DNA from: Halomonas sp. M20
GTDB lineage: Bacteria; Pseudomonadota; Gammaproteobacteria; Pseudomonadales; Halomonadaceae
Reading direction: 5' to 3'
DNA: 64,000 nt
Assembly: GCF_020622265.1 (NCBI RefSeq)
Contig: NZ_JACNMQ010000003.1
Location: 62,001 to 126,000 of the forward strand
How positions within the stretch are numbered: position 1 is the first letter of the stretch; each line of letters opens with the position of its first letter. Made by a program: the position numbers and the translations under genes. The notes beneath the pieces were generated by a model. That model was not told where the DNA came from and did not search any database. It worked only from the letters and a program-made list of their open reading frames with translations. Shown one piece after another: positions 1 to 64,000 of this stretch.

Positions 1-414
1 GAAGTCACCGATCGACTTGTCGCGGCCATCGACGCGGGCAGCTTCGATCTGATCGTGTGCAACTACGCCAACGGCGACATGGTGGGCCACACCGGCGACT
101 TCGATGCGGCGGTCAAGGCGGTGGAAGTGCTCGACGAGTGCGTCAGCCGGGTGGTGGAGGCCATCGAGCGCGCGGGCGGCGAATGCCTGATCACTGCGGA
201 TCACGGCAATGCCGAACAGATGGTCAATCCGGAGACCGGGGCGCCTCAAACCGCCCACACCACCTTCGAGGTGCCGCTGATCTACGTTACCCAGCGCAAG
301 GCCAGCCTCAAGGAAGGCGGGCGCCTGTGCGATATCGCTCCAACCTTGCTGGCCATGATGGACGAGGCGATTCCCGACGAGATGACCGGCAACGTGCTGG
401 TCGATTACTCCTAA
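1..414 (+). CDS. gpmI: 2,3-bisphosphoglycerate-independent phosphoglycerate mutase, C-terminal part
   Basis: The reading frame is open from the first base of the window to a TAA at 412-414, so this is the 3' end of a longer gene. The family interconverts 3- and 2-phosphoglycerate in glycolysis using two metal ions. The visible part holds the metal-site segment [11 protein letters not shown] and the D-H-G-N-A-E-Q-M segment, both typical of the alkaline-phosphatase-like fold of GpmI. The next gene, the envC-like gene, begins 8 bases later, so the two are probably co-transcribed. The upstream two thirds lie outside the window. Confidence 0.93.
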
Positions 415-422
415 GCTTGGTG

Positions 423-1574
423 ATGTCCGGCAGTCGTTACCCCACGCTCGCACTCGTTTGCATGCTGCTGTTTGCCCAGGGCCATTCGCTGGCCCTGGCG
501 CAAACCAGTGAGCGCCAGGCCGAAGCGCGGGTAGACGCCATCAGCCGTGATATCCAGGCGCTGACCAAGCGCTTGAACACCACCCGGGAGGCCCGCAGCG
601 ATGCCAGTCGCCAGCTTGAAGAGGTCGAGACGGCGCTGGCGGACACCCACGACCGTCTCGACACGCTACAGGCCGAGCGACGCAAGCTCGATGAGGAGAT
701 AGAGATGCTCGAGCAGCGCCGCCGAGCCTTGCAGCGCGAGCGAGAGGAACAGCGCAAGGCCCTGGCAACGCAGATTCAGGCACTCTATCGGCTGGGCCAT
801 TCGCCCCAACTCAAGCTGCTGCTCAATCAGGATGAGCCGGCGCGACTCGATCGGCTGCAGACGTATCTCAATCGTCTTTCCCAGGCCCGCAACGAGCGCA
901 TCGATGCCCTGGCTCGCCTGGACACGCAACTGGCCGAGAATCGCACCTCCTTGGGCCAGCGACGAGAACGCCTGAACGATCTGATGGGAGAGCTCGAAAC
1001 CCAGAGCGCGACATTAATCAAGCGCACTCGTGAACGGGAAGCGCTGCTGGCCAAGCTCGATGCCCGCTACAGCGACGAAAAATCGCGCCTGACACAGCTT
1101 GATGAGGATCGAACCCAGGCCGAACGCGTGCTCGAGCAGGTGCGCGAAGAACTCAAGCGCCTCGACAAGCCGCCTCCTTCCACGGCCATTGCCGATACCA
1201 AGGGCGAGCTGCCCTGGCCGGTGCAGGGAAAAATACTTTCCGCTTTTGGCGACGGCGAAGGGGTCAATCGTAACGGCCTGGTCATTGCCGCCGTCGAAGG
1301 CACCGCCATCAAGGCCATCCACCCGGGGCGGGTGGTATTCGCCGACTGGATGCGTGGTTTCGGCAATCTGCTGATCATCGATCATGGCGACGACATCATG
1401 TCGCTTTACGCCCATGTCCAACGTTTTGATGTCATGCCGGGCGAACAGGTCGAACGCAACGACACCATCGCGACGGTGGGCAATACCGGCGGGCGCCCGC
1501 GAACGGCGCTCTATTTCGAAGTGCGACGCGACGGCAAGCCCATCAATCCGCGCCAGTGGATCGGGCAACGCTGA
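423..1574 (+). CDS. envC: EnvC-like murein hydrolase activator (degenerate M23/LytM domain)
   Basis: A 383-residue protein. A signal peptide ends near L-A-L-A-Q at residues 20-25. Residues about 30-250 form a long Glu/Arg/Leu-rich coiled coil and the C-terminal 120 residues are an M23/LytM-like domain. The usual catalytic H-x-H is replaced: the sequence reads L-Y-F-E-V where active enzymes have L-H-F-E. This loss is characteristic of EnvC, which activates periplasmic amidases AmiA/AmiB during septum splitting rather than cutting wall itself. The ATG at 423 was chosen; an in-frame GTG lies one codon upstream. The gene sits in the common gpmI-envC-ctpA order. Confidence 0.88.
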   Translation: MSGSRYPTLALVCMLLFAQGHSLALAQTSERQAEARVDAISRDIQALTKRLNTTREARSDASRQLEEVETALADTHDRLDTLQAERRKLDEEIEMLEQRRRALQREREEQRKALATQIQALYRLGHSPQLKLLLNQDEPARLDRLQTYLNRLSQARNERIDALARLDTQLAENRTSLGQRRERLNDLMGELETQSATLIKRTREREALLAKLDARYSDEKSRLTQLDEDRTQAERVLEQVREELKRLDKPPPSTAIADTKGELPWPVQGKILSAFGDGEGVNRNGLVIAAVEGTAIKAIHPGRVVFADWMRGFGNLLIIDHGDDIMSLYAHVQRFDVMPGEQVERNDTIATVGNTGGRPRTALYFEVRRDGKPINPRQWIGQR

Positions 1575-1645
1575 CGACTTGCATTCGCCAAGATGTAGCG
1601 TCGCCTTTGCGGTGACGCTATGCTGACCCCTTTGTTCGTTGCGAT

Positions 1646-2938
1646 ATGAGAGAAAGAATGCGCCTTCCTCGTCTGATCCGGCTACTTCCCATCTTGTTGA
1701 TCGGCCTATCGCCGGTCGCCTTCAGCGCCCCTGAACAGCAGGCCGATGATGACCTGCCCGTGGCCGATATCCAGACCTTTGCCGAGGTGTTCGAGCGTAT
1801 CAAGCGTGCCTATGTGGATGAGGTGGATGACTCGACCCTGCTGCGCAATGCCATGCGCGGCATGCTCGGCGAACTCGATCCCCACTCGACCTATCTATCC
1901 AGCAAGGATTTCAAGGCGCTACGCGAATCCACCGAGGGCGAATTCGGCGGGATCGGCATCGAGGTCGGCCTGCAAGACGGCCAGCTCACTGTCATCGCCC
2001 CCATCGACGATACGCCGGCAGCCCAGGCCGGATTACAGCCGCGGGACGCCATCCTGCGTATCGATGGCAAGATTACCGATCGGCTATCGCTTGAAGAAGC
2101 GGTCACGCTGATGCGCGGCGATCCAGGCTCCGAGATCGATATCACCATCTTGCGTGAAGGCGAGAACTCGCCACGTAACGTTACCCTGACTCGCGAGATC
2201 ATCCGTAACGAGAGCGTAAAGAGCGAATTGCTCGAACCGGGATACGGTTACCTGCGTATCAGCCAGTTCCAGAATGGTACCGGTCAGCAGGTACTGGACG
2301 CCTTGCAGAACCTATCCAAAGAGGCGCCCTTGAAGGGGCTGATCCTCGATATGCGCAATAATCCCGGGGGCGTGCTGGATAGCGCCATCGAGGTGGCGGA
2401 TGCCTTCCTCGACAGCGGCCTGGTCGTATACACCGAAGGCCGACTGCCGGACAGCGACATGCGCTTCAGTGCCACGCCTACTACCGCAGCTCCGGACGTG
2501 CCCATGGTGGTTTTGATCAACGGCGGCAGCGCCTCGGCGGCGGAAATCGTTGCCGGCGCTCTGCAGGATCAGCGCCGGGCCGTGATCATGGGAACCACCA
2601 GCTTCGGCAAGGGCTCGGTGCAACAGGTCATGCCCCTGGGCAACGGCGACGGGGTAAAACTGACTACCGCGCTTTACTTCACCCCGGATGGCCGCTCGAT
2701 CCAGGCCCAAGGCATCGCCCCGGACGTGGAGGTGGTACGTGGTCGCCTGGAAGTAGCAGAAGGCAACGACTTCGGCATCCGCGAATCGGATCTCAGCGGA
2801 CGCCTGGCCAACCCCAATGGCAGTCAGGAGCCAAGATCACCCAGCGGCGATCCGGTCAAGGATTACCAGCTGGGGGAAGCCCTGAACCTGCTCAAGGCGC
2901 TCAACGTACTCGACCGGCGGCCGGCTCAGACTCAATAA
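1646..2938 (+). CDS. ctpA: S41 family C-terminal processing peptidase
   Basis: A 430-residue exported serine protease. The signal peptide covers about residues 1-28. A PDZ domain (around 90-175) carries F-G-G-I-G-I-E-V and A-G-L-Q-P-R-D. The S41 catalytic domain has the N-G-G-S-A-S-A-A-E-I nucleophile segment and the G-x-x-S-F-G-K-G-S-V-Q lysine segment that make up the Ser/Lys dyad. It trims C-termini of periplasmic proteins and wall-associated hydrolases. It follows the EnvC-like gene by 71 bases, linking it to wall remodelling. A repeat element begins 17 bases after its stop. Confidence 0.93.
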   Translation: MRERMRLPRLIRLLPILLIGLSPVAFSAPEQQADDDLPVADIQTFAEVFERIKRAYVDEVDDSTLLRNAMRGMLGELDPHSTYLSSKDFKALRESTEGEFGGIGIEVGLQDGQLTVIAPIDDTPAAQAGLQPRDAILRIDGKITDRLSLEEAVTLMRGDPGSEIDITILREGENSPRNVTLTREIIRNESVKSELLEPGYGYLRISQFQNGTGQQVLDALQNLSKEAPLKGLILDMRNNPGGVLDSAIEVADAFLDSGLVVYTEGRLPDSDMRFSATPTTAAPDVPMVVLINGGSASAAEIVAGALQDQRRAVIMGTTSFGKGSVQQVMPLGNGDGVKLTTALYFTPDGRSIQAQGIAPDVEVVRGRLEVAEGNDFGIRESDLSGRLANPNGSQEPRSPSGDPVKDYQLGEALNLLKALNVLDRRPAQTQ

Positions 2939-2955
2939 TGAGTCATCGCCTATTT

Positions 2956-3112
2956 GGAAGCGCTGAATAAATCGGCGAGCGATTCAAGCACAAGGCGCCC
3001 GGAGCGCAAAAACCGGAGCATATGGGGTATATGTGAGGATTTTGATCGGGCTGGCGCACCAGCACCGCATAACGCAATGTTTGAGGTGCGCAGCCATTTA
3101 TGCAGTGTTTCC
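2956..3112. mobile_element. MITE-like repeat, copy 1 (between convergent ctpA and ubiI)
   Basis: A non-coding element of about 157 bp with imperfect terminal inverted repeats: the left end reads GGAAGCGCTGAATAAATCGG and the complement of the right end reads GGAAACACTGCATAAATGG. It shares both ends, an internal GGGCTGGCGCACCAG block and an AAGGCGC..CGGA.CGCAAAA block with the element at 10575-10749. It encodes no transposase. Flanking triplets are TTT and TTA, so a target duplication is not clear. It fills the gap between two convergent genes and may act on transcript ends. Confidence 0.75.
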
Positions 3113-4342
3113 TTAACGACAGCTTGCCGGCAGACGCCCCCGCTCACCGATGGCCTGCCGCATTATCACACGCTTGAGCGGCAGCATGCGGTCGACGCCG
3201 GACAGCCCGACATTGCGCGCTAGGCGAAGGGCGGGGTGTTCGGCGCCGAACAGCATCCGAAAGCCGTCCATCATCGCCAGCATGGTCGTATTGTCGCCAC
3301 GCCGCCGGCGTGCATAGCGGGAGAGGATGCGCAGGTCGCCCAGCTCGGCGCCGCGCTGGTGCGCCTCGATCACCTCTTCGGCGAGCACTGCGGCATCCAT
3401 GAACCCTAGGTTGACGCCCTGCCCCGCCAAAGGGTGAATGCTGTGGGCGGCGTCGCCTATCAAGGCCAATCCCTCTTCCACATAACGGCTGGCATGGCGC
3501 TGGGTGAGTGGAACGCTGATCGCGTCGTCGATCACCTCGACCTTGCCTAGACGATGTTCGAAGGCGGTGGCCAGGGCATCGCCTAACGCTTCGCGAGATA
3601 GACCGTTCAAGCGTTCGGCTTCTTGCGGGGTCGTCGACCAGACGATGGAGCAGTACCGGGTATCGCCGTCGAGGGTCAGCGGCAGGAACGCCAGTGGGCC
3701 GGTCGGGAGAAAGATCTGACGTGCCACGCCGCCGTGAGGGTGCTCGGTGCGTACCGTGGTGACCAATGCCGTCTGCCCGGTATCGTGAGCGCTCACCTCG
3801 ATACCCGCCAGTTCGCGTAGCTGGGAACGGGCGCCATCCGCGGCGACGACCAAGGGCGCCATAAAATGGCGTCCATCGGCAAGTATTAGCCGGCGCCCGG
3901 CGCCCGTCGTCTGCAGCGCATCGACCCGCGCACCGAATACCTGGGTAACGCTGGGGAGCTCTGCCAAGCGTGCCTCGAGTGCCGTTAGCATCACCTCGTT
4001 TTCGACGATATGTCCTAGCACCGGCGTACCGGCCTGATCTGCATCGAAAGAGATGGCACCGCTACCCTCCGCCTCCCAAACCTGCATTCCCGTATAAGGT
4101 GTCACTCGTTGCAGCGCTGGCCATACCTTGAGTCGTTCCAGCAACCGCTGGCTGACCGGCGTCACGGCACTGACCCGCTGCGCGGGCTGGCCCTTGCCTA
4201 TAGGCGCCACGTCGAGCGCCTTGGGTCGTGCATCGAGTACGCTGACTGCGAGGCCTGCCTCCCCAAGCAACACTGCCAGGGAGGCGCCTACCAGCCCCCC
4301 GCCAACGATCACGATCTCTGCTCGCTCCTGCCCTTCCTGCAT
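3113..4342 (-). CDS. ubiI: FAD-dependent 2-octaprenylphenol hydroxylase family protein (UbiI/VisC-like)
   Basis: A 409-residue flavoprotein monooxygenase. The N-terminal dinucleotide motif G-G-G-L-V-G-A-S binds FAD. G-D-A-A-H-S-I-H-P-L-A-G-Q-G-V-N-L-G-F-M-D near residue 300 is the second FAD motif and is the UbiI/VisC form rather than the UbiH form. The family hydroxylates the ring of ubiquinone precursors, here probably C5. It lies downstream of ubiH in the same direction with a 114-base gap. Its stop codon immediately abuts the right end of repeat copy 1. Assignment among UbiI, UbiF and UbiH paralogues is by motif and position only. Confidence 0.85.
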   Translation of the reverse strand: MQEGQERAEIVIVGGGLVGASLAVLLGEAGLAVSVLDARPKALDVAPIGKGQPAQRVSAVTPVSQRLLERLKVWPALQRVTPYTGMQVWEAEGSGAISFDADQAGTPVLGHIVENEVMLTALEARLAELPSVTQVFGARVDALQTTGAGRRLILADGRHFMAPLVVAADGARSQLRELAGIEVSAHDTGQTALVTTVRTEHPHGGVARQIFLPTGPLAFLPLTLDGDTRYCSIVWSTTPQEAERLNGLSREALGDALATAFEHRLGKVEVIDDAISVPLTQRHASRYVEEGLALIGDAAHSIHPLAGQGVNLGFMDAAVLAEEVIEAHQRGAELGDLRILSRYARRRRGDNTTMLAMMDGFRMLFGAEHPALRLARNVGLSGVDRMLPLKRVIMRQAIGERGRLPASCR

Positions 4343-4456
4343 TGCGCGCCACTCCTTTCTTGCTTTGCCGAGCCCAAACCCCTTTTAGCCTGGAGCCCAA
4401 CATACCATGCCGCTGCACCCGGGTAACGTGATGCGATGTCGTCCCAAGGAGTAGGG

Positions 4457-5662
4457 TCAGCGCTCCAGCCCCATGGCTCGTCGTGCCAGGGTGCGCCGAA
4501 GCGGCCCCGTCAGGTTGAGCCCGACCAGCCCTCCTGCCCGTGCATGGGAAAGCACTGGGTTGGTGATGCCGAACAGGCGAATCAACCCATCGCTGAAGCG
4601 AATCACATTACGTCGATCCTGGGCGCGACGCGCCTCGAAATCTTGCATGGTGGCCATGTCCCCCGGGCCACGCCCTGCTGCAAGTCCTTTCTCCAGACTG
4701 CTGACCAGATCCATGACACCCCTCAAGGCCAGATTGAAACCCTGGCCTGCCACCGGATGCAGCGCGTGGGCCGCATTCCCCAGTACCGCAAGTCCGGGGC
4801 GCACCACCTCTTCTGCCGTGACCAGCGACAACGGGTAGGCATGCCGCCGCCCCACACGCCGGAAACGTCCGGCGCGTTCGCCGAAGACCTGCTGCAAGCG
4901 TGTCAGAAACTCTGCATCATCAAGCCCCAGGATGGCGTCTTCCGTACCGCTTGCCTGGGTCCAGACCAGCTCCATGCGATCTCTCCCGAGAGGCAATAGT
5001 GCCAGCGGGCCGTTGCTGGTGAAGCGCTCGAAGGCAACCCCTCGATGCGGCTTGCTGACTTCAAGATTGGCGATGACGGCCGATTGTTCATAAGGGACCG
5101 CGTGACTTGCAATTCCCAGCTGCTCCTTGAGCCCCGAGCGGCCTCCATCCGCCAACAGGGTCAATGCCGCCGTGATTTCGTGCCCATCCGAGAGCACCAG
5201 CCGATGGCCATCGGCTTGAGGGGCAATATGTTCGACCTTGGCCGGGCAATGCCAATCGAGTTCGAGTTCGGCCAATCGGGCATGCAGCACTTGTCCCATC
5301 CAGGCATTGGGCAATACGTAACCCAGTGCCTCGACCCCGAGTTCCTCGGCGGTGAGTCGGGTGGCCCCTAGACGGCCCTGCTCGCTGACATGAATGAGCG
5401 AGATGGGCTGGGCCTGGCGAGCCATTTCCGGCCACACACCCAGGGTTTGAAAATGCCAGCGGGAGCCCTGAGCGATGGCACTGGCGCGCGCATCGAAACT
5501 GGGTTGGTAACCATCGAGGTCGGCCTCGGCCAAGGCCGCTGCCTCGATCACTGCGACCCGCAGCCCTCGCTGCTGGATTAGCGGAGCAAGCGCACATCCT
5601 AGGCTGGCGCCGACCAGTCCGCCGCCGACAATGGCGATATCCACATTATTTCCATGGGCCAT
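4457..5662 (-). CDS. ubiH: 2-octaprenyl-6-methoxyphenol hydroxylase
   Basis: A 401-residue FAD monooxygenase of ubiquinone biosynthesis. It has the N-terminal G-G-G-L-V-G-A-S motif and G-N-A-A-H-A-L-H-P-V-A-G-Q-G-F-N-L-A-L-R near residue 290, the form typical of UbiH. In E. coli and Pseudomonas the order is ygfB-pepP-ubiH-visC. Here ygfB and ubiH are adjacent with only 136 AT-rich bases between them and pepP is missing. It is probably transcribed with ubiI downstream. Confidence 0.9.
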   Translation of the reverse strand: MAHGNNVDIAIVGGGLVGASLGCALAPLIQQRGLRVAVIEAAALAEADLDGYQPSFDARASAIAQGSRWHFQTLGVWPEMARQAQPISLIHVSEQGRLGATRLTAEELGVEALGYVLPNAWMGQVLHARLAELELDWHCPAKVEHIAPQADGHRLVLSDGHEITAALTLLADGGRSGLKEQLGIASHAVPYEQSAVIANLEVSKPHRGVAFERFTSNGPLALLPLGRDRMELVWTQASGTEDAILGLDDAEFLTRLQQVFGERAGRFRRVGRRHAYPLSLVTAEEVVRPGLAVLGNAAHALHPVAGQGFNLALRGVMDLVSSLEKGLAAGRGPGDMATMQDFEARRAQDRRNVIRFSDGLIRLFGITNPVLSHARAGGLVGLNLTGPLRRTLARRAMGLER

Positions 5663-5798
5663 GACAAGCTCCGTGTAATCTATGAATTGTGTTACGTAAT
5701 TTACGTATCAACCATTATATTAGTTAAAATAACATTAGTTTATACATTAATATACTTACTTATACGCAAGCCTGCGGACCAGCTCTAATGACAACATG
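5663..5798. other. AT-rich gap where pepP would be expected
   Basis: These 136 bases between ygfB and ubiH are strikingly AT-rich compared with both flanks, notably 5690-5765 with repeated TTA/TAA. No ORF of pepP origin is visible. The stretch may carry a promoter for ubiH-ubiI on the minus strand, but I cannot place one confidently. Confidence 0.5.
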
Positions 5799-6392
5799 CT
5801 ACTTGTCATTGCCATCGTCTTGCTCCGGTTCACCTTGTTCGACCTGAGGCTGCCCGGGATGCTGTTCGGTATAAAGCAGCATGGCAGCCATACGCGCATG
5901 CTCGGACAAAGCGAAAAGGTCGTTCTCGTTGTCGGCACTCTCATCAAGCGCCAGCTCGTCGATGCTCGTCAGTGCTTCCAGGTCTTCAAGCGCTTCACGC
6001 AGGTTGGATGACCAGGCATTTCGCGTTTCGCTGCCGATTTCACCCACCACTTCGAGAAAACCAAGGGTCCACTCCTTGAGCCCCCGGGCTCGCTCGGCCA
6101 AGGAGAACAGGTCATCGGGAAGCAATGGCTCGTAATTGAGCTCCGGCGCGGAGAGGGCCACCAGGGCCTGACGACGCCAATCCAGCAATACCTGAGCATC
6201 ATCGCGATCCCGGGGCTGCTCGACGCCCAGCGCAGCACTGACCTCTTCAAGCCACTGCTCCGCTGTCAGATCATGCAGTGATAGCCCGGCACCCAGGCGC
6301 CCATCGAGAAAGGCCGGCGATTGCAGGCTACCATGGGCAAGAAATACGTTGGCGATGCTGGAAAAGTCCTGCTGGTCGTTGATGATGGACAT
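5799..6392 (-). CDS. ygfB: UPF0149 family protein YgfB
   Basis: A 197-residue acidic, helical protein of the UPF0149/YgfB family. Recognisable features are the F-L-A-H-G start region, the conserved L-P-D-D/L-F-S-L-A-E-R-A-R-G-L-K-E-W-T-L-G-F-L segment (around 105-125) and a Glu/Asp-rich tail. In Pseudomonas aeruginosa YgfB is reported to act on gene regulation linked to beta-lactam resistance; its biochemical activity is otherwise poorly defined. It is divergent from zapA, with about 150 bases between the starts that hold promoters for both. It normally heads a ygfB-pepP-ubiH-ubiI cluster. Confidence 0.88.
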   Translation of the reverse strand: MSIINDQQDFSSIANVFLAHGSLQSPAFLDGRLGAGLSLHDLTAEQWLEEVSAALGVEQPRDRDDAQVLLDWRRQALVALSAPELNYEPLLPDDLFSLAERARGLKEWTLGFLEVVGEIGSETRNAWSSNLREALEDLEALTSIDELALDESADNENDLFALSEHARMAAMLLYTEQHPGQPQVEQGEPEQDDGNDK

Positions 6393-6543
6393 GTACGCTC
6401 CATGAATATTGATAAAGAGAACGGAACGGCTAGCGTGATCTGAGTTGCGTTGACCGTCTTATGCCGCCTCTCTATAGTGGCTCGAAATTGCTTTCATATT
6501 ATCCTACAGGGTCGATCTTGGCCCACACCCCTCGGAGCCCGAC

Positions 6544-6846
6544 ATGACGGATGCCACACGGCCAACGACCGAGATTACGCTGCTGGGACGCTCCTATATC
6601 ATCGCTTGCCCTCCGGATCAGGAGGATGAGCTCAATCGTGCGGCACGCTATCTCGATCGTGCCATGCACGGTATTCACTCCCGAGGCAAGGTGCTGGGCG
6701 CAGAGAAGATCGCCATCATGGCGGCGCTGAATATCACTCATGAATTGCTGCGTTCAGTGGAAGAGCGCCGCGAAGACGAAGCCAGCCTGAGCCGTCTGAA
6801 TGCACGCTTGGGCCAGGCGCTCAGCGATGTCGAACAAGGGCGCTAA
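6544..6846 (+). CDS. zapA: Cell division protein ZapA
   Basis: A 100-residue protein that binds and bundles FtsZ. The N-terminal part I-T-L-L-G-R-S-Y-x-I and the helix L-N-R-A-A-R-Y-L-D-R-A-M are typical of ZapA, followed by the A-I-M-A-A-L-N-I-T-H-E-L-L coiled coil. The arrangement zapA, 6S RNA, fau (ygfA) on one strand with ygfB divergent is the standard gammaproteobacterial order, supporting the call. Confidence 0.93.
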   Translation: MTDATRPTTEITLLGRSYIIACPPDQEDELNRAARYLDRAMHGIHSRGKVLGAEKIAIMAALNITHELLRSVEERREDEASLSRLNARLGQALSDVEQGR

Positions 6847-6870
6847 AGGCCTAATAATCCAAACAACCCT

Positions 6871-6898
6871 TTGGAGCAGCCCTTGGCTCTGTTAAGAT
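6871..6898 (+). promoter_or_regulatory. Sigma-70 promoter of 6S RNA
   Basis: A -35 box TTGGAG at 6871-6876 and a -10 box TAAGAT at 6893-6898 are separated by 16 bases and end 7 bases before the inferred 6S 5' end at 6906. Placement relative to the RNA makes it credible; it was read by eye. Confidence 0.55.
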
Positions 6899-6905
6899 TG
6901 AATCG

Positions 6906-7082
6906 TTCCCTGGGGTGTGCGCCAGTCGTTATAGTCCCTCGAGCCTATGCGCAGTACCCAGGGGGCCAATCGACAGGCCCGTGTGCATGTCCGTGCGACG
7001 GAAAGCCTGACGGTCTGTCTGCGGTCACCCACCTTGAACCAGTGGGTTCAAGGGCCAGAACGACAGCGGCACTCTGGGGAAC
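6906..7082 (+). ncRNA. ssrS: 6S RNA
   Basis: The gap between zapA and fau is the standard place for 6S RNA. The ends TTCCCTGGGGTG (6906-6917) and CACTCTGGGGAA pair over 12 positions, including G-T pairs, to form the closing stem. The internal segments CCAGTCGTTATAGTCCCTCGAGCC and CACCTTGAACCAGTGGGTTCAAGGG correspond to conserved regions of the E. coli molecule. The RNA mimics an open promoter and holds sigma-70 RNA polymerase in stationary phase. End points come from the closing stem and could shift by a few bases. Confidence 0.9.
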
Positions 7083-7117
7083 ACTTTGTTTACACTACCT
7101 GATTGGTAATATCCGCC

Positions 7118-7732
7118 TTGTCTGATTCAGCGGCCTTACAGCATCAGCGCAAGGCGTTACGCCGTGAACTCCGCCGCCGTCGGCGTTCGCTGTCAAAACG
7201 AGAGCAGCGATTAGCCTCCCTGGCGCTATGCAATCAATTGCGGTGCCTGCCTGAAGTTCAACGCGCCCGACGTGTCGCGCTCTACCTGCCAAACGATGCC
7301 GAAATAGATGCCACCCCGCTACTGGATTGGCTGCAGCGCCGTGGGGCCAAAACCTATCTACCGGTATTGCGTCCGCTTTCCGACAATCGGTTATGGTTCG
7401 TGCATTATCATTCAGACACGCCCATGGTCAGCAATCGCTTCGGTATTCGCGAACCGGATACTCGTCATGGAGCGCATCGTGCACGGCGGCTACCCGCCTG
7501 GGCGCTGGATCTGGTATTGCTGCCATTGGTGGGCTTCGATGACGAGGGTAATCGGATGGGCATGGGCGGCGGCTTTTACGACCGAACCTTTGCGTTCGTT
7601 CGCCATCGCCATCCCCGCCCGAAGCTAATGGGTGTTAGCCACGATTGTCAGCGTGTCGATCGCCTGCCATTGGCGCCTTGGGATGTTCCGCTGGACGCTA
7701 TCGTGAGCGATCGGCGCGTCATTCGCCCATGA
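7118..7732 (+). CDS. fau: 5-formyltetrahydrofolate cyclo-ligase
   Basis: About 204 residues of the MTHFS/5-FCL family, which converts 5-formyl-THF to 5,10-methenyl-THF with ATP. Visible motifs are the basic N-terminal helix R-R-E-L-R-R-R-R-R-S-L, L-P-N-D-A-E-I-D, F-G-I-R-E-P and the nucleotide-binding G-M-G-G-G-F-Y-D-R-T-F. No ATG fits; candidates are TTG at 7118 and TTG at 7103. I chose 7118 because it gives the usual compact N-terminus, but this is uncertain. It follows 6S RNA by 35 bases and may be read through from that promoter, as in E. coli ssrS-ygfA. Confidence 0.87.
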   Translation: MSDSAALQHQRKALRRELRRRRRSLSKREQRLASLALCNQLRCLPEVQRARRVALYLPNDAEIDATPLLDWLQRRGAKTYLPVLRPLSDNRLWFVHYHSDTPMVSNRFGIREPDTRHGAHRARRLPAWALDLVLLPLVGFDDEGNRMGMGGGFYDRTFAFVRHRHPRPKLMGVSHDCQRVDRLPLAPWDVPLDAIVSDRRVIRP

Positions 7733-7756
7733 AGGGCTTTGGCCTATTTGAAGAAC

Positions 7757-7791
7757 GAAAACCGGTAGACAGCAACAGGCTGGCTACCGGT
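7757..7791 (-). terminator. Hairpin between convergent fau and the 31-residue gene
   Basis: ACCGGTAG at 7761-7768 pairs with CTACCGGT at 7784-7791, with an inner CAGC/GCTG pair. On the minus strand the stem is followed by TTTTCGTT, fitting a terminator for the small gene. It could also serve fau from the other side. Confidence 0.5.
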
Positions 7792-7855
7792 CTTGAAATC
7801 GGGTATCTCACGCGCGGATGCGACGTCGATAGATGCTGGGTACTCTAGTCAGTAA

Positions 7856-7951
7856 TCAACCGCCAACGACGGCTTGTGCATAGCCGGTCGCAACAGCACC
7901 CAGTACAAAGATAATCATCAACGCCATGATCAAATCAGGTTTACGCTTCAT
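7856..7951 (-). CDS. 31-residue single-pass membrane protein
   Basis: A very short gene encoding 31 residues that begin M-K-R-K-P-D-L-I-M-A and continue with one hydrophobic helix (residues 8-27) ending in a small Ala/Gly tail. A GGAG ribosome site lies 10 bases before the ATG. A basic N-terminus, K-P-D-L, a single helix and G-Y-A-Q near the end resemble tiny uncharacterised proteins I recall from related gammaproteobacteria, so I think it is real. The function is unknown; membrane insertion with the N-terminus inside is inferred from the positive residues. A hairpin with a T-run lies 65 bases after its stop. Confidence 0.65.
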   Translation of the reverse strand: MKRKPDLIMALMIIFVLGAVATGYAQAVVGG

Positions 7952-8008
7952 GGCATAAAAACTCCGTAAAATTTCACACTACGGCCTCAACCAGCAGGCT
8001 TGACTATA

Positions 8009-8062
8009 GGTCTACGGAAAAAGAATGACAATAAGCTAGTCGTATTTCTTTTACCGTAGACC
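8009..8062. repeat. Long inverted repeat upstream of the 31-residue gene
   Basis: Arms begin GGTCTACGG at 8009 and end CCGTAGACC at 8062, and continue inward as about 17 bp with one mismatch, then a short GAC/GTC pairing across a bulge. Neither side has a T-run, so a simple terminator is unlikely. The rest of 7952-8228 shows nothing else that I recognise. Confidence 0.6.
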
Positions 8063-8228
8063 CGGAGCAGAAAGCTATTGGCGTGAGCAACCCTTCATTC
8101 ATGTTTGCGGTTGGGAAGGTGCTTGCTGCCTCTTCGCTTTCTGAACACAGAATACGTCTAAAAATGTGAAACAAACGTCTGAATAAGCGCCTAAAACTCT
8201 CCAATTAGCGGTTATAAGCTCTAAAAGC

Positions 8229-9743
8229 TCAAGCCATGAACAGGCGATAGGCCACATTATCGCTCTCTTTCCAGTAGCGATAGCCGATCTCGTCGAAGTG
8301 CTCTTCCACGTGGCCCCGGTCACCGTTGGGAATCTGCATGCCCACCAGTACGCGGCCATAGGCTGCACCGTGGTTACGATAATGGAACAGCGAGATATTC
8401 CAGTCCGCCGGTAGATGAGTGAGAAAGTTCATCAAGGCGCCGGGGCGCTCGGGGAACTCGAAGCGATAGACCTGTTCGTCGAAATGCTCGCGAGGCCGAC
8501 CGCCCCCCAGATGGCGCATATGCAGCTTGGCAAGCTCGTTATCGGTAAGATCCTCTACCGGATAATCCGCCTCCTGCAGCTTACGAATCACTTCCTGGCG
8601 ATCCTCTCCCCCGGGCTTGACCTGTACTCCGACGAAGATATGCGCCTGCTGCGCGTCGGCGTACCGATAATTGAACTCGGTGACCATGCGCTTGCCAATG
8701 ATCTTGCAGAAGTGCTTGAAGCTGCCCGGCCGCTCGGGAATGGTCACTGCCAGGATCGCCTCGCGCTGTTCGCCGAGTTCGGTACGCTCGGCGATATGCT
8801 GCAAGCGATCAAAATTGGTATTGGCGCCGGAGTTGATGCATAACAGCGTCTCGCCTTCGGCCCCGGCCTGCTGCACATACTTCTTGAGCCCCGCCAGAGA
8901 CAGAGCACCCGAGGTTTCCGCCACTGCTCGGGTATCTTCGAAGATATCCTTGACCGCGGCGCACATTTCATCGGTATTGACGGTGATCACACCATCGACC
9001 AGATCCTTCAGGATGGCAAAAGGTGCCTCGCCGATCTGGGCCACCGCCACGCCTTCCGCAAAGACCCCCACATCCTTGAGGGTCACACGCTTGCCGGCTT
9101 CAAGCGCCGCCTTGAGGCAGGCGCTGTCTTCCGCTTCGACGCCAATGACCTTGATCTCCGGGCGCAGATACTTGACGTAGGCCACAACACCGGCGATCAG
9201 GCCGCCGCCGCCCACCGGCACGAAGATGGCATCGAGCCGGCCGGTGTGCTGGCGCAGAATCTCCATGCCCACGGTACCCTGACCGGCAATCACATCCGGA
9301 TCGTCAAAGGGCGGTACGTAGGTATAGCCGTGCTCTGCGATCAGCTCCCGAGCATGAACCAGCGCCTCGCTGAAGGCATCGCCGCGCAGCACGACCCGGG
9401 CGCCCCGCGCCCGCACCGCCTGAACCTTGATCTCCGGGGTGATGCGCGGCATCACGATGACCGCTTTCACCCCCATCAGTTTTGCCGCCAGGGCCAACCC
9501 CTGGGCATGATTGCCCGCAGACGCCGCGATTACCCCCTTGGCTTTCTGAGCCTCGGATAGCTGCGCCATGCGGTTATAGGCGCCGCGAATCTTGAAGGAG
9601 AATACCGGTTGAAGATCCTCGCGCTTGATCAGCACCTGATTGTTGAGCCGCCGAGATAGAAACGGCGCGGGGGTAATGGGTGTCTCCCTTGCCGCTTCAT
9701 AGACGCGAGCCTGGAGTATCTTCTTGACGGTATCTTCGAGCAT
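8229..9743 (-). CDS. ilvA: Threonine ammonia-lyase, biosynthetic (threonine deaminase)
   Basis: A 504-residue PLP enzyme converting threonine to 2-oxobutanoate, the first step toward isoleucine. The PLP lysine lies in F-S-F-K-I-R-G-A-Y-N; the glycine loop is V-G-G-G-G-L-I-A-G. Two C-terminal ACT-like regulatory domains follow, with E-R-P-G-S-F and E-R-P-G-A-L-M repeats, which in this family mediate isoleucine inhibition and valine activation. The frame is open 41 codons further upstream, but the ATG at 9743 has an AGGA ribosome site, gives the normal family length and leaves room for the promoter shared with divergent rpiA. Confidence 0.93.
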   Translation of the reverse strand: MLEDTVKKILQARVYEAARETPITPAPFLSRRLNNQVLIKREDLQPVFSFKIRGAYNRMAQLSEAQKAKGVIAASAGNHAQGLALAAKLMGVKAVIVMPRITPEIKVQAVRARGARVVLRGDAFSEALVHARELIAEHGYTYVPPFDDPDVIAGQGTVGMEILRQHTGRLDAIFVPVGGGGLIAGVVAYVKYLRPEIKVIGVEAEDSACLKAALEAGKRVTLKDVGVFAEGVAVAQIGEAPFAILKDLVDGVITVNTDEMCAAVKDIFEDTRAVAETSGALSLAGLKKYVQQAGAEGETLLCINSGANTNFDRLQHIAERTELGEQREAILAVTIPERPGSFKHFCKIIGKRMVTEFNYRYADAQQAHIFVGVQVKPGGEDRQEVIRKLQEADYPVEDLTDNELAKLHMRHLGGGRPREHFDEQVYRFEFPERPGALMNFLTHLPADWNISLFHYRNHGAAYGRVLVGMQIPNGDRGHVEEHFDEIGYRYWKESDNVAYRLFMA

Positions 9744-9877
9744 CCTGATGTCCTGAAAGTCGAGCAATTCAGCGGCTGAACGCTCTCGAGGAGAGGGCGT
9801 TGCCGAAAGAGCGGCGGTTACCGAGCCGATGGGATCGCCTATAATGGCATTTTTACCATTGGCCAACGAGTCTTCTC

Positions 9878-10555
9878 ATGAATCAGGACGCACTCAAGCG
9901 TGCGGTGGCCGCTGCGGCCATCGATGAAATTCGCCCTCTGCTTGCCAAGGACACGGTGATTGGCGTGGGCACCGGTTCCACCGCCAATCACTTCATCGAT
10001 CTACTGGCCAAGCTGCGTCATGATTTTCAGGGGGCGGTGGCCAGCTCTCAAGCAACTGCGGAGCGCTTGAAGGGGCATGGCATCGACGTATTCGAGCTCA
10101 ACCATGTTGGCAGCGTGCCGGTCTATGTCGATGGCGCTGACGAGATCAACCCGCATCTGGAAATGATCAAGGGCGGCGGTGCCGCCCTGACCCGGGAGAA
10201 GATCGCCGCCGCCTGCGCCGAACGCTTCATCTGTATCGCCGACGCCTCGAAGCATGTGCCAATACTCGGTGGTTTTCCCCTACCCATCGAAGTGATCCCC
10301 ATGGCCCGCTCCTACGTGGCCCGGGAACTGGTCAGGCGTGGCATCACACCGGTCTATCGAGACGGGGTAGTCACGGACAACGGCAATCAGATCCTCGACT
10401 GCTATGAGTTTTTGATTGAAGAACCGCAGGCCGTTGAACTCGATCTCAACAATATCGTTGGGGTAGTGACCAATGGCTTGTTCGCTCGGCGTCCGGCGGA
10501 TGTGCTGCTACTGGGAAGCGAAAGCGGCGTAGAACGCCTGACGCGCCAGGAGTAA
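9878..10555 (+). CDS. rpiA: Ribose-5-phosphate isomerase A
   Basis: A 225-residue enzyme of the pentose phosphate pathway interconverting ribose 5-phosphate and ribulose 5-phosphate. The [11 protein letters not shown] phosphate loop, the D-G-A-D-E-I-N active-site segment and the [11 protein letters not shown] segment are all present. It is divergent from ilvA, an arrangement shared with many gammaproteobacteria. Repeat copy 2 begins 20 bases after its stop. Confidence 0.96.
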
Positions 10556-10574
10556 GCAATCACTTACTCAGAAG

Positions 10575-10749
10575 GGAAGCGCTGAATAAATCGGCGAACC
10601 GGATGAAGCGGGCGTCACTACGTCGCAAGGCGCACGGAACGCAAAAGGCGAGACATAACGAGGGGTTAGGCGATCTTTGACCGGGCTGGCGCACCAGTAC
10701 CGCGCAACGCAGCGATACGCCGGTGCAGACATTTTATTCAGTGTTTACC
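10575..10749. mobile_element. MITE-like repeat, copy 2 (between convergent rpiA and waaA)
   Basis: A second copy, about 175 bp, of the element at 2956-3112. The left end GGAAGCGCTGAATAAATCGG is identical; the right end reads TTTATTCAGTGTTTACC. The shared GGGCTGGCGCACCAG block is preserved while the middle differs in length and sequence. AAG triplets flank both sides (10572-10574 and 10750-10752), a possible 3-bp target duplication. The right end overlaps the 3' end of waaA and supplies its last three codons and stop. Confidence 0.75.
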
Positions 10750-12033
10750 AAGAAGCCGATCCAGGCCCTCCAGGGTACGCTGCAAAGCGCCGACATTAGC
10801 CGCAATGGCGGCGCGCCCGGCGGCGCCCTGACGCCGGCGCTCATCCGGGTTTTCCATCAGCGTGATCAGGGCCTCCCCTAACGCCTGCGCACTCGCCACC
10901 TCGACCAGCGCACGCGCCTCTCGCAACACCGTGGCGACATCCTCGAAATTGGCAAGCTCGGGACCGCTGAGTACCGGAACCCCCTGAGCAGCTGGCTCCA
11001 GCAGATTGTGGCCGCCGATGGGAACGAGACTTCCGCCAACGAAAGCAATATCCGCAGCGCCATAGAGCGTCATCAGCTCCCCCATGGTATCGCCGAGATA
11101 CACCGTGGTGTCGGTTCGAACTGTCTCGTTCAGGGAGCGTCTAGCCAAGGTCTCACCCCCGCGCTGACATAGGGCAGTAACATTGTCGAAGCGCTGAGGA
11201 TGGCGAGGCACCAGTATCAACAATGCAGATGGATAGATCTCCCGTAGCCTGGCGTGGGCGACAAGCATCTGTTCGTCCTCGCCTGAGTGGGTCGAGGCGG
11301 CGATCCATACCGGACGTACGCTGAACATGGTACGTAAGTGCTCACTATCAGTCGAAGCACTGCTCGAAAGGGAAATATCGAACTTTAGAGAGCCAACGAC
11401 GGTGGTTTTCGAGGTTGCCATTCCCAGACGCCGAAAGCGTGCTGCATCCTGCTCCGACTTGGCCGCCAGCCAATCGATCTTGCCCAGGGCATCCGCCATC
11501 AGGGCTCTGATTCGCAGGTAACCCCGTAGCGCTTTCGAGGAAAGGCGCCCGTTGACCACCGCCACCGGAATCCTCCGTTGATGGCAGGCGTGTAGCAGGT
11601 TGGGCCACAGCTCTGTCTCGAAGAAGATGGCTATCTCAGGCTGCAATCGGGAAATGAAACGACGAGCGGCCCCGGGAAAGTCCAGCGGCACGAAGTAATG
11701 GCTCACTTCGCCTCTGAATAACGATGTTACTCGCTCCGCTCCGGTGGCGGTCATGGTGGTGACCACCAGTTGATGATCGGGGTAGCGCGCTCGAAAGGAT
11801 TCAATCAGGGGGCGTGCGGCCTGCACCTCCCCCACGGAGGCGGCATGCAGCCAGAGTCTGGGACGCTCAGTCGACACCTTGATCAACCCAAGCCGTTCAC
11901 TACGCGGGTTGGTGGGTACCCACTCACGCCACAGGCGCCACCATAGCAGGGGCGAAAGCAGATAAAGCACCAGGCTGTAGAGCCAGCGTGCCCAAGGGTG
12001 GCGCTGAGCGGCAGTCGACTCGCGCTTCGCCAT
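10738..12033 (-). CDS. waaA: 3-deoxy-D-manno-octulosonic acid transferase
   Basis: A 431-residue inner-membrane GT-B enzyme that adds Kdo to lipid IVA. It has an N-terminal membrane anchor (around residues 12-35). The segment W-L-H-A-A-S-V-G-E-V-Q-A-A and the acceptor-side F-F-E-T-E-L-W-P-N-L-L are diagnostic. The C-terminal donor domain carries F-V-G-G-S-L-V-P-I-G-G-H-N-L-L-E-P-A. It directly follows hldE with no gap. The final Gly-Lys-His and TGA lie inside repeat copy 2, so the original C-terminus was probably replaced by the insertion. With kdkA nearby, a single phosphorylated Kdo is plausible. Confidence 0.94.
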   Translation of the reverse strand: MAKRESTAAQRHPWARWLYSLVLYLLSPLLWWRLWREWVPTNPRSERLGLIKVSTERPRLWLHAASVGEVQAARPLIESFRARYPDHQLVVTTMTATGAERVTSLFRGEVSHYFVPLDFPGAARRFISRLQPEIAIFFETELWPNLLHACHQRRIPVAVVNGRLSSKALRGYLRIRALMADALGKIDWLAAKSEQDAARFRRLGMATSKTTVVGSLKFDISLSSSASTDSEHLRTMFSVRPVWIAASTHSGEDEQMLVAHARLREIYPSALLILVPRHPQRFDNVTALCQRGGETLARRSLNETVRTDTTVYLGDTMGELMTLYGAADIAFVGGSLVPIGGHNLLEPAAQGVPVLSGPELANFEDVATVLREARALVEVASAQALGEALITLMENPDERRRQGAAGRAAIAANVGALQRTLEGLDRLLGKH

Positions 12034-13464
12034 TTAGCGCTCGCGGTCGAGGATCGTTTCGATCATCGCCGTGGTCGAAACGCCGTCCTCGAAATCCAGC
12101 ACCCGCACTTCGCCGCCGTTGGCGATGACCGCTTCACCGCCGGCGATCTCCTCCGGCTGATAATCGCCGCCCTTGACCAGTATGTCCGGCAATAGTGCCT
12201 CGATCAGCCGCGCCGGCGTATCCTCGCTGAAGGCAACCACCCAATCCACCGCTCCCAGGCCGCTGAGTACCTGCATGCGACGCTTGAGCGGGTTGATCGG
12301 GCGACGCGGCCCCTTGAGCTGGGCAATGGAGGCGTCATCATTGACCGCCACGATCAGTCGATCGCCGAGTCGTCGTGCCTGCTCCAGATAGGCGACGTGG
12401 CCGGCATGCAAAATATCGAAACAGCCGTTGGTCATGACCACCCGCTCGCCGCGAATCTGAGCGGCCTTGACCGCCTCGATCAGCGCCGACTCCTCGATCA
12501 GGCCGAATTCCGCCAGTTTGTCACTATGCAAGGCGGTATAGAGCTCCGCGACCGAGAGGGTGGCGGTACCCGGTTTGGCCACCACCAGTCCCGCGGCCAG
12601 ATTGGCCAACGTCATTGCTTCGGGATAGCCGTGTCCCGATGCCAAGGCCAGCCCCAGCACGCCTATCACCGTGTCGCCCGCGCCGGTGACGTCAAAGACT
12701 TCCCGGGCATGGGTGGGCAGATGTAGCGGCGACGCATCCTTGCGAATCAGGGTCATGCCCTTTTCGCTGCGAGTGATCAGCACTGCCTCAAGGGCCAGCT
12801 CGTGACGCAGGCGCTCGCCCTTCTCGGCCAATTCCGTGTCATTGCGGCAAGGCCCGACCACGGCCTCGAATTCAGCGAAGTTGGGGGTGATGACACTCGC
12901 GCCCCGATAGCGCCGAAAATCGCTACCCTTGGGGTCCACCAATACTCGCTTGCCGCTTTCGCGAATCGATGCGATCAGCTCTTCGATGCGGTTGAGAGTG
13001 CCCTTGCCATAGTCCGAGAGAATGACCAGATCCGTCTCCGGCAGCGATGTCCCGACTCGCTCGAGCAGCTCTTTCGTGTCGACTCCAGCCACGTCTTCCT
13101 CGAAATCGAGACGAATCAGTTGCTGGTTGCGGCTCATGACCCGCAGCTTGGTGATCGTGGGTATTGTAGCGCTGCGCTGGAAGTGAACGCTTACTTCAGC
13201 GTCTTCCAATCCCGCGGTGAGCAGATCTGCGTTGTCATCATCCCCCACCAGACCGGCCAGCGCTGCGTGGCCACCCAGAGACGCGATATTGAGCGCCACA
13301 TTGGCGGCGCCACCAGGGCGGTCTTCCGCCTCCCCTACCCGGACTACCGGCACCGGCGCCTCGGGAGAGATACGCGAGGTGCCGCCATGCCAGTAGCGAT
13401 CGAGCATGACATCGCCCACCACCAGCACCCGAGCGCGTTCCAGCGCAGTCAGATCAAATTTCAT
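12034..13464 (-). CDS. hldE: Bifunctional D-beta-D-heptose 7-phosphate kinase / heptose 1-phosphate adenylyltransferase
   Basis: A 476-residue two-domain enzyme of ADP-heptose synthesis. Residues 1 to about 320 are a ribokinase-type kinase with [16 protein letters not shown] and D-V-T-G-A-G-D-T-V. The C-terminal nucleotidyltransferase has [12 protein letters not shown]. The ATG at 13464 gives the E. coli length; the frame extends 22 codons further upstream, into the preceding gene. Start and stop overlap its neighbours (11 bases upstream, abutting waaA downstream), indicating an operon. Confidence 0.95.
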
Positions 13465-14560
13465 TGTGTGACTCCTCGGCGGCGGCCATCGGGTATGCCG
13501 CAAGCAGCGCATCGAGGCGCTCGATGACATCGCTTGCCTGGATCAGCGCCATCGCATCCGGATGGCGGACCCGGTCCCCCCAGTTGATCTCGTCGAGCTG
13601 CTTGTGCATATAAGTACGTACCGCCTCGGGGTAGCGATTGACAACGTAACCCTGCCAGCAATAGGGGGCGGCACGCTCCGGATTGGTAGTGGCGTAGAGG
13701 CCTACCGTGGGAGTGCCCAGTGCATTGGCCATGTGTACTGGCCCGGAGTCCGGTGCCACCACGGCCCGGGCGCCATCGATCAGCGCCAGCAAGCCTTTGA
13801 GCGAGGTCTTGCCCATGGTGTCGATGATCGCCTCGCTTACGGTCAGGGCACGAACGCGCTCGCTCATTTCCCGCTCCTTGGCGCTGCCGCCACCACTGAG
13901 CAAGGTCTTGAGCCCATGCTGAGTCCAGAGATGCTCGATGACCGTGGCATAGCCTTGGGCAGACCAGTTGCGGAAATTGCGCAGCCGTGGGTTGGCGCAA
14001 GGGCTCATCAAGACATAGGGCGCCTCGCCGCTCAAGCGCAGCGCCTCGGCATAGGCCGTTTCGGGTATGGGTAGATCCCACTCGAGGCGTTCAGTATTGG
14101 CCGGTTCCACTCCCAGGGCCCGGGCAAAATCCATGAAGGATTCGAGTACGTGGGCGTTGGGGTGTGGCGCCAGTTGACGATGGGTAAACCAACGCTGCCA
14201 ATCCTTGGAGCGCGCCTTGTCGTAGCCGATACGCACGTTCGCCTTGAGTCCCAGGGAGAGTACGCTGGCCCGCAGCGCCTGCTGCATGTGCAGCAGCACA
14301 TCGAAGCGGGTATCGCCGAGCTCGCGCCAGAGTTGTCGCATGCCCTTGAGGCCACTGGCCTTGTCGTACATGACAAGCTCGACCCCGGACAGGCCAGAAA
14401 GTAGACTGTGCTCGCCCTTGCCGAGGATCCAGGTTATACGCGCGGACGGCCACTGACGCTGCAACGCGCGCACGGTAGGAACTAGATTGCAGACATCGCC
14501 CAACGCGGAGAGCCGCAGCACGCAGATACGCGCGGGGCGGGCGGGCAGAGGATGCTTCAT
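13454..14560 (-). CDS. Family 9 glycosyltransferase, heptosyltransferase I-like (OpsX/WaaC type)
   Basis: A 368-residue GT9 protein. The N-terminal [15 protein letters not shown] and the donor-site segment [21 protein letters not shown] are family hallmarks. Its sequence style is closer to Haemophilus OpsX than to E. coli WaaC, and kdkA beside it matches the Haemophilus pattern, so it may add the first heptose to a phosphorylated Kdo. No separate waaC is in the window. The ATG at 14560 shares its bases with the divergent kdkA start (CATG). An upstream ATG at 14596 is possible but has a weaker N-terminus. Confidence 0.82.
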
Positions 14561-15311
14561 GCGCTTGGCGACACTCCAGTTTGAAAAAGAATTCATCTTA
14601 TACGATGCCGGCATTCTATGGGACGCAACAGGCACGCCACAAATCGACGCTGCTCGACCCAGGTCGGTTACGCCACTCCCCGCCTGGTTCAGCGCCGACT
14701 TCTGGCAGGCGCGGGGGGCGGTGGTCGGCCAAGCCCCAGGGCGCGGCACCAGCCTGTTCGTCGATGCATCGGGCATCGTGAGCGACCAGCAATGGGTGCT
14801 ACGCGGCTATCGTCGTGGCGGCCTGGCGGCGAAAGTGAGCGCTGCCCGATACCTCTGGCTCGGGCTCGAACGTACCCGTGCCTTTCGCGAATTGCGTCTG
14901 ACGGCATCGCTGAAAGAGAAAGGCCTGCCTGTTGCCCAGCCGGTCGCTGCCCTGGTGCATCATCTTGGCGCAACCTACGAGGCCGCCCTGATCACACGAC
15001 GTCTCGAAGGTGCCCTAGCGTTGGCGGAGCTGCTGCCTCAGGCGGATGACGCCTTGCTCGTGCGGGTGGGCAAGACCGTCCGGCGCTTTCATCGAAGCGG
15101 CCTCGATCATGTGGACCTGAATGCCCGGAACCTGCTCGTCACCCCGGATGGACAGATCTGGTTGATCGATCTGGATCGCTGCAGTCTACGCCGCCCAGGT
15201 CGTTGGCAGCAGGCGAATCTACACCGCCTTGCTCGTTCCCTTAGAAAATTTTCACCCCAGGACACGGCTCGCCATTGGCAGGCGCTACTGCAGGGTTATC
15301 ATCAACCATGA
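14559..15311 (+). CDS. kdkA: 3-deoxy-D-manno-octulosonic acid (Kdo) kinase
   Basis: A 250-residue kinase of the KdkA/RfaP (inaA) group that phosphorylates Kdo in the LPS inner core. Supporting features are W-V-L-R-G-Y-R-R-G-G-L-A-A-K, R-A-F-R-E-L-R-L, the catalytic H-V-D-L-N-A-R-N-L-L-V and the metal-binding W-L-I-D-L-D-R-C. The ATG at 14559 has a GAGG ribosome site 8 bases upstream. The start is tail to tail with the divergent heptosyltransferase start, so its promoter must lie inside that gene. Its TGA overlaps the next ATG (ATGA). Confidence 0.9.
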   Translation: MRLATLQFEKEFILYDAGILWDATGTPQIDAARPRSVTPLPAWFSADFWQARGAVVGQAPGRGTSLFVDASGIVSDQQWVLRGYRRGGLAAKVSAARYLWLGLERTRAFRELRLTASLKEKGLPVAQPVAALVHHLGATYEAALITRRLEGALALAELLPQADDALLVRVGKTVRRFHRSGLDHVDLNARNLLVTPDGQIWLIDLDRCSLRRPGRWQQANLHRLARSLRKFSPQDTARHWQALLQGYHQP

Positions 15312-17182
15312 CGAGTAAATCTTCTTTCATGCCCGAATCCAAGTACTCTCCCACCTGGCAGCGTTTACGTGCAAGCCTTGCCTTCGCACTGGTCAATCTG
15401 GTGCTGGTCTGGCTCATTGCCCTGCGTTACACGCCGTATCTTGAGGTGCCCGACAATGCACTGGGCATCACCTATCTGATTCTGACCTGGGCGGGGCATT
15501 TTGCGCTGCTCACCCTCTTGGCCTGGTTACCTCTTGGCCTGTTGGCGCTTGTACTGCCCCGACGCATACTCTGGCTTCCCGCGGCATTGCTGGCCTCGGC
15601 GGGGTTATGGCTATTGCTGCTCGATACCGGGGTCTATGCGCAATATCGCTTTCATATCAACAACTTCATGGTCTCGCTGTTTCTCAACGACAAGAACGGC
15701 GACATCTTCAGCTTCACTCTTTCCACCTGGCTCATCGTCGGTGGTATCGCCCTAGCGTTATTGCTTGCAGAAGCCTGGCTGGCGGCACGTCTGTTTGCCT
15801 CCCCCCGCGTCCAGCGCCTGCCGTTATGGCGAGGGGTCGCGTTGCTGATGGCGGCAATGGTTGCCAGCCATCTCATTCATATCGTTGCCGATGCACGTTA
15901 CCGCCAGAGCGTCACCCAGCAGGTGGGAATCTTCCCCTTGCTCTTTCCCGCCACCGCCAAGGACTTCATGGAAGAGCACGGATGGCTCGATCCGCGCGCC
16001 GCACGAGCCCAGCAGTTCGATCTTGGCAAACAGACCGCCGATACCCTGAACTGGCCAAAGAACCCTCTCAACTGCTCGCCACGGGAGGATCAGCCGAACC
16101 TGCTGTTCATCGTCCTCGACTCCTGGCGCCAAGATGAATACGGCCCCAGGAACACCCCTGCGATGCATGCGGCGCTGGCGGACGAAGGCCGGCGCTACAC
16201 GGACCATTTCAGCGGTGGCAACGCCACTCGTAACGGCATCATGAGCCTATTCTACGGGCTGACCGGCAACTATTACCGGCTGCTGCAGGATACCCAGACA
16301 CCGCCGCTGCTGATCACGCAGCTTCAGAAGCAAGGTTATGAGATGGGTATCTTCAGTGCCGCCAGCCTGAACAGCGTCGGATTCGATCGCTCGGTATTCG
16401 CCTCGATCCCCGAGCTGCGCCCGGCGGCCCCGGGGGAAACACCGGTCGCCCGGGATCGCAACATGACCCAGGCGTGGCTCGATTGGCAGGCAGAGCGCGA
16501 AAATGACAAGACACCCTGGTTCAGCCTGTTGTTCTATGACGCGCCCCACGGTTATGCCGTACCGGAAGACATGGAACGTCCTTTCGAGCCCTCCGCCGAG
16601 TCGATGGATTATCTGAAACTTGGCCCTGAGACAGACCCTGAGCCGATTCGAAATCTGCATCGCAATGCCGTCTATTTCGATGATCAGCTGATTGCCGGGG
16701 TCATCGAAAAACTCAAGAAAAACGGCGAATGGGACAACACCGTGCTCGTCGTGACAAGCGATCATGGGCAGTCCTTCAATGACTTCGGGCAGAACTACTG
16801 GGGGCATAACAGCATCTTCGCTCCGCCCCAGACCAAGGTACCGATGATTCTTCACGGCCCAGGCATCCCTGCCGGCGAGCACAGCGGTACCACGAGCCAC
16901 CTGGACCTGGCGCCGACGCTGATGCGCCAGGTACTGGGTTGCACTAATCCCGTAAGCGATTACAGCCATGGTGATGACCTGCTCGATCCATCGCTGGATC
17001 ATGACTGGGTGGCTGCCAGCAGCTATCTCGATCTTGCTATCATTGAAGAGGATCGCATCACGGTTATCGATGGCGCCGGGGGCTGGGAAGTAGTGGATCA
17101 CCAGCTGAGGCCTGAGGAGAAAGCGATCTCGCCGGTCGTCTTTCAGGCCATACAGGCGCTCAAGCGATTTTATTCGCAGTGA
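15308..17182 (+). CDS. yejM: YejM/PbgA-like inner-membrane protein with sulfatase-like periplasmic domain
   Basis: A 624-residue protein. Several transmembrane helices occupy residues about 20-190 (DUF3413-type domain), followed by an alkaline-phosphatase/sulfatase-like domain starting near F-I-V-L-D-S-W-R-Q-D-E-Y. In E. coli YejM controls LpxC stability by sensing LPS at the periplasmic face and lacks a required hydrolase function. The chosen ATG overlaps the kdkA stop (ATGA), so the two are translationally coupled inside the LPS locus, which supports an envelope-balance role. A catalytic role in adding a phospho-substituent cannot be excluded. Confidence 0.82.
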   Translation: MTSKSSFMPESKYSPTWQRLRASLAFALVNLVLVWLIALRYTPYLEVPDNALGITYLILTWAGHFALLTLLAWLPLGLLALVLPRRILWLPAALLASAGLWLLLLDTGVYAQYRFHINNFMVSLFLNDKNGDIFSFTLSTWLIVGGIALALLLAEAWLAARLFASPRVQRLPLWRGVALLMAAMVASHLIHIVADARYRQSVTQQVGIFPLLFPATAKDFMEEHGWLDPRAARAQQFDLGKQTADTLNWPKNPLNCSPREDQPNLLFIVLDSWRQDEYGPRNTPAMHAALADEGRRYTDHFSGGNATRNGIMSLFYGLTGNYYRLLQDTQTPPLLITQLQKQGYEMGIFSAASLNSVGFDRSVFASIPELRPAAPGETPVARDRNMTQAWLDWQAERENDKTPWFSLLFYDAPHGYAVPEDMERPFEPSAESMDYLKLGPETDPEPIRNLHRNAVYFDDQLIAGVIEKLKKNGEWDNTVLVVTSDHGQSFNDFGQNYWGHNSIFAPPQTKVPMILHGPGIPAGEHSGTTSHLDLAPTLMRQVLGCTNPVSDYSHGDDLLDPSLDHDWVAASSYLDLAIIEEDRITVIDGAGGWEVVDHQLRPEEKAISPVVFQAIQALKRFYSQ

Positions 17183-17198
17183 ATCGAACAGGAGGCTC

Positions 17199-17987
17199 AT
17201 GGCTACCATCACCGGCGTCGTCATTACCTTGAATGAGGCGGCCAACATCGAGGCCTGCCTGGCTTCCTTGGCCAAGGTCTGTGACGAGTTGATCGTCGTC
17301 GATTCCGGTTCGACGGACGCTACCTGCCGGCTAGCGGAACAGGCAGGCGCCCGGGTGATCGCACAACCCTACCTGGGTGACGGGCCGCAAAAGAACGTTG
17401 GACCGGCCCAGGCCCGCAACCGCTGGGTACTGTCCCTGGATGCGGATGAGCGGCTGACCTATGAGGCCATCGAGACAATCAACCGGCTCGACCTGGTTAG
17501 TAGCGAAAAAGAAGCATTCGCATTGAGGCGGCGTAACCACCTCGGCTCGCGCTGGATCAAGACCTGTGGCTGGTATCCGGACTACTGTGTGCGACTGTTC
17601 GATCGAGAGCGCACGGCGTTTTCCGATAGCCGACAGCACGCCTCGATTTCCACGGTCAACATGACCCAACTGGATGCGGATATCGAACACTACTCCTTCG
17701 CCAATCTGGGGGAGCTTTTCACCAAGGCCAGCGGGCGTTTTTCCAGTCGCGCCGCCAAGATCATGTACCTCAAGGGCAAGAAGGCCAACGCGCTGTCGCC
17801 TTTTGTGCATGGGGCCAACGCTTTTGTGCGCAAGTATGTCTTTCAGCATGGCTTCACTTCGGGCCTCGATGGGATGTCCGTGGCACTTTCCGCCGCCGTG
17901 AATGCCTATCTGAAATACGCCAAGCTGCTGGAACTGCAGCGTGATTCTCAGGTACGCGAGGCGGAGGATTTCAATCGGATATGGTAG
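17199..17987 (+). CDS. Family 2 glycosyltransferase, WaaE/LgtF-like core glycosyltransferase
   Basis: A 262-residue GT-A enzyme. V-I-T-L-N-E-A-A-N-I at the N-terminus, V-V-D-S-G-S-T-D-A-T and the metal-binding L-D-A-D-E-R-L are the classic GT2 motifs. The compact length and the C-P-D-Y-C-V-R-L-F/H-A-S-I region match the WaaE/KdtX/LgtF group, which adds a glucose to heptose I of the inner core. It starts 16 bases after yejM and overlaps the next glycosyltransferase by 7 bases. Exact sugar and acceptor are inferred. Confidence 0.83.
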   Translation: MATITGVVITLNEAANIEACLASLAKVCDELIVVDSGSTDATCRLAEQAGARVIAQPYLGDGPQKNVGPAQARNRWVLSLDADERLTYEAIETINRLDLVSSEKEAFALRRRNHLGSRWIKTCGWYPDYCVRLFDRERTAFSDSRQHASISTVNMTQLDADIEHYSFANLGELFTKASGRFSSRAAKIMYLKGKKANALSPFVHGANAFVRKYVFQHGFTSGLDGMSVALSAAVNAYLKYAKLLELQRDSQVREAEDFNRIW

Positions 17988-19039
17988 CGAGCAAATCATC
18001 GACGCTGCACATTCGCCACGTCAACCTGGCCCGGGGCTTTCGCGGGGGCGAGCGTCAGACCGAGCTATTGATACGAGCGCTGGCCGACCAGGGTATTCAG
18101 CAAAGCCTGGTATGCCGCAGTGACTCCCCGCTACGCGGAGAACTTGCGGATCTCGATATAGCCTTGATTGCCGCCAATCACCAGCTGGCAGGCCATTTCT
18201 CGGGCAAGCGCGCGGACCTGGTGCACGCCCACGAGGCCAAGGCAGTGCATTGGGCCTATCTGCAGCGATGCCTGCGGGGCACGCCTTATCTGCTTACCCG
18301 GCGGGTGCCTCAGCCAATCAAGGACAAGCACTTCAATCGCATGACCTATCGTGGAGCTTCTTGCCTGGTTGCCATCTCATCGGTGATCGAGCGCCATCTA
18401 CGTGAGCAAGACTGGGGGCCGGTCACGCGTATACCCAGCGCCCTGGCGCTTCTTCCCAGTGACCCGGAGCGGGTCGAGGCACTGCGCAGACGGTTTGAAG
18501 GTCGGCGAATCCTGGGCCACATCGGCGCCCTGGTGGATCGTCACAAGGGCCAGCGCCTGCTGATCGACGCCGCCCGACGGCTACAGGCAAGTCATCCCGA
18601 TGTACTCTTCCTTTGCCTGGGCCGAGGTGAGGACGAAGCAGTGCTGAGGCGCGAGAGCGCCGATCTCGACAATCTGATATGGGAAGGTTTTCACGAGAAT
18701 GTCGGCGACTACCTGCAGGTAATGAATCTGTTCGCCTTCCCTTCCCGTAATGAGGGACTGGGATCGATTCTGCTGGACGTCATGGAGTATGGCGTTCCCA
18801 TCGTCGCCGCGAACGTGGACGGCATTCCCGATATCGTGATTCATGAACAAAGTGGCTTGCTAGTACCTGCAGAGGATGGCAAGGCACTGGCTGAGGCGAT
18901 CGCTCGTCTGCTCGACAACCCGAGCCTTGGCAAGCAGCTTGCCCGGGATGCACGGAGCCGTCTGAATGGTTTCACCCCTGAGGCCATGGCAAATGCCTAT
19001 CTAGTCCTTTATCGGCGTATTCATCAGGATAATATCTGA
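17981..19039 (+). CDS. Family 4 (GT-B) glycosyltransferase, LPS core
   Basis: A 352-residue GT-B transferase. The N-terminal domain starts H-I-R-H-V-N-L-A-R-G-F-R-G-G-E-R-Q-T, where G-G-E-R is the usual acceptor loop. The C-terminal domain has I-G-A-L-V-D-R-H-K-G-Q and F-P-S-R-N-E-G-L-G-S-I-L-L-D-V-M-E-Y-G-V-P-I-V-A, the E-x7-E donor motif of family 4. Overlap with the upstream GT2 gene indicates co-translation. It is likely an outer inner-core or O-linker step; donor sugar unknown. Confidence 0.8.
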   Translation: MVASKSSTLHIRHVNLARGFRGGERQTELLIRALADQGIQQSLVCRSDSPLRGELADLDIALIAANHQLAGHFSGKRADLVHAHEAKAVHWAYLQRCLRGTPYLLTRRVPQPIKDKHFNRMTYRGASCLVAISSVIERHLREQDWGPVTRIPSALALLPSDPERVEALRRRFEGRRILGHIGALVDRHKGQRLLIDAARRLQASHPDVLFLCLGRGEDEAVLRRESADLDNLIWEGFHENVGDYLQVMNLFAFPSRNEGLGSILLDVMEYGVPIVAANVDGIPDIVIHEQSGLLVPAEDGKALAEAIARLLDNPSLGKQLARDARSRLNGFTPEAMANAYLVLYRRIHQDNI

Positions 19040-19122
19040 CCTCCCTAGCTCCAGAAGAGATGACAGACAATCTCTGATCAGGCTTGTTAAGCTTCGCATA
19101 TCTGCGAAAGGATCCAACGGCA

Positions 19123-20709
19123 ATGCCGACTCGTACTTCTCTTGTTCGCTGGCTGGCGCTCGGCTTTCTCGGACTATGTCTGGGCTACGCCATTACCACC
19201 GTGCTGGCCCTCACTCATTTTCTATCCCTGGCAGTTCTGGCTGCCTGGCTGATACTGGCCTGGGGGTTTCGCTGGGGCGTACCACCGCAAGCGCGGCCGC
19301 CGGTCAAGGTCTGGCCCTGGTGCCTGCTACCCCTGGCGCTGTGGTGGCTGGCGATCTATGTGACCGATAGCTACGGCCGGGTGGATATCGGCGCCATCCT
19401 GTTCCATTTCCAGGCCGGTGTTGCCGAGCATGGCGGCACCGGTCGTATTCTGATTGCCATCCTGCACACCCTGGCGGGCATTCTGATGTTGATTGCCTTT
19501 ACCTGGCTGGTACGAGTCGACCATCGCTGGCGGCTACTCGAACGCATCCTGATGCTGTTTCTGCTGGCGTTCAATCCTTTACTCTTTGGCTTCTCCCGCC
19601 AGGGTGTAGCTATCGTGGCAGAGGACGGCGCCTGGCTCGACAGACGCTATATTCCTCCCGCCATCGAGGCATCGCCCACCTCGCCGCCCAATCTGATCAT
19701 TCTTTATCTGGAGAGCATCGAAGGCACTTATGCGGACAAGTCGTACTTCGGTGACATTTATACCGACCTTGACGCACTGGGTGAGCGCGGCCTGGTCTTC
19801 AAGGGGGTGCGTCAAAGCGAGAATACCGGCTGGACCATGGCGGGCATGATCGCGAGTCAATGCGGAACACCGCTGATGCCCGCTGGGCTGATCCACGACG
19901 ACCAGTTCGAACCACTCAAGCATGTGTTGCCCGGAGTGAACTGTCTGGGGGATCTGCTCTCGGCCCAGGGTTATCGCCAGCTCTACATGGCCGGCGCAAG
20001 CCTTGAATTCGCGGGCAAGGGACTATTCTACAAGGGACATGGCTTCGATCAGGTACTTGGGCGCCATCAACTCGAGCCGCGTCTGAATGACCCTGCCTAT
20101 CTCAATAGCTGGGGGCTGAACGATGACTCCTTGCTCGACATGGCCGTGGAAGAAGTGAGCGACCTGGCCCAAAAGCCCGGCCCTTTCACCTTCGTCACCC
20201 TGACCCTTTCAGGCCATCCGCCTTACGGTTATCCCACCAGAAGCTGCCTTGAGCGCCAGGGGGAGTTCGACGGCGTGGATATTCTTTATTCCGTGGAGTG
20301 CAGTGCTTGGTTGGCACGCCGATTCATCGAGCAACTGGAGTCACGCGGGCTGCTCGAGAACACTCTGGTCGTGGTGGCAAGCGACCATCTCTCCATGAAG
20401 AATTCCGCCTGGCTACAGCTGATCGCGGGACCGCGGGAGAATACACTGATCATGTTCGGCAATGGCCTGCCGCAAAAGGTGATTCATCGCGAGGCGACCA
20501 CCATGGATATTCTGCCGACTCTACTCGAGGCCATGGGCTTCACCATTCCTTCTCATCGGGCGGGGCTCGGAGCGTCGCTACTCTCCCCGGCTCAGACGCT
20601 GGTGGAGCGGCACGGTCTGGAGACGCTCGATACCCGTATGCTGGAAGAGCGCGAGCTGCAACTCAGGCTGTGGCAGGAAATCCAGGACAAGCCTGCCGCC
20701 AAGGACTGA
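19123..20709 (+). CDS. opgB: OpgB/MdoB-like phosphoglycerol transferase
   Basis: A 528-residue inner-membrane protein with about five hydrophobic segments in residues 8-170 and a periplasmic LtaS/sulfatase-type domain. The segments Y-L-E-S-I-E-G-T-Y, N-T-G-W-T-M-A-G-M-I-A-S-Q-C-G-T-P-L and V-V-A-S-D-H-L-S correspond to OpgB, which transfers phosphoglycerol from phosphatidylglycerol to periplasmic glucans. The threonine in T-M-A-G is the expected nucleophile. The ATG at 19123 was preferred over an upstream ATG at 19084 because of the AAAGGA ribosome site. In this LPS locus the acceptor might instead be core sugar. Confidence 0.8.
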   Translation: MPTRTSLVRWLALGFLGLCLGYAITTVLALTHFLSLAVLAAWLILAWGFRWGVPPQARPPVKVWPWCLLPLALWWLAIYVTDSYGRVDIGAILFHFQAGVAEHGGTGRILIAILHTLAGILMLIAFTWLVRVDHRWRLLERILMLFLLAFNPLLFGFSRQGVAIVAEDGAWLDRRYIPPAIEASPTSPPNLIILYLESIEGTYADKSYFGDIYTDLDALGERGLVFKGVRQSENTGWTMAGMIASQCGTPLMPAGLIHDDQFEPLKHVLPGVNCLGDLLSAQGYRQLYMAGASLEFAGKGLFYKGHGFDQVLGRHQLEPRLNDPAYLNSWGLNDDSLLDMAVEEVSDLAQKPGPFTFVTLTLSGHPPYGYPTRSCLERQGEFDGVDILYSVECSAWLARRFIEQLESRGLLENTLVVVASDHLSMKNSAWLQLIAGPRENTLIMFGNGLPQKVIHREATTMDILPTLLEAMGFTIPSHRAGLGASLLSPAQTLVERHGLETLDTRMLEERELQLRLWQEIQDKPAAKD

Positions 20710-20728
20710 ACAGGCCCACGTCATCGCC

Positions 20729-21772
20729 TCATGCTCCCTGCATCGTCTCATTCAGCTCGATTCCCCGCAGCAGACGCTCGGGTGAGATCAGCTGCAGGCA
20801 ATGGGTATGTCCCAGCGGACACTCGCGTTTGAAGCAGGGCGAGCAGGTGAGCGCCAGGGTGTGAATGCTGGCATTGCCCGTCAGCGGCGGCGTATAGCGC
20901 GGCGTGGATGAGCCATAAACCGCTTGCACATGGGTACCCACCGCTGCCGCCACATGCATCAGCCCTGAGTCGTTGGTCACCACCTGACGGCAGTCCGCTA
21001 GCAGGTCCACCGCATCCACCAGCTGCGTCTTGCCGCAGAGATTGTGGGCATGAGCAAGACCCTCGGTAATCGTCTCCCCGGCGGCCACATCCTTGGGGCC
21101 GCCCAGCACACGAATCGCATAGCCATCACTCACCAACTGTTCCGCCAGATGCCGAAAATGCGCAAGCGGCCACTGCTTGGCGGGGCCGTATTCCGCACCG
21201 GGCATCATGCCGATGGCGGGCCGTTCGCTTAGCTCATGGGTCGACTTCAGCGTTGCCAGATTGGCGCTGCTCGTTTCGAGACGAGGCATGGGGATGGCAA
21301 AATCACCCTTGCGTGTTTCCGCCTCCGGCAGCCCCAGGGAGACGAAGCGCTTGACGGTTTGATCGAGCACCGTCTTGTCCAGTTTGCGGCGCTGGGTGAG
21401 CAGCACCAGGCGCTGCTCACCGGTGAAGCCGGTGCGCTTGGGTATGCGCGCCAGAAAAGGCACCAGCGCCGATTTCCAGGAGCGTGGCAGTACGATGGCG
21501 TGATCGAAGCGCCCCTCGAGGTTGCGAGCCACCTGACGCCGAACGCCCCATCCGAACTGCCCATGTTTTACGTCCAGGGCGATTGCCTCATCGACCTCGG
21601 CCATGCGTGCCAGAATCGGCTGTGACCAGACAGGGGCCAGCACCCCAATGTGGCAACCCGGATGACGCGCCTTGAGCGTCTTGAATAGGCTCTGGGCCAT
21701 GACCATATCGCCGACCCAGGAAGGTCCCACCACCAGAATACGCTCACCGTTTGGCTGTTTCGAATCAGCCAT
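20729..21772 (-). CDS. waaF: ADP-heptose:LPS heptosyltransferase II
   Basis: A 347-residue GT9 enzyme adding the second heptose of the inner core. It has [16 protein letters not shown] at the N-terminus, [14 protein letters not shown] in the middle and [15 protein letters not shown] in the donor site. The C-terminal [17 protein letters not shown] cysteine cluster is typical of WaaF. It overlaps hldD by 8 bases, so hldD-waaF is a minus-strand operon convergent with the opgB operon. Confidence 0.95.
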
Positions 21773-22739
21773 TCAGCCATTCCAGGTAGGCGCCCACCCC
21801 TTCCGCCACGGTCTTGAACTCGGCGTCGTAACCCACTTCCCGCAAGCGCGAAATATCCGCCCGAGTGTAGCTTTGGTAGCGGCCCTTGAGTTCCTCCGGG
21901 AAATCGATGTACTCGATCTGGCCCTTGATCCCCTGGGTGCGGTCGTAATAAGCAATCACACTGTCGGCGATGGCCTTGAACGGCTCGGCCCGGCCGGTGC
22001 CCAGGTTGAAGATGCCCGAGTGCTCCGGATGATCGAGAAACCAGAGATTGACCGCGACCGCATCGCCTACGTAGACGAAATCTCGGCTCTGCATACCGGC
22101 ATCGAATCCGTCCCAGGCACCGAATAGACGCGGATTCTGCCCTTGCCCCACCTGGGTGTGGTGGTGATAGGCGACGCTTGCCATCTTGCCCTTGTGCTGT
22201 TCCCGAGGGCCGTAGACGTTGAAGTAGCGAAAGCCCACCACCTGGCTGGTCAGGTGATGCCAGTGCTGGCGTACATACTGATCGAAGAGCAGTTTGGAGT
22301 AGCCGTAGACATTGAGGGGCTTTTCGTACTCCGGCGCTTCGAAAAAGACATCGCTACCGCCATAGGTGGCTGCGGATGAGGCATAGAGCAGTGGAATGCC
22401 GCGCCGCTGGCATAGGTGAAACAGCACCTTGGAGTACTCGAAGTTGTTTTCGAGCATGAACTTGCCGTCCCACTCCGTGGTGTCGGAACAGGCACCTTCG
22501 TGAAAGATTGCCTCGATGGGCGGTAGGCGTTCGCTGGTATCGCCACGCAATTCCCCCTTGGCCCGACGCAGGAACTCATGCTTATCCAGATAGTCCCCCA
22601 AACTGCAGTCGGCCAGGTTGACGAACTTGGTGCCATCGGTCAGGTCGTCGACCACCAACACATCCTGGTGACCTCTCGCATTGAGCGCCTTGACCAGATT
22701 GGCGCCAATGAAACCGGCACCGCCTGTCACTACGATCAT
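21765..22739 (-). CDS. hldD: ADP-L-glycero-D-manno-heptose 6-epimerase
   Basis: A 324-residue short-chain dehydrogenase/epimerase, the last step of ADP-heptose synthesis. The NADP motif [11 protein letters not shown] and the catalytic Y-G-Y-S-K are visible, along with [12 protein letters not shown]. The ATG at 22739 places the NADP motif at the N-terminus as in the family; the frame is open 14 codons further upstream. It is divergent from glyQ with about 130 bases between starts. Confidence 0.95.
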
Positions 22740-22867
22740 GGTTCGCCCTCTTTGTCCTGTTTTGCTCTTGTTTGTCGCCAAGCCATTTCGGCGTCGCGGC
22801 TATAACCCCTAGGCTGCTGATTGTATACTTGACGGCTCATGAATTCATGGCCAATGGTGCTTCACCA

Positions 22868-23830
22868 ATGACACAGTCGCCCTCCGACGTGCAAACCTTT
22901 CAGGGCCTGATTCTCGCCCTGCAGCAGTACTGGGCCGAGCAAGGCTGCGTGATCCTGCAGCCACTGGATATGGAAGTCGGTGCCGGCACCTTTCATCCGG
23001 CAACCTTCCTGCGCTCCATCGGTCCCGAGAACTGGAACGCCGCTTATGTTCAGCCTTCAAGGCGCCCCACCGACGGCCGCTATGGCGAAAACCCCAATCG
23101 CTTGCAGCATTACTATCAGTTTCAAGTCGTCATGAAGCCCTCCCCGGAAGACTTTCAGGAACGTTACCTGGGCTCCCTGAAGCGGCTGGGCCTCGATCCA
23201 CTGACTCACGACATCCGTTTCGTCGAGGACAACTGGGAATCGCCGACCCTGGGCGCCTGGGGGTTGGGTTGGGAAATCTGGCTCAACGGCATGGAAGTCA
23301 CTCAGTTCACCTACTTCCAGCAGGCCGGCGGACTCGAATGCTACCCGGTGACCGGCGAGTTGACCTACGGCCTGGAGCGCATCGCCATGTATCTTCAGGA
23401 CGTCGATAGCGTCTACGACCTGGTATGGGCCATCGCGCCGGATGGTACTCGGGTCAGCTACGGCGACGTCTATCTGCAAAACGAGCGCGAGCAGTCCACC
23501 TACAACTTCGAACACGCCAATGTCGACGCCCTGTTTGCCCAGTTCGATCATCTCGAAGGTGAGTGCGGCAAGCTGCTCGAGGCCGGACTGCCCCTCCCCG
23601 CCTACGAGATGGTGCTCAAGGCATCACACACTTTCAATCTGCTCGATGCGCGCCACGCGATCTCGGTCACCGAGCGTCAGCGCTATATCTTGCGGGTCCG
23701 CGCCCTGGCCCGGGATGTCGCCCAGGCGTATTACCAATCCCGCAAGATGGCTGGCTTCCCCATGGCCAGTGATGCTTTGCGTCGGGAGTTATTGGCCGAA
23801 GAACCGCTTACCGAAAAGGGAGATGTGTGA
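22868..23830 (+). CDS. glyQ: Glycyl-tRNA synthetase alpha subunit
   Basis: A 320-residue class II synthetase catalytic subunit. [17 protein letters not shown] opens the protein; [19 protein letters not shown] is a well-known motif, and G-G-L-E-C lies in the active site. The start [10 protein letters not shown] matches relatives better than the upstream in-frame ATG at 22847. It forms the alpha2beta2 enzyme with GlyS, whose start follows 2 bases after this stop. Confidence 0.96.
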
Positions 23831-23832
23831 GG

Positions 23833-25902
23833 ATGGCTTCCAATACCCTACTTGTCGAATTAGGTGTCGAGGAGCTTCCTCCAGGTGCCATCGATGCGCT
23901 GTCGGATGCGTTCGCCGCAAACATCGCCGAAGGCCTACGTGAGGCAGAGGTTGGCTTCGATCAGGTACACGCCTATGCAACCCCCCGCCGCCTGGCAGTA
24001 CAGATAAGCGCTCTTGAAGACAGGCAGCCGGATCGAGAAATCGAGCGTCGTGGCCCGGCGCTTGGCGCCGCCTTCAAGGAGGGCGAACCGACCAAGGCCG
24101 CAGTGGGATTTGCTCGCTCCTGCGGTGTCGAGGTCGATCAGCTGATACAGCTTGAAACCGATAAAGGCACTTGGCTCGGCTATCGTTTCACCCAAAATGG
24201 CGAAACGGTTGATGCACTCCTCCCGGAAATTATAGCCAAGGCCGTCGCCGCCCTGCCGGTGCCCAAGTACATGCGCTGGGGCGCTTCGCGAATCGAATTC
24301 TCCCGACCGGTTCATTGGCTGGTCGTACTCTATGGCCGCGATGTCGTCGAAACTCGCGTGCTTGGCCTTGATGCTGGACGCGACACCCGTGGCCATCGCT
24401 TTCATGCTCCGGAGCCAATCGCATTGGCCCATGCGGAGGACTACCTGAGCGCTCTGGAAGGCGCCTACGTGCTTGCGAACCGGGAGCACCGGCGAGAGCG
24501 CATTCGCAGCCAAGTGCTTGCACAGGCAGAAACCCTGAACGCCACAGCGGTCATTGACGAGACATTGCTTGTCGAGGTCAGCGGTCTGGTGGAATGGCCC
24601 GTGGCCCTGGCAGGGAGCTTCGATGCGCGGTTTCTCGAGGTGCCCGCGGAATGCCTCGTGTCATCGATGAAGGCCAACCAGAAATATTTTCACCTGCTGG
24701 ATGACGCCGGCAAGCTCAAGCCGGCGTTCATCACTATTGCCAATATCGATAGCCGCGATCCGCGTCAGGTCATCGAAGGTAACGAAAAAGTCATTCGCCC
24801 CCGCCTGGCGGATGCCGTCTTCTTCTATGAAGCCGATCTCGGCCGTAGCCTTGCTTCCCGTCGGGATGGTTTGGCAGACGTGACTTTTCAGCATCAGCTT
24901 GGATCACTGGCGGACAAGAGCGATCGCAACGAGGCGCTGGCTAGAACTATCGCCGAGCGCATCGGTGGTAACAGCGAGCATGCCGGGCGTGCCGCCCAGC
25001 TGGCCAAGTGCGATCTCGTCACGGAGATGGTGCTGGAATTCCCCGAGTTGCAGGGCATCATGGGCTATTACTATGCCCAGCATGATGGCGAACCTGATGC
25101 GGTCGCCCAGGCGCTGCAGGAGCAGTACCTGCCCCGCTTTGCCAGCGATCAAATACCGCAGACGGCCACCGGCCAGGCACTGGCCCTGGCGGATCGTCTG
25201 GACACGCTGATCGGCATCTTCGGCATCGGCCAACGCCCTAGCGGCACCAAGGACCCCTTTGCCCTACGTCGTGCTGCCATCGGCGTACTCAACATTCTGG
25301 TCAAGGCTGAACTCGATCTCGACCTGCGCGTACTGCTCGAACAGGCTGCGACACAATATCAGGCACTACCGCAAGCCGAGGGTGTGGTCGAGGACGTGCT
25401 CGATTATATGCTCGATCGTTTCCGGGCCTGGGCCCAGGAGGAAGGTATTGCCGTAGAGGTCTATCTGGCGGTACGCGCTCGCCCTGTCACTCGACCTCTG
25501 GACTTTGCCCGTCGAATGCGAGCCGTACAAGCCTTCAGCCAGCGTGAAGAAGCCACGGCGCTTGCAGCGGCTAACAAGCGCGTCACTAACATTCTTACCA
25601 AGCAAGGCCATGACCAGGAAAGCGTAGTGCCGGTCGATTCACGGCTGCTTCAGGAACCTGCGGAGCAGGCACTGGAAAAGGCCCTGGAAGAGCGTCGCGA
25701 ATTGACGGCTCCGCTGCTTGCCGAGGCTCGCTACCGTGAAGCGCTGGATGCCTTGGCTGCGCTTAGGGAACCTGTCGACACCTTCTTCGATGAGGTCATG
25801 GTCATGACGGAGAATGAGGCTGTCCGCAGCAATCGGCTGGTCTTGCTGGCTAAACTGCAAGGACTGTTTCTCGAAGTGGCGGATATCGGTCAGCTTCAAT
25901 AA
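23833..25902 (+). CDS. glyS: Glycyl-tRNA synthetase beta subunit
   Basis: A 689-residue tRNA-binding subunit, the same length as in E. coli. It begins with L-L-V-E-L-G-V-E-E-L-P-P, characteristic of GlyS, and contains H-R-F-H-A-P, an HD-like region and a C-terminal anticodon-binding domain (about 580-689). The ATG at 23833 has a GAGG site within the overlapping glyQ end. A strong terminator follows 35 bases after the stop. Confidence 0.96.
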   Translation: MASNTLLVELGVEELPPGAIDALSDAFAANIAEGLREAEVGFDQVHAYATPRRLAVQISALEDRQPDREIERRGPALGAAFKEGEPTKAAVGFARSCGVEVDQLIQLETDKGTWLGYRFTQNGETVDALLPEIIAKAVAALPVPKYMRWGASRIEFSRPVHWLVVLYGRDVVETRVLGLDAGRDTRGHRFHAPEPIALAHAEDYLSALEGAYVLANREHRRERIRSQVLAQAETLNATAVIDETLLVEVSGLVEWPVALAGSFDARFLEVPAECLVSSMKANQKYFHLLDDAGKLKPAFITIANIDSRDPRQVIEGNEKVIRPRLADAVFFYEADLGRSLASRRDGLADVTFQHQLGSLADKSDRNEALARTIAERIGGNSEHAGRAAQLAKCDLVTEMVLEFPELQGIMGYYYAQHDGEPDAVAQALQEQYLPRFASDQIPQTATGQALALADRLDTLIGIFGIGQRPSGTKDPFALRRAAIGVLNILVKAELDLDLRVLLEQAATQYQALPQAEGVVEDVLDYMLDRFRAWAQEEGIAVEVYLAVRARPVTRPLDFARRMRAVQAFSQREEATALAAANKRVTNILTKQGHDQESVVPVDSRLLQEPAEQALEKALEERRELTAPLLAEARYREALDALAALREPVDTFFDEVMVMTENEAVRSNRLVLLAKLQGLFLEVADIGQLQ

Positions 25903-25937
25903 CCCGATTGACAGAAACGACAGCTTTTTAGGCATGA

Positions 25938-25967
25938 GGGTCAGCAACCGCGCTGGCCCTTTTTTAT
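25938..25967 (+). terminator. Rho-independent terminator after glyS
   Basis: GGGTCAGC at 25938-25945 pairs with GCTGGCCC over 8 positions (one G-T pair) around a 6-base loop and is followed by TTTTTTATT. It ends the glyQ-glyS transcript before the first parS site. Confidence 0.88.
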
Positions 25968-25980
25968 TGCGTCTCCAAAT

Positions 25981-26012
25981 CCGTTGCATGTTTCACGTGA
26001 AACATGCAACGG
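25981..26012. other. parS partition site 1
   Basis: The core TGTTTCACGTGAAACA at 25989-26004 is a perfect match to the ParB-binding consensus. It lies at the centre of a perfect 32-bp palindrome covering the listed span. It is intergenic, between the glyS terminator and the potassium-channel-like gene. Confidence 0.95.
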
Positions 26013-26117
26013 AGGTTTCCTCAATCCATGCTAACGCGCAAATCGTAAAATCAAGTTATTCTTTATCGACAACCTTAAACTAAAATTCGGCATCCCTAAT
26101 ACAACAAGGAAGTTAAT

Positions 26118-27134
26118 ATGATAGGAAACCATTTGCTTGGAATCATCGGCTTTATACTAATTGCACTGGCAACCTACGACGCCATTCAAACCACCCTTTC
26201 CGCATCGAATTCAGGACCACTAACCAATCGCTTCATCAACTGTATCGGAGAAATTTTTCTCACGATTCATCGTCGCCGAAAAAGCCATGCCATGCTTAAC
26301 GCCTTAGGCCCGTGGATTACGGTTTTGCTCATTATCCTTTGGGTGAGCCTTGCCTGGCTTGGTTGGTTCCTGCTCTTTTGCAGCGTTCCCTATGCAGTCG
26401 TCAACTCTACAACCATGATGATGGCAACAGCTCTGGAGCGCTTCTATTTCATCGGCTATACGATTTCAACACTGGGCTATGGCGACTATGTGCCCGGCGA
26501 TAACTTCTGGCGCTTTCTGTCCGCTCTAGCTGCAGCCAATGGATTGTTTCTATTCACCTTGGCGGTTACTTATATTGTCCCGGTTGTATCGGCCACGGTA
26601 CAAAAGCGCCAATGCGCTTTATCTATCAGTGCCCTAGGCCATAGTCCACTGCATATCATTAAAACCACGCATCATGGAGAGAGCTTTCCGGGATTGGCGA
26701 ATCAACTCGTTTCTTTGCAAGGCTCGATTACCACATTGGGGCAGCAGCATTTAGCGTATCCAATATTGCATTATTACCATAGCCGGCACTCTATAAGTGC
26801 GCTACCCGTTGCTCTTGCAAGGCTCTATCAGGCGTTGCTAATCATCGAATATGCCTGCCCACGATTGGACCCGGCAACTCGATTGCAAATTTCCCTTACC
26901 CTGGATTCGATCCATCAGTTTCTAGATACACTCCACACAGCGTTTATTTATCCTTCGCAGCATGAGCCCTCTTTACCTGATCTCCTGCCCTATGCAGAGC
27001 TTCCCTGCTTTGATAAAACTGCTGAAAAAATTCATGATCATCTCAGCAGCCAGTCTCGACAAAAGCTACTGCTTTGCTATAACTACAAGGATGGTTGGGA
27101 TTGGGAAGATGTATGGAACTCCAAGGATACTTGA
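26118..27134 (+). CDS. Two-helix potassium-channel-like membrane protein
   Basis: A 338-residue protein with an N-terminal hydrophobic helix (6-26), further membrane helices (about 63-92 and 135-160) and the K+ selectivity sequence T-L-G-Y-G-D between the last two, at about residues 117-122. This is the pore arrangement of the two-transmembrane ion channel family (Ion_trans_2). The C-terminal 170 residues are soluble, helical and unlike RCK domains; I do not recognise them. The gene lies between glyS and gmhB, where Pseudomonas has an acyltransferase gene, and its base composition is lower in GC than its neighbours, suggesting acquisition. In a halophile, a potassium channel would fit osmoadaptation (inference). 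Confidence 0.78.
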   Translation: MIGNHLLGIIGFILIALATYDAIQTTLSASNSGPLTNRFINCIGEIFLTIHRRRKSHAMLNALGPWITVLLIILWVSLAWLGWFLLFCSVPYAVVNSTTMMMATALERFYFIGYTISTLGYGDYVPGDNFWRFLSALAAANGLFLFTLAVTYIVPVVSATVQKRQCALSISALGHSPLHIIKTTHHGESFPGLANQLVSLQGSITTLGQQHLAYPILHYYHSRHSISALPVALARLYQALLIIEYACPRLDPATRLQISLTLDSIHQFLDTLHTAFIYPSQHEPSLPDLLPYAELPCFDKTAEKIHDHLSSQSRQKLLLCYNYKDGWDWEDVWNSKDT

Positions 27135-27184
27135 ACCCTCCTTACCCATCCCCTTTCTTTGGCAATTACTGAAGTATAGTTGGA

Positions 27185-27210
27185 CTCGGTGTTTCACGTG
27201 AAACACCGAG
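27185..27210. other. parS partition site 2
   Basis: The core TGTTTCACGTGAAACA at 27190-27205 matches the consensus perfectly and is extended to a 26-bp palindrome. It is intergenic, between the channel gene and gmhB. Confidence 0.95.
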
Positions 27211-27250
27211 CCAGTATATTTTCCCTTCCCGACCATAGAATGCATCGCTT

Positions 27251-27805
27251 ATGCCCACTGCTGATACAAAAAAATTGATCATCCTGGATCGAGACGGCGT
27301 AATAAACGAAGACTCTGACTGCTACATCAAGTCCTTGGAAGAGTGGAAGCCTTACCCTAAGGCAATTGACGCCATTGCACGCCTGACCAAACAAGGCTGG
27401 ACGATTGCCATAGCGACGAACCAGTCCGGCATTGCCAGGGGCTACTTTACCGAACACACTCTTTCACAAATACATGAAGCAATGCGTTGTCAGGTTGAAT
27501 CCGCTGGAGGTCATATTGCACAAATAGCCTATTGTCCACATGGGCCACAGGACGGGTGCAGTTGTCGTAAGCCACAACCCGGTTTACTCGAACAAATTCG
27601 CTGCTCACTAGGCATGGAAAACCTTCATGCTGCCTGGCTGGTAGGGGATAGCTTACGCGATATACAGGCAGGTGCCGCAATGGGATGCCAATTAGTGTTG
27701 GTACGCACCGGTAAGGGCATGATCGCTCAGGAAAAAGAGCTACCTACTGGTACACAGGTGTATGATGACCTGGAAAAGTTTGCTAACTTTTTACTTTCCG
27801 CATGA
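27251..27805 (+). CDS. gmhB: D-glycero-beta-D-manno-heptose-1,7-bisphosphate 7-phosphatase
   Basis: A 184-residue HAD phosphatase of ADP-heptose synthesis. The HAD nucleophile motif is I-L-D-R-D-G-V-I-N-E-D; A-T-N-Q-S-G-I-A-R-G-Y-F is the second motif; a zinc-binding C-P-H-G-P-Q-D-G-C-S-C-R-K-P segment is typical of GmhB, as is G-D-S-L-R-D-I-Q-A-G. It completes the heptose pathway whose other genes (hldE, hldD) lie in the LPS locus. A terminator follows; gyrB converges from the other side. Confidence 0.92.
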   Translation: MPTADTKKLIILDRDGVINEDSDCYIKSLEEWKPYPKAIDAIARLTKQGWTIAIATNQSGIARGYFTEHTLSQIHEAMRCQVESAGGHIAQIAYCPHGPQDGCSCRKPQPGLLEQIRCSLGMENLHAAWLVGDSLRDIQAGAAMGCQLVLVRTGKGMIAQEKELPTGTQVYDDLEKFANFLLSA

Positions 27806-27837
27806 TTCGCTTTGCACATGCAGATTTAACTTTTAAA

Positions 27838-27870
27838 AAAACCCGGCCTGTAGAGGCCGGGTTCTTGTTT
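27838..27870 (+). terminator. Terminator after gmhB
   Basis: AACCCGGCCT and AGGCCGGGTT pair perfectly over 10 bp around a GTAG loop, then TCTTGTTTGT follows on the plus strand; the minus-strand side is preceded by A-runs, so it may also stop the convergent gyrB transcript. Confidence 0.85.
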
Positions 27871-27912
27871 GTACACAAAGTTCAAGATACGACAATCTTT
27901 TATGAATCGTGA

Positions 27913-27928
27913 TGTTTCACGTGAAACG
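27913..27928. other. parS-like site 3 (one mismatch)
   Basis: TGTTTCACGTGAAACG differs from the consensus only in the last base. It lies immediately beyond the 3' end of gyrB. Confidence 0.8.
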
Positions 27929-30352
<2,424 letters not shown>

Positions 30353-30372
30353 CTACTCCACTTGGATACAAT

Positions 30373-31467
30373 CTATGCTTGAACTGTCAATTGGCCATGT
30401 TTCACGTGAAACATGGTAATAGATGTCGCTTTCTGCCATAACCCTAGTAGCGACTCATACTCGACACTTGTTATAAATACTTGACACTGCATCTTCTCAA
30501 GCCATTTACAAAAGACATGTCGATGATGCCTATCAAGCTCGGCTGGCAGGTCATCTATCAAATAGATGCAGCGTCGTCCGGTGACGGCCTCGAGCAAACG
30601 CCCTTGGGCTAACTTCAAAGCGCTTACCACGAGTTTTTGCTGCCCTCTGGAGAGCACTTCCTTGGCAGGGCGCCGATCGATATGGATGCGCAGGTCTGCT
30701 CGTTGCGGCCCTTGCTGTGTGAAACCCATTTGACGGTCGCTTTCATGGCTATTATGCAGTACTTCTGAATAGGAGCGCTTATGATCCCACCCCCTGAAAT
30801 AGCGAAGGGTCAATTCAACACCATCCAGCGGCAACAACTCATCGAGAGTTTCTTCAAAGATAGGTAAGAAACTCTTCATATAGTCGTGGCGTAGAATATC
30901 AAGCTGTACACCATAATGCGCTAATTCTCGATCCCATACTGCAAGAGCTTGACGATCCATTTTAGCATGTCTCAGCAACGCATTCCGATGTTTCAGAGCC
31001 CGCCGCACACGCCGCCAGATATCGAAAAACTCATGTTTCACATGAAACACTCCCCAATCAAAGAACTCTCGACGGAAAGCAGGAGACCCTTCGAGTAGTC
31101 GAAACGTATCTGGATTGATCAACTGCAGCGGGAGTGTTTCTGCTAACTGGGCAATGCGTGTTACTGGCGCCCCGGCCAAACGGATAGTGGATTCTGATAC
31201 GGAACGTTCACGCCGTATGCCTACAGGAAGAGGAGGATCGCCTTCTAGTCGACCATGTAGCACCAGCGCATCCTCATCATGCTTGATGGCATGCTTAAGC
31301 TGCTGCGTTCGAAAGGAGCGACCCAAGCCTAGTATATGTATGCCTTCCAGCAAACTTGTCTTGCCGCTGCCATTGTCACCAATGATAAGATTGACACCGT
31401 CACAGGGACGTATGTCCAGAGGCTGAAGGTTACGTAGGCCTTGAAAGGTTAAGCGATCGAGAGACAT
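30373..31467 (-). CDS. recF: DNA replication and repair protein RecF
   Basis: A 364-residue SMC-like ATPase that helps load RecA at gaps. The Walker A is G-D-N-G-S-G-K-T-S-L-L-E-G near residue 30; the signature region is L-S-R-G-Q-Q-K-L; Walker B-like Y-L-I-D-D-L-P-A-E-L-D follows. The ATG at 31467 gives M-S-L-D-R-L-T-F as in relatives; the frame is open a further 11 codons. Two parS or near-parS palindromes lie inside its coding sequence, each encoding F-H-V-K-H. Confidence 0.95.
   Translation of the reverse strand: MSLDRLTFQGLRNLQPLDIRPCDGVNLIIGDNGSGKTSLLEGIHILGLGRSFRTQQLKHAIKHDEDALVLHGRLEGDPPLPVGIRRERSVSESTIRLAGAPVTRIAQLAETLPLQLINPDTFRLLEGSPAFRREFFDWGVFHVKHEFFDIWRRVRRALKHRNALLRHAKMDRQALAVWDRELAHYGVQLDILRHDYMKSFLPIFEETLDELLPLDGVELTLRYFRGWDHKRSYSEVLHNSHESDRQMGFTQQGPQRADLRIHIDRRPAKEVLSRGQQKLVVSALKLAQGRLLEAVTGRRCIYLIDDLPAELDRHHRHVFCKWLEKMQCQVFITSVEYESLLGLWQKATSITMFHVKHGQLTVQA
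30395..30416. other. parS partition site 4
   Basis: The core TGTTTCACGTGAAACA at 30398-30413 matches the consensus perfectly inside a 22-bp palindrome. It lies within the 3' end of recF, so the site is also coding (residues read as M-F-H-V-K-H). Confidence 0.95.
31034..31049. other. parS-like site 5 (one mismatch, inside recF)
   Basis: TGTTTCACATGAAACA differs from the consensus at one central base (G to A), which breaks the symmetry. It is coding in recF and may be bound more weakly by ParB. Confidence 0.6.
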
Positions 31468-31529
31468 CGATAAGGCACCCCACGATAACACAAGTACCAT
31501 GTTATCGCGGTGTAATAGACAAGTGGCTT

Positions 31530-32633
31530 TTAGAGACGCATGGGCATGACGACATATAACGCGTCACCGCCACCTGGCTCCTCCAGAATGGCGCTGCTGT
31601 TAGGGTCAGAGAGCGTTATCTGAACACGATCTTCATCTAGAACGCTGAGTACATCGATTAAATAGCCGACGTTGAAGCCGATCTCCATGGTATTACCATC
31701 ATATTCGATAGCGATGTTCTCCTCGGCCTCTTCCTGCTCGGGATTATTGGCCATCACTCTCAAATTGCCGTTTTCAAGATGAAGGCGTATACCGCGATAC
31801 TTCTCATTAGATAGAATCGAGGTTCTGGACAATACCTGGCGAAGTTCCGCACGCTCCGCAATGATGGCCTTGTCGCCACCCTTGGGTATCACACGATCGT
31901 AATCCGGGAACTTGCCATCCACCAGCTTCGAGGTAAACGTGTAATCGCCGGTATGCGCACGTAGATGGTTGGCGCCCAGTGTCAGTTGAACGGGTTCGTC
32001 ACTACCATCCAGCAGCCGTGAGAGTTCGAGAATACCTTTACGTGGAACAATCAGTTTTTGTGATGGCTCAACGCTGATATCCGTGGAGCGTGCGCAGACT
32101 GCCAGGCGATGCCCATCCGTCGCGACGCTACGAATGATGTTCTGCCCTAACTCAAGCAACATGCCATTGAGGTAATAACGAACATCCTGTTGTGCCATGG
32201 CAAAGGCCGTGGCATCTATCAAGTATTTGAGAGTACCCCGTGGCAGGCTGAACTCCTGATTACCTTGATCGCTTTCGATGCTTGGAAATTCGGCTACCGG
32301 GAGCGTGGACAGCGTGAACCGGGAGCGACCGCATCGCAGTACGGCACGACCGTCTTCCACACTGAAGGTAATATCCGATTGCTCAGGCAGGGATTTACAG
32401 ATATCCATGAGTTTACGTGCAGGAACCGTGATCGACCCTGATTCGTCAACGCTCGAGGGTTCCGCGCGACCAATCAGTTCGACCTCGAGATCCGTACCGG
32501 TCAAGGCCACTTGCGTTCCTTGAACGTGTATGAGTACGTTGGATAGAACAGGCAGTGTTTGACGCCGCTCGACGACGCCTGCAACCAATGTTAGAGGCCT
32601 CAAGAAGGCCTCTCGGGAGATGGAAAATTTCAT
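31530..32633 (-). CDS. dnaN: DNA polymerase III beta subunit (sliding clamp)
   Basis: A 367-residue clamp, usual family length. The start M-K-F-S-I-S-R-E-A-F-L-R-P-L, the L-P-V-L-S-N-V-L segment and the C-terminal Y-V-V-M-P-M-R-L are diagnostic of bacterial beta clamp, where the end forms part of the peptide-binding groove. It lies 66 bases downstream of dnaA and 62 upstream of recF in the same direction. Confidence 0.98.
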   Translation of the reverse strand: MKFSISREAFLRPLTLVAGVVERRQTLPVLSNVLIHVQGTQVALTGTDLEVELIGRAEPSSVDESGSITVPARKLMDICKSLPEQSDITFSVEDGRAVLRCGRSRFTLSTLPVAEFPSIESDQGNQEFSLPRGTLKYLIDATAFAMAQQDVRYYLNGMLLELGQNIIRSVATDGHRLAVCARSTDISVEPSQKLIVPRKGILELSRLLDGSDEPVQLTLGANHLRAHTGDYTFTSKLVDGKFPDYDRVIPKGGDKAIIAERAELRQVLSRTSILSNEKYRGIRLHLENGNLRVMANNPEQEEAEENIAIEYDGNTMEIGFNVGYLIDVLSVLDEDRVQITLSDPNSSAILEEPGGGDALYVVMPMRL

Positions 32634-32699
32634 GGTAACTCTACTCTTCTCCTGATTGTTTCATGGCGGCAAAGGCAATGGCCGATGGAGTTGGCGTTT

Positions 32700-34169
32700 T
32701 CAACTTGTCAGTGAACGCAACAAATTCTTGTAGTCTTCACGTATATCCGCGCTCTCTTCTTGCAGCGTCTTGATTTTACGGCAAGCATGCAACACGGTCG
32801 TATGATCCCGCCCGCCAAACGCATCACCAATCTCCGGTAAGCTGTGATTGGTCAACTCCTTGGCCAAGGCCATCGCAACCTGACGCGGCCTTGCCACCGA
32901 GCGAGAACGCCGTTTCGAAAGCAGATCGGCAATTTTGATCTTGTAATATTCCGCTACGGTACGTTGAATATTATCAACGCTTACCTGTTTGTCCTGAAGC
33001 GCCAACAAGTCCTTGAGCGACTCTCTGATAAAGTCTTGAGTAATCGGCTTGCCCATGAAGTGAGAATCGGCAATGACTTTCTTCAATGCGCCTTCCAGTT
33101 CACGAACATTCGAACGAATCTTCTGAGCGATAAAGAAGGCGGCATCATGAGGCAGGTCGACCTTAGCCTGATCTGCCTTCTTCATCAAAATGGCAACTCG
33201 TGTCTCGAGTTCAGGTGGCTCTATCGCAACGGTCAAACCCCAACCAAAACGCGATTTGAGCCGCTCTTCAACGCCGCTGATCTCCTTCGGATAACGATCG
33301 GAGGTCAGGATCATCTGTTGACCGCCCTCCAGCAAGGCATTGAACGTGTGGAAGAACTCTTCCTGGGAACGCTCTTTACCCGCAAAAAACTGGATATCGT
33401 CGATGAGCAAGGCGTCGACACTACGATAAAAACGCTTGAAATCATTGATCGCATTGAGCTGCAGCGCCTTGACCATGTCCGCTACGAAGCGCTCAGAGTG
33501 AAGATAGATTACGGTGGCATTGTCACGCAGCGACGCAAGCTGGTTACCTACCGCATGCATCAAGTGGGTCTTGCCCAAGCCCACTCCGCCATACAGGAAA
33601 AGAGGGTTGTACGCGCCACCAGGGTTCTCGGAAACCTGTCGAGAAGCAGCGCGTGCCAATTGATTCGACTTCCCCTCCACAAAAGTGTCGAAGGTAAAAT
33701 TGGGATTAAGGCCGCTCTGATGCTTAAGACTTCCTTCGACCTGTACTTGTCTGGCACCGCCTCGCCCCTCGCGCCGTGGGACCTCATTCGACTGTTCGCC
33801 TTCCCGCCTTTCGGTGCGATCGGTTTTTGACGAAGTATGTACCGCAGGCGCCGAGGGTTTGGAAGGACGGTCAGCGGAAACAGGGTTGCCCAATTCGCGG
33901 GTCTGCGGTTTATTCGCGACACGGCGGCTACCCACAGAAAGGGATACCTTCGGTGATTTCGAAGGTGACAATTCTCGCATCAACTCATTGATACGCTTCA
34001 TATATTTATCATTCACCCAATCGCGAACGAACCGATTAGGCGCTAACAAACTCAATTCGTTGGACTCTCCATCTTCTGCCTGGAGAGGTCGAATCCAGGT
34101 ATTGAATTGCTGAGAGCTCAATTCGTCTTGTAAGTAATTTAGACACTGCTGCCAAAGCGCGAGCGACAC
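32700..34169 (-). CDS. dnaA: Chromosomal replication initiator protein DnaA
   Basis: A 489-residue AAA+ initiator. Domain I is at [12 protein letters not shown]; domain II (about 85-160) is a variable Ser/Arg/Glu-rich linker. The AAA+ core has [10 protein letters not shown] Walker A and L-L-I-D-D-I-Q-F-F Walker B. The C-terminal domain carries the box-reading signature [11 protein letters not shown]. The start is GTG at 34169, giving M-S-L-A-L-W. The upstream region is the dnaA-side origin. Confidence 0.98.
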
Positions 34170-34600
34170 ACGACCTCACTGTCCAGATTGCAAATGGGTC
34201 GATAGTGTACCCCTCAGGCAGCTAGTTATCCACACAGAGAATACGACGCCATCCTGTGGATAACGCTGCGAAAAAGGAGAGAGGTAACCTGTTTTAAAAG
34301 ATGTGTATAAAGCGTAGCTGTGTATAAATGCTTTTTTGCGCACAGCGTTACCCACTTACCATACAGCGGTTTGAAACGTTTACTCCACAACTATAATAAC
34401 CTTATATATTATTGAAAATAAAAGTTAAAAATTACTTATCCACAAATATTATGCACAGCATTAATAACAACATTAATAAGTAAAGACCTATATTACTATT
34501 ACATCCGCTGGAAACGTTGACGACGTGTATGAAACTGGGTTCGTTCGGTGGCGCTGGCATGAGCATCGTCGATAAACACAAGCGTTCTTATGTCGCTGTG
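34170..34600. other. dnaA-side replication origin (oriC candidate)
   Basis: The dnaA-rpmH gap holds perfect DnaA boxes TTATCCACA at 34226-34234 (plus), 34255-34263 (minus) and 34436-34444 (plus), and one-mismatch boxes TGTGTATAA at 34302-34310 and 34319-34327 and TGTGGACAA at 34597-34605. An AT-rich stretch at about 34381-34500 would serve as the unwinding element. This is the classical Pseudomonas-type origin position. A second box cluster exists upstream of mnmG, so which one fires cannot be settled by sequence alone. Confidence 0.85.
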
Positions 34601-34617
34601 GACAAGCAACGGAAAAA

Positions 34618-34646
34618 TTGCACAAAGCGTATGAATTCACTAGAAT
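34618..34646 (+). promoter_or_regulatory. Sigma-70 promoter of rpmH-rnpA
   Basis: TTGCAC at 34618-34623 and TAGAAT at 34641-34646 are 17 bases apart, ideal spacing, about 95 bases upstream of the rpmH ATG. It is positioned just after the last DnaA-box-like sequence, so initiation and rpmH transcription may interact. Confidence 0.65.
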
Positions 34647-34667
34647 CCTCGCTCTTGAAAAAAATTC

Positions 34668-34695
34668 GCCTGAACGTCTCTTGCCACGTTCAGGC
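34668..34695 (+). promoter_or_regulatory. Hairpin in the rpmH 5' leader
   Basis: GCCTGAACGT at 34668-34677 pairs perfectly with ACGTTCAGGC at 34686-34695 around an 8-base loop. It sits between the promoter and rpmH and is not followed by a T-run, so it is more likely a leader control or stability element than a terminator. Confidence 0.55.
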
Positions 34696-34705
34696 ACACT
34701 TATGA

Positions 34706-34876
<171 letters not shown>

Positions 34877-34892
34877 GCGCCGGTCTCTACGC

Positions 34893-35273
34893 ATGTCTTG
34901 TCAGACGTTTCCTCGAGCACTGCGTCTTTTAACCGCTGGGGATTATCGACATGTCTTCAACGGCGCTGAGTACAAGGTTCATGGTAAAGGGCTACTAGCG
35001 TTAGCCCGTCACAATTCGCTGGGTCATGCCCGAATAGGCCTTGTATTCAGCAAGAAGAATGTTCGCCGCGCTGTTGATCGCAATCGTCTAAAGCGTTTTG
35101 TCCGTGAGTCTATCCGTCTCCAGCAACACCGCCTTCCATCGGTGGACGTTGTGCTACTAGCTCGACGCGGCGTCAATGATCTAGACAATGCTATGGTGCA
35201 GCGTCAGCTTCACGGCATGTGGCGGCGCTTGGAAAAAGAAGCAAATCGTCGCTCAAGCGCCATTTCGCCGTAA
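34893..35273 (+). CDS. rnpA: Ribonuclease P protein component
   Basis: A 126-residue basic protein that supports RNase P RNA in tRNA 5' processing. The conserved segment K-K-N-V-R-R-A-V-D-R-N-R-L-K-R-F-V-R-E-S-I-R contains the RNR motif. It is co-transcribed with rpmH. The yidD gene that often follows rnpA is not present; only 108 bases separate rnpA from yidC. Confidence 0.96.
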   Translation: MSCQTFPRALRLLTAGDYRHVFNGAEYKVHGKGLLALARHNSLGHARIGLVFSKKNVRRAVDRNRLKRFVRESIRLQQHRLPSVDVVLLARRGVNDLDNAMVQRQLHGMWRRLEKEANRRSSAISP

Positions 35274-35307
35274 TATCGAGACAGACTAGCGCTTTGTTAT
35301 GCACAAC

Positions 35308-35324
35308 ACCTCACAAAGTGAGGT
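35308..35324. repeat. Small perfect hairpin between rnpA and yidC
   Basis: ACCTCAC and GTGAGGT form a 7-bp stem with an AAA loop. There is no T-run. It may be an mRNA processing or stability signal separating the rnpA and yidC messages. Confidence 0.45.
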
Positions 35325-35381
35325 TCGGCCAAGACTGACAGTGCTTGGCATGTGCCTCCACCCTATTTGGGCAGATCCCTC

Positions 35382-37070
35382 ATGGATGTAAAACGACTAC
35401 TTCTGCTGATTCCACTCGCGGTGCTTGCCTACCTGTTGGTTGTTCAGTGGAATCAGGATTACGGTCAGCTCGGTGAACAACCTGGTTCGCCCGCCGTTAG
35501 TGAATCACAGCGTGGTAGTACCTCAGGGGATGGTGCCCAGGGCCAAGAGGGTCTGGCTGCCCCCGCCACCAATGCTGATGCCCCTGCGGATAACGCGATG
35601 CCAGAAAATACTGCTGCGAACAACCGCAGAAGTCTGGTTAGCGTCACCACCGACGTACTTGATGTGCGCATCGACCCGCAAGGCGGTGATATCGTTTATG
35701 CGGCACTACTCAATCACCAGTACAGCCTGGATTCAGAGCAGCCGTTCGTTCTGCTGTCAGACAATAATATGCGCAGCTATGTTGCCAAGTCCGGGATACA
35801 GCTGGAAGGCAACACCGGGCGTATCAACTTTACGCCTGAAAAAACGTCCTACCGCCTTGATCAGGAAGACAAATCGTTGAGCGTCAACTTGACCGCCACG
35901 GTCAATGGTGTCGATGTAATCAAACGCTTCACCTTCCATGAAGACAATTATGCGGTTGATGTGTCCTATCATCTGGTTAATGGCAGTGATGCGCCGGTGA
36001 CCGCACGCTTCATCGGTCAATTGGCACGGGATGGGAGTCCTGATCCATCCTCAGGTGGTGGTGTCGGCATGAGTTCCTACCTGGGTGCCGCCTACTCTTC
36101 GCCGGACAACCATTACGAAAAGATCGATTTCGACGACATACAGGAAGGCGCGTTCAAGAATCGCGACGTGGAGGGCGGCTGGGTTGCCATGATCCAGCAC
36201 TACTTCACTTCCGCCTGGGCGCCGCTGCAGAACCAGCAAAATCTTTATTACGCCACTACCGATTCGAAAGGACGGAATGTCGCGGCTTTTGCGGGCCCGA
36301 CGGAGAGTATTTCCCCGGGTGGAGAAGCCGATCTCGAGGCCACACTGTACATGGGGCCCAAGATTCAGGAACGTCTAGAGGGTGTAGCCCCCTACCTCGA
36401 ACTGACGGTGGACTTCGGCTGGCTTTGGTTCCTGGCCAACCCTCTGTTCTGGCTGCTCGACAAGATCCACGACCTACTCGGCAACTGGGGCTGGTCGATC
36501 GTGATGTTGACGGTAATCGTCAAGATCGTGTTGTTCCCCCTTTCGGCCACCGCCTACAAGTCGATGGCGAAGATGCGCAAGCTCGGCCCCGAGATGCAGC
36601 GCATCAAGGAGCAGCACGGCAGCGACCGCCAGAAGATGTCTCAGGAGATGATGAAGTTTTACCAGAAGGAGAAGATCAATCCTCTGGGAGGCTGCCTGCC
36701 AATCCTGATTCAGATGCCGGTCTTCATCGCCCTGTACTGGATGCTGATGGAATCCGTAGAGCTACGCCATGCCCCCTTCATTCTGTGGATCGAGGATCTA
36801 TCGATGAAGGATCCCTACTTCGTGCTACCTATCTTGATGGGTATCTCGATGTTCGTCCAACAGCTGCTCAACCCGACACCTCCGGACCCCATGCAGGCCA
36901 AGATCATGAAGATGCTACCGATCATCTTCACTTTCTTCTTCCTGTGGTTCCCGGCGGGCCTGGTAATCTACTGGATCGTCAACAACACGATCTCCATCAT
37001 TCAACAGTGGATCATCACGCGTAAGATCGAGAGCGATCCTTCGACGGGTAAGAGTACTCCCGCGAAGTAA
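35382..37070 (+). CDS. yidC: Membrane protein insertase YidC
   Basis: A 562-residue inner-membrane insertase. One N-terminal helix ([14 protein letters not shown]) is followed by a large periplasmic domain (about 30-335) and the conserved five-helix core with P-L[11 protein letters not shown] and [17 protein letters not shown]. The ATG at 35382 matches the family N-terminus; an upstream start at 35352 would be non-standard. It inserts membrane proteins with or without SecYEG. Confidence 0.97.
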
Positions 37071-37088
37071 GCATTCACTTTCATTCAA

Positions 37089-37125
37089 CCAGCCCTCTTC
37101 TTACCCTGAGGGCTGGTACTTTTCT
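37089..37125 (+). terminator. Terminator between yidC and mnmE
   Basis: CCAGCCCTC at 37089-37097 pairs with GAGGGCTGG at 37108-37116 and is followed by TACTTTTCTC. It probably reduces read-through from yidC into mnmE. Confidence 0.75.
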
Positions 37126-37167
37126 CATCCCCACATCATCCTTCGCTTTTCTCTCAAAGGTCATCCC

Positions 37168-38544
37168 ATGGGTGATAGCCTGCTTTATACACAGGACACC
37201 ATCGCCGCCTTGGCGACTCCCTCTGGACGCGGCGGTGTCAGCATCATTCGCCTCTCAGGCCCTGCCTGTGCCGTTATCGCCGAAACAGTACTGGGTGGGA
37301 TCCCCGAGCCGCGTCATGCTTGCTACGGCCCATTCATGGCGGATGAGGGGCGCGCGCTCGATGAAGGGATCGCACTGTACTTTCCAGGGCCGCACTCTTT
37401 TACCGGCGAAGACGTACTCGAGCTGCAAGGCCATGGCGGACCGGTAATCATGGATCTATTGCTGGCTCGCTGCGTCGAGCTTGGCGCCAGGCTCGCTCGT
37501 CCGGGGGAATTCTCCGAGCGCGCCTTTCTCAACGACAAGCTCGATCTAGCTCAGGCCGAGGCGATTGCCGATCTGATCGATGCCAATTCCCAGGCGGCGG
37601 CAGAGAATGCGCTGCGCTCCCTGCAAGGAGAATTTTCTCGCCGTGTGGAAGCACTCGTGGAGCAATTGATACAGTTGCGCCTTTATGTCGAGGCGGCCAT
37701 CGACTTCCCGGATGAAGAGATTGATTTTCTTGCCGACGGCAAAGTCGCCGTACGGTTGGCAAGCATTTACTCCGCCTTGAAAGCCGTGTGTAGCGCTGCA
37801 AGTCAGGGGGCGTTGATCCGGGAAGGAATGAACGTAGTGATTGCTGGGCGTCCCAACGCCGGCAAATCAAGCCTGCTCAACGCCCTGACCGAGCAGGATA
37901 CCGCTATCGTCACCGCTGTCGAAGGTACAACCCGGGATGTACTGCGCGAGCATATTCATCTGGATGGCATGCCACTGCACATCATCGACACGGCGGGGCT
38001 TCGCGATACCCCGGATGCCGTGGAACAGATTGGCGTCGCTCGAGCCTGGGCCGAGATCGAAAAAGCGGATCGTGTGTTATTGCTGGTGGATGCTGCCACT
38101 ACCGATGCGCTGGATCCCATGATGATCTGGCCTGAATTCGTTGCACGCCTGCCTGATCCTGGGCGCCTCACACTGGTCCGCAACAAGATCGATACCAGTC
38201 ACGAACCTGCAGGCCTCGATGACACCACGATGCCACCGACATTGCGTCTGTCGGCTAAGACCGGGGCGGGAATGGAGAGTTTGAAAGAACATCTGAAAAC
38301 CATCATGGGTTACAGCGCCACCACGGAAGGACGCTTCTCCGCACGTCGCCGTCATCTGGATGCCTTGAAGCGCGCGGAGTTAGCGCTTACTAATGGTTCA
38401 GCACAGCTACAAGGTCATGGCGCCGGCGAACTACTCGCTGAAGATCTGCGTGAAGCACAGCAAGCTCTTGGAGAGATAACCGGCGAATTCAGTGCCGACG
38501 ATCTGCTGGGCAAGATCTTCGGGGAGTTCTGCATCGGTAAATAA
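37168..38544 (+). CDS. mnmE: tRNA uridine-5-carboxymethylaminomethyl modification GTPase
   Basis: A 458-residue GTPase that works with MnmG on wobble U34. The N-terminal folate-binding domain starts [15 protein letters not shown]. The G domain has [18 protein letters not shown] and N-K-I-D. The C-terminal C-I-G-K is the conserved catalytic cysteine end. Its partner mnmG is about 22 kb away at 60.6 kb, although the two are neighbours in the presumed ancestral order. Confidence 0.97.
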
Positions 38545-38545
38545 T

Positions 38546-39409
38546 CTATTCGCCCACCCACCAATATCCTTTGTGGCTGGCGTCGTCATCCAAGCAGGTC
38601 GCTACATGCTGCATGACATTTTCGATCTGCCGATCAAAACCCCAGGGAGGGTTGAGCAGCAATAGTCCGCTGCCATACATGCCGTGTTCCTTTTGGGGAG
38701 AGTGTAATCTCAATTCGCTGCACCAAAGCTTGCGTAGCCCTGCCTGCTTAACCCCATCAAGCAGGCTCTGGTGCCTGCCAGCCGGCAGCAGCGGGTACCA
38801 TATCACTACCATGGCATGTCGCGCCTTGCGTGCCACGAAGGCTAGCGTCTCGACTACCTCCGCGTATTCTTGCTTGCGCTCATAGCTGGGATCGATCAAT
38901 ACACAAAGTCTTGGCGTGATCACTGGCAGCATACGTTGCAGGCCAAGTAGGCCATCACCATGATGACGGTATACATTGTGGGGCAGTGGCTGTGCTTCGA
39001 GGTGCTGCTGCTCCCCTGGATGAAGCTCGAATAAATGCAGCTTATCTCCCTGACGTAACCCGTGGGCTAGCCACCAAGGGGAGCCAGGATAGTGCGTCAA
39101 TTTCCTGCTTTTGGCGCCTTGCGCCCTGGACAGCTCGCTTAGCCATTCCCCTATAAGACTTTCATCATTGCCCTTGTTGCCAATCAGTGAAGTGCGTTCT
39201 CGCCAAAGTGGCAAAACTCCGTTTTCGTGCTCCTTGAGTTTTTGCGACTCGGGATCTGCCAAGGGATAAAAGCCGCGTCCTGCATGAGTATCTATATACG
39301 TAACCGATGATTTTTTACGTAACAAACTGCGCTGCAGGGCAAATACGGTCAAATGCTTGTGAACGTCTGCAAAATTGCCGGCATGATAAGCGTGTTGATA
39401 GGAAAGCAT
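38546..39409 (-). CDS. rlmJ: 23S rRNA (adenine-2030-N6)-methyltransferase
   Basis: A 287-residue methyltransferase beginning M-L-S-Y-Q-H-A-Y-H-A-G-N-F-A-D-V-H-K-H, the unmistakable RlmJ (YhiR/ComJ) start. The catalytic motif is V-L-I-D-P-S-Y-E near residue 160, with Y-I-D-T-H-A-G-R-G as the SAM-side motif. The start at 39409 was preferred to an upstream in-frame ATG. It converges on mnmE with one base between the stops, so no dedicated terminator separates them. Homologues have also been linked to use of DNA as a nutrient. Confidence 0.93.
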   Translation of the reverse strand: MLSYQHAYHAGNFADVHKHLTVFALQRSLLRKKSSVTYIDTHAGRGFYPLADPESQKLKEHENGVLPLWRERTSLIGNKGNDESLIGEWLSELSRAQGAKSRKLTHYPGSPWWLAHGLRQGDKLHLFELHPGEQQHLEAQPLPHNVYRHHGDGLLGLQRMLPVITPRLCVLIDPSYERKQEYAEVVETLAFVARKARHAMVVIWYPLLPAGRHQSLLDGVKQAGLRKLWCSELRLHSPQKEHGMYGSGLLLLNPPWGFDRQIENVMQHVATCLDDDASHKGYWWVGE

Positions 39410-39428
39410 GGAATATTTCCCTAAATGA

Positions 39429-39455
39429 AAAGCCCGCCGCAATAGACGACGGGCT
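39429..39455 (-). terminator. Terminator after the OmpA-family lipoprotein gene
   Basis: AAGCCCG and CGGGCTT arms with an inner CG/CG pair form a hairpin which, on the minus strand, is followed by TTCATTT. It lies between the lipoprotein gene and rlmJ. Confidence 0.65.
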
Positions 39456-39494
39456 TAGCTTTATACTGGCTCGTGGCAAGTAGCCACGGATGCA

Positions 39495-40163
39495 TCACTG
39501 CTGATTAGGCACCAAGGTGATTTCGACACGGCGATTCTGGGCTCGCCCTTGTTCATTTGCATTACTGGCGATGGGCTGATTTTCACCATAACCAACGATG
39601 TTGAGACGCTGATTCGCAACCCCTCCCTGAGTCAGATAACTGCCAACTGCTTGAGCACGACGTTGAGAAAGACGTTGATTGTAGTCCTCGGCACCACTGC
39701 TATCGGTATGACCTGCCACGGTAATACGGGTTTCCGGGTACTCACGCATTACTGCAGAGGCATCATTGAGCGCCTGACGCGCCGAAGAAGTGAGTTCGCT
39801 GGAATCGAAACCGAAGGTAACACTGTTGGGCATGTTGAGAACGATGTTGTTCCCCTGTCGGTCGACATCGATTCCGGTACCTTGCAGTCGATCCCGTAAT
39901 TGCGCTTCCTGGCGATCCATATAGTAGCCAATCCCGCCTCCAGCAGCAGCGCCTGCCGCGGCACCGATCAAGGCACGATCGCGTCGACTGGAGCTTCCAT
40001 CACCACTCAAGGCACCTGCTACTGCACCCACGGCAGCGCCAATGCCCGCGCCAGTGGTCGATTTGGCACGCTGGGTCTCACCGCTATGAGGATTGGTCGT
40101 GGTGCACCCGGTAACTGCAATGGCAGCCGCCAGGGGCAACGCCAGCCAGAATTGCTTAGCCAT
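39495..40163 (-). CDS. OmpA-family outer membrane lipoprotein (YiaD-like)
   Basis: A 222-residue lipoprotein. The signal peptide ends at the lipobox A-V-T-G-C (Cys about 20). Residues 38-80 form two glycine-zipper segments, G-A-G-I-G-A-A-V-G-A-V-A-G-A and G-A-A-A-G-A-A-A-G-G-G-I-G. Residues about 110-222 are an OmpA C-terminal domain with H-T-D-S-S-G and N-x-x-L-S-x-x-R-A, which bind peptidoglycan diaminopimelate. It tethers the outer membrane to the wall. Spacing on both sides suggests it is transcribed alone. Confidence 0.9.
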   Translation of the reverse strand: MAKQFWLALPLAAAIAVTGCTTTNPHSGETQRAKSTTGAGIGAAVGAVAGALSGDGSSSRRDRALIGAAAGAAAGGGIGYYMDRQEAQLRDRLQGTGIDVDRQGNNIVLNMPNSVTFGFDSSELTSSARQALNDASAVMREYPETRITVAGHTDSSGAEDYNQRLSQRRAQAVGSYLTQGGVANQRLNIVGYGENQPIASNANEQGRAQNRRVEITLVPNQQ

Positions 40164-40205
40164 TTCTTATAGAACTCCTTTGCATTCGTTAACAGCAAAT
40201 CATCT

Positions 40206-41390
40206 TCATGTGTGTCTTCCGCCATCGCTTATCAAGACGAGAAGATCGTTCAAGAATAGCAGACCTTGGGGTGAGGCCTGTAGGTAAAAAGAATCCTCCA
40301 TAACCAATCCTTTTTCACGAGCCACCACTAGTTTTTCCTCGAGTTCATTCAAGGGGCGGCCGCTTGTTCGGAGCCATTCGTCAAAGGAGACACCCTCCAC
40401 CAAGCGTAAGGCGTTCATCGCGAACTCAAGAGGTAAAGCAGCAGTATCAATACGCTGACTACCGGCCAAGAACCCCCTGGGATCATGTTGGCGTCGTAGA
40501 TACGCGTCGGGCTGACGGCTTTTCCAGTAGCGCTCGACCACCAGTTCGCCGTCCTCCGACCAACGGCTCAACTTGCCATGAGCGCCTGCACCAATACCGA
40601 TATAGTCACCAAACTGCCAGTAATTGAGGTTGTGCCGAGAGCGCCGACCAGAACGCGCATAGGCAGATATTTCATAGCGTTTCAGACCCGCTCCTTCAAG
40701 CCGAGCGTGACCTGCATCCTGGATATCCCAGAGAGTCTCGTCTTCCGGCAAGGCAGGCGGGTGGGAGTAAAATTCGGTATTAGGCTCCAGCGTCAACTGA
40801 TACCAGGAAAGATGCTCGGGGTTTAGTGACAATGCCTGTTCGATGTCATCAAGCGCTAGAGCCACATCCTGCTGAGGCAGGCCATGCATCAAATCCAGGT
40901 TCAGATTGTCGAAGCCTGCACGCCGGGCGCTAGTAACGGCATGGTGAGCCTGTTCGCCGTCATGAATGCGGCCAAGGGTCTTCAACTGCGCGGGCTGAAA
41001 ACTTTGTATTCCGATCGACAGGCGGTTGATGCCGTTTTCTCGATAACCTGCAAAGCGTCCTTGTTCCAGGGTACCTGGATTGGCTTCAAGGGTGACCTCG
41101 CAATCCACTGCAAGCTCAAGATGCTGGTTTATTCCCCGAAGCAGCGCCTGGTAGAAATCAGGCGACATCAGGCTGGGAGTGCCGCCGCCAATAAATACAC
41201 TGACCAATTTACGCGAACCTACCCGCCGCACTTCCTGCTCAAGATCCGATAGCAGGGCATTCAGATAGGCCTGTTCGGGCAATTGCTGAGTAGCGCCAAC
41301 GCCATGGGAGTTGAAATCACAATAAGGGCATTTACGCACGCACCATGGGACGTGCACATAAAGTGCAAGCGGGGGTAGCTCCAGCATCAA
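40206..41390 (-). CDS. hemW: Radical SAM heme chaperone HemW
   Basis: A 394-residue radical SAM protein. The cluster motif C-V-R-K-C-P-Y-C (C-x3-C-x2-C) lies near residue 17, with the aromatic Y-C-D-F-N-S-H that follows in HemW. It lacks the extra residues of true coproporphyrinogen oxidase HemN, consistent with heme insertion rather than synthesis. It overlaps rdgB by 4 bases; the rdgB-hemW pair is common in gammaproteobacteria. Confidence 0.93.
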   Translation of the reverse strand: MMLELPPLALYVHVPWCVRKCPYCDFNSHGVGATQQLPEQAYLNALLSDLEQEVRRVGSRKLVSVFIGGGTPSLMSPDFYQALLRGINQHLELAVDCEVTLEANPGTLEQGRFAGYRENGINRLSIGIQSFQPAQLKTLGRIHDGEQAHHAVTSARRAGFDNLNLDLMHGLPQQDVALALDDIEQALSLNPEHLSWYQLTLEPNTEFYSHPPALPEDETLWDIQDAGHARLEGAGLKRYEISAYARSGRRSRHNLNYWQFGDYIGIGAGAHGKLSRWSEDGELVVERYWKSRQPDAYLRRQHDPRGFLAGSQRIDTAALPLEFAMNALRLVEGVSFDEWLRTSGRPLNELEEKLVVAREKGLVMEDSFYLQASPQGLLFLNDLLVLISDGGRHT

Positions 41391-41983
41391 CGCAACTGCT
41401 CGATGAGCATTTGCAGGGCGCGTCCACGATGACTCAAGCGATTCTTTTCCTGTGCACTGAGTTCGGCAACGCTCATGGCCTTTTCGGGAATCCAGAACAA
41501 GGAATCATACCCAAAGCCACCTTCCCCTCTCGGCCGAGCAAGTATCTCGCCTTCCCAACTGGCCTGTACGACAAGAGGAACCGGGTCATCGACGCTACGT
41601 AACAGTGTCAATACACACCAGTAACGTGCCGTTCGCTGCCCCTCGGGGAGCTGAACCATCGCCTCAAGCAGCTTGCGATTATTATCCCCGTCAGAACTGC
41701 CTTCACCTGCGTAGCGCGCAGAAAAAACTCCCGGGGCGCCCTGCAAGGCATCGACTTCTAGTCCCGAATCATCGGCTAACGCAGGTAATCCGCTGACACG
41801 GCAAGCTTCCCTTGCCTTGAGCAGTGCATTTTCGACGAATGTTGATCCTGTCTCTTCGACATCAATCGACGCGAATTGTGTTTGCGGGCACAGCGTGATG
41901 CCTAAGGGTTTGAATAGTGCGTTGAATTCCTTAAATTTTCCTGAATTATTGCTGGCCAATACTATTGTCTGACTGACGCTCAC
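41387..41983 (-). CDS. rdgB: XTP/dITP diphosphatase
   Basis: A 198-residue HAM1/RdgB house-cleaning enzyme that removes deaminated purine triphosphates. Motifs are L-A-S-N-N-S-G-K at the N-terminus, A-D-D-S-G-L-E-V-D-A-L, G-x-x-S-A-R-Y-A-G and G-F-G-Y-D-S-L-F. A GTG at 41983 with a GGGAG site 8 bases upstream was chosen over a TTG at 41998. Confidence 0.94.
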   Translation of the reverse strand: MSVSQTIVLASNNSGKFKEFNALFKPLGITLCPQTQFASIDVEETGSTFVENALLKAREACRVSGLPALADDSGLEVDALQGAPGVFSARYAGEGSSDGDNNRKLLEAMVQLPEGQRTARYWCVLTLLRSVDDPVPLVVQASWEGEILARPRGEGGFGYDSLFWIPEKAMSVAELSAQEKNRLSHRGRALQMLIEQLR

Positions 41984-41998
41984 TAAGGCGACTCCCAA

Positions 41999-42408
41999 GG
42001 ATGCTAATTCATTTTAAATACTCAGCGCTTGTCAGAATAGTTACCTAGAAAAAGGGCATGACGCCAGCTCATTTCAGCAATTGAGGCAAAAATTGAAAAA
42101 AGTATTAGAAAACTAATCGAAAAAAAACTAAATCTTACTAGATAAAAATTACTACAAGCCTGTTTTTATTAGAGGGAGTAAACCTTCTCATAACATCACA
42201 ATTACAAGATAAAGTATAACATCTTGTTTTGTAAAAATTTTTACAAAAATGAATAAAAATTTATTTTTAATATCTAAAAAGAATAGATGTATTTTGTAAC
42301 TTAACTTTACAAACTAGTAGAAAAGGGTAACCTTATCTCAACCTGGGCAATCTGGGTGAGAGCACACGAACGCCCTACGACATAAGACCATACTTCTGGA
42401 GCAGGACC
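41999..42408. promoter_or_regulatory. AT-rich control region of the CsgD-like gene
   Basis: About 410 bases without a gene, far more AT-rich than the housekeeping flanks. It holds a perfect 22-bp palindrome at 42227-42248, whose arms are TTTGTAA and TTACAAA, and a second dyad with the same arms at 42293-42313. The starts of these two dyads are 65 bases apart, about six helical turns. They look like operator sites for a transcription factor controlling the next gene. No clear sigma-70 or sigma-54 promoter could be read. Confidence 0.6.
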
Positions 42409-43080
42409 ATGGAACATGAGAACTCATTAATCCTTCTAGTAACTGACTGTAACCCACAGTCTCAGCTCTTCATGGATTACATCGCTGAGCAGCTTGACTG
42501 TCAGATCACTGCAGTCAGCCCCCACGACTCAGTCGACAACCTAGAAAACGATAGTATTCTGGTACTACTCGATGCGGATCACGTCGATGAGAGCAGTATG
42601 CAACAGTGGCATGGCCGTGCCTCAGAGCGTCAGTCCATGATTCTTGCTGCTTTCAATCTACGCGATGAAGATCATGCGGCGGACGTGCTCGCATCACTTC
42701 ATTTACAGGGCGTATTTTATCGTCGCGATAGCCTGCAGCTGATCTGCAAGGGTATTGGCGCGTTACTCGAAGGCGATTTGTGGATGTCGCGTTCGCTGAT
42801 GACCCGGTTGATTGAGTTCTACCGCCGGCAGCAGCTCAATGCTTATCGGCCAGTCTGTGGGCTTACTCACCGCGAACTCGAAATTATCGGTCTGCTGGGC
42901 TCTGGGGCATCCAACACCGAGATTGCCGACAAGCTGTTCGTTAGCGAACATACGGTGAAGTCGCACCTTTACAATATCTTTCGCAAGATCAAGGTACACA
43001 ACCGTATTCAGGCCATGAACTGGGCACGTCAAAATCTAGGTGCTCCGCCTCCTACTCATCAGAAATCTTCAAGACGCTGA
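42409..43080 (+). CDS. CsgD/VpsT-type LuxR-family regulator with W-M-S-R motif
   Basis: A 223-residue regulator. Residues 1-120 form a degenerate receiver-like domain (L-L-V-T-D-C-N-P-Q-S-Q at the start; L-V-L-L-D-A-D in the middle). W-M-S-R at 125-128 fits the W-[F/L/M]-[T/S]-R motif through which VpsT binds c-di-GMP. The LuxR helix-turn-helix occupies 150-205 (L-T-H-R-E-L-E-I-I, I-A-D-K-L-F-V-S-E-H-T-V-K-S-H). Members of this group switch on biofilm matrix genes. The upstream dyads may be autoregulatory. It lies beside the sigma-54 activator and matrix operon. Confidence 0.85.
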   Translation: MEHENSLILLVTDCNPQSQLFMDYIAEQLDCQITAVSPHDSVDNLENDSILVLLDADHVDESSMQQWHGRASERQSMILAAFNLRDEDHAADVLASLHLQGVFYRRDSLQLICKGIGALLEGDLWMSRSLMTRLIEFYRRQQLNAYRPVCGLTHRELEIIGLLGSGASNTEIADKLFVSEHTVKSHLYNIFRKIKVHNRIQAMNWARQNLGAPPPTHQKSSRR

Positions 43081-43112
43081 GCCAGGCCGTGTTCTCGAAA
43101 AGGGGTGTATCA

Positions 43113-43169
43113 CAGGTGTGCTGCTGATGTTGTCCAGAGCAATTCTTGGCAACATCGGCGCCTGTTTTT
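43113..43169 (+). terminator. Probable terminator after the CsgD-like gene
   Basis: CAGG and GATGTTG on the left pair with CAACATC and CCTG on the right with interior mismatches, followed by TTTTTG. The stem is long and imperfect but correctly placed about 33 bases after the stop. Confidence 0.5.
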
Positions 43170-43829
43170 GATGCTGTCGATTCCTAAACGAATACGGACG
43201 CATCAGTTTTCGTAAACTGTTGGGGCAAATGCGAACATGATTCAAGCAGCATGTTCATTACGCTGTTTCTGGTGTTGTAAACATGTATCGGTTACGCCTC
43301 TCCATGATGGCGTTTTCTATCAGCAGCAGCTTCTCTAGAACAAGCCCCCCAATTTCATTGAATACATTTTTCTCTTTTAAGTGGGTAAATCGGTTTTTAC
43401 TGAATTTTATTAGCCTGATCAACCACTTATCGAGATTTAAATTATTATCTAAGCATTCTTAAAAAAGAACAACGAACAGTATTAATTATCATTCCCATCT
43501 AATCCTGTGTTTCTACATGATAGTAGTTAAGTCTTTATTATTAATATAAAAAACTAGATTTAACATATGTTATTAAATGTATATTCCAAAAATGTCTAAC
43601 CAGCTTTCAGTTCCAGCTTTACAGTTTAGAGAAAAAGAACAATCTTGTGATAATAAATAACCATCAAGAATCCTGTTTCTAGCACAAACAGGCTGATCAG
43701 TTTTGATAAAAAATTCTGGATATAAGTATGCAAGATTGATGCAAACAAAAAATAGAACATAAAAAATACAGCATAAGAAACCAATCAACATATAAAAAAT
43801 AAAAATCAATCTATTCAGTGAGGTCATCA
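43170..43829. other. AT-rich non-coding region before the VpsR-like gene
   Basis: About 660 AT-rich bases. A minus-strand ORF at 43573-43839 exists but looks spurious. I see no repeats or RNA genes. It is the probable promoter region of the sigma-54 activator gene, but no promoter could be assigned confidently. Confidence 0.5.
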
Positions 43830-45221
43830 ATGGATACATCTAAAGCTCTACTGATTGTTGATAGACCACCACTTGATGCTAGAAGGATATCTCATGAAAT
43901 GAGGGCTTGTGGCTGGGTGGTTCATCATGTGGACGATTTACACCAGGTTTTAGCGCTTGCAAAATACACTCTTCCTGCTGTTGGCCTGCTTTATTTTTCG
44001 TTAGAAAACCTTCCTAAAACCATTGATATCGAGAATATCATCGCGGGTGATCATAGAAAGTGGATCGCATTGATCGATCAGGAACCTCATGAAAACACTA
44101 TCCTGAGTCGACTATTAGAAAACCTTTTCTTCGCTTATCATGTCTTGCCCATTGAGCAACAACAACTCGACTTTCTTCTTAAGCATGCGCTTAGCATGGT
44201 ATGCCTAGGTGCAAGAAATACGTTTGACGACACATGCAATAAAAAACATCATGATCATGAAATTATCGGGTCTTCGCCAACCATCAATAAGCTTTATAGA
44301 ATTATCGATAAAGTGGCCGATGTCGATGCATCTATCTACATCAGCGGGGAATCCGGTACAGGCAAAGAATTGGCAGCTCGCGCTATCCATGAGAGATCTA
44401 CACGAGCCAAGAATCCATTCGTCGCCGTCAATTGCGGAGCCATTCCGAGTAATTTAGTTCAATCGGAGCTCTTCGGCTATGAGAAGGGTGCTTTCACAGG
44501 TGCCGGGCATCGAAAAATGGGGCGTATCGAAGCTGCGGCGGAAGGGACTCTATTTCTAGATGAAATAGGTGACCTACCCACTGAAATACAGGTCAACCTT
44601 TTACGCTTTATTGAGGATAAGAAGGTTCAGCGTATTGGTAGCCTTGATGAGGTATCTGTCAATGTTCGTATACTTTGTGCAACACATAGCAATCTTGAAA
44701 ATGCTGTAAAGAATGGGAATTTTCGAGAGGATTTATATCATCGCCTCAATGTCATCCGAATCGACATGCCGCCTCTACGCGAACGAGTCGATGATATCGA
44801 GTTACTGGCAAACTATTTCTTCGACAAGTTCCTGGACAGGAAATCAATGACAGTTCGAGCCTTCAGTCACAATGCACTCATCTTGCTAAGACAATATCAC
44901 TGGCCGGGCAATATACGTGAGCTTATCAATCGTATTCGCCGTGCCATGATACTTTGCGAAAACCGATTGATCAGGCCCATCGATCTTGGTTTGGAACGAC
45001 GCCACTATTTTCGCCATTCGTTGTCTCTTGAAAAAGCTCGTAATATTGCAGAACACGATGTAATACAGGCGGCGTTGGCACGTAACAAGAGTAATATTCA
45101 GCTTACTGCTAAAGATCTTGGTGTTTCTCGAGTAACGCTTTACCGCTTGATCGACAAGCATGGTATCCACCATCGCAGTTGTAATAAAGAGTTAATTCAG
45201 CCTATGAGTGTCGCAAAATAA
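43830..45221 (+). CDS. VpsR-like sigma-54-dependent activator
   Basis: A 463-residue protein. Residues 1-125 are a receiver-like domain without the usual aspartate pocket: the acidic pair is D-R and the phospho-acceptor strand reads V-G-L-L-Y-F-S, so phosphorylation is unlikely. The AAA+ domain has Walker A G-E-S-G-T-G-K at 173-179, the sigma-54 contact loop G-A-F-T-G-A at 220-225 and Walker B L-F-L-D-E-I. A Fis-type helix-turn-helix ends the protein. VpsR in Vibrio has this design and senses c-di-GMP. The ATG at 43830 has a GAGG site; the beta-barrel gene follows after 40 bases. Confidence 0.85.
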
Positions 45222-45261
45222 TAGCCTTACAATTTAAGCGATAGTATAAGGATCGAAGAAC

Positions 45262-46335
45262 ATGAAAAAAATTCGCCTAAGAACCGCTATCTTCATTATT
45301 ACAACAACATTGGTTACTGACACCGTCTTGGCGCAACAGGAAACCAGTCAGCAGGCACCAGTAGGGCAAGCACCGCCGGCAACACCCACCACACCGCCGG
45401 AAGTACGCGGGGTGCCCTCGGACATAGGCGGTGTACTGACACCCAAAGGCCGGCTGGTTCTGGAACCAGCGTTGCAATATTCCCATTCCAGCGTGAATCG
45501 AGTGACGTTCCGTGGCATCGAGATTCTCAGCACCTTGCTGATTGGAGTCTTCGATATCGAGGATGCGGATCGTGATACCTGGACCGCGTCGGTGACTGGC
45601 CGGCTGGGTATCACCGATCGTCTCGAGTTCGAGATGAAGGTCCCTTATGTCTATCGGGACGACACCCTCAATGCGGCAGTTGCCGACGGTGAAGGCACCA
45701 ATATTGTTCGTGGTATTTCCAGTGATGGGCTAGGAGACATCGAGCTGGCGACTCACTATCAGATCAATGATGGACGCGATGGCTGGCCTTATTTCATCGG
45801 CAATTTGCGCTACAAGACAGTGACCGGTGAAGGACCCTTCGATGTCTCGCGGGATGCCGACGGTATCGAACAGGAGCTGGCGACGGGATCGGGATTTCAC
45901 TCCATCGAGCCGAGTCTGACCATACTTTATCCTTCCGAGCCGGCGGTATTCTTTGCCAACGTAGGCTATCTATTCAACCTGAAGGATGATGTCGATGAAC
46001 GTGTCGGTCCTGTCGATGTTGGCGAAGTCGATCCTGGCGACGCACTCCGTTTAAGTTTTGGCATGGCCTATTCGATCAATGAAAGGGCCGCTTTTACCCT
46101 GGGTTTCAAGAACGATTTCATCGACGAGACGGAAACCGAGCTTCTCGATGTCACTACCGGGGCGTCTTCACGCCAGGAGTCCAGTACTCTCAACGTGGGC
46201 GCCTTGCTGTTGGGCTGGTCCTATCAGGTCAATCGGGACACTGCCCTCAATCTCGCTCTGGAACTCGGAGTAACGGAGGACGCTCCGGATACCTTGCTGA
46301 CACTCCGTGTTCCGTTCGGTATGAACGCTTTTTAA
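45262..46335 (+). CDS. Outer-membrane beta-barrel protein of the matrix locus
   Basis: A 357-residue exported protein. The signal peptide ends near V-L-A at 24, followed by a Gln/Pro/Thr-rich linker (25-50). The rest consists of alternating beta strands such as G-R-L-V-L-E-P-A-L-Q-Y-S-H and ends in a C-terminal Phe, the signature for outer-membrane insertion. It resembles the Phenol_MetA_deg/transporter barrel type. By analogy with FapF, an export pore for matrix subunits is plausible but unproven. It lies 40 bases after the sigma-54 activator on the same strand and converges on the four-gene operon. Confidence 0.75.
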   Translation: MKKIRLRTAIFIITTTLVTDTVLAQQETSQQAPVGQAPPATPTTPPEVRGVPSDIGGVLTPKGRLVLEPALQYSHSSVNRVTFRGIEILSTLLIGVFDIEDADRDTWTASVTGRLGITDRLEFEMKVPYVYRDDTLNAAVADGEGTNIVRGISSDGLGDIELATHYQINDGRDGWPYFIGNLRYKTVTGEGPFDVSRDADGIEQELATGSGFHSIEPSLTILYPSEPAVFFANVGYLFNLKDDVDERVGPVDVGEVDPGDALRLSFGMAYSINERAAFTLGFKNDFIDETETELLDVTTGASSRQESSTLNVGALLLGWSYQVNRDTALNLALELGVTEDAPDTLLTLRVPFGMNAF

Positions 46336-46363
46336 CCGATAACGGAATGGAAGGGGGGCCGAG

Positions 46364-46396
46364 CGGAGAGATCGCCGACAGCGACTCTCCGTTATC
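46364..46396. terminator. Bidirectional hairpin between the barrel gene and the convergent operon
   Basis: CGGAGAG at 46364-46370 pairs with CTCTCCG at 46385-46391, with an inner TCGC/GCGA pair. A wider GATAACGGA/TCCGTTATC inverted repeat encloses it. It lies between two convergent stops, fitting termination of both transcripts. Confidence 0.65.
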
Positions 46397-46405
46397 TAGG
46401 TGGGG

Positions 46406-47104
46406 CTAATAGTTCAGGGAATTGACAATCCTTGAGCGCACCTGAGCTGCGCGAAGGGCGTCCATGTTGTGGACATCCAGTCGGATATCAAGCTGCTGGC
46501 GGATATCACGCCCCGAGGCGTTACTGATGACTGCACTCATTATCGCGTCCTGGGTAAGGTTATGCAGTGCCGCGGAGAAACCCTTGGGGTCCTGCACCAC
46601 CCATCCGGATAGATTCTTCAACCCTGGCACACTGACGCTCTCAGGGGTTGTCTCGATGATAGACTTGCCGGTGGCGGGGCCCACCTGGGTGATCTCTCGC
46701 CGATCGGTCGCTCCACGAAGGTGTCTAGTGTTTTCGAGAGTCTGCGAAACGATATTCTCTCCGGCGCGGGTGATGTTCATCACGGTTTCCAAACGGATAT
46801 CATCGATCATCGTGCGAAGCGTCGCGCCGAAACTCATATCGATCCCCCCAGCGGTGAAACCGCCGCGCAGATCCTCCAACGCGGTCTCTTCGATGATTTC
46901 AGCGTCGGCAAAGAGCGGACCGACTATCCTGGTCATGGCAGGTCTGGCCACGACCGGGCTGGCGGCTTCATAAAGCAGGCGATTCCCTTGGTTATCCCCC
47001 AAGCCCAAATCGGCCACTGCGCCCAATGAACTCGATGCAAAGAACCCTGCCATCACGAAGGCTCCGCAGACGATCGGTCCAGAACATCTTCTTGTTATGT
47101 TCAT
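46406..47104 (-). CDS. Secreted protein with L-R-G-G-F leader-like motif (matrix operon gene 4)
   Basis: A 232-residue exported protein of no family that I recognise. A signal peptide covers residues 1 to about 29. The segment A-L-E-D-L-R-G-G-F at 75-83 resembles double-glycine leader cleavage sites. It is followed by a beta-type stretch (G-I-D-M-S-F-G-A) and a C-terminal part with I-R-Q-Q-L-D-I-R-L-D-V-H-N-M. It is the last gene of the operon, 20 bases after the C39-like peptidase gene, which suggests it may be processed by that peptidase. A GGAG site precedes the ATG. Confidence 0.75.
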   Translation of the reverse strand: MNITRRCSGPIVCGAFVMAGFFASSSLGAVADLGLGDNQGNRLLYEAASPVVARPAMTRIVGPLFADAEIIEETALEDLRGGFTAGGIDMSFGATLRTMIDDIRLETVMNITRAGENIVSQTLENTRHLRGATDRREITQVGPATGKSIIETTPESVSVPGLKNLSGWVVQDPKGFSAALHNLTQDAIMSAVISNASGRDIRQQLDIRLDVHNMDALRAAQVRSRIVNSLNY

Positions 47105-47124
47105 GACCTTGCTCCGTAATAGAA

Positions 47125-47832
47125 TTATTTCGTCAATTCGTTGGTGGCAGGTAACGTCAACAACATGGTACTTACCCCCGCCCGACTAATGCCTTGCTTC
47201 AGCGGAGAATCGGGCCGAACACGCCAATCCTGCTCACTGTTGAAATTTTGCCTGGCCAACTCAACGTCCGCACGAGCACCCAGTACCACCCCATTCCACA
47301 TCGCCTCGAAGCGGGCTTTTTCGACGACGACGGTACCTACCGCCGGATCGCCGACCAAGATCTCATCCTCGTCGGTGCCTTTGATGACCACAAAATGCTT
47401 GTAGCCTTGGGTATTGATCAAGGTGATGGCGGGCACGCCTATCTTGATGAAGTCATCCAGTGCGATCCTGAAGCCATCGGCATTCAATCCTCGATAATCC
47501 AGATAGCGCTTCATATCCAGCATGGAGAACCCCTGGGCCTGGATCTTGTCTTTCTCGCCTTCCTGATACATGGTCTTGAACACCTCGACTTCCGTGGTCT
47601 CTTGGCCATAGTGATAGGTCAGCAGTGTCGCCACCGCCGCCGAACCACAGCTGAAGTCATATTGCTGCCTGATGACGTTGTCCCAGCGCATTTCCTTGAG
47701 ACTCTTGGCTTCGACATTGAAGCTACCGAAGGGTCCGGCGACCGAGACTGCTCCTGCCTGGGCATCGTCAGGCTCCATCGCCCAGACAAACATCATGAGA
47801 ACCGCCATGAACGAAATAGAAGGTTGTCGCAT
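47125..47832 (-). CDS. Periplasmic C39-like cysteine peptidase (matrix operon gene 3)
   Basis: A 235-residue protein with a signal peptide (1-26). The papain-like C39 features are Q-Q-Y-D-F-S-C-G-S-A-A-V-A-T-L-L with Cys62, K-H-F-V-V-I-K-G with His146 and V-G-D-P-A-V-G with Asp162. The spacing fits an active enzyme. Unlike bacteriocin C39 domains it is not fused to an ABC transporter and is exported. FapD of Pseudomonas amyloid operons is a peptidase of this type. The ATG at 47832 has an AGAGG site. The frame extends 16 codons further upstream. Confidence 0.85.
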   Translation of the reverse strand: MRQPSISFMAVLMMFVWAMEPDDAQAGAVSVAGPFGSFNVEAKSLKEMRWDNVIRQQYDFSCGSAAVATLLTYHYGQETTEVEVFKTMYQEGEKDKIQAQGFSMLDMKRYLDYRGLNADGFRIALDDFIKIGVPAITLINTQGYKHFVVIKGTDEDEILVGDPAVGTVVVEKARFEAMWNGVVLGARADVELARQNFNSEQDWRVRPDSPLKQGISRAGVSTMLLTLPATNELTK

Positions 47833-47891
47833 AATCGCCTCTTCTAGCACGAACACCATGCTCGGCAAACGTAGCGTCATCTATCGCAATG

Positions 47892-48296
47892 CTATTCCGC
47901 GAGATAGATACTGATGCCTACGGCACTGGTGACGGCATTGTTATGCCCCGTCATGATATTGAAGAGTCCTACACCATCGAAGCTGTCCAGGGCATGGGAT
48001 TCGATGGTGATGGGGCCCGATATCACGCTTCCCGCATTGACCGAGTTGCCGCTAGCGGTTGCCTTTAGATCCTGCAAGCTTTGCACGTTGATGAGATTGA
48101 TGTTTTCGCGTCCGCGCAATTGCGCCAACTCGTCGCTACCGAGTCCATCCAGTGTGTTGAAGGGGCTGGCACGCAGCGAGGAGTTATCGTCGGTTTCGGC
48201 GACGGCCCTTTCCAGCGCGAAAAGCATAGGAAGCGCCCACGTCACGACGAGGACAAGACGCCACATTCGGTGCTGCAATCCAGTAGATACGGCCAT
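47892..48296 (-). CDS. Small secreted protein, short paralogue of the glycine-rich protein (matrix operon gene 2)
   Basis: A 134-residue protein. The signal peptide ends around A-V-A-E at 31-34. L-G-S-D-E-L-A-Q-L-R-G-R at 52-63 resembles a C39-type leader end. It shares two motifs with the glycine-rich protein: Q-x-L-x4-S-G-x-S-V (75-86) and G-V-x3-N-x2-T-G-x2-N-x4-A-x2-I (108-128). The second looks like the Asn-rich beta repeats of amyloid subunits. I do not recognise a named family. A GGAG site precedes the ATG. It lies 78 bases after the glycine-rich gene, with a strong hairpin in the gap. Confidence 0.75.
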   Translation of the reverse strand: MAVSTGLQHRMWRLVLVVTWALPMLFALERAVAETDDNSSLRASPFNTLDGLGSDELAQLRGRENINLINVQSLQDLKATASGNSVNAGSVISGPITIESHALDSFDGVGLFNIMTGHNNAVTSAVGISIYLAE

Positions 48297-48326
48297 GGCG
48301 ATGTACTCCTAAACATGCCCGAAAGT

Positions 48327-48351
48327 GCCGGCGAACGCTGTGTTCGCCGGC
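48327..48351 (-). promoter_or_regulatory. Intercistronic hairpin in the matrix operon
   Basis: GCCGGCGAAC and GTTCGCCGGC form a perfect 10-bp stem with a 5-base loop between genes 1 and 2. There is no T-run after it on the minus strand. It probably protects the upstream message from 3' decay or partly terminates, giving more of the glycine-rich product than of the downstream genes. Confidence 0.65.
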
Positions 48352-48374
48352 TCCGGTTAGAATGACCGGTCAGG

Positions 48375-49421
48375 TTAGTTACCGATAGTCAACCCGCTGT
48401 GGGCGGCGATGTTGGTCGCTGCCAATTGCGAGTTATAGAGACCGGTTGACAGGTTCATGTTGGCAACGCCACCGAAGGCGCCCACCGACATGTTGGCTTG
48501 GCCGGTATAGAGCGTACCGCCGGCACCATCGCCGCCGTCCGCACCGTCCCCGCCATTGCCGGCATTGGCCGTTGCATTGCCACCGACACCATTGCCCGCA
48601 CCACCATCACCACCCTCGCCGTAGGAGTAGCCGCCATCACCGGATTCGGCATAGCCACCGTCACCCCCATAGCCGCCGTCACCGCCATAGCCACCATCAC
48701 CACCATAGCCACCATCACCGCCATCACCGCCCTCGCCATAGCCAGCGTCACCGCCATACCTCTTAGAGTTGCCTCCTTCACCATAACCACCATCACCGCC
48801 ATAGCCACCATTACCGCCATAGCCACCATCGCCTCCATAGCCTCCATCACCGCCATTACCGCCATAGGCATAGGAGTCGCCACCATCGCCACCCTCACCA
48901 TTGCCACCATTGCCGCCATATCCCACGCCCAAAGAAGCAGCATTCGCACTGCCGCCGGAGGCACCGTTACCGCCTTTAGCGCCAGCACCGGCATAGACAT
49001 AGACGCTGGCACCCGACACGCTAGAGTTCAGCTGCTGGTGAGCAACAACACTCACGGTGGAATTATGGGAATTACTCATGGCCCAGGCGTCACCACCATT
49101 GCCGGTGCTACCGCCGTAACCACCCCTGCCGCCGTAACCGCCCATGCCATTGCCGGTGCCGCGCCCCTCAGCATCACCCGAAGTGGCTTCGCTGTAGAAG
49201 TCGTTACGATCGCTATGATCATCGGCACGTCCATAGGTCTTGGAGTAGGCGTCGCTATACCCTTTGCCATACCCCTTGCCGTAACCATCACCCCCATAAC
49301 CACCGTTACCGCCGGTGGAATAACCACTGTTGCCCCCGGTGGCGGTGGCATCCGCGTTGGCGGTAGATACGGCTAGCGCCAAGGCTAATACCGAGAATCC
49401 ACTTATTACGTACTTATTCAT
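48375..49421 (-). CDS. Secreted glycine-rich repeat protein, candidate matrix subunit (matrix operon gene 1)
   Basis: A 348-residue exported protein with a signal peptide ending at A-N-A (21-23). Residues 24-110 are Gly/Tyr/Asp-rich with G-Y-G-K-G-Y repeats. Residues 129-140 carry Q-x-L-x4-S-G-x-S-V. Residues about 146-302 are near-perfect G-G-D-G-G-Y repeats, and 318-338 carry G-V-x3-N-x2-T-G-x2-N-x4-A-x2-I, as in the next gene. No cysteine, no enzyme motif. The repeat is reminiscent of elastic or amyloid-like structural proteins; calcium binding by the Asp residues is possible but the RTX nonapeptide is not present. The ATG at 49421 has a GGAG site. Confidence 0.8.
   Translation of the reverse strand: MNKYVISGFSVLALALAVSTANADATATGGNSGYSTGGNGGYGGDGYGKGYGKGYSDAYSKTYGRADDHSDRNDFYSEATSGDAEGRGTGNGMGGYGGRGGYGGSTGNGGDAWAMSNSHNSTVSVVAHQQLNSSVSGASVYVYAGAGAKGGNGASGGSANAASLGVGYGGNGGNGEGGDGGDSYAYGGNGGDGGYGGDGGYGGNGGYGGDGGYGEGGNSKRYGGDAGYGEGGDGGDGGYGGDGGYGGDGGYGGDGGYAESGDGGYSYGEGGDGGAGNGVGGNATANAGNGGDGADGGDGAGGTLYTGQANMSVGAFGGVANMNLSTGLYNSQLAATNIAAHSGLTIGN
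48600..48960. repeat. Tandem DNA repeats encoding the glycine-rich block
   Basis: Tandem units of about 18 bases of the form CCACCATCACCGCCATAG and variants recur through the middle of the glycine-rich gene. Each unit encodes one G-G-D-G-G-Y hexapeptide. Codons differ slightly between units, so the array is not freshly duplicated. Repeat number is likely to vary between strains. Confidence 0.8.
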
Positions 49422-49531
49422 GATGTTTCTCCACGGATTTGTCATGCACGACTGTTGTGTTCCATTGATCCGAGCCGATACTCGAGATGTATCGTGATTC
49501 CTAGGGTTTTACTCGCGATCATCAAGAGACC

Positions 49532-49547
49532 AGCATTATCTATGCCA
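49532..49547 (-). promoter_or_regulatory. Candidate sigma-54 promoter of the matrix operon
   Basis: On the minus strand the sequence reads TGGCATAGATAATGCT, with the invariant GG and GC exactly 10 bases apart and the flanking TGGCA and TGCT of the sigma-54 consensus. It lies about 110 bases upstream of the ATG of the glycine-rich gene. A VpsR-like sigma-54 activator is encoded 4-6 kb away, which makes it credible. Confidence 0.6.
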
Positions 49548-49858
49548 ACAAAATGTTACAAACAATAAGTTATTGAAAAATAGGAGTATTTAAAACCTAA
49601 CAAAGAACGAAACGAGCATTACGTAGAAAGAAGAAGGGAAGAGGGAGAAAAGGCGTGAGATATTTGTTTCGTGAAACTTACACTTTTTCTTAAAAAAGAT
49701 GTTTGAGGCATTTTTCTGCATGTAGAACAATTAATATGCCGATGTACTAAAGTGAAATACTTTTGTTACTACCTTGAATCTCCAAAGAGGTACCGATGAA
49801 ATTCTGGAGAATTACAGGGGATTTCCAAGTTGAGACAAGTCAATGCTTCTTCACACCA
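49548..49858. promoter_or_regulatory. AT-rich upstream region of the matrix operon
   Basis: Upstream of the sigma-54-type promoter the stretch is AT-rich and purine-biased (49590-49665). It contains TTACAAA at 49556-49562, the same half-site as in the dyads before the CsgD-like gene, and a GTTTC-GT-GAAAC inverted repeat near 49666. These are candidate activator sites. No gene is visible. Confidence 0.45.
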
Positions 49859-51427
49859 TCACTCTAGCCGGAGATGCTCCTGTATCAGTTCCACCAATCT
49901 CAGATTGGCGTCTTTGGCAGTAGTATCCAGATGAATCAGATGCCGTCGTTCGTCGTCACCGAAAGGTTCGAACTCGGTGAGTTGGCGTTCGAGTACCGCT
50001 TGGCCCGCTTCGGAAGGATCCCCTCCGCGTCGGGCACGCTTTTCGATACGCCGCTCAAGCGTTGCCTTGTCCGCCTCGAAACTGATCAACAGTACCGGAA
50101 GCCCACGGCCTTCCGCCTGGTGACGTAACAGTTCGCGCTGTTCCCGCTTTAGACAGGTGGCATCGATGCATACCGGACGCCCGGCCTCGAGCAGTACACC
50201 CGTCAAACGCGCCAGCTGTGCATAAGTTCGATCGGTGGCCTCGGCGGTATAGATGTCCACGTCCTGCTTGTCAGTATCCGCCTCAGGCTCGAAACCGAAT
50301 AACCGTTTACGCTCTACATCCGAGCGCAAGCGCACATTACCCAGCCGACGCACCACTTCTGCGGTGAAGCGACTCTTGCCACTACCGGAGACGCCAACAC
50401 CAATCAGCAGATAGGGGAAATCGAACTCGGCATAGCGAGCCGCCAGTTCGATATACTGCCGATAGGAAGCCATGATGGCAGGTCGATCGGAAGGATGCAG
50501 TTCAGGTTGGTGATAGCGCAGTATCGCCACCTTGGCACGTACCAAGGCACGATAGAATTTGTAGAAGGGCAATAACCGAGTTAAGCCATGATCTCCAGAG
50601 AGTTCGAGATAGCGATTGAGAGCATGATGAGCGAAACTTTCTTCGCCTCGCGCTTCAAGATCCATGAGCAAAAAGGCGAGATCGCCACCCACGTCGTTCC
50701 AACGCAGTTCATCGTTGAACTCGATGCCATCAAACATCAGAGCGCGCCCTTGATGTTGTACGGCATTGCCCAGGTGCACATCGCCATGGGTCTCACGCAC
50801 ATGGCCTTCTTGCCGGCGATGTTGAATCTCATCGGCAAGACGCTCGAGGGCTTCCTGGCTCCAGGTGTGTAAAAACGCCAGACGCTGACGATCCTGTTCA
50901 TCCTCCAGACACGGCGCGATCAATGCGAATTCCCGCTCGAGAATACGCGTGAGAGACGCAGGCGTACCGAATTCGCTTTGTTGCGGAACGCACTCTGCCT
51001 GCTCGTGGAAAACGACCAACTGATCGATCAAATCGTCGAGTAGCTCTAGGGAAAGTTCACCGCTTGCTTGCAAGGTGCTGAACAGGTGTCGGTTGCTGAA
51101 TTGACGCATCTTCACCGCATACTCGAAGGGTGCCGAGGCATCGTTGACGCGGGGCGATTCGGGAGTGCCGGAAATCGGCACCGCCTCGAGGTACAACGAC
51201 GGTGCCAGGCGCCGATTGAGACGCACTTCCTGTTCACAGAAATGCTGGCGCTTGTCCAGGCTGGAAAAGTCCAGAAAGCTGCCAAATGCCAGCGGCTTCT
51301 TGAGCTTGTAGGCAAACTCGCCGGTCAGAACGATCCAGGAAATATGCGTCTCGAGAATTTCGATGGACGCTACCGGATGGTCGTAGCAGTCAGCATCGTA
51401 GAGTGCATTGATCAGGGCCTGACTCAC
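49859..51427 (-). CDS. Bifunctional aminoglycoside phosphotransferase-like / P-loop kinase fusion
   Basis: A 522-residue two-domain protein. Residues 1 to about 335 are an APH-like small-molecule kinase with the Brenner-type T-H-G-D-V-H-L-G-N-A and the metal-binding M-F-D-G-I-E-F. The C-terminal part begins L-L-I-G-V-G-V-S-G-S-G-K-S, a P-loop of the zeta-toxin/gluconate-kinase type. This fusion is widespread in proteobacteria but its substrate is unknown. Resistance to aminoglycosides should not be assumed from the name. It stands alone between the matrix operon and hemL. Confidence 0.8.
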   Translation of the reverse strand: MSQALINALYDADCYDHPVASIEILETHISWIVLTGEFAYKLKKPLAFGSFLDFSSLDKRQHFCEQEVRLNRRLAPSLYLEAVPISGTPESPRVNDASAPFEYAVKMRQFSNRHLFSTLQASGELSLELLDDLIDQLVVFHEQAECVPQQSEFGTPASLTRILEREFALIAPCLEDEQDRQRLAFLHTWSQEALERLADEIQHRRQEGHVRETHGDVHLGNAVQHQGRALMFDGIEFNDELRWNDVGGDLAFLLMDLEARGEESFAHHALNRYLELSGDHGLTRLLPFYKFYRALVRAKVAILRYHQPELHPSDRPAIMASYRQYIELAARYAEFDFPYLLIGVGVSGSGKSRFTAEVVRRLGNVRLRSDVERKRLFGFEPEADTDKQDVDIYTAEATDRTYAQLARLTGVLLEAGRPVCIDATCLKREQRELLRHQAEGRGLPVLLISFEADKATLERRIEKRARRGGDPSEAGQAVLERQLTEFEPFGDDERRHLIHLDTTAKDANLRLVELIQEHLRLE

Positions 51428-51481
51428 AGTTCTCTCCCGGCGATGTTCGAATCCGCTTACAACTCAATTGTTTATGCAGGA

Positions 51482-52774
51482 TTACGCCTTGCTCGTCAAC
51501 TTGGTGAACACACGTTCCGAGGCATCGAGGGTATGTTGAATATCCTCAGGCGTATGCGCACTGGACATGAAGCCCGCTTCATAAGCGGAGGGTGCAAGGT
51601 AGACTCCCTCGTCGAGCATGCCTGTAAAAAACTTACGAAAGGCATTCATGTCGCAGGCGGTGGTCTGTACGAAGTTGTCGACCCGTGATTGTCCGGTGAA
51701 AAACAGTCCGAACATCCCCCCGGCCCCTTGTGAAAGCATTTCCACACCTGCCGCATGAGCACGCGCCTTGAGGCCATCGCATAGGGTCGTGACGCGCTGG
51801 GTCAGCGCCTCGTGAAATCCGGGTTGACGAATCTTGTTCAACAAGGTGACACCCGCCGCCATGGCCAGAGGGTTGCCGGCCAAGGTACCCGCTTGATACA
51901 CCGCGCCCAGAGGCGAAATATGCTCCATGATCTCGCGCTTGCCGCCAAAGGCACCCACCGGCATGCCACCGCCGACGATCTTGCCCAGACAGGTCAGATC
52001 CGGAATCACACCGTAATGGGCTTGGGCGCCACCAAGGGCGACACGAAAACCGGTCATCACCTCATCGAAAATGAGCACGCTCTGATGGCGGTCGCAAACT
52101 GAACGCAAGGTTTCGAGAAATTCCGGATGGGCAGGAATGCAGTTCATGTTGCCTGCCACCGGCTCGACGATGATGCAGGCGATCTGATCCCCGATCTCGT
52201 GAAAACACTCCTGCACCGCGTCGCTATCATTGTAGGACAGGGTGATGGTGTGCTCGGCAAGTGCCGCGGGCACACCCGGGGAGCTTGGTTCGCCGTGGGT
52301 CAGTGCGCCGGAGCCAGCCTTGACCAGTAGCGAATCGGAATGACCGTGGTAATTGCCTTCGAATTTGACGATCTTGTCTCGGCCGGTGAAGCCGCGCGCC
52401 AGGCGAATGGCGGACATGGTCGCTTCCGTGCCGGAGTTGACCATGCGTACCATTTCCATCGAGGGAATGATCTCGCAGATCAGATCCGCCATGGTGGTTT
52501 CGATGGCCGTCGGCGTGCCGAAGGATAGACCCGAATCCAGTCGTTCGCGCACCGCACTCAGAACATCCGGATCCGCATGGCCGGTGATCATCGGGCCCCA
52601 GGAACCCACGTAGTCGACATAGCGCTTGCCTTCGACATCAAACAGATAAGCACCCTGAGCGCGCTCGATGAATACTGGCGGACGATCCATGCCTTTGAAG
52701 GCGCGCACCGGTGAATTGACGCCTCCCGGAATACGACGGCAGGCCTGTTCGAAGAGCTGAGCAGAAGTTGTCAT
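51482..52774 (-). CDS. hemL: Glutamate-1-semialdehyde 2,1-aminomutase
   Basis: A 430-residue PLP enzyme making 5-aminolevulinate in the C5 heme pathway. It starts with [30 protein letters not shown] and [16 protein letters not shown] hold the cofactor residues, the Lys in L-G-K being the Schiff base. hemJ, another heme gene, lies nearby on the same strand. The upstream gap has a perfect DnaA box. Confidence 0.96.
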
Positions 52775-52793
52775 GTAACGCCTCTTGGCAAAT

Positions 52794-52847
52794 TGTGGAT
52801 AATACGTTGGATAGATTGGATAAACGCTGAGTACGAGCTGTGGGTAA
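52794..52847. promoter_or_regulatory. DnaA boxes upstream of hemL
   Basis: TGTGGATAA at 52794-52802 is a perfect DnaA box and TGTGGGTAA at 52839-52847 differs by one base. They lie just before the hemL start codon, in its promoter region, and may allow DnaA to affect hemL transcription. Confidence 0.45.
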
Positions 52848-52871
52848 CTTATCGATTACCATGCACTATCC

Positions 52872-52890
52872 TGTGCGTTCAAAACGCACA
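52872..52890. repeat. Perfect hairpin between thiD and hemL
   Basis: TGTGCGTT and AACGCACA form an 8-bp stem with a CAA loop. No T-run follows on the minus strand, so it is a weak or Rho-assisted end for thiD at best. Confidence 0.4.
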
Positions 52891-52955
52891 TACTAACTTT
52901 TGCATCAATGTTCGAAGGTTAGCATCGACAGGTCAACGACCCCATGCAATTCAAC

Positions 52956-53753
52956 TCATTTACGCCGACGGGGCAACATCTGGCCATCCCCCGGTTGCCA
53001 GCCACGAGTCAGGCTTTCCCAGGTAAAGCGCTGGGCTTGTTCGCAAGCGTTTACCAACCGCTCGCCAACCGCCAAACGCGCCGCCAGCGCCGCTGCCAAG
53101 GTGCAGCCAGAGCCATGATAGTGCCCCGACAACCGGGGCCAGCGCCACTGGCGACTGGTCTCCGGAGTATGCAGGGTATGCACCACCTCGTCGGCTGGGG
53201 CTCCTGCAGGCGGATTGTCCGTCCCGGTAACCAGCACTGCCTGGCAACCCAGGGTCATCAAAGAGACCACCCGCTCGACATCATCCAGACCCGATCCCGG
53301 CGCCAAACGTGCCAACTCCTGTCGATTCGGAGTCAGGATATCCACCAGGGGCAGCAAACGTCGGCGAAACTCGTCAATCAAGGTGCCTGTGGATAACTCG
53401 GCGCCGCCGCCTGCCTTGAATACTGGATCCACCACCAGCGGAACCCCGGGGCGGGCACGCAGGATATCCTCGATCACCTCGAGAAGTGCAACATCCGCGA
53501 CCAGCCCAAGCTTGATCGCCGCTATCTCGAATTCATCGAGCAGAGCCCAGGTCATGTCCCGAACAGCATCGACGCTACAGGGCATGACCTGTAATACATT
53601 ATGGGTCGTCTGTACCGTGAGAGCAGTGGGTACCGTCACTGCCCAGGCGCCATTGGCAGCAATGGCTTCGCTATCGGCGATCAGACCAGCACCCCCGGTC
53701 GGATCGTGACCCGCCATTACCAGCACCACGGGAAGCTTCTCACCGGCCATCAA
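52956..53753 (-). CDS. thiD: Hydroxymethylpyrimidine/phosphomethylpyrimidine kinase
   Basis: A 265-residue ribokinase-fold enzyme of thiamine synthesis. The segments M-A-G-H-D-P-T-G-G-A-G-L-I-A-D, V-V-D-P-V-F-K-A-G-G-G and the C-terminal G-S-G-C-T-L-A-A-A-L-A-A anion hole are present. thiE, which lies between thiD and hemL in Pseudomonas, is missing here. It overlaps hemJ by four bases. Confidence 0.92.
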   Translation of the reverse strand: MMAGEKLPVVLVMAGHDPTGGAGLIADSEAIAANGAWAVTVPTALTVQTTHNVLQVMPCSVDAVRDMTWALLDEFEIAAIKLGLVADVALLEVIEDILRARPGVPLVVDPVFKAGGGAELSTGTLIDEFRRRLLPLVDILTPNRQELARLAPGSGLDDVERVVSLMTLGCQAVLVTGTDNPPAGAPADEVVHTLHTPETSRQWRWPRLSGHYHGSGCTLAAALAARLAVGERLVNACEQAQRFTWESLTRGWQPGDGQMLPRRRK

Positions 53754-54181
53754 AAGGGCTTCACTATCGCCAGAATGACGATCGCGATCAGCGCAAGCAC
53801 CGGAGCCTCATTGAAAAAGCGGAAAAACTTCTCGCTCTTGCGACAAGTCGCGCTGGTCAGGCGTTTCATGTAAATCAGACACAGGTGGTGATAAACCACC
53901 AGCAATACCACCAACAGGAGTTTGACATGCATCCAGCCGGCGCTGAGATGAGCAGGCACCAGCCACAATAGCCAGGCCCCAAGAAGAATGACCGCAATCA
54001 TCGAAGGCGTCATGATGCCGCGATACAGCTTGCGCTCCATGACCTTGAAGTAATCGATGGCCTGGGTGTCACCCTTGTCCCGGGCCATGGCGTGATAGAC
54101 GAACAGGCGCGGCAGATAGAACATGGCGGCAAACCAGGTCACTACTGCCATTAGATGAAATGCTTTTACCCACAGGTACAT
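53750..54181 (-). CDS. hemJ: Protoporphyrinogen oxidase HemJ
   Basis: A 143-residue membrane protein with four helices. The start L-W-V-K-A-F-H-L-M-A-V-V-T-W-F-A-A-M-F-Y-L-P-R-L-F-V-Y-H and the W-M-H-V-K-L segment are signatures of HemJ (UPF0093), where the His in K-A-F-H binds heme. It oxidises protoporphyrinogen IX. It overlaps thiD and lies near hemL, so heme genes are grouped here. Confidence 0.92.
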   Translation of the reverse strand: MYLWVKAFHLMAVVTWFAAMFYLPRLFVYHAMARDKGDTQAIDYFKVMERKLYRGIMTPSMIAVILLGAWLLWLVPAHLSAGWMHVKLLLVVLLVVYHHLCLIYMKRLTSATCRKSEKFFRFFNEAPVLALIAIVILAIVKPF

Positions 54182-54213
54182 GCCACTCCTTGTATCGACT
54201 CACAGCGTCGTGC

Positions 54214-55992
54214 TCATGACTTGTAACGATAGTAACTTTCGATGGTGTCCCGAGTAATGATACCGGAAATATGCTGTATCGTTGGCGCCGTAATATGCTG
54301 GACGTAGAGCGCATCCACCCCATACTCATTCAATCGTTCGAAGGCTTCATTCAGGGTTGCCTGCCGATGGATGGGTGCAAGATCGAGACGTTGGCCGGGT
54401 ATATCGAGTAGATCGAAACCATCCTGTTCTGCGTGTTCTTCGTCCAGCATGACATTGGCCAGATCCGCGGCTTTCATGGCAAAGGGGGTTTTTTCCTCAT
54501 CGGAGCGAGTGACTATCAGCCAGATCGGCTTGGCATCCAGCAGAGCCTGGGCTTGATCACGAGTGATCTTACGTTTGGTTTTCTGCACCCGAGGCTCCAT
54601 TGCCGCAGGGACTGCCACCCGGGACAAAGCCTGGCGCAAAGGGTGTTGCAATAGATGCATGCCATTGAGTGTCTGGGCCATGAAGAATCCCCGACAGCGA
54701 CATAACTGTCGAGCGGTGAGCGCGGCTACCACCACGCTGAGCATGCCCGGCAGGAGGATATTGGGATTGTGGGTCAACTCGAGCAGCGCCATCAGCGCCG
54801 CCAGTGGTGCCTGTAGCACCGCGCCCATCATCGCCGCCATGCCCAGCATGGCGTACAGACCGGGTTCGGAAGCGAGCGTCGGTATTAACACAGCGCCGAC
54901 CATGCCACACAGTGCGCCGATAGCCGCGCCAACAACCAGTACTGGCCCGATGATACTGACCGGAATACCGCAGGCCACGGTTATTGCCGTCAGCAGCAGT
55001 TTACCGATGGCTACTGCTATCAGTACGTCGATGGGCAGCGTCGTTGTCAATGTCAATTCCAGAGTGTCGTACCCCATACCTTGCACCTGGGGGTACCACC
55101 AGGCGACGCCTCCAACAAGTAGACCGACCAGAAGGAAACGCAGCCACTTGGGAATGAACTGCAACCGCTCTCCGCCATGAGCCACACGTACGAACAGCCC
55201 CGCCAGCAAACCTATAATCAGTCCACTTGTCACGATCCAAGGCAGATCGATCAGCGATTGAAGGTGCAAGCTAGGAATGTTGAAAGCAGGATCCGGGCCA
55301 TATACCAACTGCGCTACCACGGCCCCCATGCTCGAAGCCAAAATCACCGGGATGAAACCGATGATGGTGTACTCCATCACCACTACTTCCATGGCGAAAA
55401 TGACACCGGCAATCGGTGTGTTGAAGGAGGCGGCGATACCCGCTGCAGTGCCACAAGCGACTAGCACGCGCATGCTATTGTGCGGCAAGCGCAGTCGCTG
55501 CCCGATGCCACAGGCCGCTGCCGCTCCCAGGTGAATGGCGGGCCCTTCACGACCCGCCGATAGCCCACCGAGCACCGAAATCAGGCCGACCCACCATTGC
55601 GTCAGCCAGTTACGCAGGGGAAAGTTGCCTTGATGATAGGTCAGGCGTTCAATGACATGACCCACCCCTATCTTTCGCGCCGCCGGTGGCTGGCGCCACA
55701 TCCAGAGACCGATCAGCGCAACGGCCAGCAAGGGCAAGGCGCTACGTTCCAGCGCGGGTAAAGCCCCGAAGGCTTCGTAGTCGCCATTCGGCATGAAGGC
55801 CAGGCCCCCAAGACTCAGCAGTAGACGAAACAACACCATCAATACGCCCGTGGTCAATCCTGAAACCACGCCCAGTACACACAGCTGCGGAAGCGCGTCG
55901 ACGCTGGCCAGACGTCGACGAAATGTTTCAAGACTAAACCTGGAGAAAGAGAAACGGGGCAAGTGAATGTCCTTGTACCGGTACGGCAACAC
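54214..55992 (-). CDS. ClC-family chloride channel/antiporter with CBS domains
   Basis: A 592-residue protein. Residues about 35-440 form the ClC membrane domain with G-R-E-G-P-A-I-H-L-G, whose Glu is the gating glutamate, and an A-C-G-I-P-V-S-I-I-G-P segment at the second pore motif. The canonical G-S-G-I-P motif is not seen. The C-terminal 150 residues hold two CBS-type units, ending in G-I-I-T-R-D-T-I. Antiporter or channel function cannot be told from motifs. It is about 30 bases upstream of hemJ on the same strand. Confidence 0.88.
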   Translation of the reverse strand: MLPYRYKDIHLPRFSFSRFSLETFRRRLASVDALPQLCVLGVVSGLTTGVLMVLFRLLLSLGGLAFMPNGDYEAFGALPALERSALPLLAVALIGLWMWRQPPAARKIGVGHVIERLTYHQGNFPLRNWLTQWWVGLISVLGGLSAGREGPAIHLGAAAACGIGQRLRLPHNSMRVLVACGTAAGIAASFNTPIAGVIFAMEVVVMEYTIIGFIPVILASSMGAVVAQLVYGPDPAFNIPSLHLQSLIDLPWIVTSGLIIGLLAGLFVRVAHGGERLQFIPKWLRFLLVGLLVGGVAWWYPQVQGMGYDTLELTLTTTLPIDVLIAVAIGKLLLTAITVACGIPVSIIGPVLVVGAAIGALCGMVGAVLIPTLASEPGLYAMLGMAAMMGAVLQAPLAALMALLELTHNPNILLPGMLSVVVAALTARQLCRCRGFFMAQTLNGMHLLQHPLRQALSRVAVPAAMEPRVQKTKRKITRDQAQALLDAKPIWLIVTRSDEEKTPFAMKAADLANVMLDEEHAEQDGFDLLDIPGQRLDLAPIHRQATLNEAFERLNEYGVDALYVQHITAPTIQHISGIITRDTIESYYRYKS

Positions 55993-56115
55993 GGCGTATT
56001 TACACGACGAGCAGAACCTGTTCGGAATGTCTAGACTCTATGTATCATATTCAACGTGCAGCGTCTCAATGGCAATCGCGCTGCTTCAAAGCCTTCAACA
56101 AATAGGAAGCTCATC

Positions 56116-57150
56116 GTGATCAAGGTCGGTATCGTCGGCGGCACCGGGTATACGGGCGTCGAACTCCTGCGTCTGCTGGCACAGCACCCAGAAGTGAACG
56201 TCGATGTCATCACTTCTCGCTCGGAGGAGGGAATGGGTGTCAGCGAACTCTATCCCAATCTACGCGGCCATTATGATCATCTGGCGTTCAGTGCCCCGGA
56301 TGTCGAACGCCTGGGAGTTTGCGACGCAGTATTCTTTGCCACGCCCCACGGCGTTGCCCATGCCCTGGCCGGCGAGCTGCTCGAACACGGCACCCGGGTC
56401 ATCGATCTGTCGGCGGATTTTCGTCTCGCGGATGCAGACGAATGGTCACGCTGGTACGGCCAGCCTCACGGCGCACCGGCACTACTCGACGAAGCGGTTT
56501 ACGGGCTGCCAGAGGTCAATCGCGAGGCGATTCGCCAGGCGCGTCTGATCGCCGTTCCCGGCTGCTATCCCACCGCCGTGCAGCTGGGCCTGTTGCCACT
56601 GCTCGAAAACGATCTGATCGATGTCGAGCACATGATCGCGGATTGCAAATCCGGTGTTACCGGCGCGGGACGCGGTGCCAAGGTGCCCTCGTTATTGGCG
56701 GAAGCCAGCGAGTCGATGAAGGCCTACGGAGCCTCGGGTCACCGGCATCTCCCGGAAATACGTCAGGGCTTGGTACGCGCTGCGGGTGGTTCGATCGGGT
56801 TGACCTTCGTTCCGCATCTCACCCCCATGATTCGGGGCATCCACGCCACGCTTTATGGTCGTCTGACCGGTAATACAAACGATCTTCAGGCGTTGTTCGA
56901 GAAACGCTTCGCCGACGAGCCGGCAGTGGATGTCATGCCTGCCGGTAGCCATCCCGAAACCCGCAGCGTGAAGGGTGCCAACCTTTGTCGCCTGGCAGTT
57001 CACCGCCCAGAGGATGGCGATACAGTGGTGGTGCTGTCGGTGATCGACAATCTGGTCAAGGGCGCTTCAGGGCAAGCCTTGCAGAATCTCAATCTGATGT
57101 TCGGTTTCGACGAGATGACCGGCATGCAGGCGCCGGCGCTATTGCCCTAG
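56116..57150 (+). CDS. argC: N-acetyl-gamma-glutamyl-phosphate reductase
   Basis: A 344-residue NADP-dependent enzyme of arginine synthesis. The N-terminus [17 protein letters not shown] is the NADP loop, and A-V-P-G-C-Y-P-T-A carries the active-site Cys. H-R-H-L-P-E-I is also conserved. A GTG at 56116 with an AGGA site was chosen because it places the NADP loop at the N-terminus; the frame is open upstream to 56056. erpA follows, as in many relatives. Confidence 0.94.
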
Positions 57151-57179
57151 ATTCTTGCTGTATCCGTTCCCGAGCAAAG

Positions 57180-57209
57180 TTGACCCTTTTACTAGGGTTT
57201 AGGGATAAT
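57180..57209 (+). promoter_or_regulatory. Sigma-70 promoter of erpA
   Basis: TTGACC at 57180-57185 and GATAAT at 57204-57209 are 18 bases apart, about 40 bases before the erpA start codon. Confidence 0.55.
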
Positions 57210-57247
57210 GACGCTGATTGCACATTCAATTTATCGGAGGCTTTTAT

Positions 57248-57601
57248 ATGAGTGGTGTTGCATCTTTTGCTCCCACGCCGTTGCTGCTCACTGATGCCGC
57301 CGTACGCCGTTTACGCGCCCTTGCCAGCGAAGAAGAAAATGCGGCCCTCAAGCTGCGCGTATTCGTCACCGGGGGCGGTTGTTCAGGGTTTCAGTATGGG
57401 TTCGATTTCGCCGAGCAGACTGCCGACGACGATACACTAGTCGAGATCGACGACGTCAGCATGGTCATCGATCCGCTGTCCTATCAGTATCTAATCGGCT
57501 CTACCGTAGATTATGAAGAAGGATTGGCCGGGGCACGTTTCGTGATCAAGAACCCCAATGCCACCTCGACCTGTGGGTGTGGTGCTTCGTTCATGGTGTA
57601 A
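57248..57601 (+). CDS. erpA: Iron-sulfur cluster insertion protein ErpA
   Basis: A 117-residue A-type carrier. The three cysteines expected are in G-G-C-S-G-F-Q-Y-G and the C-terminal S-T-C-G-C-G-A-S-F. It delivers Fe-S clusters to apo-proteins. A strong GGAGG site precedes the ATG at 57248; an in-frame upstream start at 57218 would lie in the leader. Confidence 0.95.
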
Positions 57602-57693
57602 ATAGGATGTAAGAACACATCTTGACGGCATCCCCGTAACTCGCCAAGGTAAAAGGCGCGTTACACTAACAACACGTCAAATCGGGGAACGCC

Positions 57694-58461
57694 ATGAAAA
57701 GCATTATGTTGAAAGGAATCTCACTGGGTTCAGCCTTGGCCATGGGCCTGAGCCTCACCGGTCATGCCTCGGCGGAAACACTGCAGGCGGCCACGGATCC
57801 CAGTTTTGTCCCTTTCGAAATGATGGATCAGGAAAGCGGCGAAATGGTCGGCTTCGACATGGATATTCTGGACGAAGTCGCCAAGCGCGCCGATTTCGAT
57901 GTCGAACTGCGCACCATGGACTTCAACGGCATCATTCCTGCCGTACAGACCGGTAACATCGATCTGGCTATCGCCGGTATCACCATTACCGAAGAGCGCG
58001 AGAAGATCGTCGATTTTACCAACCCTTACTATGACTCCGGCTTGCGCATTCTAGTCTCGGCCAATAACGAGGAGGTCGAAGAGTTCGACGATCTCGAAGG
58101 CTTGCGTATCGGCACCAAGATCGGCTCCACCAGCTACGATTACCTGCAGAAGAATCTTGGCGACGATGCCGAAATCACTCCCTACCCAGGCAGCTCCGAC
58201 ATGTACATGGCGTTGATGGGCGGCAGTGTCGATGCCGTCTTCTACGATGCGCCTAATGTCGGCTACTTCTCCCAGACCAAAGGCAAGGGGCGGGTGAAAA
58301 CCGTTGGCTCGCTCTACGAAGGTCAGCAGTACGGCATTGCCTTCGCCGATGGCAGCAAATGGGTGGAACCCGCCAATAAGGCACTGGCCGAGATGCGCGA
58401 AGACGGCACCTATGACGAAATCCACAAGAAGTGGTTCGGTGAACCGTCCACAAGCGAATAA
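57694..58461 (+). CDS. Amino-acid ABC transporter, periplasmic binding protein
   Basis: A 255-residue family 3 solute-binding protein. The signal peptide ends at A-S-A-E (25-28). [13 protein letters not shown] and [10 protein letters not shown] are hallmark segments for polar or basic amino acid binding proteins (GlnH/HisJ group). The ligand is not clear; glutamine, arginine or related. A hairpin terminator separates it from the permease gene, giving higher expression of the binding protein. Confidence 0.88.
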
Positions 58462-58493
58462 GTCAGGCAGACACCATTCTCGCTGCTGAAACG

Positions 58494-58525
58494 AGGCCGG
58501 GATGACAAATACTCCCGGCCTTTTT
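58494..58525 (+). terminator. Terminator/attenuator between binding protein and permease
   Basis: AGGCCGGGA at 58494-58502 pairs with TCCCGGCCT at 58513-58521 and is followed by TTTTGTATT. It probably stops most transcripts after the binding protein and lets some continue. Confidence 0.85.
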
Positions 58526-58583
58526 GTATTGCCATTCATAGAGGGCAAATGCCATAAGCGGTATTTTGCCTGGAGACCCCTAC

Positions 58584-59255
58584 GTGGATGTGACATTCCA
58601 ATTCGATTGGCAGGCGGCCATCGCCTCCATTCCCTATCTGCTCGAGGGCATTCCCTGGACGCTGCTGATCTCCTTTGGCGGGTTGGCCATCGGGTTCATC
58701 ATCGGCATCGTGTTTGGGCTTGCTCGTATCAGCCGGAGCCCGTTACTGCGCTGGCCGGCGATCGTTTACATCGAAATATTTCGCGGCACGCCGGTGCTGG
58801 TGCAGGTGCTGTTCATCTTCTATGGCCTGCCGCAGCTGCTCGGCGGCCCGATCAACGCTCTGACCGCGGGCATTGCCGCCATTGCCCTCAACGCTGGCGC
58901 CTACATTTCCGAGATCGTACGGGGTGGCGTCCAGTCGATCGAGAAGGGCCAGCGTGAGGCAGGGCTTTCCCTTGGGTTGTCCCGCACTCAGGCATTTCGC
59001 TACATCATCTGGCCCCAGGCCCTTCGCCGCATGATTCCGGCCCTGGGCAACCAAGGCATCGTCAGTATCAAGGACACCTCACTGTTCTCGGTGATCGGCG
59101 TTGGCGAGCTGGTGCGCCAGGGCCAGGTCTATATCGCCACGACGTTTACCGCTCTCGAGGTCTATTTCATGGTCGCCCTGATGTATCTGGCCATCACCTT
59201 GAGCCTCTCCCTTGCACTGCGCCTGCTCGAGCGTCGTGGCCTGGTCGGACAATGA
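58584..59255 (+). CDS. Amino-acid ABC transporter permease
   Basis: A 223-residue inner-membrane protein of the HisM/GlnP type. It has five helices and the conserved E-A-G-L-S-L-G-L-S-R-T-Q-A-F-R-Y-I-I-W-P-Q-A-L-R-R segment (EAA loop) that contacts the ATPase. A GTG at 58584 with a GGAG site 8 bases upstream was chosen over TTG at 58566. The ATPase gene begins 9 bases after the stop. Confidence 0.9.
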   Translation: MDVTFQFDWQAAIASIPYLLEGIPWTLLISFGGLAIGFIIGIVFGLARISRSPLLRWPAIVYIEIFRGTPVLVQVLFIFYGLPQLLGGPINALTAGIAAIALNAGAYISEIVRGGVQSIEKGQREAGLSLGLSRTQAFRYIIWPQALRRMIPALGNQGIVSIKDTSLFSVIGVGELVRQGQVYIATTFTALEVYFMVALMYLAITLSLSLALRLLERRGLVGQ

Positions 59256-59264
59256 GGAGGTCGA

Positions 59265-60029
59265 ATGATGAATGACAGGACAAAGTCCCCCATGGTGCGA
59301 CTGGAAAAGGTCAACAAGCACTTCGGCAAGTTGCACGTAATGCGGGATATCGAGCTCGAGGTCGCCCCAGGCGAAGTCGTCGTGATCGTGGGTGCCAGTG
59401 GCTCGGGGAAGTCGACGCTGATCCGCTGCGTCAATGGCCTGGAGGAGTTCCAGGGCGGACGTATCGAAGTCGATGGCAACGAGCTGCTGCCCGACGGCAA
59501 GAGCGGCAAATCGCTACAGGCGGTGCGCACCGAGGTTGGCATGGTGTTTCAGCAATTCAATCTGTTTCCCCATCTCTCGGTTCGTGACAACGTGACACTG
59601 GCACCCATGAAAGTACGTAGCTGGCCCAAGGACAAGGCGCTGGAAACGGCTCATCGCTTGCTGGAACGCGTCGGCATTCAGGACCAGGCGGACAAGTATC
59701 CCAGTCAGCTCTCCGGTGGCCAGCAGCAGCGTGTGGCCCTGGCGCGAGCCTTGGCCATGGAACCTCGCTTGATGCTCTTCGATGAGCCCACATCGGCGCT
59801 GGACCCGGAGATGATCGGCGAGGTACTCGATGCCATGCGCGAACTGGCCAAGGAGGGCATGACCATGATGATCGTCACCCACGAAATGGGGTTTGCCCGG
59901 GAGGTCGCCGATCGAGTCATCTTCGTGCATGACGGCCAGATCGTCGAAGAGGGGCCACCACAGGAAGTTCTTGACAACCCCCGTCAAGAACGCACCCAAT
60001 CATTCCTTTCGCGAGTGCTCAAGCACTGA
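59265..60029 (+). CDS. Amino-acid ABC transporter ATP-binding protein
   Basis: A 254-residue ABC ATPase of the GlnQ/HisP type. Walker [12 protein letters not shown]-loop [10 protein letters not shown], signature L-S-G-G-Q-Q-Q-R, Walker [13 protein letters not shown] and the switch His in V-T-H-E-M-G are complete. It forms the transporter with the two preceding genes. A strong GGAGG site precedes the start. Confidence 0.93.
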
Positions 60030-60052
60030 CAACAGGCTAGTTTGCCACCTCA

Positions 60053-60089
60053 AAAGATCGTCCGTTCATTGAGCGGGCGATCTTTTTTT
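60053..60089 (+). terminator. Terminator after the ABC transporter operon
   Basis: AAGATCG and CGATCTT arms, with inner CCG/CGG pairs, are followed by a T7 run on the plus strand. Confidence 0.88.
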
Positions 60090-60617
60090 GATCTTTTCTT
60101 ACGTATTCCCGTTTAAAAAACCTCCCACAGGCGTTTTTTTTGCCCTGTGGATAGTATTTTTTTACAGCCTCGATATTTCCCTCCGAAACCCCCACCATGA
60201 CTGTCATCCCGGATATTTATCGAGCTTGTTGATGACCGTGCTGATAGCCAGGGTGGCTGCCAGTGGATAAGGTTGGGGTAGTTTGGCATGTGCATAACTG
60301 GGCATTTCATCCACAGCTTCGCAGACGATTATACGCATCCACGAGACGGCTTCTCCAACCGTTGGTTAACAATTCAAGTCTCTGTTATTAAAATATTTAA
60401 GTTGCTTATCCACAAAAAATGTCCACACCAATAAACACAACAGTAACAGAACTTCTTTATTTCTATTCTATTTTTATATTATTAGAAGATGACTTCATGG
60501 AACAAAGAACCCGGTGTGTGGAAAACCCCTGACGGTTACCCACAAGGGCGTTATACTGTGCGGCCATATTTCTCTTACAGATCAACGAGCGCCGCCAAGC
60601 GCAAGTCGAGGTACAGC
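60090..60617. other. mnmG-side DnaA-box cluster, second origin-like region
   Basis: About 530 bases without a real gene. It has a perfect DnaA box TTATCCACA at 60406-60414 and one-mismatch boxes at 60146-60154, 60262-60270, 60307-60315, 60517-60525 and 60536-60544, plus an AT-rich stretch at 60370-60485. In E. coli oriC lies next to mnmG, and Pseudomonas putida has origin-like sequence beside both dnaA and mnmG. This may be the functional origin, a secondary origin or a DnaA titration site. It also holds the mnmG promoter. Confidence 0.7.
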
Positions 60618-62522
60618 TTGGATTACCCCAACCGCTTTGATGTCATCGTCATCGGCGGTGGTCATGCGGGAACGGAAGCCGCACTGGCCGCTGCCCGCAT
60701 GGGCTGTCAGACCCTTTTGCTGACGCACAACATCGAGACTCTCGGTCAGATGTCCTGCAATCCCGCCATTGGCGGCATTGGCAAGAGTCATCTGGTCAAG
60801 GAAATCGATGCACTCGGGGGTGCCATGGCACTGGCAACCGACCAGGGGGGGATTCAATTCCGAGTTCTCAATGCCCGTAAAGGGCCTGCGGTAAGGGCCA
60901 CCCGAGCCCAGGCAGACCGGGTGCGTTACAAGGCCTCGATTCGAGGAATGCTTGAAAATCAGCCCAATCTGACCCTGTTCCAGCAAGGGGTGGACGATCT
61001 GATCGTCGAGGGAGACACGGTGCGCGGCGCCGTGACCCAGACAGGAATTCGTTTTCATGCCGAAACCGTGGTGCTGTGTACCGGCACCTTCCTCGGCGGG
61101 ATCATTCATGTCGGTCTCGATCATTACAGCGGCGGCCGTGCCGGGGACCCGCCCGCCAATGCGCTAGCGCAACGTTTGCGCGCCTTACCGTTTCGGGTGG
61201 ATCGCCTGAAGACCGGCACGCCGCCACGCCTGGATGCTAGAAGCATCGATTTCTCGAATCTCGAAGAGCAGCCCGGGGACTCGCCGACGCCGGTAATGTC
61301 CTATCTGGGCAATCGGGAGATGCACCCGCATCAGGTGAAGTGCCATATCGCCCATACCAATCAGCGCACCCACGAGATCATCCTCGCCAATCTCGATCGC
61401 TCGCCGATGTACTCCGATGCGGGATCGATCGACGGCGTAGGGCCCCGTTACTGCCCGTCCATCGAGGACAAGGTGCATCGCTTTGCCGACAAGCAGAGCC
61501 ATCAGATATTTCTCGAACCGGAAGGGCTCGATACTCATGAGCTCTATCCCAACGGTATCTCCACTTCGTTGCCCTTCGATGTGCAGCTTCAGGTGGTGCG
61601 CTCGATCAGTGGTTTCGAGAATGCCCACATCACGCGTCCCGGTTATGCCATCGAGTACGACTTTTTCGATCCTCGGGATCTCAAGCACTCTCTGGAAACG
61701 CGATTTATCCACAACCTGTTTTTTGCCGGACAAATCAACGGCACCACGGGTTACGAAGAAGCGGGTGCCCAAGGCTTGCTGGCGGGGTTGAACGCCGCGC
61801 GACGAGTGCAAGGTGAAAAGAGCTGGTGCCCGCGTCGGGATGAGGCCTACCTGGGCGTACTGGTCGACGATCTGATCACCCTGGGCACTCTTGAGCCCTA
61901 TCGCATGTTCACCTCACGCGCCGAATATCGGCTATTGCTGCGAGAGGACAATGCCGACCTGCGTTTGACCGGAATCGGCCGCGAGCTGGGATTGGTGGAC
62001 GACACACGCTGGGAAGCCTTTGCCACCAAGCGCGAGGCGCTCGAACGCGAAAGCGCGCGTCTGCGCGAAACCTGGATTCAGCCCGGCACCGTTGAAGCCG
62101 AGCAGGTGGCAGCCAAGCTCGACAAGCCCCTAGCTCGGGAATACACCCTGGCGGAGCTGCTCAAACGCCCGGAACTCGTCTATGCCGATGTCGCGTCACT
62201 CAAGGGAGCGCCGGAGAGTGACGACCCAAGTGTGACCGAGCAGGTGCAGATTCAGATCAAGTATCAGGGCTACATCGATCGGCAGCAGGATGAGATCGAC
62301 AAGCTCAAGCGTCACGAAGCGACCCCGTTACCCGAGAATCTGGATTACGAGCGGGTCGAAGGACTCTCCAACGAAATCCGCCAGAAGCTGAGTCAAGCGC
62401 GTCCTGAAACCCTGGCCCAGGCCGGGCGTATTTCGGGGGTAACGCCGGCAGCGGTGTCGATCCTGTTGATTCATTTGAAGAAACGTCGTCTGCTCGACAA
62501 TCAGCCTGCGAAGAGTGCATGA
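60618..62522 (+). CDS. mnmG: tRNA uridine-5-carboxymethylaminomethyl modification enzyme MnmG
   Basis: A 634-residue FAD protein that works with MnmE on U34 of tRNAs. The start is TTG at 60618, preceded by GAGG at 6 bases, giving the family N-terminus before [15 protein letters not shown]. The segment [19 protein letters not shown] is diagnostic. The frame is open 43 codons upstream, but that part lies in the DnaA-box region and resembles no MnmG. rsmG overlaps the stop (ATGA). Confidence 0.95.
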
Positions 62523-63166
62523 CCGCCAGTATCGAACGACAACTCGAAGATGGACTCGCCCAACTGGGCCTCGGTACCGGAGAACCTGCGCTGCAGCGAC
62601 TCCTGGAATTGCTTGCGTTGTTGCACAAGTGGAACCGCGCCTATAACCTCACCGCGGTACGCTCGTTAGATGAGATGGTCATCAAGCACGTGCTCGACAG
62701 TGCAGCCGTGTTGCCGGCGATTATCGGGCCGCGATTGCTGGATGTCGGGGCAGGCCCCGGTTTGCCGGGGCTGGTACTCGCCATTCTCAAGCCCGAGCTT
62801 GACGTTACCCTGCTCGACAGCAACGGCAAGAAGGTACGTTTTCAGCGCCAGGCCATTCTCGAGTTGGGGTTGAGTAACGTCACACCGGTGCAGGAGCGAG
62901 TGGAACGGTTCGTCGCGCCTGAATTCGATCAGGTGATTTCGCGTGCCTTTGCCAGTTTGGCTGACTTCGTCACGATGACAGATCATCTACTGATCGAAGG
63001 GGGCGAATGGTTGGCCATGAAAGGGCGTATCAACGAAGACGAACTTGCCGATTTATCCGCATCGACTGTCTTGCGGGAGCGGCGGGTTTTGAAGGTGCCC
63101 GGCGATAGTGCGGATCGCCATCTGTTGAGACTCGAGCGTATCGGTAGAAGTGCGCGACAAGAGTAA
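62519..63166 (+). CDS. rsmG: 16S rRNA (guanine-527-N7)-methyltransferase
   Basis: A 215-residue Rossmann methyltransferase. The SAM site is [15 protein letters not shown], with [10 protein letters not shown] before it and the basic S-N-G-K-K-V-R-F loop after. It modifies G527; loss gives low-level streptomycin resistance in other bacteria. It overlaps mnmG by four bases and precedes parA by 36. Confidence 0.95.
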
Positions 63167-63202
63167 AGCGAATCGGGTTCAATGTCGGTAAGGGAGTCTT
63201 GC

Positions 63203-63970
63203 GTGACCAAAATCATTGCCTTGACCAATCAGAAAGGTGGCGTCGGCAAGACCACCACGACGGTCAATCTGGCAGCATGCCTGGCGGCGCTCGACCGCCG
63301 TGTACTGCTTATCGACCTTGATCCGCAAGGGCATGCTACCATGGGTAGCGGCATCGACAAGCACGAGCTCGATGGCAGCGTGCTCGAGGTACTTCTGGGT
63401 GAGAAGCCCGCGGCAGAGGTGATTCTCGATTGCCCGGACGCCGGCTATGCGCTGCTACCGGGCAATGCCGATCTCACCGCCGCCGAGGTCGATCTTCTCG
63501 ATCGAGATGGGCGCGAGCGCTGCCTGCACGAGTCCATCAAGGATGTTGCCAGCGAATACGATGTAGTACTCATCGATTGCCCCCCTTCGCTGAACATGCT
63601 GACCGTCAACGGCTTGACGGCTGCCGACGGGGTCTTGATTCCGCTGCAGTGCGAGTTCTACGCCCTCGAAGGCCTCTCCGCACTGCTCGATACCGTCGAG
63701 CAGATTCAGGCCAGCGTGAACCCTGCGCTTCAAGTCTTTGGTATCGTGCGTACCATGTTCGATAACCGAAACAGCCTGACTCGGGATGTCAGCAAGCAAC
63801 TGCGGGACTACTTCGGCGAAACCCTGCTCAAGACCACGATCCCGCGCAACGTGCGCGTGGCAGAAGCCCCAAGCCATGGTTTACCGGTGACCAAGTACGC
63901 TCGTTTTTCCCGGGGCAGTCAGGCGCACCGGGTATTGGCCAAGGAACTGATTCGTCGTCTTTCGTTATGA
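63203..63970 (+). CDS. parA: Chromosome partition ATPase ParA (Soj)
   Basis: A 255-residue Walker-type ATPase. The deviant Walker A is N-Q-K-G-G-V-G-K-T-T-T-T-V-N-L-A near residue 10; L-I-D-L-D-P-Q-G-H-A-T and I-D-C-P-P-S-L are typical of ParA/Soj. It lacks the extra N-terminal domain of plasmid ParA. A GTG at 63203 with a GGGAG site was chosen. parB would be expected next; the last bases of the window are open in frame from ATG at 63967 or 63970 but too short to identify. parS sites are at 26-31 kb. Confidence 0.95.
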   Translation: MTKIIALTNQKGGVGKTTTTVNLAACLAALDRRVLLIDLDPQGHATMGSGIDKHELDGSVLEVLLGEKPAAEVILDCPDAGYALLPGNADLTAAEVDLLDRDGRERCLHESIKDVASEYDVVLIDCPPSLNMLTVNGLTAADGVLIPLQCEFYALEGLSALLDTVEQIQASVNPALQVFGIVRTMFDNRNSLTRDVSKQLRDYFGETLLKTTIPRNVRVAEAPSHGLPVTKYARFSRGSQAHRVLAKELIRRLSL

Positions 63971-64000
63971 TGTCGGAAACCGCATTGAAGGAATGCCAAT

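Follow-up and report, generated by a model that had tools for sequence, protein, structure and literature searches.

When the Pseudomonas fap operon was assayed in E. coli, the secretion of amyloid required the activity of the C39 peptidase FapD (PMC5557850). The target of FapD is reported as unclear in the same work, where the Fap proteins are said to be devoid of canonical C39 sequences (PMC5557850). A five-gene locus in the window (the whole stretch of 64,000 nucleotides analysed here, from the salt-loving Halomonas sp. M20) had been described in an earlier note as a Fap-analogous export system. It raises the question of which kind of secretion system is encoded and of what its peptidase cuts.

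Organisation of the locus

Five ORFs, whose positions and strands were verified, lie within 45262-49421 of the window, and the barrel gene is convergent on a four-gene minus-strand operon (GLYR, SHORT, C39 and LRGGF), as the earlier note had it. The operon genes are separated by 20 (LRGGF/C39), 11 (C39/SHORT) and 78 bases (SHORT/GLYR), and the convergent stop codons of the barrel and LRGGF genes are 70 bases apart. Signal peptides were called by eye and with a simple hydrophobic-run rule, and gene starts are guesses. The features are the following:

42409..43080, + strand: VpsT/CsgD-type LuxR-family regulator (NCBIfam CsgD, VpsT-like_REC)
43833..45221, + strand: VpsR-domain bacterial enhancer-binding protein, adjoining the barrel gene (Pfam VpsR, Sigma54_activat)
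45262..46335, + strand: BARREL, outer-membrane beta-barrel of the FapF type, preceded by a short N-terminal linker rich in Pro/Gln (NCBIfam FapF, PDB 5o67)
46406..47104, - strand: LRGGF, putative secreted FapE-like minor subunit with a double-glycine-type leader (sequence, profiles, AlphaFold2)
46859..46894, - strand: predicted C39 leader motif of LRGGF (sequence, conservation, position table)
47125..47880, - strand: C39, exported FapD-type C39 cysteine peptidase (Pfam, NCBIfam, catalytic residues)
47892..48296, - strand: SHORT, small secreted protein with a double-glycine-type leader and a C-terminal Fap-like segment (sequence, profiles)
48108..48143, - strand: predicted C39 leader motif of SHORT (sequence, position table)
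48375..49421, - strand: GLYR, Gly-rich (GGX) secreted protein, putative major subunit, without leader motif (sequence)
48378..48485, - strand: C-terminal conserved block of GLYR, related to the SHORT C-terminus and perhaps to the FapB/FapC repeat (hhalign)
49011..49097, - strand: second conserved block of GLYR, GGDAWAMSNSHNSTVSVVAHQQL...VSG (conservation)

The two regulators match Pfam VpsR (E 7.9e-10) and Sigma54_activat (E 2.9e-69) for the one, NCBIfam CsgD (E 5.9e-45, 153.5 bits against a cut-off of 250) and VpsT-like_REC (E 1.1e-8) for the other. The biofilm-type regulators announced by the earlier note are accordingly present next to the locus (Pfam, NCBIfam). Among the 20 fetched type A loci, a term that denotes the locus kind and peptidase clade of the window's cassette, the VpsR-like gene is found in all (one copy being cut by a contig end) and the VpsT-like gene in 14.

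Homology of the barrel and the peptidase

The barrel matches NCBIfam FapF (E 3.8e-44, 151 bits, curated cut-off 700), and its residues 61-352 match the solved FapF structure PDB 5o67 (E 4.7e-33). The C39 protein, in which an N-terminal hydrophobic segment was seen by eye, matches Pfam Peptidase_C39 (E 1.1e-21) and NCBIfam FapD (E 3.5e-43, 147 bits, curated equivalog cut-off 330). Its start could be at 47880 or 47832; counted from the longer form, the catalytic residues are Cys78, His162 and Asp178, equivalent to the Cys62, His146 and Asp162 that had rightly been pointed out before, and they are invariant, together with Gln72, in 16 aligned sequences. Judged by these sequence matches, the barrel and the peptidase are homologues of FapF and FapD, beyond the analogy initially proposed. 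Using our own heptad rule, a heptad window before the barrel was present in 4/4 Pseudomonas-like FapF, and in none of 22 Halomonadaceae type A barrels and none of 18 Halomonadaceae FapF.

Distribution and conservation of the cassette

The barrel, LRGGF, C39 and SHORT genes occur in one order in the 20 fetched type A loci. Since these 20 loci all contain orthologues of LRGGF and SHORT (tblastn) and a Gly-rich ORF (22-34% Gly, one frame-broken) upstream of SHORT, the LRGGF, SHORT and GLYR genes are not chance ORFs. Separate searches of 151 genomes of the family retrieved the type A C39 in 32 and the type A barrel and LRGGF in 31 each (LRGGF with profile A2, which derives from the window together with 16 of these loci), and the three genes are adjacent in all 31 shared genomes, as compared by eye from their coordinates. 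The earlier note had named two findings that would contradict it, an origin of the barrel or peptidase in an unrelated pathway and a failure of the five genes to co-occur; because homology with FapF and FapD was found instead and the genes co-occur elsewhere, neither holds.

Related C39-barrel loci are spread far across Proteobacteria, with a barrel in 75 of 80 named loci drawn by their peptidase, and the large secreted protein at the place of GLYR is Gly-, Asn- or Ser-rich in other lineages. Halomonadaceae also carry fap operons, and fapABCDEF is on the same contig as the cassette in four loci (L055, L056, L065 and L070). In the peptidase tree, the type A cassette and canonical fap form two separate clades, two Acidithiobacillus peptidases being on the type A side. 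From these comparisons, the locus is divergent from canonical Fap. The same-family fap operons and the wide C39-barrel spread, like the double-glycine-type leader described below, were absent from the earlier note.

A double-glycine-type leader in LRGGF, SHORT and FapE

After a signal-peptide-like segment, LRGGF and SHORT have a leader that looks like the cut site of their own peptidase, with hydrophobic residues at -12, -7 and -4 followed by RGG or RGR. In LRGGF, Ile71 (-12), Leu76 (-7) and Leu79 (-4) precede Arg80-Gly81-Gly82, with a predicted cut before Phe83; in SHORT, Leu52 (-12), Leu57 (-7) and Leu60 (-4) precede Arg61-Gly62-Arg63. Over 58 LRGGF sequences with a mean column identity of 15%, R80 and G82 are invariant and G81 nearly so. 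The AlphaFold2 model of LRGGF displays a short helix (73-79) just before Arg80-Gly81-Gly82, then a confident domain of ~145 residues. No leader motif was found in GLYR of the 20 type A loci examined.

The strict GG leader was present in 42/79 downstream and 15/78 upstream neighbour ORFs (shuffled rates of 0.013 for both) and in 16/1453 of the remaining signal-bearing ORFs in these loci (0.004), and the loose form in 55/79 (0.111), 45/78 (0.074) and 114/1453 (0.069), respectively. The pattern [LM]xxxRGG[FYLM] occurs in 62/71 downstream genes; distant upstream genes are variable, some with QRA or without a clear motif. Position -12, which lay outside the motif search, is L, I, V, M or F in 56/58 LRGGF, 21/21 Halomonadaceae SHORT, 22/22 FapE (24 examined) and 16/16 FapA (18 examined), in agreement with a review in which C39 leaders are hydrophobic at -12, -7 and -4 and carry G at -2 (PMC10885120). 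Position -7 was fixed by the search (hydrophobic in 58/58 LRGGF, likewise fixed in SHORT), and -4 is hydrophobic in 0.78 of LRGGF and only 0.57 (12/21) of SHORT. In LRGGF, -1 is G (58/58) and -2 is G (53) or A (5), both required by the search, while SHORT, FapE and FapA have Arg or Lys at -1, unlike canonical GG, GA and GS sites.

Four genomes carry Pseudomonas-like fap operons; their FapE has an RG[RK] motif after the signal peptide, and no leader motif was found in those FapB and FapC that these genomes yielded, in line with mass spectrometry reporting complete N-terminal processing for FapE alone (PMC5557850). FapE, that of the Pseudomonas-like operons included, carries the motif as RG[RK], and the leader shared by LRGGF, SHORT and FapE thus suggests what FapD cuts and provides a candidate FapD target. 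The FapA of Halomonadaceae carries the motif as well, yet peptides throughout FapA-D were reported in Rouse 2017, i.e. FapA was unprocessed (PMC5557850), which is a point against leader cleavage; Pseudomonas FapA was not found among the sequences of this analysis.

Relations of the secreted proteins

LRGGF and SHORT gave no Pfam match to E 1 and no NCBIfam match to E 10. In a profile comparison run with the signal peptide removed, the LRGGF family aligned with FapE (probability 80.6, E 1.3e-5) over 47 columns covering the leader and the mature start, in sets picked for the motif, and the rest of the protein was unaligned. The C-termini of GLYR and SHORT are related (1.1e-5; reversed controls 0.024 and 0.14), and the description of SHORT as a short paralogue could therefore apply to this segment alone. 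With hhalign, Fap repeats matched a pooled set of major subunits at 1.5e-4 (reversed 0.33 and 0.54) and Halomonadaceae GLYR alone at only 0.024; with the sets kept apart, the GLYR C-terminal block compared poorly with the major subunits of distant loci (0.26). The full-profile comparison of GLYR with Fap gave N-terminal similarity only, and the tie of GLYR to Fap repeats is weak. The window GLYR is dominated by GGX repeats and has no FapC-type triple repeat, with at most one C-terminal Fap-like segment, which bears out the different, Gly-rich structural subunits of the earlier note; AlphaFold2 gave no fold for it (mean pLDDT 39.2).

Comparison with known systems

The locus shares with Pseudomonas Fap a FapD-type C39 with a signal peptide, a FapF-type barrel, a candidate FapE-like minor subunit and a secreted repetitive protein as putative major subunit. 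It differs by a GGX-rich major subunit without the three Fap repeats, by one short minor subunit and the lack of a FapA-like gene, by RGG in its FapE-like protein instead of the RGR of FapE, and by its separate peptidase clade. Its barrel gene is convergent on a four-gene operon, in contrast to the single-strand fapABCDEF operon, although published variants deviate too (PMC3792158), and the barrel has no coiled coil, which Pseudomonas FapF needs. Among the Acidithiobacillus Fap variants (PMC3792158; PMC10853474), two loci have peptidases in the window's clade and the barrel is detached and on the other strand, whereas their FapC has 4-8 repeats (PMC3792158).

The nap island of Neisseria similarly combines a C39 peptidase (NapP), a FapF-related channel (NapF) and GG-motif substrates, but these are small cationic peptides tied to autolysis, and the available part of that report mentions neither a Gly-rich matrix protein nor an LRGGF protein (PMC11798529). 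The window's C39 and barrel also match, with lower scores, NCBIfam FilB and FilC of the Acinetobacter Fil locus. The unannotated locus L161, taken to be this Fil locus, has MDDAALSAATGQ after the signal peptide in the gene before the peptidase, while none of the profiles made in this analysis matched its remaining ORFs. The double-glycine leaders handled by peptidase-containing ABC transporters have the same hydrophobic -12, -7 and -4 and G at -2 (PMC10885120); here, by contrast, a Sec-type signal peptide precedes the leader, and a free, exported protein replaces the peptidase domain of an ABC transporter.

Proposed mechanism and alternatives

We favour, with a probability of about 0.65, a divergent Fap-type secretion system in which GLYR would be exported and SHORT and LRGGF would be cut at their leader by C39. 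Judging from their N-termini, all five products would take the Sec route, and the barrel, given its homology with FapF, would be the exit channel in the outer membrane. GLYR would be the major exported subunit, with a long hydrated GGX domain and a conserved, possibly Fap-like end segment that may nucleate or zip the fibre. SHORT and LRGGF would be minor subunits made as pre-pro-proteins: removal of the signal peptide would leave an amphipathic pro-leader with L-x-x-L-R-G-G or L-x-x-L-R-G-R at its end, and the periplasmic C39 would bind its hydrophobic residues at -12, -7 and -4 and cut after the glycine motif. Once cut, they would be licensed to start or anchor the export and assembly of the uncut GLYR, and canonical FapD may act on FapE by the same logic. 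A surface or matrix fibre, controlled by the VpsT/CsgD- and VpsR-like regulators, is the most probable product. The profile scores under the curated FapD and FapF cut-offs and the barrel without a coiled coil are points against this mechanism. The Arg or Lys found at -1 of SHORT, FapE and FapA, the variability of the upstream genes in distant loci and a GLYR with no triple repeat, an unfolded model and a C-terminal block poorly comparable to Fap repeats also count against it.

The locus could instead be an ordinary, fast-evolving fap operon in which GLYR, SHORT and LRGGF correspond to FapC, FapB and FapE and the standard amyloid fibre is made. This would fit the homology of the peptidase and barrel, the LRGGF-FapE alignment of motif-picked sets and the somewhat Fap-like C-terminal segments, and surveys already hold operons without fapA or with a detached fapF, as well as a deviating genus, Acidithiobacillus (PMC3792158), of which the two peptidases group with type A in the tree. 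It seems rather unlikely considering the fapABCDEF operons of this family, four of them sharing a contig with the cassette, the separate peptidase clades, and a cassette with no FapA-like gene, a barrel on the opposite strand and no triple repeat in GLYR. An export of SHORT and LRGGF as cargo, i.e. mature signalling or antagonistic peptides with GLYR as an accessory, has its precedent in the C39, FapF-related channel and GG-motif peptides of the nap island (PMC11798529), but is quite improbable in view of the GLYR-type ORF in the 20 fetched Halomonadaceae loci, the modelled ~145-residue domain of LRGGF, unlike a small cationic peptide, and the biofilm-type regulators. As to the nature of the product, GLYR may form a non-amyloid matrix, a hydrated gel of the polyglycine-II or elastin-like type that is tethered C-terminally and not cross-beta. 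We regard this as a tentative but real possibility, favoured by the dominance of GGX repeats, the absence of an AlphaFold2 fold and the Gly-, Asn- or Ser-rich counterparts of GLYR elsewhere, and opposed by the Fap-repeat-like C-terminal blocks (QNSG...QQ) of the wider family, which match Fap repeats as a pooled profile but weakly when the sets are split.

The role of the peptidase can also be read differently. With a basic -1 residue (Arg or Lys) in FapE, FapA and SHORT, unusual for a C39 cut site, and with catalytically inactive C39-like domains known in type 1 secretion (PMC5557850), L-x-x-L-R-G could be a recognition site at which the peptidase docks as a chaperone or carries subunits to the barrel. 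This is unlikely, as the Cys, His and Asp are invariant in 16 sequences, LRGGF proteins have a full GG, and FapC was no longer secreted when the Pseudomonas operon assayed in E. coli carried FapD C38A (PMC5557850). A further FapD target considered possible in Rouse 2017 is the FapF linker, where peptides were not seen and GG/GA are present (PMC5557850), and the window's barrel has Gly56-Gly57 just ahead of the barrel domain; a cut in the periplasmic linker would then open or close the channel, in the way that Rouse 2017 suggested for FapF. This linker is however short, and neither -4 nor -12 of Gly56-Gly57 is hydrophobic (Asp and Pro by our count), so that the barrel is a very doubtful target.

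Conclusions

Fap-type machinery was known; the leader motif in LRGGF and SHORT, with a testable mechanism, appears to be new. As FapE and the window's relatives carry two forms of one motif (RG[RK] and RGG, respectively), the FapD-target question is reducible to a point-mutation test. The chances are even, in our view, for a broader rule whereby FapD-type peptidases across Proteobacteria would cut minor subunits after Sec, at a double-glycine leader, leaving uncut an interchangeable bulk matrix protein (Fap repeats, GGX, Asn- or Ser-rich). If true, there would be a general export route with two cuts, leading from the Sec signal peptidase to a periplasmic C39 and on to a FapF-type channel, with cutting confined to the minor, initiating subunits. 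The present data suggest a modular C39-barrel machine that is paired with very different matrix proteins, a view relevant to the biofilm biology of halophiles and to the secretion of designed fibres.

Organization of the locus and homology to Fap components

The five open reading frames (ORFs) described in the earlier note were recovered at the position it had claimed. GLYR, SHORT, C39 and LRGGF form a tight operon and the barrel gene is directed towards it:

Whole locus: 45262-49421
Upstream of the barrel gene: an enhancer-binding protein with a VpsR domain and a regulator of the VpsT/CsgD type (Pfam/NCBIfam domain matches)
45262-46335, plus strand: BARREL, FapF-type outer-membrane barrel
48375-49421, minus strand: GLYR, Gly-rich secreted protein, putative major subunit
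47892-48296, minus strand: SHORT, small secreted protein
47125-47880, minus strand: C39, peptidase
46406-47104, minus strand: LRGGF, FapE-like secreted protein

The barrel matched the NCBIfam FapF family at E 3.8e-44 (151 bits; curated cut-off 700) and the solved FapF structure 5o67 at E 4.7e-33 over residues 61-352, while the peptidase, in which the catalytic residues are present, matched NCBIfam FapD at E 3.5e-43 (147 bits; cut-off 330). By these profile and structure matches, the barrel and the peptidase are shown to be Fap homologues, so that the likeness to Fap proposed for them was borne out as homology. Scores below threshold may explain why a relative, the Croceicoccus record L164, bears no labels beyond 'transporter', 'C39 family peptidase' and hypothetical protein. 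GLYR, SHORT and LRGGF had no Pfam match at E up to 1 and no NCBIfam match at E up to 10. Seven of eight distant SHORT/LRGGF relatives were without any Pfam family (to E 10), the sole match of the eighth being Big_6 (E 0.17).

No second FapD-like peptidase was found in the same genome at E 1e-10, its two further C39 matches lying in ORFs as long as ABC transporters (756 and 760 residues). The peptidase is present in 3 of 14 own- or same-genus genomes (this one and two others), and the closest named relative by peptidase, among the best 80 loci listed, is Modicisalibacter ilicicola (75% identity), from which the window is assigned to a Halomonadaceae genome.

Two systems within Halomonadaceae

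The peptidase search gave matches in 45 of 151 genomes of the family, in two identity groups: a close group (58-76%, the query's own match excluded), referred to as type A, and a distant group (30-39%). Stretches of DNA were compared for 20 type A and 17 distant-group members. All 20 type A stretches contain barrel, LRGGF, C39 and SHORT in the order of the window, with a Gly-rich ORF (22-34% Gly, frame-broken in one case) upstream of SHORT. The distant-group stretches mostly correspond to canonical fap: FapB-, FapC-, FapD- and FapE-like genes lie on one strand in 15 of the 17 stretches, accompanied by FapF in 14 and FapA in 12 of these 15, and the FapC of stretch L055 has three repeats. The other two, L049 and L050, are neither type A nor fap. 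Four stretches (L055, L056, L065 and L070) combine a type A cassette with a fapABCDEF operon on one contig, a few kilobases apart; VpsR-like genes adjoin each of the two systems there. In a single genome (L046) the set of FapA- to FapE-like genes is present twice, side by side. In Halomonas socia (L066/L084) GLYR has a broken frame, and C39 and LRGGF are separated by about 1.4 kb of extra sequence.

Separate searches of the same 151 genomes retrieved the type A barrel and LRGGF in 31 each and the type A C39 in 32. The co-occurrence elsewhere that the earlier note anticipated was found, the three genes being adjacent in all 31 shared genomes; in the 32nd, the peptidase is cut at base 1 of its contig. 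The cassette is conserved. In a peptidase tree of 87 rows, which took in 10 of the 21 Halomonadaceae type A loci from a named-genome scan, type A (71 rows, SH-aLRT 95) stands apart from canonical FapD (14 rows, 99); the locus sets L051-L070 and L071-L150 overlap, as contigs of equal length indicate, and are therefore not independent. Peptidases of Acidithiobacillus, whose systems are called Fap in the literature, group with type A.

Distribution outside Halomonadaceae

The best 80 loci listed from the named-genome scan, made with the peptidase profile, belong to Halomonadaceae, then Nitrococcus, Pelagibius, Kiloniellaceae, Thioalkalivibrio, Ectothiorhodospira, Photobacterium, Lysobacter, Luteibacter, Aromatoleum, Massilia, Acidithiobacillus, Geotalea and others. 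A barrel accompanies 75 of them, a count that is not a free estimate since the loci were drawn by the peptidase; the five without it come from contigs that are short or truncated. Rouse and colleagues had earlier noted homologues of fapD and fapF lying together in five further phyla (PMC6173800).

Matches to the GLYR profile beyond Halomonadaceae are few among the listed loci (L091, L092, L093, L095 and L150). In several of 13 inspected loci the operon starts with another large secreted protein, rich in Gly, Asn or Ser, which occupies the place of GLYR and ends in a C-terminal block such as GITQVSQNSGANSLTQQQVSVQAHLNLGN. As separate profiles, the C-termini of these distant major subunits and of Halomonadaceae GLYR do not match (0.26), and their homology is thus unsupported. 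Two tandem GLYR-type genes precede SHORT in Pelagibius (L093) and a Kiloniellaceae genome (L095), and in Photobacterium (L114, 6125-7832) the peptidase is preceded by two genes resembling major subunits, with a short gene bearing RGG between them.

Both L049 and L050 display a small secreted protein (8694-9116 with LSSEEMKSTEGA and 10445-10834 with LSPEEMKQTEGA, respectively) beside a divergent C39 peptidase and a shorter barrel, possibly a third C39-barrel type in Halomonadaceae.

A leader-type motif in proteins encoded next to the peptidase

Neighbours of the peptidase share a motif placed after a hydrophobic, signal-peptide-like segment: a hydrophobic residue, four residues, Leu/Met, two residues, a hydrophobic residue, Arg, Gly, and Gly or Arg. 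The motif is enriched next to the peptidase (Table), and is absent from GLYR in 20 of 20 cases.

Table. Occurrence of the leader motif in ORFs of the peptidase loci (shuffled sequences in brackets). ORFs are mechanical calls, spurious ones included.
Form; downstream ORFs; upstream ORFs; remaining signal-bearing ORFs in these loci
Strict (GG); 42/79 (1.3%); 15/78 (1.3%); 16/1453 (0.4%)
Loose; 55/79 (11%); 45/78 (7%); 114/1453 (7%)

Among downstream genes, [LM]xxxRGG[FYLM] occurs in 62 of 71, the nine misses being five RAGF, two wrong frames (L104 and L113, where the motif is visible in other frames), L123 and L140. An alignment of 58 LRGGF-family proteins (15% mean column identity) has only Arg80 and Gly82 as invariant columns, and only Gly81 and Gly93 as nearly invariant ones; this invariance holds for the kept rows, namely the window and 57 of the 71 downstream genes. 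The 14 omitted are L104, L113, L123 (RGAGF), L140 (no motif) and ten left out for length or to keep the set small; two of the 14 are without RGG. Position -12, which was not used in the motif search, is L/I/V/M/F in 56 of 58 LRGGF, 21 of 21 SHORT, 22 of 22 FapE (24 examined) and 16 of 16 FapA (18 examined), and -11 never is in these four sets; the search itself missed 2/24 FapE, 2/18 FapA and 2/20 FapB. According to a review, C39 peptidases read a GG, GA or GS end together with hydrophobic positions -12, -7 and -4 (PMC10885120).

A Gly-to-Ala covariation at -2 between SHORT and LRGGF was discarded, since the regular expression had chosen wrong positions, signal peptides included, in many rows, and other loci pair RA in SHORT with RGG in LRGGF. 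Some Halomonadaceae pair RAGF in LRGGF with RAREG in SHORT.

The motif in Fap and other systems

FapE of four Pseudomonas-like fap operons carries IELKD-x-E-[LM]-A-x-LRG[RK]-Y directly behind the signal peptide. Neither FapB nor FapC, where found in these operons, has the motif, and FapA was not found in them. Similar strings occur in Aeromonas FapE (L162) and Cupriavidus (L163) and, by eye, in the small secreted proteins of L049 and L050. FapB was considered as a third leader-bearing substrate and rejected: its first repeat fits the -12/-7/-4/-2 spacing but is an ordinary amyloid repeat, and FapB of the four Pseudomonas-like operons has no such motif. The looser motif turned up in 4 of 20 FapC; three of these hits are far into the protein and the fourth falls on its signal peptide, and none was counted as a leader. 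A FapE search of 244 genomes of the order found 5 at 1e-6, and so probably misses most FapE.

By mass spectrometry, FapE alone was reported with complete N-terminal processing, with no peptides in its first ~70 residues (PMC5557850). The FapE motif fits this processing. The fit falls short of proof, given that the motif of one FapE (L160) ends near residue 40, that the FapF linker was also proposed by the same authors as a FapD target and that they did not see processing of FapA. In their account the target of FapD is unclear and Fap proteins are without canonical C39 sequences. The nearest published precedent is the Neisseria nap island, where GG substrates lie beside a C39 peptidase and a FapF-related channel (PMC11798529). 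In Acinetobacter (L161, 4664-5530), in a stretch that is probably a Fil locus, the gene before the C39 peptidase has MDDAALSAATGQ right behind the signal peptide, with a spacing resembling that of double-glycine leaders.

Predicted structures and relationships of the secreted proteins

The AlphaFold2 model of LRGGF (58 sequences; mean pLDDT 78.7) consists of beta strands and a helix at the C-terminus; another, short helix (73-79, block score 77) immediately precedes RGG. In ten-residue blocks from 91 the pLDDT is 90-96, except for 78-83 at 121-140 and 86 at the very end. Foldseek returned no PDB match for this model at E <= 0.001 (best 0.011, TM 0.13). No fold was predicted for GLYR (mean pLDDT 39.2), leaving an unusable model.

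Profile comparisons show GLYR and SHORT to be related in their C-terminal segments, with 1.1e-5 in Halomonadaceae (reversed 0.024 and 0.14) and, in the distant sets, 3.6e-9 between major subunits and SHORT (reversed 0.27 and 0.23). For Fap repeats the values were 1.5e-4 against pooled major subunits and 5.1e-4 against distant SHORT (reversed 0.32-0.55), and weak values against split sets (Halomonadaceae SHORT 0.0025, distant major subunits 0.0088, Halomonadaceae GLYR 0.024). The likeness of full-length GLYR, SHORT and LRGGF profiles to FapA, B, C and E is mostly N-terminal and partly due to the signal peptide; the LRGGF/FapE comparison was therefore repeated without it, using 58 of 71 downstream genes and 22 of 24 FapE, all motif-bearing.

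With a simple heptad rule, a coiled-coil window before the barrel was found in none of 22 Halomonadaceae type A barrels (45262-45444 in the window) and none of 18 Halomonadaceae FapF, versus all four Pseudomonas-like FapF proteins and 33 of the 54 remaining type A barrels. As the coiled coil of Pseudomonas FapF is reported to be vital for FapC secretion (PMC6173800), the Halomonadaceae barrels of both systems may be gated differently.

Significance

The locus is genuine and represents a conserved branch of Fap-type secretion systems, one whose putative major subunit is rich in Gly. We found neither a name for this branch nor a description of the cassette or of a FapD leader motif in the open-licence literature, and these may exist elsewhere. 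The proteins would leave the cytoplasm by Sec export, SHORT and LRGGF would be cleaved, and export through the barrel would be followed by fibre formation, and the locus would be under regulation. We give this mechanism as a whole a probability of roughly 0.65, lowered slightly by the unsupported link between GLYR and the distant major subunits. The chief value of these results lies in the leader motif, which makes the published question of the FapD target directly testable.
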